A stretch of DNA of 64,000 nt, taken from Serendipita indica DSM 11827. Taxonomy: Eukaryota > Basidiomycota > Agaricomycetes > Sebacinales > Serendipitaceae. The notes beneath the pieces are model-generated. The model was not told the origin of the DNA and ran no database searches. It was given only the letters and a program-made list of their open reading frames with translations. Shown here piece after piece: positions 1 to 64,000 of the stretch (the first letter of the stretch is position 1; the number at the start of each line of letters is the position of its first letter). A program made the position numbers and the translations under genes. Location: the NCBI GenBank assembly GCA_910890315.1, contig CAJVGD010000020.1, forward strand, positions 268,691 through 332,690, written 5' to 3'.

Positions 1-704
1 GGAGAATAGTTGAGGAGGGAGACTGACTGAAAGGGTAGTAAGTTCTCCTCTCAGCTCCAAGTACACCAGATCTTGGTGCCGGTCCGGTGCTATGGGCAAA
101 GAAAGACTAGATTTTGTCCAGGCGGCTTTGTCGTCCGTCTGGATAAACGTTCCAGGATATTGAAACACAGGTTGCCCGCAGACACCGGTAGCGCTAAGCT
201 CTCGCAAGTCGTCCACCAAATGAATGATTTGACAGAAAAGTCTGTAGACTTCAAGTGGACACGGAACCCCGACGCGCATTGGAAGATGAAGACCTTTGAT
301 CAGTTTCCGAAGATGAGGGTACGTTTGGAGGGCTCGAAGGAGCGACAATGTCTGCTTATACGTTCGTATCTCTATCGACGCATACAGCACGCTGAGCGCT
401 ATGGGATACCCTGGCGCCACGGTCAGTGAGTGATTGCTTATCTTCTAGGCTTACACTGAGAACAGATATACGGCAACGAAATCCATGTTTCCGCGTCTGC
501 GTTGCGATGGCGTGATAGATGTACCCTGGTCAAGCGCGGTGGAAGAATGATCATTTCGAAGACTGCAATCAGAATCTCTACAGGAAGCCTCTGGGCAATG
601 ACTAGACTCTTTTGAGAGTCTTTAGCGACATCCATCGCTCTGTTCCCTTGCTGCCTAGGTGGCGACTGTTGAGACGCAGAGGCTTTCGGCTCACAATGGG
701 CCAT
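1..704 (-). CDS. F-box/LRR-like protein 1, 5' part (runs off left edge)
   Basis: Two exons are visible on the minus strand. Exon 1 (704-455) starts at ATG 704 and carries an F-box-like helix, LPVEILIAVFEMIILPPR, followed by a stretch ending SLPYICSQ. A 44-nt intron (411-454, GTAAGC...CCAG) joins it in frame to exon 2, which opens with YPIALSVLYASI and continues off the window. Exon 2 aligns with the same part of the complete F-box gene at 5015-6248, so this is a paralogue with its 3' half missing from the window. F-box proteins of this type usually recruit substrates to SCF ubiquitin ligases through an F-box and leucine-rich repeats; the substrate is unknown. The start lies 327 bp from, and divergent to, the zinc-finger gene at 1032. 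No stop or frameshift was seen in the visible part. Confidence 0.7.
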
Positions 705-1031
705 AGTCGGCGTTTTGCATCCAACTATAGTGTTTCCAGAACCTTTGATGGTTGATGACCGGACGAGGGCGGGAGCAGACTGGGGAACGAGGTGAGTCTG
801 TGTACCCTAGCCTTGTGGAATTTTATTTTGAGATTTATTTTTCAGACATTAACCGGTGTTAAGGATTTCTCACGCTAGGTTGACCGCAGGCGCCAACCGA
901 ATCCCGACCCGTCTTCTCTTTAGCTGGTTGACCTCCTTCCTCCTCGACAGACGCTCTACGACAGACGTATACGACCACACTCTTTTAGAAACCGCCATTC
1001 TTTATCAGATCTATCATCCACAACTCTCTCA

Positions 1032-2200
1032 ATGGACGCATTTTCTATGCAGAGATCGGCCCTAACAAACTGTTCCTACTCTCAAAGGACATCCACCATC
1101 AGCTCAGAGCCCTCTGTTCACATGTGCATTACAAGCTCTCAGCAGAATTCACCTGCTGCAAGTCCCAAGTCGAGGCGACGATACGCTTGGGTCAGGAGCG
1201 CCCGCAGGGGCTCGTTGTACATGGGTGACAACAGGCCAGTCAGTTTCATGTCTCATGATGACGAGACGAAACCTCCGAGTGAATACCAACGCTTACTCAC
1301 AAACCCACCGCCAAGGTTACCCAACCATGGGAACCTCCCGGAATCGACAACTCTAGACGAGTATTCTACACATCCCTATAATAGTCCTCACTTCGACGGA
1401 AGGGAACGAGCACGAGCATCTCGTTACCCCGAACAGGCGTCTACGTGTCGAAATTCACTCGAAAAGGAGATTATCGTAAATCCCAAGGATCGACACGCAC
1501 TAATAACGGCGATAATCCTCCTCTCCAACAATCAAGAACCGTCAACTTCAGCTAATGGCCAGTTTCTGACCTGGCGTGAGTCGACGATCAAGAACCTGCA
1601 GTTGCCCGAGCCGACTGCACGCGCACTCTACGCACTCGTGACAAACGCATTTACTCCAGTGCAGCTTGTTGCCGCTGGTCAGATCCAGCGATTTCTGAAC
1701 AATCATCCAGCCGAACCCATCCCACGCCACTTTATTTCAGAAGAAATTGCGGAAATACACGGAAATCATGGATGGTGTCTCATTGGGAAATGCGGTTTGG
1801 CTCGCATCTCGTTCAAAATTACTCGTCCAACTTCGGCAAGCATCGCCACGGAGAATAGGCTGGAAGAAGATCACTCACGCAAAGACATTCAATCGCTATC
1901 TATTCACATCCGGGATTCTCACTTCAAGCAGACGCCTTTCCCATGTCTTTTATGGTACGTTATGCCGTCATGTTTCACGTCTGTGTCTGACTTTCTGGTA
2001 GTCCAGCATCGTTTGACAGCGAAGGTGAACTCGACAGGCATCTACGGACTCATCCGCTGGGCGATCTTGAGTGTCCAACCTGTGGAGATATCCTCTACAA
2101 CCACGAATTACGACAAAGACACCAGCATTCCAACCATGCAAAGCAAAGCATTGGGGACAGATTCCTTCGTCTTCTCACTAGAGTGGTGCCCCTCAAATAA
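1032..2200 (+). CDS. C2H2 zinc-finger protein, copy 1
   Basis: Two exons, 1032-1954 and 2002-2200, joined over a 47-nt intron (1955-2001, GTACGT...GTAG), give 373 aa. The intron splits the second cysteine codon of the first finger (tg|t). After joining, the C-terminus shows two C2H2 fingers: C-x2-C-x12-H-x3-H (CLLC ... HLRTH) and C-x2-C-x12-H-x4-H (CPTC ... HQHSNH). Reading through the intron destroys both fingers. The N-terminal half is Ser/Pro-rich and probably disordered. The middle (roughly residues 150-270) is a conserved block shared with the copy at 3248, including NPKD, ALYALVTNAFTP and EEIAEIHGNHGWCLIGKCG. A transcription-factor-like, nucleic-acid-binding role is inferred from the fingers only. 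A possible extra intron corresponding to 3602-3661 of copy 2 is not required here, because the frame is open. Confidence 0.75.
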
Positions 2201-2384
2201 CGAATCCTTATGGACGCGTTATGTCCACCTCAAGGCTGCTCATCTGCATTATAACTAATGCCCATGGAATTCGGGCTTATACCCTCACATACATTCATCA
2301 TCTTGTTATACGACACCGTTTGCATTTGTAACCAGGTTCAAGAGACATACCGGATACGAGAGAATCGAAAACCGTCGACTATGT

Positions 2385-2830
2385 CCTAGTGACAGTTTCA
2401 GATGCACAATCCCACGCCGCGATGGATTCCCGTGTCTCCTCGTCGAGACAGTCATTGTGATCAAAGCGCTGCAGTCGTTTTGGTTCTAAAGCAGTTTAAT
2501 CGACGAGCGGAGATGTTCACATTGTACATACGTTCACATTCGCAATGCGGTGCTTCGAATTCGACGGGGAGCCCTCGATTCTTTGCCGCAAGAATGAAGT
2601 CGTCTCCCCTGTTCGGTATTACCTATGATACGTATGTGCAGAGACAATAATGCGATCAATCTGTCGATTTCGGTCGAGGTAACTGTGCCAAGATTGAGGT
2701 GATACCCTTTGTCGCATTATCTCCAAGCGTAGTACGTGATGTTTGGTTGGTATATTCTGAAAGTAATACGCCAGGATGCTGTCGGAGATGGGCAAATTAC
2801 GAAGCGAGCGACAAGATGGAAACCATGTAC
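2385..2830 (-). pseudogene. F-box/LRR-like 3'-end fragment
   Basis: On the plus strand this stretch aligns from about 2385 to 2830 with 4985-5440, which is the 3' end of the F-box gene at 5015-6248. Matching landmarks are the segments around 2549-2600 (CACATTCGCAATGCGGTGCT and following) and 2672-2720. Only the last third of the gene is represented, and the minus-strand frame is interrupted. No F-box exon lies upstream before the next zinc-finger gene. It is a truncated relic left by the tandem duplication that produced the two zinc-finger copies flanking it. The left edge is sharper than the right, which fades near 2830. Confidence 0.65.
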
Positions 2831-3183
2831 TTATGGTTGAAGGTCGGGTATGGACTGAAGCAAGAGGTGTAGGCAGCTGGCTTGAGCCAGACTTGTTCCC
2901 ACCAAGGGACCAGACGACTTCAAGAGCTCGCTAACACTCTCGGTCGTATCGGAGACGCGGACTTGGCGAGCTGGTACGTGGGACGACTTCTGGTATGCGT
3001 TGGCGGAAGATGTCTTTGTTTGTGTCGTGATCTTGTGGAATCCTTAATACACTATTTGTATGAATAGATAGACTGTACATTTGCAATCCATGTGCTGCGT
3101 TGACAACCAACCCAACTTGATCCCGTCTTCGTCCACCTGCCCAGCCGAATCGTTGTCACCTTGACGGGCAACCCCCAGCAAAC

Positions 3184-3192
3184 ATATATAAC
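3184..3192 (+). promoter_or_regulatory. TATA-like element upstream of zinc-finger copy 2
   Basis: The sequence CATATATAA lies about 55-65 bp before the ATG at 3248, in a stretch that resembles the region before copy 1 (around 963-1030). Both contain a 'CTTTATCAGA.cTATCATCC' block just upstream of the start. Similarity between the two upstream regions suggests the promoter was duplicated with the gene. No transcription-start evidence is available. Confidence 0.3.
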
Positions 3193-3247
3193 CACATTCC
3201 TTGGAAATAATCTTTCTTTATCAGACTTATCATCCCCAACGCTGCGA

Positions 3248-4408
3248 ATGGACAAGTCATGGAAGCGATCGACATGGCGAGCAAGTTGGGCCTATTCTCA
3301 TAGAACATCCGCCATTAGCTCAGAGCCCTCTGTAAACGTATGCATCACAACCTCTCAGCCAAGCACGCCTGTTGCAAGTCCCAGGCCAAAGCGATATACT
3401 TGGGACAGGAGCATCCGTACGAGCCAGTTGTACATTGGGGACAACATTATAGCCAGTCTTCTGTCTCTTGACGGCGACACAAAACCCCCCAGTGATTGGC
3501 AACGCTCGCTAACGAATGCAACCTCGCCGCCAGTAGTGACCAGCTCTCAGAAGCCCCCAGAATCACCACTCGTAGACGATTCGACACCCACCGTGCATGT
3601 TGTGAGTACATCTCATTTTCGAATAAACGAATGAACGCTAACATCTTTGTGTCCCGAATAGGCGCCTGCGGGTCGAAACTCGCTCGAGAGGGAGATTGAC
3701 GTGAATCCCAAAGACCAAGAAGCACTAGCAATGGCAATAAACCTCTTGTCACTCAACCATGAACCACCAACGTCGGCTAAGAGAAATCAGTTCCCCACCT
3801 GGCGAACGTCGACGATCAAGAACTTTCAATTCCCCGAACCGGCAACGCGTGCACTCTACGCACTCGTAACAAATTCATTTACTCCTGGGCAACTCCTCGC
3901 CGCTGGTCAGATACGGCGGTTCCTAAACAACCACCCAGCCGATCCCATCCCCACCTACCTTGTTGCCGAAGAAATCGCGGAAATACACGGAGAGCATGGA
4001 TGGTGTCTCATAGGAAAATGCGGTCTGGCGCGCATCTCGTCCAAGTTCACTCGTCTATCCTCGACGGGTACAGATGAAAGGCTGGATGACCCACCGCGAA
4101 GACAGATCCAAGCCCTATGTGACCACATTAGGGATGTGCACTTTCAACAACTACCATTTACATGTCACCTCTGGTACGTCACCTATGCATGCCCTTATTC
4201 CTCTCTCTAACCTTTTCATAGTCCAGTATCGTTTAGAGGCGAAGGTGAACTCGACAGACACTTGCGAACTCATCCGCTCGGCGACTTTGAGTGCACAGTC
4301 TGCGGCGAGATCCTCTATAGCAACGAATTGCGACGGCGGCACCGTTCAAAGCATACAAAGCAAAACAAATTCCTTCGTCTTCTCACCAAAGTAATCCCCC
4401 TCAGATAA
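3248..4408 (+). CDS. C2H2 zinc-finger protein, copy 2
   Basis: Three exons, 3248-3601, 3662-4173 and 4222-4408, keep the frame over introns of 60 and 48 nt and give 350 aa. The start at 3248 (MDKSWKRS) aligns with the start of copy 1 at 1032 (MDAFSMQRS). The central conserved block and the two C-terminal C2H2 fingers (CHLC ... HLRTH, then CTVC ... HRSKH) match copy 1 throughout. As in copy 1, the last intron interrupts the second cysteine codon of finger 1. It lies about 600 bp before the convergent F-box gene at 5015. Regulatory function is inferred from the fingers; the conserved middle domain was not recognised. Confidence 0.78.
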
Positions 4409-5014
4409 CGAAACATTCTCCATATCGCATGTTTTTCTCAAAGCCGCCCATAGGAAACCTACTTGTCTCGTCTAATGGCCCACGGAGACCCCGGATTGGG
4501 TCGATACCCAGCATATACTTCTAGTCTTGTTCTATGGTACCTTTGCATTTGTAATGTCCTGACATTATCTACGTGTTATATTAGTTTACCATCCGGAGAC
4601 TTTCGCTCCGTGTTCAACAGGGGGTCCAACCAGGCATGACTTTCTGGAGGGAATCTTTTTTTTGAAAGCAGCTCTACGTCTTTATTAGGAAAAGCCATGA
4701 CAACCCTCTGTTCGACCACATTGGAGGGCCAACGATCTGTCAGTCGCCGGAATTGGGCAAACGCAGACAGCGCCGTGTTAATAAAGCAACAATCTCAAGA
4801 CGAGAACGATAGATGTGAAATCAATCCTTTAGTCTTATCAGCGTCTAATGATTTCGGAACTCCGGCGTAGACACCTGTGCTTGAATTCGTAATTATTTCA
4901 TGGTGAAGTGTGTTAACGAAGGTAGGAAGCGCTATAAGCATATGAGATATCAAAGTCTGAGAGACACCAATTATCTCTTCGTGTCAGTTTCAGACGCCCA
5001 ATCCCAGGCGGCAA
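4409..5014. other. Intergenic, 3' flanks of convergent genes
   Basis: This lies between the zinc-finger gene ending at 4408 and the F-box gene ending at 5015. It holds a short T-run near 4650-4658 and AT-rich stretches. No open frame resembling a neighbouring family was seen. Confidence 0.4.
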
Positions 5015-6248
5015 TCATGGACTCTCGCGTCTTGTCAGCGTTCTCTGTATCGACATTATAGTACTGGTGGTGCCTTTGTTCTGAGGACGATCAGGTGGAA
5101 GAAGTAAGAGGGCAACCGTATACTTACGATCACACTCGCAATGCGCTGCTTCGAATTCGACGGGGAGCCCTCTACTCCTTGCCGCAAGGATGAGATTACT
5201 CCCCTGCTTCTGATACCAGTTACGGGATATATGTGCAGAGATGACAATGCGGTCGGTCTGCAGCTCCCGGTCGAGGTAGCTGTGCCAAGATTTAGGGGTT
5301 ACCCATAGTCGGGCTACTTCCACACGCAGTACGTGAAGTTTGGTGGGGATCTTCTTGGGATAATAGACAAGTATGTCGTCGGAAATGCGGAGGTTGTGAA
5401 CCGAGGAACAAGAGCCAAACCATGTCTCTATGAACCGATCCCAGAGGCGGCCTACACAGTGCATCATCTCCATGTTCTTTATCTTCCCGGTTGACAACAG
5501 CCGTGGTACAGTTTCAGGTGCATATGTCTCGTAGAGGCATAGAGTGTGCAGCTTCGGTTGTTTGCAAAGCCAGTCGTCGAGCAAGTTGAGTGAAGCGGAG
5601 CCCATGAGAGTGATACCCGCTAGAGAAGGTAATACGGGAGTGGTTACTGGGTTTACTTGGACACCAAGTATCACGTCCGCCAGGGTAAGATGCTTGAGGC
5701 TTTGGAAAGAGAAAATCTGTGGTGGAAGTTCCACAGATCTGAGAGAATGTTCTCCTCGTAATTCGAGAAAGTCAAGCGCCTTGTGTCGATTTGGAGCAAT
5801 GGGCAACGTCAGTCGAGAGCCCGTCCACGCGCTGTACTTCTTGTATCTCTGTGTACAGATCCCAGTAGTACTTAGCTGCTGCAAGTTATCCACTAAATGA
5901 ATTATTTGACAACATCGCTTGTGAACCTCGAGAGGATAGACAGCTTGGCTCCGCATGGGGAGATGAAGACATTTGATCAAACGTCGTATATGTGGGTATG
6001 CTTCAAGGGTTTGAAGTAGACCCAATATTTCCTTGTACGTTCGTAGTACTACTGAGGTGTAGAGCACATTGATCGCTGGTCCGTACCCTAAATCGCAAGT
6101 AAGCCAGATTCAACTTACTATTAGAGGACGAACATTGGGAACATACATAAGGAAGAGACCTCCAAGCGTCCGGCTCTGCCTTGCGATGGCGAGACAAGTG
6201 AAGCCTGGTTTGTCGAGCAGGAAGGATGCTAGCTTCGAATATTTCCAT
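5015..6248 (-). CDS. F-box/LRR-like protein 2
   Basis: Exon 1 (6248-6134) and exon 2 (6087-5015) join over an intron at 6088-6133 (non-consensus donor GTTCGT) to give about 395 aa. The splice position matches the homologous intron of the F-box genes at 1-704 and 29977. After joining, the text reads CSQ-W-YGPAINVLYTS. The body shows repeated leucine-rich motifs (SLKHLTLADV, KLHTLCLYE, VHNLRISDDIL). The first ATG in frame (6248) falls inside the F-box helix. The preceding codons still read QNLPVEVL, but a TAA stop lies just upstream, so the true N-terminus is either damaged or in an unrecognised upstream exon. Likely an SCF substrate adaptor, if functional. Confidence 0.65.
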
Positions 6249-7000
6249 TAAAACTTCGACAGGAAGGTTCTGAGCAGGACCTCCTGTGTTCTTCCAGAGT
6301 TAAGTCTCCCTGGACCATAGAGCGCAAGAGCTTACATCTGTGAGCTGGCGTATTTCATTCGATCTGGTTGAATAAATATCTATATGTTGCATATTCGATG
6401 CCATGTTCGATATTTAAATGCCTAGTTACGGCGAGCGCGGCCAAGCCTGACGAAGACCGTCGGGTGTAGGCTGGAGCAAGAGATGGAGCCACCTTGATAG
6501 CATGTCCACTCTATGATATCCAAGGTGATTAATAGTGTATATTTGCAGGGATGTAGAGCCTATATGTTTCCTAGCTTTGCAATCGACCTCCCTCCTGACC
6601 ACCTAAGGGTCGTTTGGAGTCAGGCACTCACGATGCATGGATCTCTCACTGTGATGAAAGATAGGCCTTGGAAAGAAATCGTCGCGTCGGCTACCGCGTT
6701 AACTTCTGTGCTCTTGGACATAAGTAGATGGGCTTTGTCCTCAAAGTGTAACTCATTTGGACACCGTGTGCACTAGTGCGTGTTATTCAGCGTAGATCAA
6801 CCAGTCGTAGAATCAGATGATCCAATCAGCAGGCACTAACCCGCGCGTACTATTGGCTAGATATCAGACTATAGATTTCGTATGAATCTCATCAACGGCA
6901 CAGCATGCGCCAAGATAGGATTATTTTCCCTCCTACAATTCTTCAAGTGGTACATATGGATGACGACTTTAGATATTGACCGTGATAGAATCCGAACATG
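6249..7000. other. Intergenic between F-box 2 and NLR-A
   Basis: This contains the upstream region of the F-box gene and the 3' flank of NLR-A. An 87-codon open frame at 6513-6776 (plus) has no recognisable motif and no paralogue among the neighbours, so it is not called as a gene. Confidence 0.4.
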
Positions 7001-10000
7001 TTACCAGTGGGAGTCTGTTTGAACATTTGTCCAAGAGGGACCGCATTGAAAGTGCGTAAAGTCGAGGGTGGTTGTCCGTAAGGGGCTTGTTACTGGTATC
7101 GTCAGAACATTCGGATATACCAGGCCATGGCGATTGTCTGGTGGTACCCAGAAGAGAAGCTGATCGGAGGATCGTACCCAGCCATCTTGAGACAATGAAC
7201 ACTGATTGAATCCCGGTACAAGGTTTCCCAACGGAGTACCCCGTGGCTGAGTCCTGAAATCTAAGCCTGAAGGCTCTATGTCTTTCTGGTAGGGGCTCTT
7301 GGAGCAGATGGCTAATGAAAATTTTCAGCTTGATCCCAGAAGCAGAATATGACTGACCAGTACTCGTATTCCATAGCCGAATCGTTCTGTCCGAGGAGCC
7401 AGAGACGATCCGTGAACCATCTGGTGAAAATGCGACGGCCTTGATACCACCATCATGACCTCGAAGTGGCTCCCCCAAAGGCTGCCTAGTTTCGGTCTCC
7501 CAGAGTCGAATGTTCCTGTCCCACGAGCCAGAGACGATCCGCAAGCCGTCCGGTGAAAATTCGACGGCGTACACAGAGTCTTCATGACCGCGAAGGGGCC
7601 CCCCTAACGGCTGACCGGTTTTCGAGTCCCATACTCGAATGGTCTTGTCATCCGACCCGGAGACAATTAGTGAGCCATCTGGTGAAAATGCAACACATCT
7701 GACCCAACTCCCGTGACCTTGAAATGGCTTTCCCACTGGCTGACCAGTTTCTGTATCCCACAGGCGAATTGTATGGTCTTCAGAGCCAGAGACAACTCGT
7801 GAGCCATCGGGGGAAAATGCGACGGCCAAAACTGTGGATTCGTGACCTTGGAAGGGCTCTCCTAACAGCTGACCAGTGTCTACCTCCCAAAGACGAACTG
7901 TTTTGTCCCAGGACCCAGAGACAAGTCGTGCGCCGTCGGGCGAAAAACGGACAGCCCATACCTCGCCATTATGGCCTTGTAGTGGCTGCCGTAACGGCTG
8001 ACCAGTGTCAGCCGCCCACAAACGAATCGTCCAATCGTCGGAACAGGAGGCGATTCGTGAACCATCTGGCGAGAATGCCACGGCCCTTACCCTGTCCTCG
8101 TGCCCTCGGAGTGACTCTCCTATCTGCTGACCAGTGTCCGCCTCCCACAGTCGGATCGTGTTATCTGCTGAGCCGGAAACAATTCGTGAGGCATCTGGCG
8201 AGAATGCAACAGCGTGTACAAAGTCTTCGTGACTTTGGAGTGGCTCTCCCAAAGGCCGACCAGCATCTGCCCTCCAAAGCCGAATGGTCTTGTCTTCGGA
8301 GCCAGAGATGATTTGCAAGCCATCTGGCGAAAATGCGACAGCCCAGACATCTTCTTGGTGACCCCGGAGTGGCTCTCCCAATGAACGGCCAGTGTCTACA
8401 TCCCATAGTCGAATCGTCCTGTCCGCAGAGCCAGAGACAATCCGTGAGCCGTCTAAGGAAACTGCGATGGCATTGATCCCACGTTCATGACCTAGGAGGG
8501 GCCCTCCCAACGGCTGACCCGTAGCTGCCTCCCACATTCGGATTGTCCTATCAGATGATCCAGAGATGACCCTTGAGCCATCTGGCGAAAATGCGATAGT
8601 ATTGACCGCATGTTCATGACCTCGGAACGGTTCTCCCAATGGCCGACCGGTGTCTACCTCCCACAGCCGAATAGTCTTATCCTCTGAGCCAGAGGCAATT
8701 CGCGAGCCATCTGGCGAGAAAGCGACAGCATAGATGCAATCTTGATGACCTCTCAGCGGTTCTCCCAACGGCTGACCGATTCCTGCGTCCCACAGTCGAA
8801 TTACTGTCTCACCCGAGGAGCAGGAGACTATTCGCGAGCCATCTGGCGAAAATGCGATAGCCCATACCTCGTGTTCGTGACCTCTGAGCGGATCACCCAA
8901 TGGGTGACCGGTGTCTGCCTCCCATAGTCTAAGTGTCTTATCACGCGAGCAGGAGACAACTCGTGAACCGTCTGGAGAGAATGCCAAGTCATAGACGTAA
9001 CCTTCGTGACCTCGTAGCGGCTCTCCCAACGGCTGACCGGTGTCCGCGTCCCACAGTCGAATCGTCTTGTCGGTCGAGCAAGAGGCGATCCGCGACCCGT
9101 CAGGGGAGAATTTGACGGCACTGACCAAGTTTTGGTGCCCTCGAAGGATGCTAGGAAGTCCGGGATACACGTCCTCAATCCCCCGGGTGACGGCCAAAGT
9201 ATTTTCGAGTCTCTTTAGGGCCTCAATATGTATCCTTGACTTCTTTGGCGAAAATGGAATCGCAGAGATGTAGATATGTGGTGCACTTTCCTGGATTGGC
9301 ACCGAAAATGCCATAAGGAAACGGCGTATTTCTGTCATACGGCTTCTAGTCTCTTCTTCAAGCTAAATATTGTCAAATACAAGAGCATATTGATATAGAT
9401 CACTCACCCCTCTATGGCGTGTAATGGCTCGAAGTCCGGCTATTGCTCGTGGCACATCTCTCGTGAAGCTCAAGATCTCCATCCAGTGCAGCACATGTGG
9501 GCTTTGAATAATACGCTCAAAGTCGTCCTTGAGCAATTCTCGCCACTTGTTGTCTGTTTCTGCCAAGTGGAGCAACCAATGCGAGCTCGCGTATCTAAGC
9601 CTTTTCGGAATGAACTTTGATATCCTCGCGTCAAGGTCCTCTATCTGCCTATTCGGATAGAAAGATGACTGTATTTGACAAATGTTGAACTTGACGCCTT
9701 CGGTCGGTGAATTGAGGCGTTTCAGACACCACGACGCCGCCTGACCATGTGCATTGGCCACGTTAATAGAGACCTTATTGGGGCCATCGACGTCTGAGGT
9801 CTGAGAGCGGCGTCGAAGGTATTCGACGAGGGTGGGATGCCGGAATCGGATTTGCTTTGTACTCGGATCCACACTAAGGACGCTTCCCAGATTCTGAACC
9901 AGCGCGTTCACACTCCCGCGTACTCCAGCGTGCTTGAGAAGGTCCTCCAAGTCGTCGACGGTGAGCGGCTCGAGTGCTGCAAGCAGCAGACCGAGCATAC

Positions 10001-11745
10001 TGCACATTATTGGGAGAGATTTCGGGTCTGTTCTCTCGAAAATAAGATCGTATACATCGTCTATATCTCCAGTCTGATCCACTGAAACAAGGCGTTCGTA
10101 TATGCTGTCATGGGTATCCAATGTCGTTTCGCTTTTCAGCATTCGACATGCGGTGCTTGCCCAGATGAACAAGCCGTTGGCATTCTTGACCAACCGTCGC
10201 TTCTTCTCCTCAGCCAGCAGTCCATTTATCGATTGTTCGATGTAAATGGCGATATCATCGATATTATCACCATATCTGGCATCGTGCAGCCGGTCTTCCA
10301 TCTTGACTTTGATTGGAAGTGATCCCAAGGTCGCTTGGATGACAGGATCCGGTCGACTTGTCATGAATATCTTGAGATTCGTACTTTCCCGAACGGCGAT
10401 GGAAAGCGTCTCGACGAGCTTTCTTCGTTGTACTCCAGACGTGCATTCGTCGAGTGCATCAATGACCAATATGACCCGCTTGTTCTGATGCTTCGTTGGA
10501 TCCACGATTAGTCTTTGGAACTGCTCCTCGAATGTGCTGGTCATGATCGAGGGGTGTCGTTTGACCGCATCCACAATAGATGGGGCCAGCATGGGGACGT
10601 TTTCGAACATCTGCCGGGCGAAAGTCGGACATATTTTGGTAATAGTCGACTCCTCGGTAGTGGCGATCGAGAAGAAGAAGTAACCACCGAGTAGGCCTGT
10701 CTCCTTCCAAAGTGCAATCATGCTCATCGACACTGTCGATTTACCAGAACCAGCAATGTCGCAGAGCCAGAAGATCGGCTCGGCAAACTCGCCTTCTCCC
10801 CAACGGCGGATAGAATCAAGAACAGTGACTCGTGTTCCCGGATTGCAGCGATTATGAACGATAGAAGATGTCGAAATAATAACTGGGAGTTGAGAAATGA
10901 TCACTAGATCCACTGAGGATGGTCAGGCAGAGCGACTGTGTCAAGAGCGCACGCTTACCATCTTTCGGTAGGGTCTTAGTATTCTCTTTGATGACTTGCA
11001 TATTCACTCTCAAAACCTCGGTGTCACCCTTGACAGCTTGAATATGAAGTGAAGACGATACGGCTAGAGCAGCCTGAGATGTCGTCAGTACGAAAGTGGG
11101 AGACACCAGTGGCCCGTACCGCAAGTCTTTGGTGACAATCGTCAATGTCTTGATGAAACTCTCGGATATCTCCTGCGTCCATATCAACTTTCATTGCTCG
11201 AGTCAACAGTCGTGAACGCGTTCGTGCTTCAACTGTTTTCTGTATTTCATCGAGCTTTCTGTCCAGGCCATAAGATGAGTGCCAGACCCTGGAGTATTAA
11301 ACTTGCCTGACATAGACTAGTAGTGGTTGTCGCAACGAGTCGTCCACCTGGTGGTTCTTCTCTGGATGCTCCTCGAATATGGCTATCTGGCTCTCCATCG
11401 ACTCCAAATGACCTTGTAGCCGCTCAAAGAGACGTTTCCAATCTTCCTTGTTGTTCTGGACAGCCTATCGCTGCCATCAGACAAGTCAAACACATCCTTC
11501 AGACATACGCGTGCTATCTCGAGGATCTGCTTTGTAGCTCTACATGCCGCTTTGAGAGAGGCAAGCGCATCAGATGCTTCTGAGATGTTGGCGACGAGGT
11601 CGAGAATCGGAATGGCCGTGTCGCGAGTTTTCTCCCAGCCACTGGCTGTACCAGCAGTCGACGGGTTCGATTGAGAGACAGATTGATCACTAGGATCCTT
11701 TGAACGTGGATTCTTGCCTTTGCCTTTGAGCCATGACTTGGACAT
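7001..11745 (-). CDS. NACHT-WD40 STAND receptor, subfamily 1 (NLR-A)
   Basis: Seven exons (11745-11509, 11455-11307, 11258-11120, 11073-10959, 10912-9408, 9362-7358, 7281-7001) give 1476 aa with the frame kept throughout. The intron at 11259-11306 is of GC-AG type. Residues about 1-213 form a helical N-terminus ([28 protein letters not shown]). The NACHT exon has Walker A (DIAGSGKST, about residue 268) and Walker B ([12 protein letters not shown]), and a [11 protein letters not shown] motif further on. A linker with [11 protein letters not shown] precedes 14 WD repeats of about 43 aa; repeat 3 carries one extra residue. The last exon encodes [22 protein letters not shown] and ends [10 protein letters not shown]. 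Probably a cytosolic STAND switch ATPase. A role in non-self recognition or cell death is inferred from het-D/het-E-like genes. Closest relatives are NLR-B and NLR-C. Confidence 0.85.
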
Positions 11746-12447
11746 CTATGATGGATGGATCCAAAAGGGTGAATGGCGGGCAAGTCACGAGTGTGACTCT
11801 ATCAGCGCATCTACCCAGACTATGTAGGTCTCAGGTGTAGTCAAATATTATATCTCCCTCGACTTTGGGTGACATGTATCGTCAACCTAATAGACAGAGT
11901 CTAATTAGCTTAGGTAGGTGGTGAGTATCGATCAGAATGGCTTCCCAGAGAACGCAATGAAATAGGCTCTATCATAAAGTTTCATTGCCCATAACTCGCG
12001 CGTATATACAACCTCTAACAACCGGTATCATGTACATGCGAAGAGTTCAAGCCATTTTTTACCGTTACTTGCTTTATATACGCTATTTGTTATTTGACAA
12101 ATGGATGTCGAAGGCGAGTGTCTGTTGGCGAATATTTGGGGTCGAGGTCGAAGTGTCGATGGGCCCAAAAGCGACTGTCGGATAACTGGACGCTCCTGGA
12201 CCAGATTATGCCGGCCAAAATATGCGCCCATTTGTCTCCGACATCCATTTATCAAATAACAATAACAACCCGTTTTACGCTCGCCCTCATTCGTTTCATC
12301 CAATTGCTTTCGACAAGCGATCAGGCCTTTCAGTACTTCTAGAATGATAAGGCGGTACAACAGGTGGCCACGAAATGGGATTATGTTTTGCCTCCTAGGA
12401 TTCTCTAAAGGTATACATGAAAGATAGAATGCAGTCGCCATACGCCA
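11746..12447. other. Intergenic between NLR-A and NLR-B
   Basis: This holds the upstream region of NLR-A, the palindromic element at 12087-12262 and the 3' flank of NLR-B. The 137-codon frame at 12028-12441 (minus) runs across both arms of the palindrome and shows no protein motif, so it is not called. Confidence 0.4.
12087..12262. repeat. Imperfect palindrome (hairpin or MITE-like element)
   Basis: The left arm at 12087-12113 (TTGTTATTTGACAAATGGAT and on) is the reverse complement of the right arm at 12236-12262, with about two mismatches over 27 nt. Inside the arms a second, weaker pairing is visible (GGCGAATATTTGGGG near 12129 against CCAAAATATGCGCCC near 12225). Total length is about 176 bp with no coding content. 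A foldback or MITE-like transposon fits best; a structured transcript is an alternative. No clear target-site duplication was found. Confidence 0.55.
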
Positions 12448-15400
12448 CTAGTTGGAGTTCGTTCGAACATTTGTCCACGAGGAACCGCATCGAAAGTGCG
12501 TAAAGTCGAGGGTGGTTGTACGCAAGTGACTTGTCACTGGTATCGTCAGACGATTCGGATATACCAAGCCGTGACGATTGTCTGGCGGTACCCAGAAAAG
12601 AAGCTTATCGGAAGATTGCACCCAGCCATCTTGAGACAATAAGCAATGATTGAATCCAGGTACATGGATTCCCAAGGGATCACCCCGTGGCTGGGGCCCG
12701 AAATCTAAGCCTGAAGGCTCTATGTCTTTCTGGTAGGGACTCTTGGAGCAGATAGCTAATGAAAATTGTCAGGTTAATTCCAGAAGCAGAAATAAGACTG
12801 ACCAATATCTACATCCCATAGCCGAATCGTCCTGTCCGAGGAGCCAGAGACGATCCGTGAGCCATCTGGTGAAAATGCGACGGCCTTGATGCCACCGTCG
12901 TGAGCTCGAAGCGGTTCCCCCAAAGGCTGCCTAGTTTCGGTCTCCCAGAGTCGAATGTTCTTGTCCCACGAGCCAGAGACGATCCGCAAGCCGTCTGGTG
13001 AAAATGCGACGGCATTGACGTGATTTTCATGACCTCGGAGTGGCTCTCCCAAAGATTGACAGGTTTCTGAATCCCATAGTCGAATTGTCTTGTCATCCGA
13101 CCCGGAGACAATTAGTGAGCCATCCGGTGAGAATGCAACGCATTTGACCCAACTCTCGTGACCTTGGAGTGGCCCTCCCAATAGTTGGCCAGTCTCCGAC
13201 TCCCACAGTCGGATAGTACAGTCCTCCGAGCCAGACACAATTCGTGTGCCATCAGGGGAGAACGCGACGGCCAAAACCGTGGATTCGTGACCTTGGAGGG
13301 GCTCCCCTAGAGGCTGGCCAGTGCCCACTTCCCAAAGTCGAACCGTCTTGTCCCAGGAGCCAGAGACAATTCGTGAACCATCAGGCGAGAATCCGATGGC
13401 CATCACCGGGCCGGTTTGACCTTGGAGTGGCTGCCCTGAAGGCCGACCGGTGTCTGCCTCCCATAGTCGAATCGTATTGTCATCCGAGCAAGAGGCGATT
13501 CGTGAGCCATCCGGAGAGAATGCGACGGCATTGACACAACCGGTGTGCCCTCGAAGTGGCTCTCCCAAAGGCTGACCGGTGTCTGCTTCCCAAAGTCGGA
13601 TTGTATTGTCTTTCGAGCTGGAGACAATTCGAGAGCCATCTGGGGAGAATGCGATTGATAAGATGGCGTCGTCGTGAGTTTGGAGTGACTCCCCCAGAGG
13701 CTGACAAGTTTCTGCTTCCCATAGTCGAATCGTTGTGTCAACCGAACCGGAGACGATTCGCAAACCATCGGGCGAGAAACCTACGGTCCATATCTCGCCT
13801 TCGTGACCTTGAAGTGGTTCTCCCAATGCCCGGCCAGTGTCTGTGGCCCACAGTCGAATCGTCCTGTCCCACGAACCAGAAACGATTTGTGAGCCATCTG
13901 GCGAGAATCTGACGGCTAGGACTGATTTTCTGTGACCTCGGAGCGGTTCTCCTAATGGGTGACGTGTGTCTAAGTCCCAAAGTTGGATTGTCTTGTCAGA
14001 TGAGCCAGACACAATCCACAAGCCTGCTGGAGAGAATGCAACGGAGTTCACCCCTTTTTTGTGACCTCGAAATGGATCTCCCACCATTCGACCAGTATCT
14101 ACGTCCCAAAGTCGAACCGTCCGGTCGTCCGAGCCAGAGATGACCCTTGAGCCGTCTGGTGAGTACGCGACCGCGTTTACTGCGCCTTCGTGACCGTGGA
14201 GTGGTTCGCCTACCGGCTGGCCAGTATCCGTATCCCAAAGTCGAATTGTGCTATCTTCCGATCCAGACACAATTCGTGAGCCGTCTGGTGAGAATGCGAC
14301 GGCCAAAACTGTGGATTCGTGACCTTGGAAGGGCTCGCCTAACGGCTGACCAGTGTCTACCTCCCAAAGTCGAATTGTCTTGTCATCCGAGCAAGAAACG
14401 AGTTGTGAGCCGTCAGGGGAGAATGCGATGTCAAAGACATGACCTTCATGACCTCGCAGTGGCTCTCCCAATGGTTGACCAGCGTCTGCGTCCCACAGTC
14501 GAATCGTCTTATCAATCGAGCTAGAAGCGATTCGCGACCCATCCGGGGAAAATATGACAGCGCTGATCAAGCCTTGGTGACCTCGAAGAGATCTGGGAAG
14601 TACGGGATACACCTCCTCAACCCCTCGAGTCGCAGATAAACAGCTCGCATACGTTTTTAGTCCCTCTATATGCATTCTTGAGTTCTGAGGCGAAAACGGA
14701 ATCGCAGAGATGTAGATATGTGGCACACTTTCCTGGATCGGCACCGAAAACGTCATAATAAACCGTCGAATCTCCGTCATACGGCTTCTGGTGTCTTCTT
14801 CGAGCTTTATATCGTTTAATACAAGAGTATATCACCATAGATCACTCACCCCTCTATGGCGTGTAACGGCTCGAAGTCCGGCAATCGCTCGTGGCACATT
14901 TCCCATGAAGCTCAAGATCTCCATCCAGTAAAACACACGTGGGATTTGAATAATGCGCTCTACTTCCCTCTTGAGCGTACCTCGCCACTTATTATCCGTT
15001 TCCGCCAAGTGAAACAACCAATGCGAGCTCGCGTATCCAAGTTTTCTTGGAATGAACTCTGATATCCTCGCGTCAAGGTTCGCTATCTGCCTATTCGGAT
15101 AGAAAGATGACTCGATTTGGCAAATGTTGAACTTGACACCTTCGGTCGGTGAATTGAGGCGTTTTAGACACCACGACGCCGTTTGACCGTGTGCATTGAC
15201 CACGTTGATATAGACCTTGTTATGGCTATCGACGGCTGAAGCTTGGGAGCGGCGTCGAAGGTACTCGACCAGAGTGGGATGACGGAATCGGATTTGCCTT
15301 GTATTTGGGTCTACACTAAGTACGCTTCCCAAATTCTGAACCAGGGCATTCACGCTCCCGCGTACTCCAGCGTGTTTGAGAAGGTCCTCGAAGTCGTCCA

Positions 15401-17187
15401 CAGCGAGCGACTCATATGAAGCAAGCAATATAGCTAGCATGCTACATATCGTCGTGAGAGATTTCGGGTCTGCCCGCTCGAAAATGAGGTCGTATATCTC
15501 GTCTATATCCCCGGTCTGGTCCACTGAGACTAGGCGTTCATATATCCCCTCATGGGTATCCAATGTCGGTTCGCTTTTCAGCATTCGACACGCGGTGCTG
15601 GCCCAGATGAACAACCCATTGGCATTTTTGACCAGTCGTCGCTTCTTCTCCTCCGGCAGCATCCCGTTGATCAGTTGCTCTATATAGATTGCGATGTCAT
15701 CGATATTATCACGATGTCTGGCATCGTGCAACCGGTCCTCCATCTTGGCTTTGATTGAAAGCGACCCCAAGGTCGCTTGGATGACAGGGTCTGGTCGACT
15801 TGTCATGAATATCTTTAGATTTGGGCTTTCCTGAATGGCGGTGGAAAGTGTTTCGATGAGCTTTCTTCGTTGTAGTCCAGACATGCATTCGTCGAGCGCG
15901 TCGATGACCAAGATGACGCGCTTGTTCTGATGTTTCGTTGGCTCCACGATCAGCTTTTTGAACTGCTCCTCAAAGGTACATGACATGATCGAAGGGTATC
16001 GTTTGACCGCATCCACAATAGATGGGGCTAGCGTTGGGATGTTTTCGAACATCTGCCTGGCGAAGGTTGGGCACATCTTGACAATGGTCGACTCCTCGTT
16101 GCTGGCGATTGAGAAGAACCAGTAACCACCGAGCAGCCCTGCCTGCTTCCAGATTGTGACCATACTCGTTGATACTGTCGATTTCCCGGAGCCGGCGATA
16201 TCGCAGAGCCAGAAGATGGGCTCAGCGAATTCGCCCTCTCCCCACCGACGAATCGAATCGAGAACAGCTTCTCTAGTTCCCGGATTGCAGCTATTGTGAA
16301 TCATGGAAGACGTCGAGAGAACAATCGGCAGTTGAGAGATGATCACCAAGTCCGCTGTAACAGGTGAGGCGAATCGACCGTGCCAACAGTGCAGGCTTAC
16401 CATCCTTCAATAGAGTCTTAGTATCTTCTTTGATGACTTGTGTATCCGCTCTTAAAACTTCGGTGTCCCCTTTGACGGCTTGAATATGAAGCGAAGATGA
16501 TACAGCTAGAGCAGCCTGACATGCCGTCAGTACGAAAATAAGAGGTCTCCGTGGCCTGTACCGTAAGCCTTTGGTGACAATCGTCAATGTCTTGATGAAA
16601 ATCTCGAATATCTCCTGCGTCCATGTCAACTTTCATTGCTCGAGACAACAGCCGCGACCTGGTTTGTGCTTCGATTGCTCTCTGTATTTCATCGAGCTTT
16701 CTGTCCAGACCATAAGCCGAGTGCCCGACCCTGAAGTATTAAACTTGCCTGACATAGACTAGTAGTGGTTGTCGCAACGAGTCGTCCACCTGGTGGTTCT
16801 TCTCTGGATGCTCCTCGAATATGGTTATCTGGCCCTCCATCGACTCCAAATGACCTTGTAGCCGCCCAGCAAGACGTTTCCAATCTTTTTTGTTGTTCTG
16901 GACAGCCTATCTGTGCCATCAGACAAGTCAAACACATCCTTCAGACATACGCGTGCTATCTCGAGGATCTGCTTTGTAGCTCTACATGCCGCTTTGAGAG
17001 AGGCAAGCGCATCAGATGCTTCTGAGATGTTGGCGACGAGGTCGAGAATCGGAATGGCGGTATCGCGCACTCTGTCAGAGCGGCTGCTTGTGCTTGGGCT
17101 TGACGCGTTTGATTGAGGGCTGGGTTGGTTACTGATGTCCTTTGAACGGGGATTCTTGCCTTTGCGTTCGAACCATGACTTGGACAT
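12448..17187 (-). CDS. NACHT-WD40 STAND receptor, subfamily 1 (NLR-B)
   Basis: Seven exons (17187-16951, 16897-16749, 16700-16562, 16515-16401, 16354-14850, 14804-12803, 12725-12448) give 1474 aa. Exons 1-5 have exactly the same lengths as in NLR-A and NLR-C. The intron at 16701-16748 is GC-AG, and the intron at 14805-14849 ends in AAG. The start is [11 protein letters not shown] at 17187, although the frame is open further upstream. Walker A (DIAGSGKST), Walker B ([12 protein letters not shown]), the [11 protein letters not shown] linker, 14 WD repeats and the C-terminal [16 protein letters not shown] module are all intact. Repeat 10 has GQ in place of GH. WD repeat 3 is nearly identical to repeat 11 of NLR-A, including a 41-bp exact DNA match. 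Function inferred as for NLR-A. Confidence 0.85.
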
Positions 17188-17595
17188 CTGGGGTGGACGG
17201 GACCAAAAGGGGCGAATGGAATTGGAATTGGGATAGCCACAGTGATAGGATCTAATCGAGTGCATTATGTTTGTAACCTACGGCATTAATCTATTCGAAC
17301 CGTACATTCCATCAACCATGGAGTGCAGCAATTAACGGCATTATTGAGAAGTAAACTGAAAGTTCAGGTGGATATCCGCCACGCATTCAAGGATTTATTA
17401 AATCTACCCCAGCAGATGACCATATTCTAAAAGTCCGACGCAATGCGCGAGCAAGGCACAAGAAAGCGTACCATAACCTTTTGTCGTGAGAAATGTGATG
17501 AGAGAGCAAGGACAGGCCACATTCGCAGCCGTCCAAATCGTTACAATAAGCGAAATGCGAGAGAGCGAGATGGGTAGATATGTCCGTGTAGATTC
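17188..17595. other. Intergenic between NLR-B and the PLC-like gene
   Basis: This is the upstream region of NLR-B and the 3' flank of the phosphodiesterase gene. Nothing coding is supported. No strong TATA-like motif was seen in the first 100 bp before the NLR-B start. Confidence 0.4.
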
Positions 17596-19014
17596 TCATA
17601 GAGAGATGCCAAGAGAAGAGACTGCGAGGAGTACGATGGGGAAAAGGAGAGAGGATGCAGTGGTAAGATGTGCGCCGTTCGAATGCGACGTCCCGATGCT
17701 CGTCGTCGAGGGGCTCGCTGCACCACTCGGCGTGGCGCTTAAATCGACCGATTGTCCAAGCGTTGCAGGCGCAAGACGCGAGTCGGAGCCGAAAAAGTCA
17801 AAGAGCACCACACCAAATCGCGAGCCTTGCTTGCCGGCCAAGTACGACAGTGCTCTGCTGTTCATCCCGGGTGATGTGTTATTTCCTTGGGCGAGTTGCG
17901 AAGGAGTGACAGAAATTCCTGAATAGCCGCTCACAAAGCTGATGAACAAGCCATCTGGGTGCTGAGCGCTCGTAGCAATATCGAGATTGGCGGAGAGCGC
18001 AAGGTACTTGGAGGCTACGGCACTTTCAAGGTCGTTGCCTCCGACGTTGTAAAAGTCTTCAATGTAGAGCGTCTCGCCATTGGCGCCGTATTGGATCTGG
18101 AACTGGGCGTTGTTGTCCGCCCAGCCCGAGGATGCGTCGATGCCGATGGGTGTGATATTCTGCAGCTGATCAAATGCGAACCTACGAAGCAGAATCGCCT
18201 TGTGACGCGCCTCGCCCAGCGTAGGAAGCTAGAACAGGGAGTCAGTGGCGTCAACAGAGGGTAACATGTACAACTCACCGCAGTACTTTGAACCCAATAT
18301 TGGGCCACATCTTGACCAGTCACAAGGTCATAGATAGTCTGCTGCAGAGAGGCGGTACTGTTCCCATTATCGACCTTAACCGAGACCATGACCGTTTCCG
18401 TCGCATGCGCATCAAGCCATCTGTACAGACCCCAAAAGATATCTGCCAATTGTGCGGTCGTATCCAAAAGCGCAGCACCTAGAGATCAATGGGCTCGTCA
18501 GTGTGACTGCGGATACCCTCGAAATAACCAGGGCAGGGACGGACCGTGATAGAGTTGGATCATTCCATTATTCTCTCCTACTCGTAAATCAATGAAGCGC
18601 ACACCACCGTTGAGTTGTTTGAAGAGCGGCAGATCCTAAATGCCGGGGTCAGCGAACAAAGATTTGGCCGAGCGCCAATCGCGCTGCATACCTGGGTCTT
18701 GGTGAACGCGGCTGCAATTCCCGTAACATTCCCTATGATGAAGTTATTGTATAAGCGCTTCTGATCTCATCGTGAGCGTGCATAAACCACTCACAGGCCA
18801 AAGAATCGTGGGTCCCTGGAATACTGAGAGTAGGAAACGTTGTCGAGTCTGGTTGGTTGCTCATCCATCCAGCAAGTGCATCTGAAGATTCCTCCCATGT
18901 TCCCAAAAGACCTGACGCAGCGGCGAGGTGCGCTTGCATCTGCGACTCATCGAGAGCGGCAACCAAGAGCGGAAGAGCGAGTGAAAAGAAAGAAAGTGAC
19001 GGTAAAATACGCAT
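17596..19014 (-). CDS. PI-PLC X-domain phosphodiesterase, secreted, possibly GPI-anchored
   Basis: Five exons (19014-18795, 18732-18692, 18635-18545, 18478-18279, 18228-17596) give 394 aa. The N-terminus is a signal peptide (MRILPSLSFFSLALPLLVAA). The PLC-X fold is recognised by IPGTHDSL with the first catalytic His, GVRFIDLRV with the conserved Arg, LYHG with the second His, TVMVSVKVDNG, and a late GSRFGVVLFDFF strand. The C-terminus is Ser/Thr-rich and ends in a hydrophobic run (LLFPIVLLAVSSLGISL), which fits a GPI-attachment signal. The start at 19014 was chosen because it places the signal peptide first; upstream codons in the frame are not signal-like. It would cleave phosphoinositide or similar phosphodiesters outside the cell. 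No Y or C2 domain is present, so this is the small, bacterial-type PLC form. It lies 165 bp after the lipase gene, same strand. Confidence 0.82.
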
Positions 19015-19179
19015 AGTCGGTGCTGATTTGAAGAGAGTCGATTTGAAAGAAAATTCAAGGACGGTAGAGGAGGGATCCAAAAGGGCTTGCTTGCTTTGGC
19101 CGTTCGCCTCGGTTCGACACTTGGCTTCTCGGCTCACTCGCGGCGGTAGCGCTCAATGTAAATTTAGAAGTGCAAATAT

Positions 19180-20950
19180 TTAGTAACCCTCATCGTACAG
19201 TTTCCGCGACAAGGCAACGTAGAATCTCTCCAAGTCAAACCTCGGAGGCTTCGTCGAGCCGTGATCCGCTATTTGAGGCTTCCCCTCCTTTGTCTCGCTC
19301 GTAGAGGATGTGACAAGCTTGAGGGGTGCAGTAACCGCGTTGATGCCCGGGACATTCTCCACCACCCAATCTAGTACAGAATCCATCGGGGATTGTCCTC
19401 CTTCCTTCTGATTCGCTTCTTGCACAATCTTTTCCTTAGATTCTGAATCTCCAAGTGTCGCAATCATTTGGGCCTTTTGACTTCGACGCGCCTTGCCGTC
19501 CTCCTCTTGAAGCTTCTGCTGTTGAAGCGCCGCTTGGTCACGTCGGCTCTTGTCCTGATTCCATACTCCAAGGAACCGTTGCCAATCCGTCCAGCTCCAC
19601 GTACTCTGGTTGGATCCCGACCCAGCCACGGCGCTCTCTGCGCCTTTTGCCTCGTCTGCGTGATGAGCAGACAGCCCTCCAGCACCCCGCATATCCCAGT
19701 GGTCACAATTCTCTAGCACACCCAGGAATTCACCCCATTTGGCAGATTCCACGGTGACGAGCCCGTCATTGCCGTACTGTCGATTGGGATACTTCCCGGA
19801 CTTTTGAACCTTCTCCTCGTATCCGTCCAGAATAAGTTTCGGGAGCCATAGCGGGTGGAAGAAGGACATGCTCGGTGTGCGTGCTGCGACAGACCAGTAG
19901 CGAACGTTGGGCGAGTCTGGCGTTGAAGGGTTAAAATGGGCCTTGAGATAGTTGGAAGTGAGGTTTGAATATGCTGGGGAGTCGATAAATGAGATAATAG
20001 ATGAGGGTAATGGGACAGCCGGCGAAACGGGCTTGATCCCTGGTATTGGCTCTCGCACAGAGCCTATCCCGATGATTTCCTACAGGATTTTAGATCTTGT
20101 ATTCCCAGAAGATTTAAAACATACCATGAGCCAGTCCATAAAGGGACTACCACGATGGGGTGTGCTGACGGTAGTCAAGGTAAGCGGAGTGTACTCCTTT
20201 GGCTTGATGTTGGAGATCAGCTGCCTACAGTCAAGTCCTCCCATAGAATGTGCAATAAAATTGATGCTCCGTCCAGCGGCATCGTGCTGTAAGCAGTCGT
20301 GCATCGTCTTCGCCCGTTCCTGGATCGAACCAGTCCTATCCGCGCTCAGCAGACTCAATGTATCGATAATCAGTACGTACGACGGAACTCTGGTGACGAT
20401 GACTTCTGCTCCAACCTTCTTCCTTAGAATACCCAGCACGTCAGACCAATAATGAATCTGTAGACTCGGCCACGTAGAGAACCCTCGTACATCGAATCCG
20501 TAAAGTCCTGTTCAAAGTCAGTCCTCCGAAGTAGGCCAAGAGAAGAATCGTACCATGTGCAAGGACGATCGGATTTCGAGGCGCGCGCGTAGGTTCAAAC
20601 ACCGTCGGGTTGTTCATAAGCCGATAAATCGGTGCATTCGGATCATACAGATCCTCTTTGCGCTGCTTTTTTGGCTCCTGATTCCCCGACTCATTGCCGC
20701 TCTCGTTATACGACGAAACCTCCGAAGCCTGCCCAGTAGCACCCTTTTCATCCGATGATATAGAACTAGACGAGACTTGTGGTCCCCAGCCGAGCAAATA
20801 GCCCAGCGAGGGGATGGCGGCAGCTCGCAGCAATGACGCGAATCGTCCTGCTGGTCGTGGGGTTGCAGATGCTTTGGAGGGGTACTTTAGAGAGAATTCC
20901 GAAATAAATTTCCGGAGTAAGGACAGCAATGGGATTGGCAGAGTCGACAT
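19180..20950 (-). CDS. Alpha/beta-hydrolase lipase (triacylglycerol-lipase-like)
   Basis: Four exons (20950-20554, 20507-20381, 20335-20125, 20079-19180) joined over introns of 45-46 nt give 544 aa. The first splice completes PIVLAHGLYGFDVRG, the oxyanion-hole region of class-2-like lipases. The nucleophile elbow is FIAHSMGGLDCR near residue 205, followed by STPHRGSP. A GNDGLVTVESAKWG segment and CDHWDMRG supply the probable catalytic Asp and His. The N-terminal 130 residues are Ser-rich with a short hydrophobic part and no clean signal peptide, so an intracellular or mitochondrial location is as likely as secretion. The C-terminus after the His is charged (LQEEDGKARRSQKAQ) and probably unstructured. 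The substrate is likely acyl glycerol esters, inferred from the fold. Confidence 0.82.
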
Positions 20951-21220
20951 TTCATAACTTTCTTGAGGAAACCCCAGTCGTGGGTGGAAGCAAAGCAGGT
21001 GATTGTCAAACGTGGTCTCTACAGACTGGCCACTGCAACTGAAGGACGTTTACAAGAAACAGAGTACAGAAAGCATTTACAGGCATGTACAAGGCAGCTA
21101 GAGATGGTGAAAATAGTTGTCATTGCGCAGATTCAAACGATTTCAACAAGGGTAAAGAATGCCTTGAGTACATTGAGCTCATAAAGAAGCCTTGTCGCTG
21201 CGACGAGTCGGCAACACAGT

Positions 21221-21988
21221 TTACGTCCTCGGGAGCTTCTGAAGGACTGTGAAAGGGTTAGAAAACAATACATGGAGCACATGAAGAATCACATACGCGC
21301 TGCTTCCGAAACTTCGTCTAAATCGGTAGCCTGGATGTCTGCATTGATAATTCCTTTCAAGCTATCACGGAGCGCGGCCTTGGAAGACGAAAATAGCATC
21401 TTCTGTCGTCCAGTCGCCGAGTCAGGAGACCTAGAGACGGAAAGTAGCGTCATAAAGTTGCATCCGCGGAATCGCCACAAGGTCAACGACCGCGCAAGGC
21501 CAGAGGGAATAGGCGCAGGCTTACCAGGCTATGAACACAATCTTGCTGCGCTTTCCGGCATCCCCAAGGTCGTACTCAAAATCGTAAAGTGCCCATCGGG
21601 GCTCATTCTCTGGGAGGTCGTTGAGGAAGTTCTCGTACGTCGAGTCAGTCGACGTCTGCGTCAATCCATTCTCAGTAACCAGGTTTATCAACTCACAAAG
21701 GCGGTTTGGACACCTTTAACTGACCTTTTCGACCACGATCTCGGTTTTGGTGTTGTTGACCGTGAAGATGATGTACTTCAGTCGTGGGCCACTTCCTTTG
21801 TTTTTGTTCTTGAATCCCTCTTGAGAAGTTGTGATACAATCCGGGTTGACAGGAACTCCAGAGGCCTAGTGAATCGTGATGCCCATAACGATCAAGGTGT
21901 AAGGGTGACATCGCCCGTACACACAACGGATAACAACGAGAGTACGCAGATGAGCATTAAACGCAGCGACGACGAGAACGATGACGAA
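21221..21988 (-). CDS. COF1: Cofilin (actin-depolymerising factor)
   Basis: Five exons (21988-21986, 21865-21725, 21655-21525, 21430-21297, 21246-21221) give 144 aa, the usual cofilin length. The first coding exon is only the ATG. The next begins ASGVPVNPDC, matching the N-terminal region that carries the regulatory serine. The ADF-homology domain is recognised by KYIIFTVNNTKTEIVVEK, NDLPENEPRWALYDFEYDL, GKRSKIVFIAW-SPD and KMLFSSSKAALRDSLKG, the long actin-binding helix. Cofilin severs and depolymerises actin filaments in the cytoplasm and is essential in fungi. It lies 270 bp downstream of the lipase start, same strand. A 259-codon antisense frame (21272-22051) is a shadow. The ATG-only exon is inferred from the GTTCGT donor at 21985; an alternative start exon cannot be excluded. 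Confidence 0.85.
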
Positions 21989-22821
21989 CCATTTGTGCAG
22001 TCGAGGATTAGAGTGGCAGATTCCAAGTTGCTTTCCACGTTTGGCTCTTAGGCGCTTGCCAATCGATCAGCCTTTTCAAGCCATTTCCGCCCACGCAGTG
22101 CGCAGACGACACTCTGAGCCCAGTTCTGGCATCGATTGCGGCGACTGCGGCCCAGTCTGAGCCCAGCGACGAGGCGCCTAATCTCATCGAGCGCGCACAG
22201 TTTTTGGAAAAGAAATTGAATCCATGTTCATGAAACGACACTACAATGCTTGGGATTCGCAAATTGAGAGTGTGACGAGTCGGAGAATGAGCCAATATGC
22301 ACAGATGAAGCAATGGGACCAAATGCAGAGTGATGAGCAAAATGAATATGCACAGTTGAATGAAATAGGGGAATAAGTAAAGATCAGTAGGAAGGGAAAA
22401 GGAGTGACCGGGATGGATTCCGAGCTTGCAATACTACTACATCCAGTTTCAAACTGGCGAGCTTGATGAGAGCACAACAGTTGCACAGAGCGAGTTGTTC
22501 ATGTCGAATTCAGAGGGCGAGTTGCGGACGTTGAAATTGTAGAGAACGAGTTCCGGGTGTTTTGCAGAGCGGCTGACGTTGAAAATGCACATGTCGTGAC
22601 GATTACATGCTGGAGAGTGAGGTCGATGCTGATGGGTGACATTGCTGATGCTGGTAGAGCTACAGTGCAGGAGTTGAAAGCTGAGAGCGAGAAAGTGAAG
22701 CGAGGCGAATGATTTGCGAGTTGAGATGGAATGCTACAATCCGCAGAGCGAGATTTGTGCTTGATCTAGGCGGAGAGGTTGCGTTTGACAACATTTGACC
22801 AGGTGAATAACTGAAAACAGA
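21989..22821. other. Unassigned 0.8-kb region
   Basis: This lies between cofilin (upstream side) and the 3' end of the coiled-coil gene. A 50-codon plus-strand frame at 22224-22376 is rich in Gln, Met and Glu (RRMSQYAQMKQWDQMQSDEQ), and another frame before it reads LIERAQFLEKK. These look like remnants of a helical protein but do not join in one frame by obvious splice sites. From 22440 to 22720 the sequence repeats GCGAGTT-like words without a clear unit. No gene is called. Confidence 0.35.
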
Positions 22822-25800
22822 CTATGGTTGGACTGGGACCTCCGTATCGCGAGTGACGTCCTCCCACGAGGTTGTGAGTTCCTCTGCACCTCCTTCAACA
22901 GCATCGGCACCTTGACTTTCCTCACGGGCATACGTGGCGACATCAGTCGCGAGGGCGTGCGTCGTGGACGAGGAAGTCTCGGCGCCGGCAGTCGAAGTGC
23001 TCGCCTTTGGGCACGAAAACGTAAAGGCAGAGCTGAGGGCAGAGGGATCGTGGGTAGCGTCTTCGCTTTCCGGAGCTTGTTCTGGGTTCATAACGAGCCC
23101 CAATCCATGTAATCCGTCGTTATTGAGTTTGGCCTATGCGACAGTCAGAAAACAGAGAAAACGCTGGAGGGTGCAGGCACTCACCAATGCAGGGTCATAC
23201 ACGCCTGGAATCTCGCCTTCACGAGCCTCCTTAATCTCTTTTCGCTCCTTTGCTTCCTTTACCTGGCGACGCTTCTCGTCGGCCTGGCGCATCAACTCGT
23301 CCACCTTTGCGTGGACGATTTCGTCAAATTCGGCGGCAGCTTGTTGCAGCTCGGGTTCCTCCGCTTGGAAATCGATAAACTCGTCCATCCTATAATCGCG
23401 CTCATACTGCTCCTGCTCCTCAATATATCGGCGAACGGCCTCGTGAGTGTCAAACTCGAACGGTGCATCGAGTTCTTCACGAAGGTAACGTTCATCAACA
23501 TCGTCCTCGACGAGTTCGCGCAGCCTCTCTTCTGCTTGCTCGCGGTTGAGACCACGAATAGGGACGAGCGAGCACTCCGGTTGAACGGGAGGATTGCCCG
23601 TCTCTTCAGCGACGCGGAGGGCCTCTTGGCGCAGGAGCTCTTGCTCTGCAGCAAATTCTTCGACTTCATCCTCAATGTGCTTCATGTCCAGCTCGGGAGT
23701 TGGAGGGAAAAGCTCGGGCGGTTGTGGGATGCAGCGCCAGCAACCTTCAGCATTCGCAAATGCGCCATCGAGGCACATCAAGCGCCAGCGGACTTCGCCT
23801 TCGCGCTTGCGAACGAGTGCCTCGCGGTGAATAACGCGCTCCAGACGCCTCTCAAGCTCGCGGCGGAACCGCCAGACCTCGATGCGCTCTTCTTCAACCT
23901 TGAGCTCGCGGACCTCGCAATCGAGGCGCCACTGCTCATACTCGTCGCTGAGGTCGAGGAACTCCTTTTCGCGAATCTCGCAACCGGCATAAAAGTCGTT
24001 TTCGCGCTCCCTAAAGTCGATTTGGATCTCTCGATACTTGTCAAGGCGGCCCTGGAGATCGCGTTCCATGTCCTCAATCTCCAACGCCCTATCCGAGAGC
24101 TTGGCACGTTCGTGGCGGAGGGAGCTGATGCAATCGTGGTACTCGTCGATAAGTCGCTCAAGACGCTTGATCTGGGCGGCAACCGCAGCGGGATCGCTGG
24201 TGTCAATTTCAGGAACGGTGGACGAAGGGCGCTCATAGGAACGGTGGTGTCGCTCGTGTTCGACATGTTCACCATGCTCGTTGACGGCGTTGGCAGCATC
24301 TTCGAGGGCGGCTACGTCCATGTCTTCGCTCGTGATACTGGCACGTTCGCTACGGTCATCGGGCACGTAGCTATTGGATCGTCCAGTGGTCTTGAGTTGC
24401 AAATATGCGGCTTCGAGGTCCTCGAGCACACCCTGGACTTCATGAAAGTCGGCTCGCGCCTCTTCAACCTTATTTTCCAATTCTTCTTCTCGTTCTTGCA
24501 TAAGACGAATCGTGTCGCAGAGCTCCTCGTTACGGGCCTCTAGACCCTCCATTTGACTGCTTCGCTCGTCCAGGCGAGTTTCCAGCTCGTCAATCTGAAG
24601 AGTTAAAAAGGCGTTTTTGTCGAGCATCTGAGCGTTCTTGCGCTCAATAAGCTTGATGTTTGCACGAAGGGCATCAACCTCGGCATGCAGCTCCTCAACG
24701 GTTTTGGCATGCGAGGTCTTGAGCTCCTCCTTTTCAGACTGGAGTCGCTCGCTTTCTGCCTGGGCTTGTTCGCGTTCCAACTGCAATTGCTCCTTTTCCT
24801 TCTGCAGCTTGTCCTTTTCTGCCAACAACTCCTCCTTTTCCGCTAGCAGCTGGGCCTTGTCCGCAGAGACAACGTCCTTGTCGCGCGTCATTTCTTCGAG
24901 GAGCACCAAGAGCTCGTCATTACGGCGACGGAGCTCCTCGTTTGCCTTTTCACGCTCCTCGGCCAATAGCCGATGTGTCTTGAAGCTGCTGCAAAAAATG
25001 CTGCTGACATACTTGACCGAGTCGTATCGTCTGTACGATTCGTACAACTCGGATTTGGCCAACTAGAAGATAGGGGCGATTCTGTCAGCAACTGTCTATG
25101 ATCACAACCCCGTCACAACAAAGCAAGGGCCGTGATTCGCGTGCGAACCAATGGCCAAACATGTGGCCAAATAGGTCGAAAACCAAAGAAAATTTCTCGA
25201 AAACCCAGTGGCTGCTTCATTTAGCGAGATAGAGATGGGAAAACTCACTTGATATTTTTCTTGTTTTCTTTGCAGCTTTTTCTCGAGTCCAGCGATGCTC
25301 GCCTTGGACTCCTTGAGGTCTGCCTGAGCACGCACGAGGGCCTGCTGGCGAGCGTCCAAGAGCTCCTTGAACTCGAGATTGTCGAGGTAAAGCTCCTCAT
25401 TTTCTTCTGCGAGCATTGTGACGAGTTCTTTGGGCTTTATTTGCTCATCAGCAGATAAAGTGACCGAGCCGTCGTCCACGAGGCTATCGAGCGATGCGCT
25501 GGAGCGAGGAGAAGTACCGTTAGAGGTGAGGGCGGGCGAGGAGAGGATTGAGATTGTGCTCAGTGTGCCGTTGGCGAGCAGCAGCTGATGGAGCGGCGGT
25601 GTCGTAGGCCCGGTCCGTCGCGCGCTGGAGCCCTGGCGTCGGAGAAGGGGACGAGAGCCAGCTCTTCGAAGAGATGCGGCGAGCAAGGGAGTGGTAGTAG
25701 TCGATGAAGAGGCCACAGCCGGTTCTTGCTGGTCAGAAGAGGCTGGCGGATCGGTTTGGGTGGACGCAAGGACGTATTGCTTGCGCATTGATAATGGAAG

Positions 25801-25994
25801 ATACAGAGATGTTTCTTCAGATTTATTTGAGGGCCCTGGAGGATCGCTAGAGGCCTATACGACGATCGTCCATGAGAAAACAAAGCCAAGCCAGAGATTG
25901 TGAGCGAGGGGCCAGGAGGATTGAAACTGTTATAAATGCTTACCGAAGTGACCTCTGAAGTTCCAGGCGAGGTCGTGGCTGCGATAGAAGCCAT
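22822..25994 (-). CDS. Large coiled-coil protein, function unknown
   Basis: Four exons (25994-25944, 25779-25249, 25062-23185, 23133-22822) join in frame to 923 aa over introns of 164, 186 and 51 nt. The N-terminal about 130 residues are Ser/Thr/Pro-rich. From about residue 150 to beyond 700 the protein is almost continuous coiled coil, with Glu/Lys/Leu heptads (EKEELLAEKDKLQKEKEQL, RLERVIHREALVRKREGEV). The C-terminus after the last intron is acidic and Ser/Thr-rich. No enzymatic motif was recognised. It resembles cytoskeletal or spindle-pole scaffold proteins in composition only. Exon 3 contains an in-frame 24-nt segment (about 24993-25016) with GTATGT and TTTTTTGCAG ends, treated here as coding because it is too short for a normal intron. 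The opposite strand has long shadow frames caused by codon bias. Confidence 0.7.
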
Positions 25995-26754
25995 CTGGGG
26001 GATCTAGGTCGGCGGCGAGTCGGTGGGATGGGTGTATATTGGTTGATTAGATGCGCTGGGGCTACTCTTATGAGTAGTAGAAATGTTGTAGAAAGCTAGA
26101 CCGCAGATATTTGCGAATCTTCGGCTAGATTTCGTGGATTCGAGGTCGACGAGGCTAGGTCAGAGTTGAACTGGGCGCAAAACAAACACAGCGGGCCTGT
26201 AGATCCCCATGTTGTGGCTGCCGTGGGCATTCAAGATTTTACCAATAAGCTTGGAGAGGGTTTAAAATATTACAATACAAATTTCCGGGGTGTAGCGATG
26301 CGTCCAGCTTGGATGGGCTGAGGCCGCTAGAGTTCGACAGCCAATGTCTAGGCCATGGGCTCATTAGGGGTAAATGGTTGGCGTAAAAAGTCAGAGTATA
26401 TTCCAGAGCTCTCTAAAATACGCCGTTGCTGCTTGATGAAGAGGCGGTTAGCGAGCTGTTACAACCACTCTCGAAAATTACTCGGAAAATGGAAAAGCAT
26501 GCTAAATAGAGTGAAAGATTGTATGCTAAAACTCTTGAGTAATTCTGAAAAATTTCTCCCGGATGACGCTGATGCCGTCTCCGATGTCAACGGCCGAGGT
26601 CTGACGAGAAAGTGGCTCCACTACTCTAAATTTGTCAGTAGCAGCGGCGCATAAAACCCGACGCAGAATTTCGTGGAGGAACGATCCCCCTCTATCACCC
26701 GCCCCGACCGACCGTCCGCCTGACCTTTACAACTTGACGCCGCCCATATTCCTC
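25995..26754. other. Intergenic, divergent upstream region
   Basis: This separates the divergent coiled-coil gene (start 25994) and small Ser-rich gene (start 26755). A 99-codon frame at 26355-26654 has no recognisable motif. The stretch is otherwise AT-richer than its neighbours, and nothing else is supported. Confidence 0.35.
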
Positions 26755-27164
26755 ATGTCCCGCAACAGCACCACCGTCACTGTCTCCGAGTTTATTGGAT
26801 TTCTTTTCAAGACTCAGATGACAGACGTACTTGGCAATGACCGACAAGCCGGCCAAGATGGTGTACAGCTCAAGACGTTCCGCTCATCGATGACGCCCGT
26901 TTATGACGGCTACGACGATACAGAGTACTGGGGATCTCCTGTTCAATCTCCTACATCGACCTTGAACCGCTCACGCTTTTCCAACGAAGGCGCCACTTCG
27001 TTCCAGCACCCAACCGCGCAAGGAAACGAGTGGAGAACCCCAATTTCACACTCTAGACACTCTTCTACGTCGTCTACTGTGAGTATTTACCCCGCCGAAT
27101 GAGAAGATTAGCTGAGTGCATCCAGTCTTCTAGCCGCTCAACTCGCTCCTATTGGAGTCAATAA
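26755..27164 (+). CDS. Small Ser/Thr-rich hypothetical protein
   Basis: Exon 1 (26755-27078) and exon 2 (27126-27164) join over a 47-nt intron (GTGAGT...TCCAG) to give 120 aa. The splice converts a frame ending in VSIYPAE into a Ser/Arg-rich tail that ends SYWSQ. The protein begins MSRNSTTVTVSEFIGF and then becomes Ser/Thr/Pro-rich with many polar residues (SRHSSTSST). It is probably disordered, with only a short hydrophobic patch near the start. The ATG at 26755 is preferred over the upstream 26632 because the upstream extension is Pro/Arg-rich and falls in what looks like leader sequence. Not recognised as any family. Confidence 0.5.
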
Positions 27165-27421
27165 TTCTTCAATGTCGAACGCAACGAAACACGACGAAAA
27201 AGAGCTATGAAGCTCATTTATGATTGCAGATGATCCTTATAATCCTCGTCCTTAGACTCTATTAGTAACTAAATTGTATTCTATGCTTTTGTGTATCCAA
27301 ATTGTTTACCAGTTCTAATGAGCTCCACCGATTAGGCAATCGACGACCTGACGTCAAGTGGCAAACTACGACATTGCAACTTGAACTCTTACCACGACTT
27401 TCTCGCAAAAATTAAATCACA

Positions 27422-28317
27422 ATGAGTCTCCGTACTGCAGCTACCAGACTTCCTCGCTCGACGATGCGTGTCGCAGTGATGCCAAAGAGGAGCGTCGGCG
27501 GAACGAGCACGCCTCCGCATAACAAGAGGTCGAAGGACCTTCCGTGGATTGTGAGCTTTACCTACGCATGACGACAATCCCTCGAATTAACGTTCTGGGG
27601 TACAGGTCGGTGGAGTCGCTGTACTCGTTCCCACCGTACGTTTTCGTTTTGTTTACGATTTTACACGCTAATCAACTGTGTTTAGGTTTACTACTTTGTT
27701 GGAAGCTCTGCCCTCAAGCACGGCGAGAACATTTCCAATGACGCCAAAGCCGTCCCCGTCGCTGAAAAGGTTGGACTCTCAGGACAACCAGGTGGCAAAG
27801 AAGATATGCCTGCTGGCGGACCGAGCAATCAAGATGTGCAAGCTACCCTCGCACGCGAAATGGTAGAGTTTACTAACAAGCGCTATATCGTACCGTTGGC
27901 TGACCATTTATTCAGAGAGCTGATGCGCCCAAGACTGCCTACCATGCCGAGGAAGAGGCAGCAAAGAAGAGGCAACCAGCCGGAGGTCCGAGCCATGACG
28001 AACTGGAGGCTACCATCGAGCGTGAACTGGTACGTCTATCCTGCTTCTGGCTTATTGAGATCGATGCTGACCATGGGATAGAGGACCGACGCGCCAAAGA
28101 CGGCGTATTACGCCGAAGAGGAGGCCGCGAAGAAGAAGCAACCTGCTGGAGGTCCGTCTGGCGATGACGTACAGGCATCTATCCAGAGAGGTCTGGTACG
28201 TAGCGTTTACTTGCAAGTCGCGAGTAGTATTTTGATAAGCTTTGACAGCGAGCCGACGCTCCAAAGACGGCTTATCAGGCTGAGGAAGAGAGTGCACGGA
28301 AAAAGCAGCGCATCTGA
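27422..28317 (+). CDS. Single-span membrane protein with duplicated 38-residue exons
   Basis: Six exons (27422-27550, 27606-27635, 27686-27862, 27916-28029, 28082-28195, 28249-28317), all phase 0, give 210 aa. The N-terminus is Arg-rich without acidic residues (LRTAATRLPRSTMRVAV), as in a mitochondrial presequence. It is followed by a hydrophobic span (LPWIVGGVAVLVPTVYYFV) spread over exons 1-3. The rest is a repeat. Exons 4 and 5 are each exactly 114 nt and encode RxDAPKTAYxAEEEAAKKxQPAGGPS plus a helix, and exon 6 encodes a shortened copy. The exons have clearly arisen by exon duplication. The soluble part is charged and probably faces one side of the mitochondrial inner membrane, which is an inference. 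The family was not recognised. Confidence 0.72.
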
Positions 28318-28628
28318 AGAATGAAGCAATGTACATGTGCGTTGAATTCGACGTCTACGGGGTCATATTAAAGGCTGCCCAGTAGAATTATAACACATTG
28401 ATTGTAACGATACACCTCCGACAATATATATTGATCAGCATATGAAAGATGACTCGTTATTCTTCAACTCGAAAGCAGTTTGCGGCCGCTCCGGGACATC
28501 CGTTGAAGTATGGAGGATTTCTTATTCTCAGGTCGAGGAGTTGCTCCTATACACAGATCAGCCTCGAATCCTCAAATAGCGTCACGACCTACCGCTCCAG
28601 GAGGTTGTCGGATATTCCAAATGAATTT

Positions 28629-29977
28629 TCACTTGATATCCAACGGCGATAATATGTGCCCTTTGGCCAGCGTCGATGGCCCAGGAATCGGACCTATGGA
28701 AGGAAAGTACAAAATGCTGCACCTCGTGCCACGGCTCAAATACCGTCTCCAGTCTTCGACACTTGGATATGGCGACTCTATCATTTCCACTCTTAGCTCT
28801 TCGAGATCGATTGGGATTCTTCCACTGGTATGTTTAAAGATATCACTAGAGATTCGTAATCGGCGCAGGGAGCCGCAGCTTGAGATCCATGCAAGGCTTG
28901 GAGCGGTGATGCGGACAGGGGCGATTCTGATACGAAGTAGGATTTCGAGACACTGAATTTTTCCACGTGCGAGAACTTTTAGAGTCGGTAATGCCGGATA
29001 GGTGTACCATAGGCCGACAGTGGTCAACTTTGGGCATGCAATTAGCCAGTCGTCCATGGACTGTATTCCGTCGGAGTATGTGAAAATGATCGTTTCTAGA
29101 CGCGGTAGAGGTGGTGTAACTCTTGGGTCTACGGGATAGACCAGTGAGTAGACCTCGAGATTTAGATAGCGCAGGTTGGTGAAGATTGTAAAGGAGCGCG
29201 GAAAGAATATGCGGCTAAGATCGCCTGCTCCATATATTGTCAATGATTCGATGGTGTGGTGGCGACTTGGAGTAATCGGAAGCGCAACAGTGATGCCCTC
29301 CGGACCCGACCCAACATTCCAGTCTTTAGGAAGAACAAGCTTGATTTGCATGCTGACTTCGTCCAGATCATTGACGAGGCTAAGTATACGACAACAGACA
29401 GCGTATATTTCTACCTCTGTTGCGCCTTGCTGAGGGTAGGGTAGGTGGAGTGCACGGATGAGTGGGCGCAAATGGGAGCTCTGTCGAAGAGTTTCGTATA
29501 ATCTAATTAATTGTTCGTTCGTTTCTAGGGTTATCGATGCGTATAGTCTCCTAATGGCTGGACCATACCCTGATGAAGTCTCGGTCAAAGGTTGATGGCA
29601 CGCGAAATGCACTTACATTGTCGGCAAATGTACAATAGTGATAGAAAGAGCCCTCGGTTCCCCCTCAGGCGCCGACAAACACGCTTGAAGCGGTCTTCTG
29701 GAACAACCAAATAGCCAAAAATAAACTCGAGTAGCTCAAAAGGGAGTATCTGTGCACGTGATGGCGGCTTCTGTGAGGAATTGAGGGCACACGCAACACT
29801 GCGCTTAGGGCAGTCTTCCGTGTATTGGAAACCTCGGGGCTTGAGAGGCCCAAACCTCAACGAGATTCTATCTAAGTTATTAGAACGTGCTATTTCCATC
29901 TTGACCTGTAATCGGTAGTTGAGGAGATCAAGGCCGAACCTCAGGCGCCTTGTTTGGTTCCCAATTGACTCTGACAA
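28629..29977 (-). CDS. F-box/LRR-like protein 3
   Basis: Exon 1 (29977-29617) and exon 2 (29569-28629) join over a 47-nt intron (GTAAGT...TCAG) to 433 aa. The F-box is AQILPFELLEFIFGYLVVPED, followed by FKRVCRRLRG. Leucine-rich segments follow (NLRYLNLEVYSL, KLTTVGLWYTYPAL, SLRRLRISSDIF). It is the closest paralogue of the broken gene at 30672-32022. Its last about 20 residues are out of register with that paralogue: the sister frame (HIIAVGYQVKIHLEYP) continues in another frame just after GPIPGPST, so a one-base deletion has probably replaced the original C-terminus. The N-terminal 70 residues before the F-box have no counterpart in the paralogues and may include an unrecognised intron. Confidence 0.65.
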
Positions 29978-30671
29978 AGGTTTGTACGCCTGCCGGTTTT
30001 ACCAATCCATGAATCAAAATACCACACTTATTCTCATGTTTCATTATTATATTCCACTGCGGGATCCTAGAATCTTGTCGATGCTTTTCGCCAGAGTTGC
30101 TCATTCTACACATTATCCTCCAAGATTTTATACCCCAGATTACTCCAACCGCATTTCTCCTGAGGAGAGAGAATAGGGAGGGTGATTGGAGGTCCGCCAT
30201 TCATCTTTTGCACAATTTCCAAAGGTAATATGACATCGAGTAACTCGATAGGAGTGCAATCAAGGACTTCCATCAGTGAGACTTTTCGCCACAATTTCCA
30301 TTGGCCCCAGAGAACAAACCGTAAATGTCAGACGTACATCAGATGCGAAGTGCATGGGTCGTGCTATCCAGAGAGGTCCAGCATGTTTCATATTATAGCT
30401 GGCGAGCATAGGTCTTGGCGGGTTAAAGAAGAGAGAGTTCACAGACGAAGCAAGGCATCTGGATCATCAAGCATTGCACATATATGGTAATCCTCGAGAT
30501 CTACAAGGTGGTATCTGACCGTCATTCAGTAGAAATGGTATGTTCATCGCCATTTGAAACAGAGTATTGTTCATTGGTTCGAAAAAGATTTGCGGCTGGT
30601 GTTGGTAATCCGTCGGAAGACGGATGATTTCCTATGCTCAGATCGAGGTGTCACCCCTATCGAACCAGAGA
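29978..30671. other. Intergenic between F-box genes 3 and 4
   Basis: The part from about 30535 to 30671 aligns with the 3' flank of F-box gene 3 (28441-28630), so the two genes were duplicated with flanking DNA. A minus-strand frame at 30106-30294 contains PIELLDVILPLEIVQK, which is weakly F-box-like, but no continuation was found. No gene is called. Confidence 0.35.
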
Positions 30672-32022
30672 TCAATCTCTATCCCAGTAATAGTGTCTGT
30701 ACCTACCACTCCGAGTGGCATCCGGGTATTCCAAGTGAATTTCTATCCGATATCCTGCTGCAATAATACGCGCCCTTTGCCCGACGTCAATTGACCAAGG
30801 ATCGGTGTTGTGGAAGGAGAGCACAAATTTTTGAACTCTCGTGCCACGGTTAAAGTACCGTTTCCATTCCTCGACGCTTGGGCATAGAGAGTCCATTACT
30901 TCCACTGTCAGCTCCTCAATGATGGATGGGATAAATCCACTAATAGCTCTGAAGAGATTGCTGGATATCCGTAAGTGGCGCAAAAGATACAGCCAAAGAT
31001 CCATGAGACGCATGGAATGGTGGCGGGGAGAGGATTGATTCCAAGTTCAATGAGCATTTCTAGACACTCGATGCGTCCTACACAGAGGACTTTGGGAAGT
31101 GTAGCTGTTGGTTGGGTATACCATAAGCCAATGGTCGTCAATTTAGGGGATGCAAGCAACCAGTCGTCCAGATGCTCCAATCCATTGAAGCGCGTCAATA
31201 CAATCTTCTCTAGATGCGGCAGCGGCGGTGTGATTCTCGGGTCTACATGACGATTGAGCGCGAATCCCTCGAGATTCAGATAGCGTAAGTTGGTGAAGAT
31301 TGTAAAGGAGCGAGGAAATGGTATAGAACCAAGATAAACACCTCCATATACTGTCAAGGCCTCGATGGTTTGGTGGCGATTCGGAGTAATGGGAAGCGTA
31401 ACAATGGTGCCGTTCCGGTCCGACCGATTCGCATGGTTCCGAGGAGTGAACAGCTTGATTGGTACGCTGAGGTCCTCAAGGTCACTGACTAGGGCAAGGA
31501 TGCGGCAATAGAGCGCGAAAATGTGTGGGGTTGCCGGCCCTTTTTGAGGGTACGGCAGGTGCAGCGCACGAATAAGCGGGCGCAGATGAGATCTCTGTCG
31601 AAGAGTTTCATATAATCTGATCGCTTGCTCGTTCGTATTTAGGTGTATCGATGCGTACAGCCTTACAATAGCCGGTCCATGCCCTGATGAGGACTCAGTC
31701 AGGAAGATAGTCGATATATCAGCACTTACATTGTCTACAGATGAATACGAGTGAGAAAAAGATCATTCTGTCTCCCATCATCTGTTGAATGCGCCTAAAA
31801 CGGCTTTCTGGGACTTCCAAGTAGCCAAAGATGAGCTCGAGGATCTCTGGTGGAAGGTCCTGTGCATGTGAAAGTGGTTTCTGTAAAGAGATAAATATCT
31901 ACACAAGAGCGAGCTTAGAGTAAAATCACCTCAGCAGGTTGGAGACTTGTCGGTCCAGGGAGAAGCTTCGACATCCGAGATCCAGGGTTTGGCGCAGACT
32001 TATTGCGTCCTAGTTTGATCAT
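30672..32022 (-). pseudogene. F-box/LRR-like gene 4 with a frameshift
   Basis: Exons 32022-31930, 31880-31730 and 31683-30672 follow the same splice pattern as the other F-box genes (introns 31881-31929 and 31684-31729). The F-box reads DLPPEILELIFGYLEVPES and continues into RFRRIQQMMGDR. The leucine-rich body matches F-box gene 3 (NLRYLNLEGFAL, KLTTIGLWYTQPTA). At about 30981-30986 one base is missing compared with gene 3: CVSWIFGCIF runs into a short wrong-frame tail, while the true continuation (LRHLRISSNLF ... HNTDPWSID) sits in the next frame and ends at 30672. Either the gene is inactivated or the assembly has a one-base error. Everything upstream is intact. Confidence 0.65.
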
Positions 32023-32243
32023 GGTAGTCCTGGAGCTGTCCGAAATGGAGTGGGCTTGGCTACACGGTGGTCCAAGGGGAGTTCAAAGTTATCCTCGACC
32101 GTGACAACGGGTCTACTAAGCGCCGCTCGGTGTTCGGCCTCGTCCCGTCCTCCTTCAAGAGTTGATCACTTCCATGGATCATCATCGGAGGCTTGTAGGC
32201 CGTGTTTAACTGTCCGCCTTACTTTGGTACTGATCATTGACAG

Positions 32244-33401
32244 TGCGTAGCACAATTACTTCCCCGCGAGATTCTGTATCTCATCCTCGAAGCCGTCATC
32301 TCCTTGGATCCTCCTAGGCTCCTCCAGGCGCATCTCTCTCGTGAACAAACAGCGGGAAAGCCTGAATGGAGGTCGTTGCCGTACATCTGTCGGAGCTGTA
32401 CGTTTCTTTGCATGGATTATTTCATCATTAACCACCCAACAGGGTACGTTCCCGCTCAGAGCGTACTCTACAAGTCGATAAGGCTTCATACTCTTAAGGA
32501 AACCAGAGGCCTTCATCACTCTCTAGAAGATTACCCACACTTGCGACTACTGATCAAACGTCTACATCTCCCAACACGGGTCAATGCCCGCTTTCCGCCC
32601 AGCATCTACCCATTATTCCGTAGCATTATTCAGCTCGTCAATAATCTGCAAGAGTTGACGACTCATGCACTCATTTCAATGGACGAGTCGAGCGGATTCC
32701 CCATCTCATCGAACCAACATAGAGATCTCTCATCTTTGTCTTTGCACGGGACAAATGCATTAGAATCTCCTTTCTTTCTCGAATATATAGGCCAGTTTCG
32801 TAATCTCCGACATCTCACCCTGGCTAGTTTCTCCGAAACGGCCGATATCTCTGTTGCACCAATCCTCGAACGATTGGACACGATCACATTCAAGGCTTGT
32901 CCGCTACTCTCAATACTCGATGATTGGCTATGCGCACAGCCAAGGCTGACCACGCTGCGCATGCACGAGTCATCACCCATATCTCCAGCACCGCGACTTC
33001 TTACAACGACAAAGATCACTCGAATGGAGATGATGTATTGCCTTGGATGGAAATGGAGTAGGGATGCTCTCTCAGAATGGTTCACGGCATGCTCTTCGGT
33101 GCGCTCATTGCGTATATCGGAAGAACTGCTGTTGCATCATTGGGATTTGTTACCAACAAATCTCCACGAGCTGACCATCGAGTTCGTTCGATTTTGGGTC
33201 TCAACGGATGAGTGGACGCAGTATCTCAGTCAAAAACCAAAGATCGACAGGCTCGTATTCGTCTCTCACCGCACAATAGCATGGTACATGGCGCTGGGTC
33301 AAGCATTCGCGGACGTCGCTGCAGAGCATGGGCTGACGCTGGAGTACCAGTTTCCGAATTGCGATTGCATGGGCAAGTTTTTTACTCTGCGAATATCGTA
33401 A
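32244..33401 (+). CDS. F-box/LRR-like protein 5 (5' end not resolved)
   Basis: Coding sequence is clear from about 32244, where an acceptor TTGACAG is followed by AQLLPREILYLILEAV, an F-box helix. A 45-nt intron (32398-32442, GTACGT...CAACAG) is a multiple of three, so the frame also reads through it. Splicing gives RS-W-YVPAQSVLYKS, as in the other copies. The body resembles F-box gene 2 more than genes 3 and 4 (TRMEMMYCLGWKW, SVRSLRISEELLL, LPTNLHELTIEFVRFWVS) and ends at 33401. The first exon upstream of 32244 was not identified. The 66-codon frame at 32050-32250 overlaps this region but does not splice in phase. Probable SCF adaptor; substrate unknown. Confidence 0.68.
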   Translation, partial: CVAQLLPREILYLILEAVISLDPPRLLQAHLSREQTAGKPEWRSLPYICRSCTFLCMDYFIINHPTGYVPAQSVLYKSIRLHTLKETRGLHHSLEDYPHLRLLIKRLHLPTRVNARFPPSIYPLFRSIIQLVNNLQELTTHALISMDESSGFPISSNQHRDLSSLSLHGTNALESPFFLEYIGQFRNLRHLTLASFSETADISVAPILERLDTITFKACPLLSILDDWLCAQPRLTTLRMHESSPISPAPRLLTTTKITRMEMMYCLGWKWSRDALSEWFTACSSVRSLRISEELLLHHWDLLPTNLHELTIEFVRFWVSTDEWTQYLSQKPKIDRLVFVSHRTIAWYMALGQAFADVAAEHGLTLEYQFPNCDCMGKFFTLRIS

Positions 33402-33783
33402 TATCTAAATCTTAACAGAATTCTATGACAAGTTGCATGAAGAAGGGGATAATTTGTCAAGTCAGAAGGGCATGAACGACGATGAACTCGCGGTTCACCT
33501 TTGGGAGACAGCACAAGAAAGCATAATCCAATCCAGATGATCACCTCCCTTCCGACGCATGGCAAGGCACTGCATATGGCGCTGCGCTAGGCCGCTTTCA
33601 AAGGTCTTGGGCGTGGTCAATCTCCATGTGTTTGAGACTCCTGCCATGATGACCCAACTGCGCTGCCGACTTTTTGTTTTCACATTGGGCCTTCTTTTTG
33701 GGTAATCGGTTGTAAGCCGCTGCCCATTGAATGTAACAGAAGATATGGATTACAAGTACGATATAAACTGCGAGTAACAAGAT
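33402..33783. other. Intergenic between convergent genes
   Basis: These are the 3' flanks of F-box gene 5 (plus) and the membrane-protein gene (minus). Nothing coding or repetitive was seen. Confidence 0.4.
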
Positions 33784-35393
33784 TTAGATGTGAGGGAAGA
33801 AGTCGGACCACTCCACGTCTCGATAAGCGTCGAGTGGTAGCACTGCGAGTGTCTGTAGCGCGAGCACCATAGTTATGCCTCTTCCAGCAAAATACAAAGG
33901 CAATAACAGCGCTAGGAGGACTATGAACCAAAGGGTGCTGCCCAGAGAGTAGTTGTCCGCAGTCAAGCTCAGCATACCCACGACGGCTATAGGTGGTACT
34001 ACAGCCATGAGAATGGTTGCGAATCTCCAGAGAAACTCCATATGATTGGATGGAAAGGGCGAGGACCACCCAAGAAAATGGACAGCGCCAAACAGCATTC
34101 CAATGATGCCCGTGGTAATCATGCCGCCGAGGCGCAGATGGACCTTGCTTCGCTGTACCCGGAGTAGAATATTGGGACTCGATTCATACTCCGCAGGTCG
34201 ATAAACGAGCCCTGAATACCCATGGCATATCCTGGTTGGAGACCAGACGGTCTCGCCATGCTGCGAGAGCGAGCGAGGAATGGGAGCTCCAGGAATAGAA
34301 CTTAGAAGGAAAACAGTATAGATAGAGAATATATTGGAAAGAATTAATTGACAAACGACGAAATATGAAATCGAAAAATGGAGGTGCGTGGCAAGAGCCG
34401 CAAACGAAAGGCTTCGCCAACCAACATCAACGCAAGCCCGCTGCCGACAGCACGGGCGTAGCGTGGCCCCCAAAAGGCTGAAAATTCGTCGACCCACCCA
34501 CCGCGCCCTAGGTGATGCTCTGCAGGCGTGAGCGTGAGCCTGCCTCGCCTGGAAGGCCCCCCACTTAAGAGTAAACCTAGGACGTGTCGTGACGGACAAG
34601 AAAACAATCGAGGATTAAACGGAAACGTTGACCAAGCGAGAATGACGACGAGAAAAGCAGCAAATGCCGTCTCATACCAGTCGGGCCTTCCCATGTTCTT
34701 CTTCAGCTCCTCTTGCTCGGTCGTACGTCCGGGAGTGGTTCATACACACGTACAGGGAATGTTACCCGACATGGCTTGTCCCACCATGCAATGTACATTG
34801 CCACGGTGAGTAGAGTATAGTCAAGCGAAATGACCTCGAGCTCGGTGAGAGGGTGCTTGCTGGCTTTCCATGCAATACACTGAACAATAAACCATAGGGT
34901 TTGGGCGATGACAAGGAGCTTTGCGAGTCCGTCGCTCTTGCATTTGTCCTGCAGCTCAGCAGAAGTCGGGAGGCGAATTTTGCGAGTTTTTATGAGACGA
35001 AAAACGTCAAATCCGTCGAGTGGGTGGATAGGATGTCCAAAATCCTCCAATACATCTGCCTTTTCGTTCGTCGTAGTGACAAGTAGACTGTCTCCTTCCG
35101 CTAATTCGTTGATCAATCTGCGAGCTTCATCTTCATCTTCGTCTCCAATCTCGATGGTATTCGAGGCCAGTTCTTGGCTTCGTTCAAAGAGGTGAAAGCC
35201 ACCCATGACGAGATGAAGAATCTGTGCTGACGAGTGACACCTGAAACAGACCGGTCAGCACCAATGAGAAGGCATGTTTCGGTAGCATACCAATCTTCTT
35301 GGCCACATAAGTCGCCTTGATGCGCCGAAGAACCGCCATACCCAGGACCCATTCCGGAAATACCAGTGCACGATGACAGGAATCACGTTGCAT
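33784..35393 (-). CDS. Multi-span membrane protein of a large Agaricomycete family (exon map partial)
   Basis: Several minus-strand frames belong to one gene. The 5' part (near 35390-35260) reads ALVFPEWVLGMAVLRRIK. It splices near 35233-35281 into AQILHLVMGGFHLFE and then a long exon with LLVIAQTLWFIVQCIAW and LDYTLLTVAMYIAWWDKP. A short intron near 34703-34746 leads to NMGRPDWYETAFAAFLVVILAW. The 3' exon contains MLFGAVHFLGWSSPFPS, a span rich in Val/Ala, and ends VEWSDFFPHI. The order 'MGGFHL ... WW.KP ... FGAxHxxxW..PFPS ... FxPHI' is that of a very abundant, uncharacterised Agaricomycete membrane-protein family. The middle (about 34200-34620) was not resolved into exons, and the 5' end may lie further upstream. 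Function unknown. Confidence 0.6.
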
Positions 35394-36025
35394 CTAATGA
35401 ATGAATGATTTCATCCAAACTTTGAATTGGCGAAAGCGATTCAAGTCTCTGGTGTCTACAGGCTCGGAAATGTTGAGATGGAGGGAGGAACAAAGGGGTG
35501 ATTTATGCTATAGCACTCTTATATCCTCGAGTCTTATCAATCCCGAAGTTCGTGGTGAGGCACGTTGCTGGTTGGGAATCAAGCTTGCAGTTTTATAATA
35601 GCTCCCACACACCATATCCAAATAATTCAGGTTCGCCACTCCAAAATCACAAAGCCGTGCAAGCGCGGTGATTAGGGGATAACTCCAAGGTGCACCACTA
35701 TATTTGGCTACCAATAATCCGACTAGAAGCACCCAGGGACTTTGCCTATCGCTGACTTTGGAATCTTGTGCCGTGAATCTGTATCGTACCTAGTTGCGTA
35801 GTGACTGGAGGGTTCAAATTGTCCATTACGGGTGCTTATTTTCATCGAATTTACTATACACCAAATTTACTAGGTCCTATGAGTGCTATGTATTCAGAAT
35901 ATCGCGACCCCTATTTAAAAAGGGTTAGCCATATCTATAAGCACATGTTGTCCTAGGAAACGCACGATTAGAGTCCAGATTCATGGCTTGCCACTCATTC
36001 AACCTTTTGGTCCCGTCCACCCCAG
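35394..36025. other. Intergenic upstream of NLR-C
   Basis: This separates the divergent membrane-protein gene and NLR-C. A TATA-like CTATTTAAAAAGGG sits near 35910, about 110 bp before the NLR-C start, within a short inverted repeat (CCCCTATTTAAAAAGGG). A frame at 35508-35732 (minus) is hydrophobic and could be a missed 5' exon of the membrane-protein gene, but no splice joins it. Confidence 0.35.
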
Positions 36026-39000
36026 ATGTCCATGTCATGGTTCGAACGCAAAGGCAAGACTCCTCGTTCAAAGGACACCAGTAACCAACCCGGCCCTCAA
36101 TCAAATGCGTCAAGTCCAAGCACAAGCAGCCGCTCTGACAGAGTGCGCGATACCGCCATTCCGATTCTCGACCTCGTCGCCAACATCTCAGAAGCATCTG
36201 ATGCGCTTGCCTCTCTCAAAGCGGCATGTAGAGCTACAAAGCAGATCCTCGAGATAGCACGCGTATGTCTGACGGATGTGTTTGACTTGTCTGATGGCAC
36301 AGATAGGCTGCCCAGAACAACAAAAAAGATTGGAAACGTCTCTTTGAGCGGCTACAAGGTCATTTGGAGTCGATGGAGAGCCAGATAGCCATATTCGAGG
36401 AGCATCCAGAGAAGAACCACCAGGTGGACGACTCGTTGCGACAACCACTACTAGTCTATGTCAGGCAAGTTTAATACTCCAGGGTCGGGCACTCATCTTA
36501 TGGCCTGGACAGAAAGCTCGATGAAATACAGAAAACAGTTGAAGCACGAACGCGTTCACGACTGTTGACTCGAGCAATGAAAGTTGATATGGACGCAGGA
36601 GATATCCGAGAGTTTCATCAAGACATTGACGATTGTCACCAAAGACTTACGGTACGGGCCACGGAGACCTCTTATTTTCGTACTGATGACATCTCAGGCT
36701 GCTCTAGCCGTATCGTCTTCACTTCATATTCAAGCTGTCAAGGGTGACACCGAGGTTTTGAGAGTGGATACGCAAGTCATCAAAGAGAATACTAAGACCC
36801 TACTGAAAGATGGTAAGCGTGCGTTCTTGACACAGTCGCTCTGCCTGACCATTCTCAGCGGATATAATGATCATTTCTCAACTCCCAGTTGTTATTTCGA
36901 CATCTTCTATCGTTCATAATCGCTGCAATCCGGGAACACGAGTCACTGTTCTTGATTCTATCCGCCGTTGGGGAGAAGGCGAGTTTGCCGAGCCGATCTT
37001 CTGGCTCTGCGACATTGCTGGTTCTGGTAAATCGACAGTGTCGATGAGCATGATTGCACTTTGGAAGGAGACAGGCCTACTCGGTGGTTACTTCTTCTTC
37101 TCGATCGCCACTACTGAGGAGTCGACCATTACCAAAATGTGTCCGACTTTCGCCCGGCAAATGTTCGAAAACATCACCACACTGGCCCCATCTATCGCGG
37201 ATGCGGTCAAACAACACCCCTCGATCATGACGAGCACATTCGAGGAGCAGTTCCAAAGACTAATCGTGGAGCCAACGAAGCATCAGAACAAGCGGGTCAT
37301 ATTGGTCATTGATGCACTCGACGAATGCACGTCTGGACTACAACGAAGAAGGCTCGTCGAGACGCTTTCCATCGCCGTTCGGGAAAGTACGAATCTCAAG
37401 ATATTCATGACAAGTCGACCGGATCCTGTCATCCAAGCGGTCTTAGGATCACTTCCAATCAAAGCCAAGATGGAAGACCGGCTACACGATGCCAGCCATG
37501 GTGATAACATCAACGACATTGCAATCTATATAGAATATCTGATCAATGGAACGCTGGCTGAGGAGAAGAAGCGACGGTTGGTCAAGAATGCCAACGGGCT
37601 GTTCATCTGGGCAAGCACCGCATGTCGAATGCTGAAAAGCGAAACGACATTGGATACCCAGGACAGCATATACGAACGTCTTGTTTCAGTGGATCAGACT
37701 GGAGATATAGACGATGTATACGATCTCATTTTCGAGAGAACAGACCCGAAATCTCTCGCAACAATGTGTAGTATGCTCGGTATTCTGCTTGCGGTGTTCG
37801 AGCCGCTCGCTGTGGACGAGTTGGAGGATCTTCTCAAGCATGCTGGAGTACGCGGAAGTGTGAATGCCCTGGTTCAGAATCTGGGAAGCGTCCTTAGTGT
37901 GGATCCAAATACAAGGCAAATCCGATTCCGTCATCCCACTATGGTCGAGTACCTTCGACGCCGCTCCCAGGCCTCAACCACTGATAGCCACAATGCAATC
38001 TCTATCGACAGGGTCAATGCACATGGTCAAGTGGCTTCGTGGTGTCTGAAACGGCTCAACTCACCGACCGAAGGCGTCAAGTTCAACATTTGCCGAATCG
38101 AGTCATCGTTCTATCTGAATAGGCAGATAGCAGACCTTCATACGAGGGTATCAGAGTTCATCCCGAGAAAACTTGGATATGCGAGCTCGCATTGGTTGTT
38201 TCACTTGGCGGAAACGGACGACAAGTGGCGAGATGCACTCAAGAAGGAAGTAGAACGCATTGTTCAAAGTCCGCGTGTGTTTCACTGGATGGAGATTCTG
38301 AGCTTCACAAGAGCGGTGCCACGAGCAATAGCCGGCCTTCAAGCCGTTACACGCCACGGCCGGGTGAGTGATCTATCGCGGTATGCCTTTGTATCTAACG
38401 AGATATAGGTTCAAGGAGAAACTAGGGGCCGTATGACGGAGATACGTCGGTTTCTTATGGCGTTTTTGGTGCCGATCCAGGAAAGTGCATCACATATCTA
38501 CATCTCTGCGATTCCATTTTCGCCCCGGAAGTCAATACTGCATATTGAAGGCATGGAAAGCTACGCAAATGGCTTGATTGTGAGCCAAGGGGTTGAGGAA
38601 TTATATCCGGGTCTTCCCAGAACTCTTCGTGGCCACCAAGACTTGGTTACTGCCGTCGTATATTCTCCTGACGGATCGAGAATCGCCTCCAGCTCGATCG
38701 ACAACACAATCCGTCTATGGGAGGCGGACACTGGCCAACTGTTAGGGGAACTGCGAGGGCATGAAGATGACGTTTACGCCGTCGCATTCTCGCCAGATGG
38801 CTCACGAGTCGCCTCTGGCTCCAACGACAAAACGATTCGCCTCTGGGAAGTAGAAACTGGTCGGCCATTGGGTGACCCGCTCCAAGGCCATGAACATGGG
38901 GTCAACTCCGTAGCATTCTCGCCAGATGGCTCGCGAGTCGTTTCTGGCTCTGGAGACAATACAATTCGAATATGGGACGCAGACACCGGTCTGCCGTTGG

Positions 39001-40765
39001 GAAAGCCCTTCCGAGGTCACGAAGACGGGGTCAATTGCGTGGCGTTCTCACCAGACGGCTCACGTATTGTTTCCGGTTCCGACGACAATACCATTCGGTT
39101 CTGGGATCCAGAAACTAATCTACCGCTGGGAGAACCCCTTCGATCTCACCAATCCCAGGTCAATTCTGTTGCATTTTCGTCAGATGGCTCGCGAATCGCC
39201 TCTAGCTCTAACGACAAAACAGTTCGGCTGTGGGACGTAGATAGTGGCCAGCCATTAGGGAAGCCCCTTCGAGGTCACAAAAACTCGGTCCTTGCCGTGG
39301 CATTCTCTTCAGATGACTCAAGAATTGTCTCCGGCTCTTGTGACAGGACAATTCGATTGTGGGAGGCAGACACTGGTCAACCATTGGGAGAGCCACTGCG
39401 AGGTCATGAAGGTTACGTCTTTGCCCTCGCATTCTCGCCAGATGGCTTACGAATCATCTCTGGCTCCGAAGACAAGACCATTCGGATTTGGAAGGCAGAT
39501 ACTGGCCAGCCTTTAGGAGAGCTACCTCGGGGCCATGAATCGTCAATCCTGTCAGTTGCGTTCTCTCCAGACGGCTCGCAAATCATCTCTGGCTCGTCCG
39601 ACAAGACAATTATACGGTGGGATGCGGTCACCGGTCATCTAACTGGTGAGCCACTTCAAGGTCATGAAGCGTCAGTCATTGCCGTCGCATTCTCGCCAGA
39701 CGGTTCCCAAATCCTCTCAAGTTCGGAGGATACGACAATTCGACGATGGGAAGCAGCTACTGGCCGGCAGTTGGGAGAGCCGCTACAAGGTCAGAAATTC
39801 TTGGTCAACACCGTCTCATTCTCTCCGGACTGCTCACGCATCGCCTCCGGCTCACCCAACGGGACAATTCATCTGTGGGATGCAGACACTGGTCAGCAGC
39901 TCGGAAAGCCATTCCGAGGTCATGAAGGTTGGGTGAACGCCATCGCATTCTCGCCCGACGGCTCGCAGATCGTCTCCGGCTCCGACGATAAGACAGTTCG
40001 ACTGTGGGAGACAGACACTGGCCAGCCCTTGGGGGAGCCGCTCAGGGGTCATAACGGCTGGGTGAGGGCCGTTGCATTTTCGCCAGATGGCTTACGAATC
40101 GCCTCTGGCTATTCCGACGGGATTATTAGACTATGGGAGGCGGAAGCTGGTAGGCCATTGGGAGAACCACTCCGTGGCCACGAGTTCTCAGTCTGGGCCG
40201 TCGCATTCTCGCCAGATGGCTCACGGGTCATTTCTGGATCTGAAGACAACACAGTTCGACTTTGGGATGCAAACACTGGTCTACCGTTGGGAGGGCCACT
40301 CCAAGGCCATAACGATAGCGTTAGGGCCGTGGCATTCTCGCCAGACGGCTCACGTATCGTTTCCGCCTCAGCCGATAGAACAATTATGTTATGGGATGCA
40401 ACCCTTGGTTAGTTTCAGCCCCATCTACGGGACCAATCTGACGATTACCATCAGCTACTAGCTCCAAGAACTCCGAACGCCAAGGTACCGGCGCTGGAGA
40501 TATAGGTCTGAAATCTGCGTCACTGGATACTCCCCCGGAAGTACTCGTACCGGGATTCAATCAGTGTACATTATCGCAGGATGGCTGGGTGCAATCTTCC
40601 GATAAATTTCTCTTCTGGGTACCACCAGACAACCGGCATGGCCTAGTATATCCAAATCTTCTGACAATACCAGTAACGAGCCCTTTACGGACAACAACAC
40701 TTGACTTCACCCACTTTCAATGTGGTCCCTCTTGGACAAATGTTCGAACAAATTCTGACCGGTGA
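36026..40765 (+). CDS. NACHT-WD40 STAND receptor, subfamily 1 (NLR-C)
   Basis: Seven exons (36026-36262, 36316-36464, 36513-36651, 36698-36812, 36859-38363, 38409-40407, 40485-40765) give 1474 aa. The first five exon lengths equal those of NLR-A and NLR-B, and the GC-AG intron is conserved (36465-36512). Walker [10 protein letters not shown], Walker [13 protein letters not shown], the [12 protein letters not shown] linker, 14 WD repeats, and the last-exon module [22 protein letters not shown] are intact. Repeat 10 has GQ for GH, as in NLR-B. Repeat 12 has [11 protein letters not shown], an atypical strand-d turn. The last intron (77 nt) ends in AAG at the position corresponding to NLR-A and NLR-B, and the exon after it is divergent for about 20 residues. 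It lies opposite in orientation to the other receptors and 386 bp before the exonuclease gene. Confidence 0.85.
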
Positions 40766-41151
40766 TATGTCGGGATTACTATCACTGTCAATATATATAC
40801 TGTCTTCCATGTGTACCTGGTGATGTAACTACCCTCAGGAAGGAAGATGAGAGGAATCACATCCAAAATGATAGCATGATTTTCGTGGGGACAGATAGAC
40901 TCCACGCCTATAGGTGATGAATTCACAATATCAACGAACTCAGATCTTTCAGAATCTGCTGAGATACGATCTGAAAGCTCTCAGAAGGCATTAATTTGAG
41001 TTGGTGCAGGCTCCAATATGGCTTCAGGACAGTCCAAGTGCTCAGTAAGGACTGCGTACGAGTACTTCTATTTGAACGTGGATAAATGGCCTTACTCGTT
41101 CTGAGCTGCCTGCATTGGCACGACATTGGGCGAGCCTGACCATTCAGAACT
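40766..41151. other. Intergenic, NLR-C 3' flank
   Basis: This lies between NLR-C and the exonuclease-like gene on the same strand. No open frame with a recognisable motif, and no repeat shared with other receptor flanks, was found. Confidence 0.4.
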
Positions 41152-42220
41152 TTGGCCTCCACCCCGATCTTTACAAGACGAGTAGCGATGAAAATATCTC
41201 ATCAGCTTTGCGATAATCACGAGTCTATCACATCTGCGATTGCAAAACTCTCCAATGCAAATATTCTGTTCATCGACTGCGAGGGCAAAGACCTTGGTTC
41301 CCAAGGCGGCACACTCTCTACTCTGGGGCTCGGCATTTACAATAGCCCAGACGGATACTATAACAGTCGAGAAGGAGAATTGACTATTTATATTGTTGAC
41401 GTCCTCGCTTTTCAACGTCCTTGCTCCGGGTCACTCGACAATAAGCACGCTAACGCTCAGCCGGACCTACTCAGGTCCATTTTCGATCTTCTCGCTTCAT
41501 CTGTGGTACTAAAGATTGGGTTTGACTTACGTATGGATGCATCCGAGTTGCTCCACGGATATGGTGTGCGCCTGACGTGTGTTCTGGATCTACAAGTCGC
41601 CGATGTGGTCTCTAGAACTGGAGAAGATGAAGTTAGGCCTCTGCAGAGACTAATGGGTCGATTTCTTCCCGCGCAAGAGATACTGGGGAATAGGGAGCTC
41701 TATAAGAAAGTCGTCAAGCTCAATGGACTCGACGGCGCTCTGATGGACCAGGGAATCAAGACCATTCCAAAGAAGAGTGAGCCATCTCCCTTTTACGCAC
41801 TGAGATTGAGGCTGATTTCGGCCTATAGGAGTGGATCATTCGAGATGGATGTTAAGACCGTTGAGCGAGAGATACGTTTCCTACGCCGCAGAAGATATCT
41901 GTCTTATCTACTCGCTCTACACTGCCATTCGCGATAACGGGAAAGTCAGCCTCATGGACGCGGTTGCGCGCAGCGAAGGATACATCCAGTATCACGCCTC
42001 TTGCAGACCGTCGAAAGATGACATTTACCAACGCCATGGATTGATGCCCTTGGATGAACACGGGGATCTGGATACGAAGAGAACAAGGCTGTGTGCGGGA
42101 TGCAAACGTAGGCTGTCGTCTAGCCAGTTTCCATCTCTCAAGTCGGGAGTCGGTATCGCATATTGTTTCGTTTGCTATGCAGTGAATCGGCGCGGGAAGC
42201 TTAGGGAGAAGAGGAAGTAG
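41152..42220 (+). CDS. DEDDy 3'-5' exonuclease-like protein with C-terminal CxxC knuckle
   Basis: Exon 1 (41152-41776) and exon 2 (41829-42220) join over a 52-nt intron to 338 aa (326 aa if ATG 41188 is used). The RNase D-like fold shows all signature residues: ILFIDCEG (DxE, Exo I), VLKIGFDLRMDASEL (Exo II Asp), and after the splice YVSYAAEDICLIY (Yx3D, Exo III, DEDDy type). The C-terminal 50 residues carry RLCAGCKRRL and YCFVCYAVN, two CxxC pairs that would bind one zinc and possibly nucleic acid. The enzyme would remove nucleotides from 3' ends; whether RNA or DNA is not evident. The reading frame without splicing loses Exo III, which supports the intron. A decayed paralogue lies at 56030-57189. 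Confidence 0.78.
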
Positions 42221-42565
42221 TCTGTTTCTTTCTCAGATGAATCTCGTTGTGGGGTACATTAGGAAATCATGTATCGGGTGGATGTGTATCGAACAGTGTT
42301 GAAGCATGTGTCGAACCAGTGAACTACTGAGCGCAATGGTAGTAACCCGGTGCCATTTCGAGTATGCAAGTACTGTATCCCTGGAGACTTCAAACTGACT
42401 GCCACCTTACGCTAGTTCAATCAGGACCCAATTTTATGCCGTTCGCATTCGGAGCAGTTCCATTAGCCACTATAACAGTCCAGATGTCACCCTCTCCTTG
42501 CTTCCGTAGGGAGCGATAGGCGAAGACGCTGAAATTGGTCTGGAGATCGACTTGCAAATCTACTG
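42221..42565. other. Intergenic between convergent genes
   Basis: These are the 3' flanks of the exonuclease-like gene and the methyltransferase. An 82-codon minus frame (42417-42665) overlaps the methyltransferase end out of frame and is not supported. Confidence 0.4.
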
Positions 42566-44509
42566 CTAATCTACTGCGGATGTGGACTCCTGTCCTTGGT
42601 CGACGTCTGCTGTAACGGGTTCCGGTTCGGCAGCGCGAGGTCTGGGCAATGGAGGTGGATCGCAATCTTTGCTCCGGTTCCTGAGTGCGGCTGCGGACAG
42701 TGCCTCCTGTTGCGTTGCATAGACGTAGTAGTGAGGGTAAGGATGCCCCGAATCAGCTTCTGTTGTCGTAGAGGAAGCTAGTTGTGGAAGCGGAGGGGCT
42801 GGTTCGTTTTCGGCTGCACGACGGCGTCCCCAAGCGTAGCTTCTATGATACATATATCATTTAATGCCATGTAAGCTCTCAATGTTCAGAGAAGGGAAGC
42901 ACATACACTCTAAACCATGTCTTTGGACTCATGTCCATCATTTCTATGGCGGACATGTCAATATCCTACATGTAAGCCAAAAAAACATACGTTTGTCGGC
43001 TAATTCAGACCATTTCTCCAACTTCTCGGCCTCCCACCCAAGGCGCTTCATAACCGGATGGCCCGCACGATGAACCCTCTGGAACATTGATTAGCATGCG
43101 TTACTCACCACCCCAGAACCTTATACCATGAAATCCTGGCGCATCAACGCTCCCACATACCCCAGTCGCTGAGTGTCCATGTGTGACTTCCCGCGTGCCC
43201 AGGGACCTAGGTAGTCAAATAACGCAACCGGGGAATACAAGTCACGTACCGATAGGCAGGTAGAGGCTCGACATGCCACAGGTCTCAGGATCTATCCATT
43301 TGTTGTCCCAAAGTCCATAGTCCATCGCCTTGAACATGCCGTCGAGATCGCTGTTGCCCATGCGCATACCACGGCCCATCTCAAAGACAATACGCTGGAA
43401 CCAGGAGCGCTCACCCTGGTCAGGATTCTCCTCGTCTTCCTCGAGCGCGAGCGGGATACAGACACGCTGGTCCTCTGCATACGTATTCCAGTCGGCTTCT
43501 ATCCACAGTGCAATCCCTCCTGGCTTGAGACACCGACTGGCGTCGTCCATCGTCTTTTTGAAGTCCTTCAGCCCACTCCCAACAAAGCGGACATGCACAA
43601 CGTCAAAGGTGTCTTTTAGGTGGTCCAATCCAAGGTTGATGTCGTCGATCTCAAACCTGCAATTAGGGGGAAGAGTTTCGGGGTCGATTGGGACGGGAGC
43701 CAGATCTACACCGACGACCTCGGCATGTGGAAATTCACGGGCCATGTCCATTGTCCTGGATAACATTAGTCGACATAGTTGGATCGTCGGAAGCGGTATA
43801 CCAAACACCTGTTCCGCAGCCTAGCAAGGGTTTATGTCATCTAGTGTATTCGAAGTTGATCGTTTCTTACCAAGATCTAGAATTCTCTTTGTTTGGCCTG
43901 GTACGGGTGCCAAGATGGCACGAACTTCCTCCCCTGCTGGGTAGAGTTCTCCAAGTGCTAACACGAGCCCTACATGCTGCTTATTTCTGCCTCGAGTCAG
44001 GAGTTGCCGCCGAGAGTGTAACAATGACTGACAATCGGACCCATTCGTTGTCATCTGAGTCCATCAGTTCAGTGTCCATTCTCCATCAGGATTGAATCCT
44101 CTTACCTGACGGAAGGAAATATGTATCACTCAGGGCATTGAACGCCTGTAAACATCAAAAAGTCAGTCTAGCATTCTTCAATCCTTGCCAGATTATGCGT
44201 CTTGGGAGATGGACGGCCGGTGCGAAGACTCGTCCCTCAGATAGCAGAACATTTACTTACTCGCCCTCCAATACGCTTGAGGAAGAGATCAGCATCAACT
44301 TCGCTGCGGTACGTGTATCTCGACCTCCCGCTCATGCCATCATCCGCCGCCTCGTAGTCTTCTTGAAGCCGACGGTCCTGTATAGCCGCAGAGGTGTCAA
44401 CCATTGAAGGTGTATACGCAGTTGTCGCTACTTGGGATGGGGTGAGGTTCAAGCCGTCTTGATCCAGCCTCGGTCGCAACTCTGCGTTCCTATTGGGTAA
44501 CCCAGTCAT
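42566..44509 (-). CDS. SAM-dependent methyltransferase (class I, fungal TAM-like)
   Basis: Ten exons (44509-44261, 44145-44106, 44054-44029, 43979-43871, 43820-43802, 43755-43250, 43206-43127, 43078-42991, 42943-42907, 42842-42566) keep the frame and give 476 aa. Motif I is DLGCGTGVW, assembled across two introns and a 19-nt exon. Motif II (EVVGVDLAPVPID), PPNCRFEIDDIN and DVVHVRFVGSG follow, as in the large basidiomycete family related to Aspergillus LaeA and to trans-aconitate-type methyltransferases. The C-terminal tail SYAWGRRRAAENEPAPPLP ... NRSKDCDPPPLPRP is typical of these proteins. The N-terminal 80 residues are polar and disordered. The substrate is unknown; relatives are often linked to secondary metabolism or chromatin. 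The exon map is intricate, and the 37-nt ninth exon is the least certain part. Confidence 0.8.
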
Positions 44510-45418
44510 TGAGCAAATCGCGGGTAGATAGACGCTGCTAGACTGACCGATTTTGCGAACTGTAGAATGTCATATGAAGTATGATTAGATACTCAGAGTA
44601 CGTGGAAGGGTCCTTGAGGATTGTTTGACTCGCTGCGACGAGGGTTGCTGCAGTGGCAGATCTAGAAAGGTCCAAGAACTATTTCACCCCCACGAGTTCC
44701 GTTATGATATAGCCAGGACGAACTTAGTTGAGGTAACGCCGCCGAGGTCAAACGCCCTCTACCATGGGTACGGTCGAGACCAGATTCAAACCGTCCGCAA
44801 TGTTGTCTGAGATCAGTAGCCACTGTCTTGGGGCTCGTCGACAGCGGAAAGGCACGCAGGGACATGAGGGACCGGTGTTGTGGTGGCGACATGAATTGAC
44901 GTACCCGTGGTCCGCACTACAGAGCGAAAAAGGTTTACTTCGTCTATACTAGGAAATTCATGTGGAGCATAGCCGGATGGGTCTGCCAGAGCGTTGATGT
45001 TCGCTGCTTGCCCCAATCCGCGTCATGGCATACCGTATCCCAGAAGCGTGGTTACGGTCGGAAAGATGGAGGAAAAGGTGATAAATATACTGCAGCAGTA
45101 AAATGCACGCATCATTCACGCCCAATGCCAAACTCTGCGCTCTGGCGTGCTGAAGCGAAACAAGGCCTTCATCACCAGCAAACATTTGTTTGTCTGTCAC
45201 TTGTTCGGAGCGAAAAAAAACTGTATAATGGATCAAGTATGAGGCGCCTGATGCCATTGCGAACCAGCAGGTTGCATGACTTTGACTTCCTCGTCCCAAA
45301 CAGCCGCTTGTGATCTATCCTTGAGAGAGTGCTGTCGTTACCGATCGGTTTAGTTGAGTTTTGAAGACCTCTCGCAATGGCAGTCGCTCCACCGATCAGC
45401 CGGCGACCTCTGCCGTTT
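44510..45418. other. Intergenic 0.9 kb
   Basis: This lies upstream of the methyltransferase and downstream of COX20. Several 60-115 codon frames exist on both strands (for example 44813-45016 minus, 44960-45313 plus), but none has a motif, a consistent splice pattern or a paralogue nearby. No gene is called. Confidence 0.35.
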
Positions 45419-46018
45419 TCATGGGCCCGCTTGTTCCATAGAGGTTTCTGCAGATGTCGAACGTTCTTTTCGGATTGCAGAGCGCCTCCTAGCCTTTTCC
45501 GCTAGCTGCTCCTTCACTGCTCGCATTTGCTCCATTTGAGAGGTCTGGATCGACCGACAGCGACGCCTACGTTGTTCATCAAAATGTTACCGGTAATATA
45601 TAGAGTGCAAAAAACGAACCAGGAAAATGCAGAAATGAGCACAAACGAGGCGACAGCCCAATTACTTGCGATCCTCGGGTCTAATAGAGAGTCAATTTTC
45701 TGAAGAAACAAAATTTAAATAGAAAAACTTGAGGTAAGATACCGTGTACACCCAATAGCGGTACCTCCGGCAATTCCGTACATCAAACTCTGCCGCGCAC
45801 ACGGTACTTGCTCGATATTTCGAAAGTCGTCTGGCCGAATAGTCTAATTTCATAGATGCATCGTCATTTACAGTCAGAAATGACAGAACAGAGCCTACCT
45901 TGGCGGCCTGCCACCATTCGGAGAATGTTGCGTTGCGCGTAGCGCCTGCTAATCGCGAAGGAGGCTCATCTGGAGTTGAAGACGGCTTTGCGGGTTGTTT
46001 GTCGTCGGCTGACGACAT
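45419..46018 (-). CDS. COX20: COX20-like cytochrome c oxidase assembly factor
   Basis: Four exons (46018-45899, 45843-45729, 45680-45620, 45566-45419) give 147 aa. The diagnostic segment is EQVPCARQSLMYGIAGG followed by IGCTRYLTSNPRIASNWAV and a second hydrophobic span (VASFVLISAFSW), the two-span layout of the Cox20/FAM36A family. The tail is basic and coiled (EQMRAVKEQLAEKARRR). Cox20 is an inner-membrane chaperone that helps mature Cox2. The second intron (45681-45728) has a weak GTTTTT donor but is the only choice that restores the family motif. The start codon lies 77 bp from that of the divergent ZNG1-like gene. Confidence 0.78.
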
Positions 46019-46095
46019 TCAATAGGTCACGGTATGTGTTGCGGTCGGATCCAAGCTTTGTACTCCACCATAAAACTTTGAATCCTCTGCTCACA
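46019..46095. promoter_or_regulatory. 77-bp bidirectional promoter region, COX20 / ZNG1
   Basis: This is the whole interval between the two divergent start codons. It must hold the core promoters and 5' UTRs of both genes, or they overlap. No TATA box is obvious. Confidence 0.5.
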
Positions 46096-47540
46096 ATGGA
46101 CGACGATGAAATCCCGTATGCGAGGTGAAATTGCACGCGCTTATATTCTGACGAATTTCTAGAGAACTTGTTGACCTCTCCACCCTGCAGACTGCTGGTA
46201 TTACCACTCCCGAATCGAATCAGGCTGGTCAACCCGCCTCAATGAACGCTAAAGTGGACAAGAGTGAAGATGTAACAAATGGACGAGTCCCGTTGACAAT
46301 CTTGACTGGCTTTCTCGGGGCCGGCAAGAGCACCCTGCTCAGGTAAGCTTGTCCAGGATTCCTGTATGACACACAATGATTCTAATCGACAGGATTGTAG
46401 ACGGATTCTAACTGAAAAGCACGGATATCGAATAGCGGTCATCATGAACGAGTTTGGAGATACTGCCGACTTGGAGAGTACGTCTAAACTCTTCAACCAT
46501 ATTCGCAAATCTCATAGACTACATAGCGATCAACATTTCGTCCAATACTGATAACACCGACGGTGAACTCGCTGAAGAAGTGTTGGAGTTGGCAAATGGA
46601 TGCCTCTGTTGCTCTGTCAAAGACACTGGAATAGCGTCGATTGAAAAGTTGATGGAAAAGAAGGGTGCTTTCGACTATATTCTCCTAGAGACCACGGGAC
46701 TCGCAGATCCAGCACCCATCGCTGCATTGTTTTGGGAAAACGAAGAATACGCCACAGGCCTCGGGAGTATGATCGCGTTGGATGGTGTCATATGTCTTAT
46801 AGACGCCGTCTTCGGACTCGAGGTGCGGATATTCCGGAGTTATGGAAACCAACTAACAAGTTTAATTGCAGCAAATCGAGAAGGACAGGGCCATACATGG
46901 AATTGGAGAATCACTAAGGCAACTCGCGTGTGCGGACGTCGTGTTGCTCAACAAATGTGACCTCGTCGAGGAAGATATGATCATCTCAACCGAACACGCC
47001 ATACGGACCCTCAACACAAGTATCCCAATCCATCGCACCGTGCGCGGGGAGCTTTCACTGGACAAGATTCTAAACCTCGACGCATTCCACTCGCGACCAC
47101 AACTAGCGTTGGATTACGGTCAACTCGATCACGACCACGATCATGATCATGAACATGACGAAGGAGAAGACAGACACAATCATTTTAGAGGCATCACATC
47201 CATGGTCATTTCCCTTCCCGTTCTCACCGACTCTCAAGAAGCGTTACTCGACGAGTGGATACGCAAGACGCTCTGGGAGGGATTGTACGAAGAAGAGCCA
47301 GATCTGGCTACTGAAGATTTGTCTGGCACGGAGAAACCTGCGCGTCTCAAAGTGTTGCGGTGCAAAGGCATCTACTGGACGAATGCAGGTAAACAAGCCG
47401 TCATTCAAGGCGTCCAAACGCTTTACGAAGTGACAGTCGTCGGACATGAGCAACGTCCAGAAGAGGGCAAAATCGTTTTGATTGGAACCGGACTTGGTCC
47501 GCATCTATCTACGTCGTTACAGCAGTCGTTGCGAGCGTAG
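46096..47540 (+). CDS. ZNG1: CobW/ZNG1-type metal-chaperone GTPase
   Basis: Five exons (46096-46115, 46163-46342, 46401-46477, 46527-46822, 46872-47540) give 413 aa. The G1/Walker A is [13 protein letters not shown], the family metal site is GCLCC (CxCC), the Walker B region is [11 protein letters not shown], and the base-recognition motif is NKCD. A His/Asp-rich loop ([15 protein letters not shown]) near the middle and the CobW C-terminal domain ([12 protein letters not shown]) complete the protein. This set identifies the G3E subfamily that includes ZNG1, a GTP-driven zinc donor to methionine aminopeptidase. The N-terminal PELVDLST resembles the short target-binding motif of ZNG1 proteins. 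Exon 4 has two in-frame acceptors nine bases apart (46517 and 46526). The downstream one gives a 49-nt intron and is preferred. Confidence 0.87.
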
Positions 47541-47645
47541 GCCGTCAATAAAATGTAGTCTTAAAACCAACATGTCGTGATTATATTCGTGTGTAAGGAA
47601 AAATGGTCGTTAGATTTTCTCTCATACTCCATGCCATGCCCACGT

Positions 47646-49982
<2,337 letters not shown>

Positions 49983-50299
49983 TTGCTTGTAGTTCCCAGA
50001 GTCAAGTGGACGATTTGCTGGGCTTATATGAAGCAGACGAGGGTGAATCCTCCGATGAAAAGTGTCCGAGTCGGAAGATGGAAAACGGGGGGGACGAGTG
50101 AACGCGTCAGTCGCCGGCAGCACGGATGGCCCATCTTTTCAAGCCGCACGACATTTCCAGGCCGCCACGGGAGATAGAGCGATCAAACGGCATTAAAGGG
50201 TACGCACAGGACGGGTCCAGATGGCGGCGGCCGTAAAGGCTCCCGAGCAAGGATGCTGACAAACCGACTGTAGATGATCGTACACGTAGACTCCTTGGC

Positions 50300-51043
50300 C
50301 TTTAGTCACGGCCGCCTCGTCTAACCGCGCTCCTCTGCTGCGACTCTCCATGGCTCCCGCGGCTTGTATCCGCTCATTTAGATAGAAACTCGGTCTCTTC
50401 ATCGTATCATCTTGGACCCAGGACTCTGAGAATGAGGGCGCCGTCGCAGTGGAGGCCGCCACTCGTTCAGCCAACACACATCTCGTGTACTACTTGGACG
50501 CGTAGCAAACTCCGCCTCTGGCAATCCGCGAGACAGACCAGCTCAGCGTGGACGAGAGTCGCTCTCCACCCGACCCCGCCTCGGTTGGCTGGACCTCTAT
50601 CATGATTACAGTGCAACTGGACAAAGTTGTCAATATCACTTGTATCTCCAAAGTCACGTCCGTAACTGTAGGAAGCGATGCATGTCAGACTAGGGATAGA
50701 GAGTGCGTCGGCTTGAACGCAGGCCAAAGTCCTCTTTACCCTCATAGTAGACTATATAGAAGTATTAGATTGCAGCAGAATCGGCACGGCCATCTGCCAA
50801 GCCCTCATCAGTACTGCTATATGTCTATTTGACGAGTAGTAAGTCCAACAAGCCCAACTTGGTGGCACATTTCTCCGTTCGACACTAATGAATCACGATT
50901 AACGGGAACAGACGAAGCGTATCCGAAAATATATTCCGATACTTGAAGTATAGTCCTCAAGCATCCATCAAGACTATGATCCTGCACTATCTTCAACCTT
51001 TGCATGGTGATATCCATGAATAACGCACCATTAGCACAAGTCA
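50300..51043. repeat. NLR-D 3' flank, duplicated beside NLR-E
   Basis: This flank aligns with 57741-58146 plus 61266-61698, the two halves of the NLR-E 3' flank that the LINE insertion separates. Landmarks are GGA(C/T)GCGTAGCAAAC at about 50498 and 58019, and the stretch 50920-51043 against 61560-61698. No intact gene is present; frames at 50193-50477 and 50467-50745 are not supported. Confidence 0.6.
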
Positions 51044-54000
51044 CTAGTCATTCCTGGCTTCTGTCACTCGTGTCCACTCTTCTCCATAGACAGATCGGGA
51101 TAGGTCAAGTTCCAACCTTTGACATTGACCGATGATACGAACTCCGTGTCGAACAAGGCCGGTGCGAAACTGAGCCGGAACCCAGAAAAGCGGCTTGCCA
51201 TCTGGTGTGAGCAACCATCCATCGCCGTCAATTACGGAGTGGAGATTAGGAAGCAGATCCTTTAGCTAGTTCAGTATAGCCACGAAACGCAAAGTCGAAA
51301 ACGCTTACGAGGTTTTCACTGGTCAAATTCCACAGCCGCACAGTCGTGTCACTCGAACCAGACACAACAGAACAGCCATCTGGCGAGAATGCGACGGATG
51401 TGGCAAAGTCTGTATGTCCTCTAAGTGGCTGCCCAATTTGCTCTCCTGTCTCTGCATCCCATAATCGTACCGTCCGGTCGTCCGAGCATGATACAATGCG
51501 ACCGCCATCCGGGGAGAATGCGACCGAGTTGATATCGCCACTATGCCCGATAAATGGCTGTCCAATCTTCTCTCCCGTTTCTACATCCCACATTCGTATC
51601 GTCCAGTCTTTCGAGCCAGATACGACACGGTGACCGTCCGGTGAAAATCTGGCCGAAATGACCCAGTTTGTATGTCCTTCAAGCGGTTGTCCAATCTGCT
51701 TGCCTGTCTCTACATCCCACAATCGTACTGTCTTGTCATCCGAGCCAGATGCGATACGACAACCATCTGGCGAGAATGCGACCGATAAGACCCGGCTTTC
51801 ATGTCCTTCAAGCGGCCCTCCAATCTGCTCGCCTGTCTCTGCATCCCACAATCGTACTGTCTCATCCTCAGAGCCAGACACAATACGACGGCTATCTGGA
51901 GAGAATGCAACAGACCAAACCTCGTCTGTATGTCCTTGAAGTGGCTTCCCAATTTGCTCTTTTGTCTCTACATCCCATAATCGTACCGTCTGATCCTCCA
52001 AGCCAGAGACGAGACGACGACTATGTGGCGAGATTGCAACGGAGTTGACTCGGCTCGTATGTCCTTCAAGCGGCTGTCCAATCTGCTTGCCTGTCTTTGC
52101 ATCCCATAATCGTACTGTCTTGTCGCCCGAGCCAGATGCGATACGGCAACCATCTGGCGAGAACGCAACCGACATGACCGCGTCTGCGTGTCCCTCGACT
52201 GGCTGCACAGTAGCTTCCCCTGATCCTGCACCCCACAATCGGACTGTCCTGTCAGCTGAGCCAGATGCAATGCGGCGACCATCCGGCGAGAATGCGATGG
52301 ATGTAACTGGGTCTGCATGACCTACAAGCGGCTGACCGACCTGCTTTCCTGTCTCCACATCCCACAATCGCACCGTATTGTCACCCGAGCTGGAGGCAAT
52401 ACGATAGCCATCGGGCGAGAATATGACCGAAAGGACAAAGCTTGCATGTCCTTCGAATGGCTTTCCTATCTGTTTGCCCGTTTCTATATCCCACAATCGT
52501 ACTGTCTGATCCTCCGAGCCAGATATGACATGGTTACCATCTGGCGAGAATGCGACTGACCGGACCGGTCCTGTATGCCCTTTAAAGGGGTCCCCCATCT
52601 GTTCCCCTGTTTTTATATCCCACAATTGTGCTGTATGATCGTTCGAGCCGGATACGATATGACAACCATCTGGCGAGAACGCAACTGACCTAACCCAGCC
52701 TGTGTGCCCTATAAGTGACTGCCCGACCTGCTGGCCTGTCTCTACATCCCACAATCGGACTGTCATGTCATCCGAGCCAGATGCGATACGACGATCATCG
52801 GGGGAACAGGCGACCGACCTGACCCAGTCTGTATGTCCTTGAAATGGCTGTCCGATCTGCTCGCCTGTCTTGGCATCCCACAATCTTACTGTGTTGTCAC
52901 CTGCTCCTGATACAATACGGCAACCATCTGGCGAGAATGTCACGGAATTGACTTGTCCCGTATGTCCTTCAAGTGGCTGTCCAATTTGCTTGCCTGTTTC
53001 GGCGTCCCACAGCCGTATCGTCTTGTCCTCCGAGCCAGAGGCGATGCAATCACCGCATGGAGAGATTGCAACAGCCCAGATACCCCCGCCATGACCACGT
53101 AAAGTTAGAACAAGTGACGACCAGCTTTGATAACCGCCAGCACAAACGATCAGCCGATTTCTGAAACGATCCTGGTATTCCCTCTTCACCTCTGAAGATG
53201 AAGGGGAGAGCGAAAATGCAGAAATATAGATATGTGCTGCACTTGACGAGATTGGTTCAATGAAATGGTTCGTGAACCGAAGCATGTCCGTGGCGAATGG
53301 TATCAGGCTCCCACCATTGTTTAGCTAGGAGTGGTCAGTGAGAGACCTTAATACTGAATGGAGTCACCTTCAGCCACGCGATCAATGGAATTAGGATAGA
53401 CGGTAAGGCGTGTGCAAATGAGCATAAACTTGCGACCTCGAGCCAAGAGAGGAAATGATTCTTGAGGATGTATCTAATGCGTTCCATTGTTTCTGCATCC
53501 GGAGGTGTACCTTCCAAGTGGTCTACCCAATATCGCGATGCGTACTGTAAACAGGATGGGATGTAGTCTTCTATGGATGAGACTGCATTCAAGATATCGC
53601 TATTGAGTAGATATGACGACGAAATCTCGCAAATATTGAATCGTAGCCTCTCTGCCATCACCCGTAGGCAATGATCAGCAAGAATCTGATTACAGTCGCT
53701 CGTGACAATCTGGAGTTCCGAATCTGTTACTTGCTGGTTCAATAGAAAGTCCACAAACGACTGATGGCGAAAGCGGGCACCCTCCCTCATTTCCAGCACG
53801 GGCCGCAGAGCGTTGCATATGTGCTCGACGGTTGAGAGGTCGATTGCAAGGAGCTCAGCAATTGTCCGTATGTCCAGAGTCGTCCTGGCGACGATAATCG
53901 CACCAAGTATCATCTGTAATTCTTGAATTGTTTGGCTTTCTGCGTTAGGGAAAGCCGCATTGATAACTTTGCCGTAGAGAGCGTTCATACCCATATTGCT

Positions 54001-55775
54001 TTCAGTATGCATTATCTCCTCTAGAAGTTTCTTTGGATTACCACGGCGGACGTACTCCACCAATGTTGATGCCCAAATGAACAACCCGTCGGCTTTGATC
54101 GCGAGTGCTTCGATGGTAGCTACCCCAGGCCATCCTGCAGGCAGAGAAGAGTACTCTTTGGCGGTTTCCTTAAGCTCCTCACTCAGAAATGCTTGAATAT
54201 CTCTTCTCGACTGATTGATCGTCTCTTCTCCGACGAGCAAATCGATCATATATGGTGTTCTAGGACCAGTAAAGATCCTTGCTATCGCGGCCTCTTCGCG
54301 ACTTGTCACAATCAGCTTGCAGCTGGACGGGAGATCAGACCACGCCGCAAGCGTACGAATGAGGTTGCGAAATTCTGTCGACCGGACACCTTCCAGTCCA
54401 CCACACTCATCCAATGCGTCGAGGACAACTATAGGTGATTGATCGCCAACGATCGTGCCAATCTTGGATAGTGGCTCTCCGACCAACTGATGAAAGACAG
54501 CGTCAATGTTTGGCGCCGTTAGGTCGATCTCTTCATTGTCCATCTTGTGTGCGAGGTGTCGGCGAATGGTAGGGTGCCGTGCTAGATCATACGCGATACC
54601 TTGCCAGACCGTGCTGATCGTGATAGTTGCCGTCTGTTGACGGCTGAAGAAGAAGCTCGATCCTAGGCGTGTCCTCTTGATGCCGAGCGTAGTCACCAAT
54701 GTAGATGCAATGGCAGACTTGCCAGCTCCGGGGGCGGCTTTTATCCAAAGGATATTTGGGGCATTAAGGTCTTTGGACCAGGCTTCACATTTGGCCAGTA
54801 TCTCAACGCGTGTTCCTGATTGGCACTCTCGTGGACGTTGGCGAGGCTTGGATCGCAGATCTTTCAAGATGTCCTTCTCCGCAGTCTTCTGCACCGACAC
54901 TGTGACATAGAGCATGAGAGCTTCCTACGCAGAATGAACAGTTTGAACTCATTAGAATGCAGTTACCAACCATCAACCCGCGTTTGGCATCCGTCAATTG
55001 TCGTTGATACGTAGCGATGGTGTCCGCCTCTAGCCTCGTAGTGCCTATACGTTGAGCCAGTATCTTCAAGGTGATACCCTTGTCGATATCGTATTCCTTG
55101 AGTCCCGAATCTACGCAGATATCGATGACCAACTCCTTGAGGGTGCTGTGCGAATGAGTTTCCATCGAAGAAGGAATTGACAAACCCACGTAGTATAATC
55201 CATGACCGGACCGCTAATAGACTTTTCACACTCTTCGAGTATGTCCTTGATGCCCAGCTGGTCGAGCTGCCGTTGAAGTGCCGTGTTATGCTCTCGGACC
55301 GTCCGCAGGAGCTCGGACCAGGCGGACTGGTTATCTTTGACTGCCTTGAACTTCATGAGCACACATAGTCACAATAGATTTGCAGAATTACCTGAATGGA
55401 ACCTAGGAGAGTGACCATGCCTTCACATGCTCCTTTTAATGGCGCGAGGCCGCCTGCATCAGCGGCACTCTTGGTCAAATCAAGTACTAAAGCCGCTCGA
55501 GCAAGCCATTTGTCCGTCTTGGATCCGAGGGTCGACCGGTCAGCGTCTTGCCGAGTTTGGGATTGTGCGTTTATTTGGGCAGTAGATGGAGTTTTTGGCC
55601 TCTCCATCTGGCCTATTTCATGAGCAGTAGCATCGTTGTTTGTTGGTATGGCAATCGATGCTGCGGTGCTCGTGGAGGCTTCTATAAGACTCGTCGGTGC
55701 TGTAGAGATATTTGCGTTTTGCACCTCTTTACTGTTCTTAGGCTTCTTGAATATCTTCTGAAAGAGAGACATCAT
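51044..55775 (-). CDS. NACHT-WD40 STAND receptor, subfamily 2 (NLR-D)
   Basis: Six exons (55775-55392, 55350-55190, 55145-54971, 54924-53368, 53324-51309, 51265-51044) give 1504 aa with the frame kept. The N-terminus starts MMSLFQKIFKKPK and is Ser/Thr-rich. It then has a helical domain (ALVLDLTKSAADAGGLAPLK, QSAWSELLRTVREHN) and a segment ALMLYVTVSVQKTAEKD just before NACHT. Walker A is AAPGAGKSA and Walker B PIVVLDALDEC. A linker with AHIYISAFSLSP leads to 14 WD repeats of 43 aa, some with degenerate signatures (SPCGD, SPDDR, SPHSR). The last exon encodes DGWLLTPDGKPLFWVPA-QFRTGL and ends SVYGEEWTRVTEARND. It differs from NLR-A/B/C in exon layout and NACHT sequence but has the same architecture. 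Cytosolic receptor, function inferred. Confidence 0.85.
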
Positions 55776-56029
55776 GAAGTTTCTTCGGGCCGGATGAAGT
55801 CGGAGACCAAAGTCCGTAAAGCTCAAGTTTGGCGCTTGTGGCCAATAGTGATGCAGCACTTTGGTCAAGATGTCATAATGGTAAGGTGGAGATATATAGT
55901 TGTAGAGAATGAACGATGTAGCTAGCTGGTGAATGTGGTTGGATAAACGTCCTCTGATAAGCCAAAATTGGCCAGTATAGTCGCAGTTTGTCAAGGCATA
56001 ACATTCAATAACTATGCAATGTATTATAG

Positions 56030-57189
56030 CTAGTACAAACGAGAAGGTGGAGGATTCCTCTGAGCTTCGAGTGCATGCTGGTCGACGGCATAACAGATGA
56101 AGCACAGGGTTCCCCCTCGAATAACCTGCTGATTCGTCTCAAAGTATGCCTTCTGTAGAGACTTATTGCATCCCATGCATACTTTGCTATCCGAGGCACA
56201 CAGCATCGTAGGTCCCTCAAGGATTGCGAGTGGCAGCAATCCATAACTGAGATACTTGTTCGTGCAATCTAGGCGTGCAGCCGCATGAAAATGGATGTAT
56301 TCATCGCTCTGCTCGATTCCAACTCGACGTTGACGAGCGGGTTGCGGACGAGGAGTTCATAAAGGACTTGAATTTTACAAACGTCCTCTGCGGCGTATAC
56401 GAGGTTCTCCTCATCAATAGGATGATGCATCCACTTAGAATGATCGAATTCTATCATATTTTAGCCCTCGTTCAGAGATGATTGACGAGTGTGACTTACT
56501 GGGCTTGCGCGGCAAAGCTGGCCTTGATCTATGAGCGCCTTGTCGAGTCCACTCAGCCTCAGGACATGCTTGTAAGTCTCTCGGTTTCCAAACAGATCGA
56601 GGCGCCAAGTATCCAGCCAATCTCCGCAAAACCGCCTCTACGCTGTTGTCACGACACATCAAGTCGACAATCTGAAGATCCAAGACATGCGTAAGGACGA
56701 TGTGGTGTCCATGGCGTAATTCAGAAGCGTCCATCATAGGTCAAAATCGACCTTGAGGACCTCTTTGCTGGTCAGGTTTGAGAATACTGGTGCAAGAGGA
56801 GAAGAATTACCCTGGTGTGTGTATTTCTCGAATGCAGGGACGTTGATGAGGAAGATGCTGAGCGTGGCCGAATTCTTGACCTCGGAAATCGACGTCACAC
56901 ATCCGAGACTCAAGATGGAAAGAATGCCACCCTGGTCCCCGAGTTCCCTTCCTCAGCAGTCACATTAGACGGCTTTGGCTGTGGAGAGGTACTTGAGCGC
57001 GATGCTGAGGGCTTCGGGCGTGTTACAGAGTTGGTATGAAGCGAGAATTGTCGAATTGGCTACAATGGCTTTATTTGCGTGTATAGAATTGTAGGGAATT
57101 GACCGGACCTGAACGTGGTGGGGGATAAGATGATTTGCGACGCCAGGCTCTGACACAGGACGCTCAGCTCGGGGGATTTTGACGCCCAT
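56030..57189 (-). pseudogene. Decayed DEDDy exonuclease-like gene
   Basis: Segments in all three minus frames align with the intact gene at 41152-42220. LCNTPEALSIALKYLSTAKAV runs into a TAA, then a region equivalent to the DxE motif reads C-D-C with TGA in place of the Glu codon. GRELGDQGGILS follows. At about 56733 TTTGACCTATGATGG has lost one base relative to the FDLRMD codons. HSKWMHHP and LVYAAEDVC (Exo III) remain, and the zinc knuckle CMGC ... CFICYAVD survives in another frame, ending at 56030. At least two stops and two frameshifts, including loss of a catalytic acid, mean it is dead. It sits 254 bp upstream of NLR-D, same strand. Confidence 0.75.
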
Positions 57190-57260
57190 CCTGCCCTTAT
57201 GACCTTAATATCTCTGTTTGCATCCATTCGAGGACGCGGGCTGATCGCATTCGAAGACAT

Positions 57261-57740
57261 CTCAAACTAGTTCTGGTTTGGTTAGGGGAACTAAACCCAT
57301 TCCACAGCATATCCACTGTACACTTGAACTAGCATAGCGAATGTGCCGTTCGACGAGGCGTTCGACTTGCTGCTGTTCCACCATATATCAGCAGAGACCA
57401 GGAGCTGTTTACCACCGTGCGGAATACACAAATATTCGAAATTACATTAATATTCTGTTCTGTTAGAATGCAGCCCACGCTTGTTCTGACCGAAGCCACT
57501 TGCAACTCACCCCGGACTTTGGACTCGCCCTACGGTACCTGGCGTGGACTATTGCACTTGTAGGCGCTGGCGTTGTCCATGAAGGTGCGGGGAGTACTCG
57601 ACATGAATACTCTCGAGGCAGGAACGCTGAAATGGACCGATGACTGTGTATTGTTTGGAAATGTCAATACACGTAGCTCTGCTACGGCCATGTTTGCCAT
57701 TCACACTCCTTTGGTAATCCCAACTTGCTCACACAAACGT
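57261..57740. other. Intergenic left of the NLR-E flank
   Basis: No gene is supported. The 76-codon frame at 57573-57803 overlaps the duplicated flank and shows no motif. Confidence 0.35.
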
Positions 57741-58146
57741 CTTCAGTCACAGTCCCCTCTTCTAAGCGTGCTCCTTTGTTGCAACTACCCATGGCTTCTG
57801 TGACTCGTACACGCCGATTCAAACCAGAAACTTGTCTCTTCGTCGTACCATCTTGGCCCCGAGACTTCTGACTTCGGACAATTAGGGCGCCATTCAGGCT
57901 CCAAAATACTCGATATGCCACTCTGTAACGCCGTAATGAGGCGGCCAATTGTTCATCTCGGTATGTCGGTGGCTGAATCAACCTTAATGGAGATAGAATC
58001 CACATCTAATTTACAACTTGGATGCGTAGCAAACCCCTGCCTCCGATAACCCACAAGGCAGCGTGCTGCGCGGTCGAATGCCAGCTCAAAAGGATAGCTG
58101 GCCTGCTCCAGAGTGTGCCTAAGCATCACTATTGCGAGCACGGCGT
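57741..58146. repeat. NLR-E 3' flank, distal half
   Basis: This aligns with 50300-50705 downstream of NLR-D. It is cut off from its continuation at 61266 by the LINE insertion. The homology shows that the receptor gene and its 3' flank were duplicated together. Confidence 0.55.
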
Positions 58147-58160
58147 GACAGAATAAACTT
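58147..58160. repeat. Target-site duplication, left copy
   Basis: GACAGAATAAACTT, identical to 61252-61265, lies directly next to the poly-T that is the element's poly-A tail. This is the signature of target-primed reverse transcription. Confidence 0.85.
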
Positions 58161-61100
58161 TTTTTTTTTTTTTGTGTTAAGTATTATTGTGCAGTGGCAC
58201 CGCCAATATAGCACATTGTCTAACTGGAGCCCACTTACTGGGTTACCCTCGGTTTCATTGGCGCGTGCATCTCCTCGCAGGCAGGCAGTTGTCGCTCTCC
58301 TCGCCGAGATCTCCCTCTGGGTGTGGCTCTGCTACGCTACTTTTGCCTGCTTTCGATCGCCTTGACTGTCTGTGAAGTTGGTTTGGCTTCGATACGCGTT
58401 GTCGCTCTGGTGAGTTGGTTACTCTCTTTCCCTTCCGTTTGTATCCTCCCGTCCTATCTTCAACCTCCCCGTCCTCCTGATAAACTTCAACGTCTCCTTG
58501 ATTCCCTCCTTTGTCCCTAGTATCTCCGCTGGTTCTCTCGTCTTCTCACGCAATGCTCCTTCCCATTCGGCTCGCGCTGCATTGTACGCTGGGCAGATGT
58601 GGAGGAGATGAGTTATGTTTTCTGCATTTCCCTCTCCACAGTGTGGGCACCATGGTGCATCCGCTCTGTTGATGCGGTTCAGATGCTTGTTCAGTCCGAT
58701 ATGTCCTGTACGTAGCTGAATAAGTGCCGCTGCTTCTGCTCTCATTAGCTCGTCTGTGATTTGGAGATATTTGTTGGATGGCATTGTCTCGTCGATGGGC
58801 CTGGTCCTGTCGTACCGTGCTGAAGATTTCCACTTGTCGTGTGCTGACTTCCTTGCTGCAAGTTTGAGTTCCTGTCTGAGTGCCAAGATATTCTGCGGGA
58901 GGGTGTCCTTCGTCCATGGTGGGAGTGTTGCTGCTGTGGATGATCCATCTGTGATGGCCTTCTTGGCCTCCTCGTCCGCTGCTTCGTTACCCTCAATCCC
59001 TTCATGACCTGGGACCCATGTGAGAGTGATCTGAGTCAATCGATTGATCCTCGTCTCGTCATTGCTCGCCTCTACGAGTTCTTGTCTACGCTTTTGATCG
59101 TTGCGCAGTTCGTCTATTGCTCTGTGGATCTTGTGGATGATGTGTTGGCCGGCTTTGGCACTGACGTTCTCCATTCCTTGTATTGCTGCCTGGTTGTCGA
59201 GGCTGATCTTGATACGTGGTATGATGATCCTTTCCATCTTGGCTAGCTGGACTCCGAGTGCAATTCCAACGAGTTCTCCTTCGTGTACCGTGTGCTCCGT
59301 GTCTTCTCCAAGCAGGAATCTTGCTGACCTTATCCGTACTCCGTCTCTGTAGAGTACTGCACCTGCTCCTATCATGCCTTCCATTCCTGAGCCATCCGTA
59401 TAAACTACTACCCGCTCGTTGTTGCCGTTGCTGTTGTTGTCCGCCTCTTTTGCTAACATCCTCGACTCCTCTATTGAGATAGTGAATGGGTTAGTGGCGT
59501 TGGGGTTGCGTGATGCTGGGGTGATGGTTTCGAGGTCGTCTACTTTGGAGTCGATGGAGTGGAAGATGCGATGTAGGGGGGCGTTGTGCCTCTGGAGGAG
59601 TCCTCTTGATGCTCGTTTCACGAATTTGGAGAGAGGATGGGTAGCGGGCAGGCTTGCCAGCCGGGCCGCCGCCTTCTGGCATGTGAGGCGTAGAGTTTCT
59701 TCGATTGGTAGCATATTGAGGTGCGCATCAAGGGTATCTCCTGCTGTTGTGCGGATAGCGCCTGTGATACTGATGGCGGCTCTACGTTGGACGGCTTGCA
59801 GCTTCTTGGTGATGGCTATGGATCCCATCCGGCATGCGGAGTCTGGCTTGGTGTACAGTGGGGTGTACCAGATGTCTGTGGCGTATGTGATGCAAGGAAT
59901 GGCAACAGAGTTGAAGAGTTGGCGGCCTGAGCAGATTGGGAGGCCATGGAATGCCCTGTGTATACGCGAGAATAGTGAGGTCCACTTTACTGCCCTTGTG
60001 TGCACGAGCTCCTGGTGCTTGTTCCACCACAGTGACTGGTCGATCACCACTCCAAGTAACTTGCAACTGTCGGTAGGTTGAATCGTTACTGTTGATGTTC
60101 TGCCATTGCTGTCCTTTGCCTCGAGGACCAGGGGATGTGAGCCTTTGCGCTTTTCGGATGACATGGTGAAGTCGACAAGCCCAAGTTTGTTGTTCTCGAG
60201 TGGTGAGTGGTGCGAACGTGACCAGTCTAGTATGCCTCCTTCACGTTCCATCATGTCCTTCAGTCCGAGGTGCGTGTTGTGGAAGTTCTGGCCAATGGCG
60301 ATCAGGGTAGAGTCGTCCACAAACCCGAGGGTGAGCTGGTCCTTGCCGTTTGCGATCTCCAGTAGTGGGGCAATGTAGAATAGGTAGAGGATCATCGAGA
60401 GTGGGCATCCTTGGCTGTTCCCATTGGTGATAGCGCGGGGTGCGGAGTGCACCTCGTCGAATTTGAGGCGCGTGGATCTGCCTGTCAGCATGTTCTCGAG
60501 AGTCTGCACATACTCCTCTGGGATCCCTTTTGCTCTCATGTTCTGCATGAGGACTGGCTTGACGACATTGGGGAATGCTGCTTGGATGTCGAGAAACAGT
60601 GCGCTGGCCACCTTTGACTCCCTCCATACCTTCTTGATTGTGCTTGTGAGAAGGTGAAGGGCGTCTGTTGTTGTCCTTCCTGGTCGACCACCAAACTGAG
60701 AGTGTGGGAGCAGTGCATAGTGCTCGGACATGTAGGTGAGGTCCTCCGCCATGAGTGCCGAGAGAAGCTTTCCGAGGGTGTTGAGGAGCGCGATCGGTCG
60801 GTACGCTTTGGCTATATTGTACGCTGGCTTCCCTGGCTTTTGTAGGACCACTGTAGTTGATTCCTTCCACTGCTTTGGAATGTGCCGGAGTCGAATGGCC
60901 GCGTTGAATACATTCTTGAGGATGGGACTGATAGCTGGGAGTGCTTCCTGAATTGCTGCATTTGGGATACCGTCCGGGCCTGGTGCCTTGTCGCGCTTGA
61001 GGCGTCCAACTGCCTTGCTCACCCTCTTTATCGAGTATGGTGTCCACTGAGGAAGTGCAGTTTGAGGTGCTGGCCTTGGTCTGGGGAGTGCGAGTGCAGG

Positions 61101-61251
61101 TGGAGGTGGAAAGAATGCGTCGCATAGTAGCTCTGCTTTCTCCTCGTTACTTTGCGTTAGTGTGCCGTTCGGCTTTTTGAGTGGGGGGATTCTCTCGCTA
61201 CTTCCATCGTTGGCGCCTCGCTTGATGAAGCGGTTGATGTTCCATAGGTCG
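58161..61251 (-). mobile_element. 5'-truncated non-LTR retrotransposon (Tad1-like LINE)
   Basis: A 3.09-kb element is bounded by perfect 14-bp direct repeats (58147-58160 and 61252-61265). The minus-strand 3' end carries a poly-A tail (T-run ending at 58173) and about 245 bp of 3' UTR after the stop at 58419. The 5' end begins inside the second open reading frame (DLWNINRFIKRGAND), so ORF1 and the endonuclease domain are missing, as in typical incomplete LINE copies. It splits the NLR-E 3' flank. A perfect duplication and an open frame indicate recent insertion. Confidence 0.88.
58419..61251 (-). CDS. LINE ORF2 fragment: reverse transcriptase, RNase H, CCHC knuckle
   Basis: The frame is open for about 943 codons from the truncated 5' end to the stop at 58419, and no start codon belongs to the element. 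Reverse-transcriptase motifs are DKAPGPDGIPNAAIQ, AYRPIALLNTLGKLL, GCPLSMILY and the catalytic FVDDS. RNase H follows with YTDGS, HEGEL, SLDNQAA and a GNEAADEEAKK end, so its acidic residues are present. Near the C-terminus CPHCGEGNAENITHLLHIC is a CCHC-type knuckle common to Tad1-like elements. The fragment could still be translated from a read-through transcript but lacks an endonuclease, so it cannot move on its own. Confidence 0.85.
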
Positions 61252-61265
61252 GACAGAATAAACTT
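61252..61265. repeat. Target-site duplication, right copy
   Basis: GACAGAATAAACTT, identical to the left copy. It marks the truncated 5' end of the LINE. Confidence 0.85.
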
Positions 61266-61698
61266 GTGGATGTCCTGTTCCTTTCATCTGTCGAGAGTCA
61301 TACCGGTGGCCATAGGTGAGCAACACAAGTCAGACTGGGAATTGAGAGCGCGCCGGCTTGGCCACAGGCATGGATAAGTTTCGCCGTCATGGTCGAAAGA
61401 ATCGATTTTGCAGAAGTATTCGATGGCAGGATTGGCAAGGCGGCCTGCAAGCGCTCACCAGCAGTGCAAGCAGACGTTGTCTAGAGACGAGGAGCAGGTA
61501 AACAGGGCCGAAATTGGCGGTACAATCCTCCACCTGATATTAATTTACGATCAAAGGGGACAAACAAAAGCGCATCCATAACGTATTCCGATGCCCGAAG
61601 CACAGGCCTCAGGTATCCATTGTCAGATAGGTTATGATCCTGCTCTATCGTCAAATTTCGCTTGTTGATATTCTTGAATGACGCACCATTATCACAAG
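61266..61698. repeat. NLR-E 3' flank, proximal half
   Basis: This resembles the stretch immediately 3' of NLR-D, most clearly 61560-61698 against 50920-51043 (for example GTATTCCGAT, TATGATCCTGC and AACGCACCATTA-like blocks). The 73-codon frames here and at 50817-51044 look paralogous only because the DNA is duplicated. Confidence 0.55.
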
Positions 61699-64000
61699 TC
61701 ACGACTCATTGCTGGCTTCTGCCACTCCTGTCCACTGTTCTCCATAGACAGATCGGGACAGGTCAACCTCCAATCTTTGGCATTGGCCGATGATACGAAC
61801 GCCGTGTCGAATAAGGCCAGTGCGAAACTGAGGCGGAACCCAGAAGAGCGGCTTGCCATCTGGTGTCAGCAACCACCCTTCCTCAACCGAGGTTGTTGAA
61901 AGAGTTGAGCTAGGATTAGATACAGGTGACGAGGATGAGGATAACCGAGATGACGAGGATGAGGATAGCCGAGATGACGAGGATGACGAGGATGACTGGG
62001 ACAGCTGGGACAACTCAGACGACAAGGGCGTCGAGCGGAAAAGAGGGCTAGCTCTTATCACAGAATGAAGATTAGGAAGCAAATCCTTTGGGTGGTTAAG
62101 TATAGGTATGAAACGCGGGGTTGCAGACGCTTACGAGGTTTTCGATCGCCAATTCCCACAACCGCACAGTTCCATCACCCGAACCAGACACAATAAATCG
62201 ACTATCTGGCGAGAAATTGGCCGATAGGACAAAGTTGGTATGCCCTACAAGTGGCTGTCCAACCTGTTCGTACGTCTCTGCATCCCACAGTCGCACTGTT
62301 TGGTCCTCGGATGTGGATAGAATGCGACTACCACCAGGTGAGAATGCAACCGATGTGACCGCACTCGTATGTCCTTCAAGCGGCTCTCCTATTTGCCTGC
62401 GGGTCTTTGCATCCCATATTCGCACCGTGTTGTCTTCCGAACCGGATACAATCTGAAGACCATCTGGCGAGAATGCAACAGACAAGACCGGGCTTGTATG
62501 TCCTTCAAGTGGCTCTCCCATCTGTTTGCCCGTATTTGCATCCCACAGCCGTATAGTCTTGTCTTTCGAACCCGATACAAAATGGCCACCATCTGGCGAG
62601 AATGCGACCCAATGGACTGGCCCTGTATGTCCTTCCAATGCCTCTCCTATTTGCTCCCTTGTCTCAGTGTCCCATAGACGTATCGTCTCGTCATCCGAGC
62701 CAGATACAATGCGAAGACCATCTGGTGAGAATGCAACCGACAAGACGGCGTCTGTATGTCCTTCAAATGGCTCCCCTATTTGCTCGCCTGTCTTAACATC
62801 CCATAGTCGTACTGTCTCGTCGTTTGATCCAGATACAATAAGGCGACCATCCGGTGAGAATATGACCGAGTTGATATCACTTGTATGCCCTTCCAGTGGC
62901 TCTCCAATTTGTTCGCCTGTTTCTGGATTCCACAATCGTATGGTCTTATCAATGGAGCCAGATACAATACGACGACCGTCCGGCGAAAATGCGACCCAGC
63001 AGACCGAATCTGTATGTCCTTCAGGCGACTTTCTAATCTGCCTGCCTGCCTCGACATCCCAGAGTCGTACTTTCATGTCATCTGACCCAGATACAACGCG
63101 ATGACCATCCGGCGAGAATGCGACTGATGAGACCGAGTGTGTGTGTCCTATCAGTCCCTGTCCGACTTGCTTGCCTGTCTTTGCGTCCCAGAATCGTACT
63201 GTCTCGTCTTCCGAGCCAGATGCGATGTAAAGACTATCAGGAGAGAATGCTACTGACGTAATAGAGCCAGTATGTCCCTCAAGTGGCTGTCCAATCTGCT
63301 CCCCTGTCTCTGCGTTCCACAATAATAACGTCTCGTCTTCCGACCCAGATACGATGCAAAGACCATCCGGTGAAAACGCAACCGAGGAGACCAAGTCTGC
63401 GTGTCCTTCGAGCGGCTCTCCTATCTGGTCGCCTGTCCCTACTTCCCATAGTCGCACTGTCTCATCTTCTGAACCAGATACAACGCGACGACCATCTGGC
63501 GAGAATGCGACCGACGAGACAGACTCCGTATGTCCTTGGAACGGCTGCCCGACTTGCTCGCCTGTCTCTACGTCCCATAACCGTATCGTCTCATCGTCTG
63601 AGCCAGATACGATTTGACGACCATCCGGTGAGAATGCCACAGACATGACCGAGTCTGTATGTCCTCCAAGCGACTCCCAAAGCTGCTTGCCTGCCTCTAC
63701 ATCCCAGAGTCGTACTGTCGAATCATCTGAGCCAGAAGCAATACGGCGACCATCCGGCGAGAATGCGACCGACCAGACCGGATCTGTATGTCCTTCAAGT
63801 GGCTCTCCTATCTGCTCGCCTGTTTCTGCATCCCAGAACCGCATCGTACCGTCTTCGGAGCCCGATACGACGCGATGACCATCTGGAGAAAATGCAACAG
63901 TTGTCACCCCACTATCATGTCCGCGGAACGTGAGAAGAAGTGGAGACCAGTTTTGATAGCCACCCGAGCAAACAACCAGCGCGTTTGGGAACCGACTCTG
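61699..64000 (-). CDS. NACHT-WD40 STAND receptor, subfamily 2 (NLR-E), 3' part
   Basis: The window ends within the WD-repeat exon (64000-62135), which continues off the right edge. The last exon is 62085-61699, with a 49-nt intron (62086-62134, acceptor AAAG). Visible are the pre-repeat segment LVVCSGGYQNWSPLLLTFRGH, as in NLR-D, and 14 WD repeats, several of them very alike ([32 protein letters not shown]). The C-terminal module is VEEGWLLTPDGKPLFWVPP-QFRTGL ... SVYGEQWTGV, ending SNES. The final exon is about 55 codons longer than in NLR-D because of a Ser-rich insert. The NACHT domain lies outside the window. It is a tandem paralogue of NLR-D. Confidence 0.83.
61917..62013 (-). repeat. Ser-rich minisatellite in the last exon of NLR-E
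   Basis: On the plus strand this is an array of GAGGATGA/GACGAGGATGA words. On the coding strand it encodes runs of five to eight serines separated by Arg-Leu. It is absent from the equivalent place in NLR-D, where the linker is only a few residues. Replication slippage is the likely origin. Confidence 0.7.

Follow-up and report, generated by a model that had tools for sequence, protein, structure and literature searches.

A conserved C-terminal module of NACHT-WD receptor genes in Serendipita indica, also found in other Agaricomycetes

The closest described systems are HET-E and HET-D, NACHT-WD NLRs of the HNWD family of Podospora anserina whose WD domain ends in cryptic repeats. According to a study of HET-E, 11 canonical and 3 cryptic repeats add up to 14, the cryptic C-terminal repeats diverge from the canonical ones and are modelled as the last blades that complete the second propeller, and the cryptic region is highly diverged between paralogues (PMC12222747). 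Excerpts from surveys of fungal NLRs give the C-terminal part of the proteins as WD, ANK or TPR repeats, with no mention there of a conserved end-piece.

Here we describe a short segment, referred to below as the module, that ends immune-receptor-like NACHT-WD genes of the root-associated fungus Serendipita indica DSM 11827. The window, that is, the whole stretch of 64,000 nucleotides analysed, forms the end of contig C20 in an assembly of 24.7 Mb and 55 contigs. The module takes the same place as the cryptic repeats of HET-E and HET-D, to which we liken it by description and not by sequence; unlike them, it follows 14 canonical repeats and is conserved between paralogues and between fungal orders. 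Among the open-licence papers listed on the C-termini of fungal NLR, NACHT and WD40 proteins, none describes it in the title or the start of the abstract, the excerpts consulted of PMC3192844, PMC4986451, PMC9815663, PMC10197012 and PMC12222747 do not mention it, and a text search for ‘LFWVP’ returned one unrelated paper.

Five receptor genes and their last exons

Five WD arrays were found in the window, in genes A to E, and the module lies behind all five. The host genes combine the two parts of a NACHT-WD NLR, a NACHT-type NTPase exon with a P-loop and a C-terminal WD40 array. In gene D, on the minus strand, the NACHT-type exon (53335..54924, limits of the open frame; NPHP3_N at 84.9 bits in Pfam; P-loop AAPGAGKS) precedes a WD exon (51309..53324, upper limit that of the open frame) with 14 WD repeats of period 43 aa. 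The 14th repeat ends VRLWNLTSENL and is followed by a 49-nt GT-AG intron (51308-51260; GTAAGC...CTAAAG, phase 0) and by the last exon (51044..51259), which reads DLLPNLHSVIDGDGWLLTPDGKPLFWVPAQFRTGLVRHGVRIIGQCQRLELDLSRSVYGEEWTRVTEARND-stop and holds the core, from GW to the stop codon, at 51044-51220. The P-loop is PGAGKS in gene D and AGSGKS in the NACHT exons of genes A–C; gene E, the array of which starts 72 nt from the contig end, is cut before its NACHT exon. A hidden Markov model (HMM) built from the family’s own repeats counts 14 in each of the five genes, and the spans of array plus module, with a period of ~43 residues, are 7004-9362 (A), 12451-14831 (B), 51047-53324 (D) and 61702-64000 (E) on the minus strand and 38409-40762 (C) on the plus strand.

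In all five genes, the last exon encodes a conserved C-terminal core, GW-x(7-8)-LFWVP-x(3)-R-x-GL ... [LV]-D-[FL]-[ST] ... G-x-x-W-T, and the distance from GW to the C terminus is 58–60 residues. Besides gene D, the exons, with limits predicted from splice sites in the genomic sequence rather than from transcripts, lie at 7001..7311 (A, core 7001-7183), 12448..12755 (B, core 12448-12627) and 61699..62085 (E, core 61699-61878) on the minus strand and at 40455..40765 (C, core 40583-40765) on the plus strand. An earlier note on this DNA, made from the sequence, had placed the start of the exon correctly in gene E, 30 nt late in A, B and C, and 6 nt early in D. It had also given DGW as common to all five genes, which is so for A, B, C and D; gene E has EEGW in its place. 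A strict six-frame search of the 64-kb window for DGW...(L)(F)W(V)P accordingly returned the copies in A, B, C and D and no others, and a looser pattern recovered all five together with two unrelated chance matches. The copies fall into two types, that of A–C, with an LTIPVTS string, and that of D and E. Between genes A and D, the module is 36% identical over 61 residues, and the NACHT exon 26–28%. The presence of the module in both receptor subfamilies, as the note had proposed, is confirmed.

The short intron that the note had seen between the WD exon and the last exon is present in all five genes and measures 46–49 nt: 7312..7357 (A, 46 nt), 12756..12802 (B, 47 nt) and 62086..62134 (E, 49 nt) on the minus strand and 40408..40454 (C, 47 nt) on the plus strand, in addition to that of gene D. 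It interrupts the frame in phase 1 in A, B and C and in phase 0 in D and E, so an identical splice position is not common to both subfamilies. Across 49 copies (two of them duplicates), with splice sites picked by rule rather than from transcripts, 25 introns are in phase 1 and 19 in phase 0, and 5 copies read straight through; the split tracks the module type, with one evident exception (L048).

Between the last W of the array and the W of GW lie from 21 residues (gene D) up to about 80 (gene E and locus L061). In gene E, a Ser-rich stretch of 59 residues immediately precedes GW. The linkers ahead of the module are hot spots for tandem repeats, with a Ser-rich stretch in gene E (61879-62085) and (SNADTSE)n in L061 (L061:230-652).

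Core and linker also differ in their constraint. By Nei–Gojobori counts, dN/dS of the core is 0.04–0.33 in 18 of 18 pairs of copies, with core dS from 0.08 to over 2 and the amino acids retained. In the 11 A-type pairs, the linker gave 0.38–1.25 and lay above its own core every time. In the 7 D-type pairs, it exceeded the core in 3 and had no value in 3, and the D/E pair was reversed (linker 0.10 versus core 0.25, on about 11 synonymous linker sites). The conserved part is therefore kept as protein: the core is maintained by purifying selection, and the linker is freer. The note was right in describing a conserved module, which is selectively maintained, and a variable linker before it.

Copies across the genome and in other fungi

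The module is present in at least 171 places in the S. indica genome, some with internal stop codons, when two queries are taken together. With the D-type query, we obtained 36 places, comprising 21 that are D-type by reading, 14 shared with the A-type list and 1 second piece of a broken copy; with the A-type query, the best 150 of 197 candidates were scored, and all were matches. For comparison, excerpts of published surveys give 99 NWD ORFs (PMC3192844) and 274 NLR candidates (PMC4986451).

Pairing with NACHT exons is frequent. Among the 150 best-scoring NACHT exons (of 258 candidates), 134 have a module on the same strand within 8 kb downstream, at a median distance of 3.6 kb; in the controls for the same 150 exons, 24 have a module upstream and 3 have one on the opposite strand. 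Eight of the 16 exons with no listed module were inspected. Four had a weaker, diverged or frame-broken module, L065 runs off its contig, L063 and L064 belong to other classes, and downstream of L068, which has 14 WD repeats, the module was not found. A NACHT search with L063 as the query led to 12 places of a further class with no listed module within 8 kb downstream (C15:508737, C1:2566770, C29:165447, C38:26388, C21:190445, C40:1652383, C16:484321, C7:69596, C14:15692, C4:99492, C40:468246 and C31:33904). These 12 places weaken any claim of universality; the module is common, but not universal, among the NACHT genes of this fungus.

The length of the array before the module varies. In a set of loci that is not a random sample, repeats were counted in the 28 distinct places where over 600 nt lie ahead of the array. 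Exactly 14 were counted in 16 of them; the counts in the remaining 12 are 1, 1, 2, 4, 5, 7, 8, 13, 15, 16, 16 and 20, and several of these 12 are visibly broken. The intron-free copies L038 and L039 have 15 repeats each.

D-type modules crowd near contig ends, with 15 of 21 within 30 kb. Of the 150 A-type places, 122 are on contigs whose length is known, and 15 of these 122 lie that close to an end, where about 13% would be expected. In the window, the end of contig C20 is 13.0 kb from gene D (51044) and 2.3 kb from gene E (61699). Six D-type modules lie 1.1–1.4 kb from a contig end, and four of these (C1, C18, C22 and C29) are nearly identical. TTAGGG arrays were not present at the three contig ends read, which leaves a ‘subtelomeric’ label unproven.

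In the protein database, the A-type query matched 5 proteins, all from S. indica, and the D-type query, over the length range searched, matched none at E up to 0.01, with 33 candidates scored; a last exon that is short and separate may easily be overlooked. With a profile of 29 last exons, 4042 candidates yielded 84 proteins at E up to 10, and for 79 of these E did not exceed 1e-3. Nine named matches lie outside Serendipita, in six species: Amylostereum chailletii (Russulales), Athelia psychrophila and Piloderma croceum (Atheliales), Suillus subaureus and S. luteus (Boletales) and Mycena polygramma (Agaricales). With S. indica (Sebacinales), the module is known from five Agaricomycete orders. 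The consensus of 62 cores not assigned to Serendipita reads GW-x(6)-eLLFWVPP-x-x-R-x-gL-x-x-p-x-n-x-x-vi-x(4)-t-x-lD-x-s-x-FvHG-x-x-W-x-x-C. The database matches are 51–237 residues long and represent fragments and short models. Pfam domains, WD40 or beta-propeller models each time, are listed for 38 of the 84, and none for 46, some of the printed domain lists being incomplete. The position of the module is C-terminal, with the chain ending 44–57 residues past the start of the motif in 81 of 87 motif proteins (89 examined). Searches of prokaryotes and viruses with one or two conserved peptide patterns gave 13 and 24 pattern matches, none of which was confirmed.

Comparison with named domains, WD repeats and predicted structures

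Pfam reports no family above its gathering cut-off over the module, either in the 5 last exons or in 41 members of the family. The five exons are touched by two sub-threshold matches, Phage_186_Fil and PUMA, and ‘unnamed’, the word of the earlier note, still holds. In the 41 members, WD40 or propeller models match up to 4, which we take as flanking WD repeats, and the same PUMA match recurs in one (0.0006, 20.6 bits, cut-off 26.4); PUMA was rejected as chance, as was Phage_186_Fil (0.039, 14.1 bits, cut-off 25). A PDB sequence search with the profile from other fungi gave 0 matches at E up to 1, WD proteins included. Antibody VH domains, which by our own reading have a string resembling the W-V-x-x-PP-x-x-GL of the module, had reached E 0.0035 at best with a 10-sequence profile and disappeared with an independent one; this match, too, we put down to chance.

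In every gene of the window, the module comes directly after matches to the WD40 repeat (PF00400) and Pfam beta-propeller models, yet these models give no sign of covering it and have no profile similarity to it. The WD HMM scores at most 0.7 bits on 112 cores and at least 59.7 bits on 29 held-out WD repeats. In hhalign, the module, or the module-less tails described below, gave 0.1–1.7% against canonical or degenerate WD repeats, inside the column-shuffle nulls where these were shuffled, whereas WD positive controls gave 97–100%. By sequence, then, the module is not a recognisable WD repeat, and the earlier suggestion that it might prove to be a degenerate WD blade found in all WD proteins does not hold in that form, as WD profiles are blind to it.

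A possible relative lies within the genome itself. The module-less NACHT-WD genes L063 and L064 led to small families. The L063 tail runs NGWIHSAFPPGPIVPIPTHLR...GNTMLVWTRTSEPLIFDFSEFVSH-stop (its end was read from SLLTYANGWIHSAFPPGPIVPIPTHLR to GNTMLVWTRTSEPLIFDFSEFVSH, then stop), and a second, partial and broken copy of the tail lies about 100 bp past the first. The L063-type class comprises 10 tails (L063 and L073–L081); L063 is the only member whose reading is complete, and its own WD repeats are degenerate. A NACHT exon lies within 4 kb upstream on the same strand for 9 of the 10 (none is listed for L078), which strengthens the class; in L074, the roughly 0.3 kb from the NACHT match to the tail leaves no room for a WD array. 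The tails are C-terminal like the module and colinear with it from DGW to DFS-x-F, but they have neither LFWVPP as such nor the (V)HG-x-x-W-x-x-C extension.

In hhalign, the tails align with the 62 non-Serendipita cores over 47 columns, from DGW to FV, with a score of 26.6, and 100 column shuffles reached at most 22.2. Against all 112 cores, 46 columns align at 47.8% with E 1.9e-4, a value for a single comparison that is somewhat optimistic because the likeness had been spotted by eye before the test and three tail types were looked at. Probabilities of 43–48% against the module profiles are only suggestive; the tail ends at nearly the same point as the module. Against the D-type profile alone, the register was kept at a non-significant 1.2%, and the ends of L063 and L064, taken singly against the module HMM, scored 1.1 and 1.0 bits, which 4 and 6 of 100 shuffles reached. 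The tails of L070–L072 are likened to those of the L063 type by eye only; that of L072 (GRSIALGSTNGQVMLLDFGEVER-stop) has a second half that resembles, again by eye, the b–c strands of a blade. The loci L063 and L070–L081 represent further NACHT classes, in which WD repeats are degenerate and the C-terminal ends are related. Given the colinear likeness, we read the module as probably the same terminal element of the last propeller, plus a short extension. No named domain was returned for the module, but it is not a free-standing novelty, as a colinear segment ends another NACHT class.

An AlphaFold2 model of the intron-free copy L038 (811 aa, 70 sequences) has a mean pLDDT of 76.3 and a pTM of 0.52. 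Fourteen blades are well formed, and the degenerate 15th repeat and the linker are disordered. Four short strands predicted in the module, at 735-737 and 747-749 before DGW, 754-757 from its W onward and 760-764 at LFW, follow one another as in a d–a–b–c blade; the second half has a helix at 767-773 and then no strands. The pLDDT is 67–83 in blocks over 731-770 and 48–58 onward to 810. For the gene D exon alone (pLDDT 65.7, pTM 0.42), a hairpin and helices at 31-37 and 62-71 were predicted, with a strand–strand–helix core at pLDDT 72–87 and values of 47–59 after residue 40. Foldseek and VIA-align searches with the AlphaFold2 models returned propellers for the WD part and no fold match for the module. 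The propellers that aligned best with the first eight repeats of the L038 model are ones that we take to be eight-bladed; a ‘2 x 8’ reading of the blades was dropped, as a pTM of 0.52 and interchangeable repeats make blade counts unreliable.

What the module may be

We give a probability of roughly 0.45 to the reading that the module is a retained but divergent end-piece, a cryptic, non-WD terminal blade with a short extension, which caps or closes the second propeller in the two-propeller sensor of Agaricomycete NACHT-WD receptors. From the final WD repeat, typically the 14th, a linker that is short or flexible would lead to the module. Its DGW, LLFWVP, T-x-VIG and T-x-LDFS-x-F segments would pack against the edge of the second propeller, closing or capping the ring. 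The ring could then stay stable while the intervening WD repeats are exchanged and diversified, and the strictly C-terminal (V)HG-x-x-W-x-x-C extension, at a fixed place, may help to hold the receptor at rest. We infer the blade identity, the docking on the second propeller and the capping or closing role because the module goes with WD arrays (all 5 in the window, and downstream of 134 of the 150 NACHT exons that score best), because a terminal position (81 of 87) goes together with low core dN/dS, because ten module-less tails are colinear with it above the shuffle null, and because of the strand order in L038 and the HET-E precedent. The ends of ascomycete NACHT-WD proteins may read W-I...LLWLPPEYRP...AIG-x-x-SGRV-x-I, a pattern in keeping with a cryptic blade. 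Among the roles that the earlier note had offered, the colinear end of another NACHT class would favour propeller closure.

Several observations point away from a terminal blade. No profile link to WD repeats was found, the second half of the module is non-beta in the AlphaFold2 models, and the arrays already have 14 repeats, enough for two seven-bladed rings. A variable linker of 21 to about 80 residues is as compatible with a tethered domain as with a packed blade. The main alternative, somewhat less probable in our view, is a small independent C-terminal domain on a flexible linker, which binds a shared partner (a chaperone, an inhibitor or a signalling component) or latches back on the NACHT domain. 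It would account for linkers of very different length, some with tandem repeats (gene E and L061), and a fixed interface would fit the three (nearly) invariant Trp and the Pro, Arg, Asp and Gly that are kept across five orders. The closer identity of the core than of the NACHT exon between subfamilies (36% versus 26–28%) and the strand–strand–helix core predicted for the exon alone (pLDDT 72–87) point the same way. However, the 38 Pfam-bearing matches are all propeller proteins, although the 46 bare ones, all short (51–237 aa), leave room for free-standing copies or other architectures, and a similar segment at the end of a module-less NACHT class suggests the receptor’s own end rather than an acquired adaptor.

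That the module is merely one more blade, a degenerate 15th WD repeat, seems improbable to us. By eye, SL-x-x-DGW...LFW can be laid on AFSPDG...IRLW, with the same strand order and the same spacing of D-G and W, and the AlphaFold2 strands come in that order; set against this are the WD HMM scores (0.7 versus at least 59.7 bits), profile comparisons that stay within shuffled nulls, and a core that is conserved in its own right, with LFWVPP, R and G-x-x-W absent from WD repeats. With paralogues in at least 171 places and WD arrays that differ in length, the family could also conserve an exon as DNA rather than as protein, by gene conversion or as a recombination anchor for the 3′ end of shuffling arrays. 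This we regard as very improbable: it is mostly refuted by dN/dS, core dS rises to over 2 with the amino acids kept, the A-type linker in the same exon is unconserved, and the protein motif is common to other orders.

If one fixed end-piece acts as a common closing and latch element for a large share of Agaricomycete NACHT-WD receptors, which we consider unlikely, a single conserved site would be common to well over a hundred receptors of one fungus, the WD sensors of which change fast. That site could set the rest state or let a common factor reach the whole repertoire. A general closing element would be the constant part of a sensor that otherwise diversifies; it would help to recognise receptor genes that are complete and offer a concrete site for asking how receptors are kept off. 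In gene A (6969-9362, minus strand), no stop codon closes the WD frame in the intron or anywhere in the last exon, where the module is encoded in another frame; retention of this intron would yield a receptor without the module.
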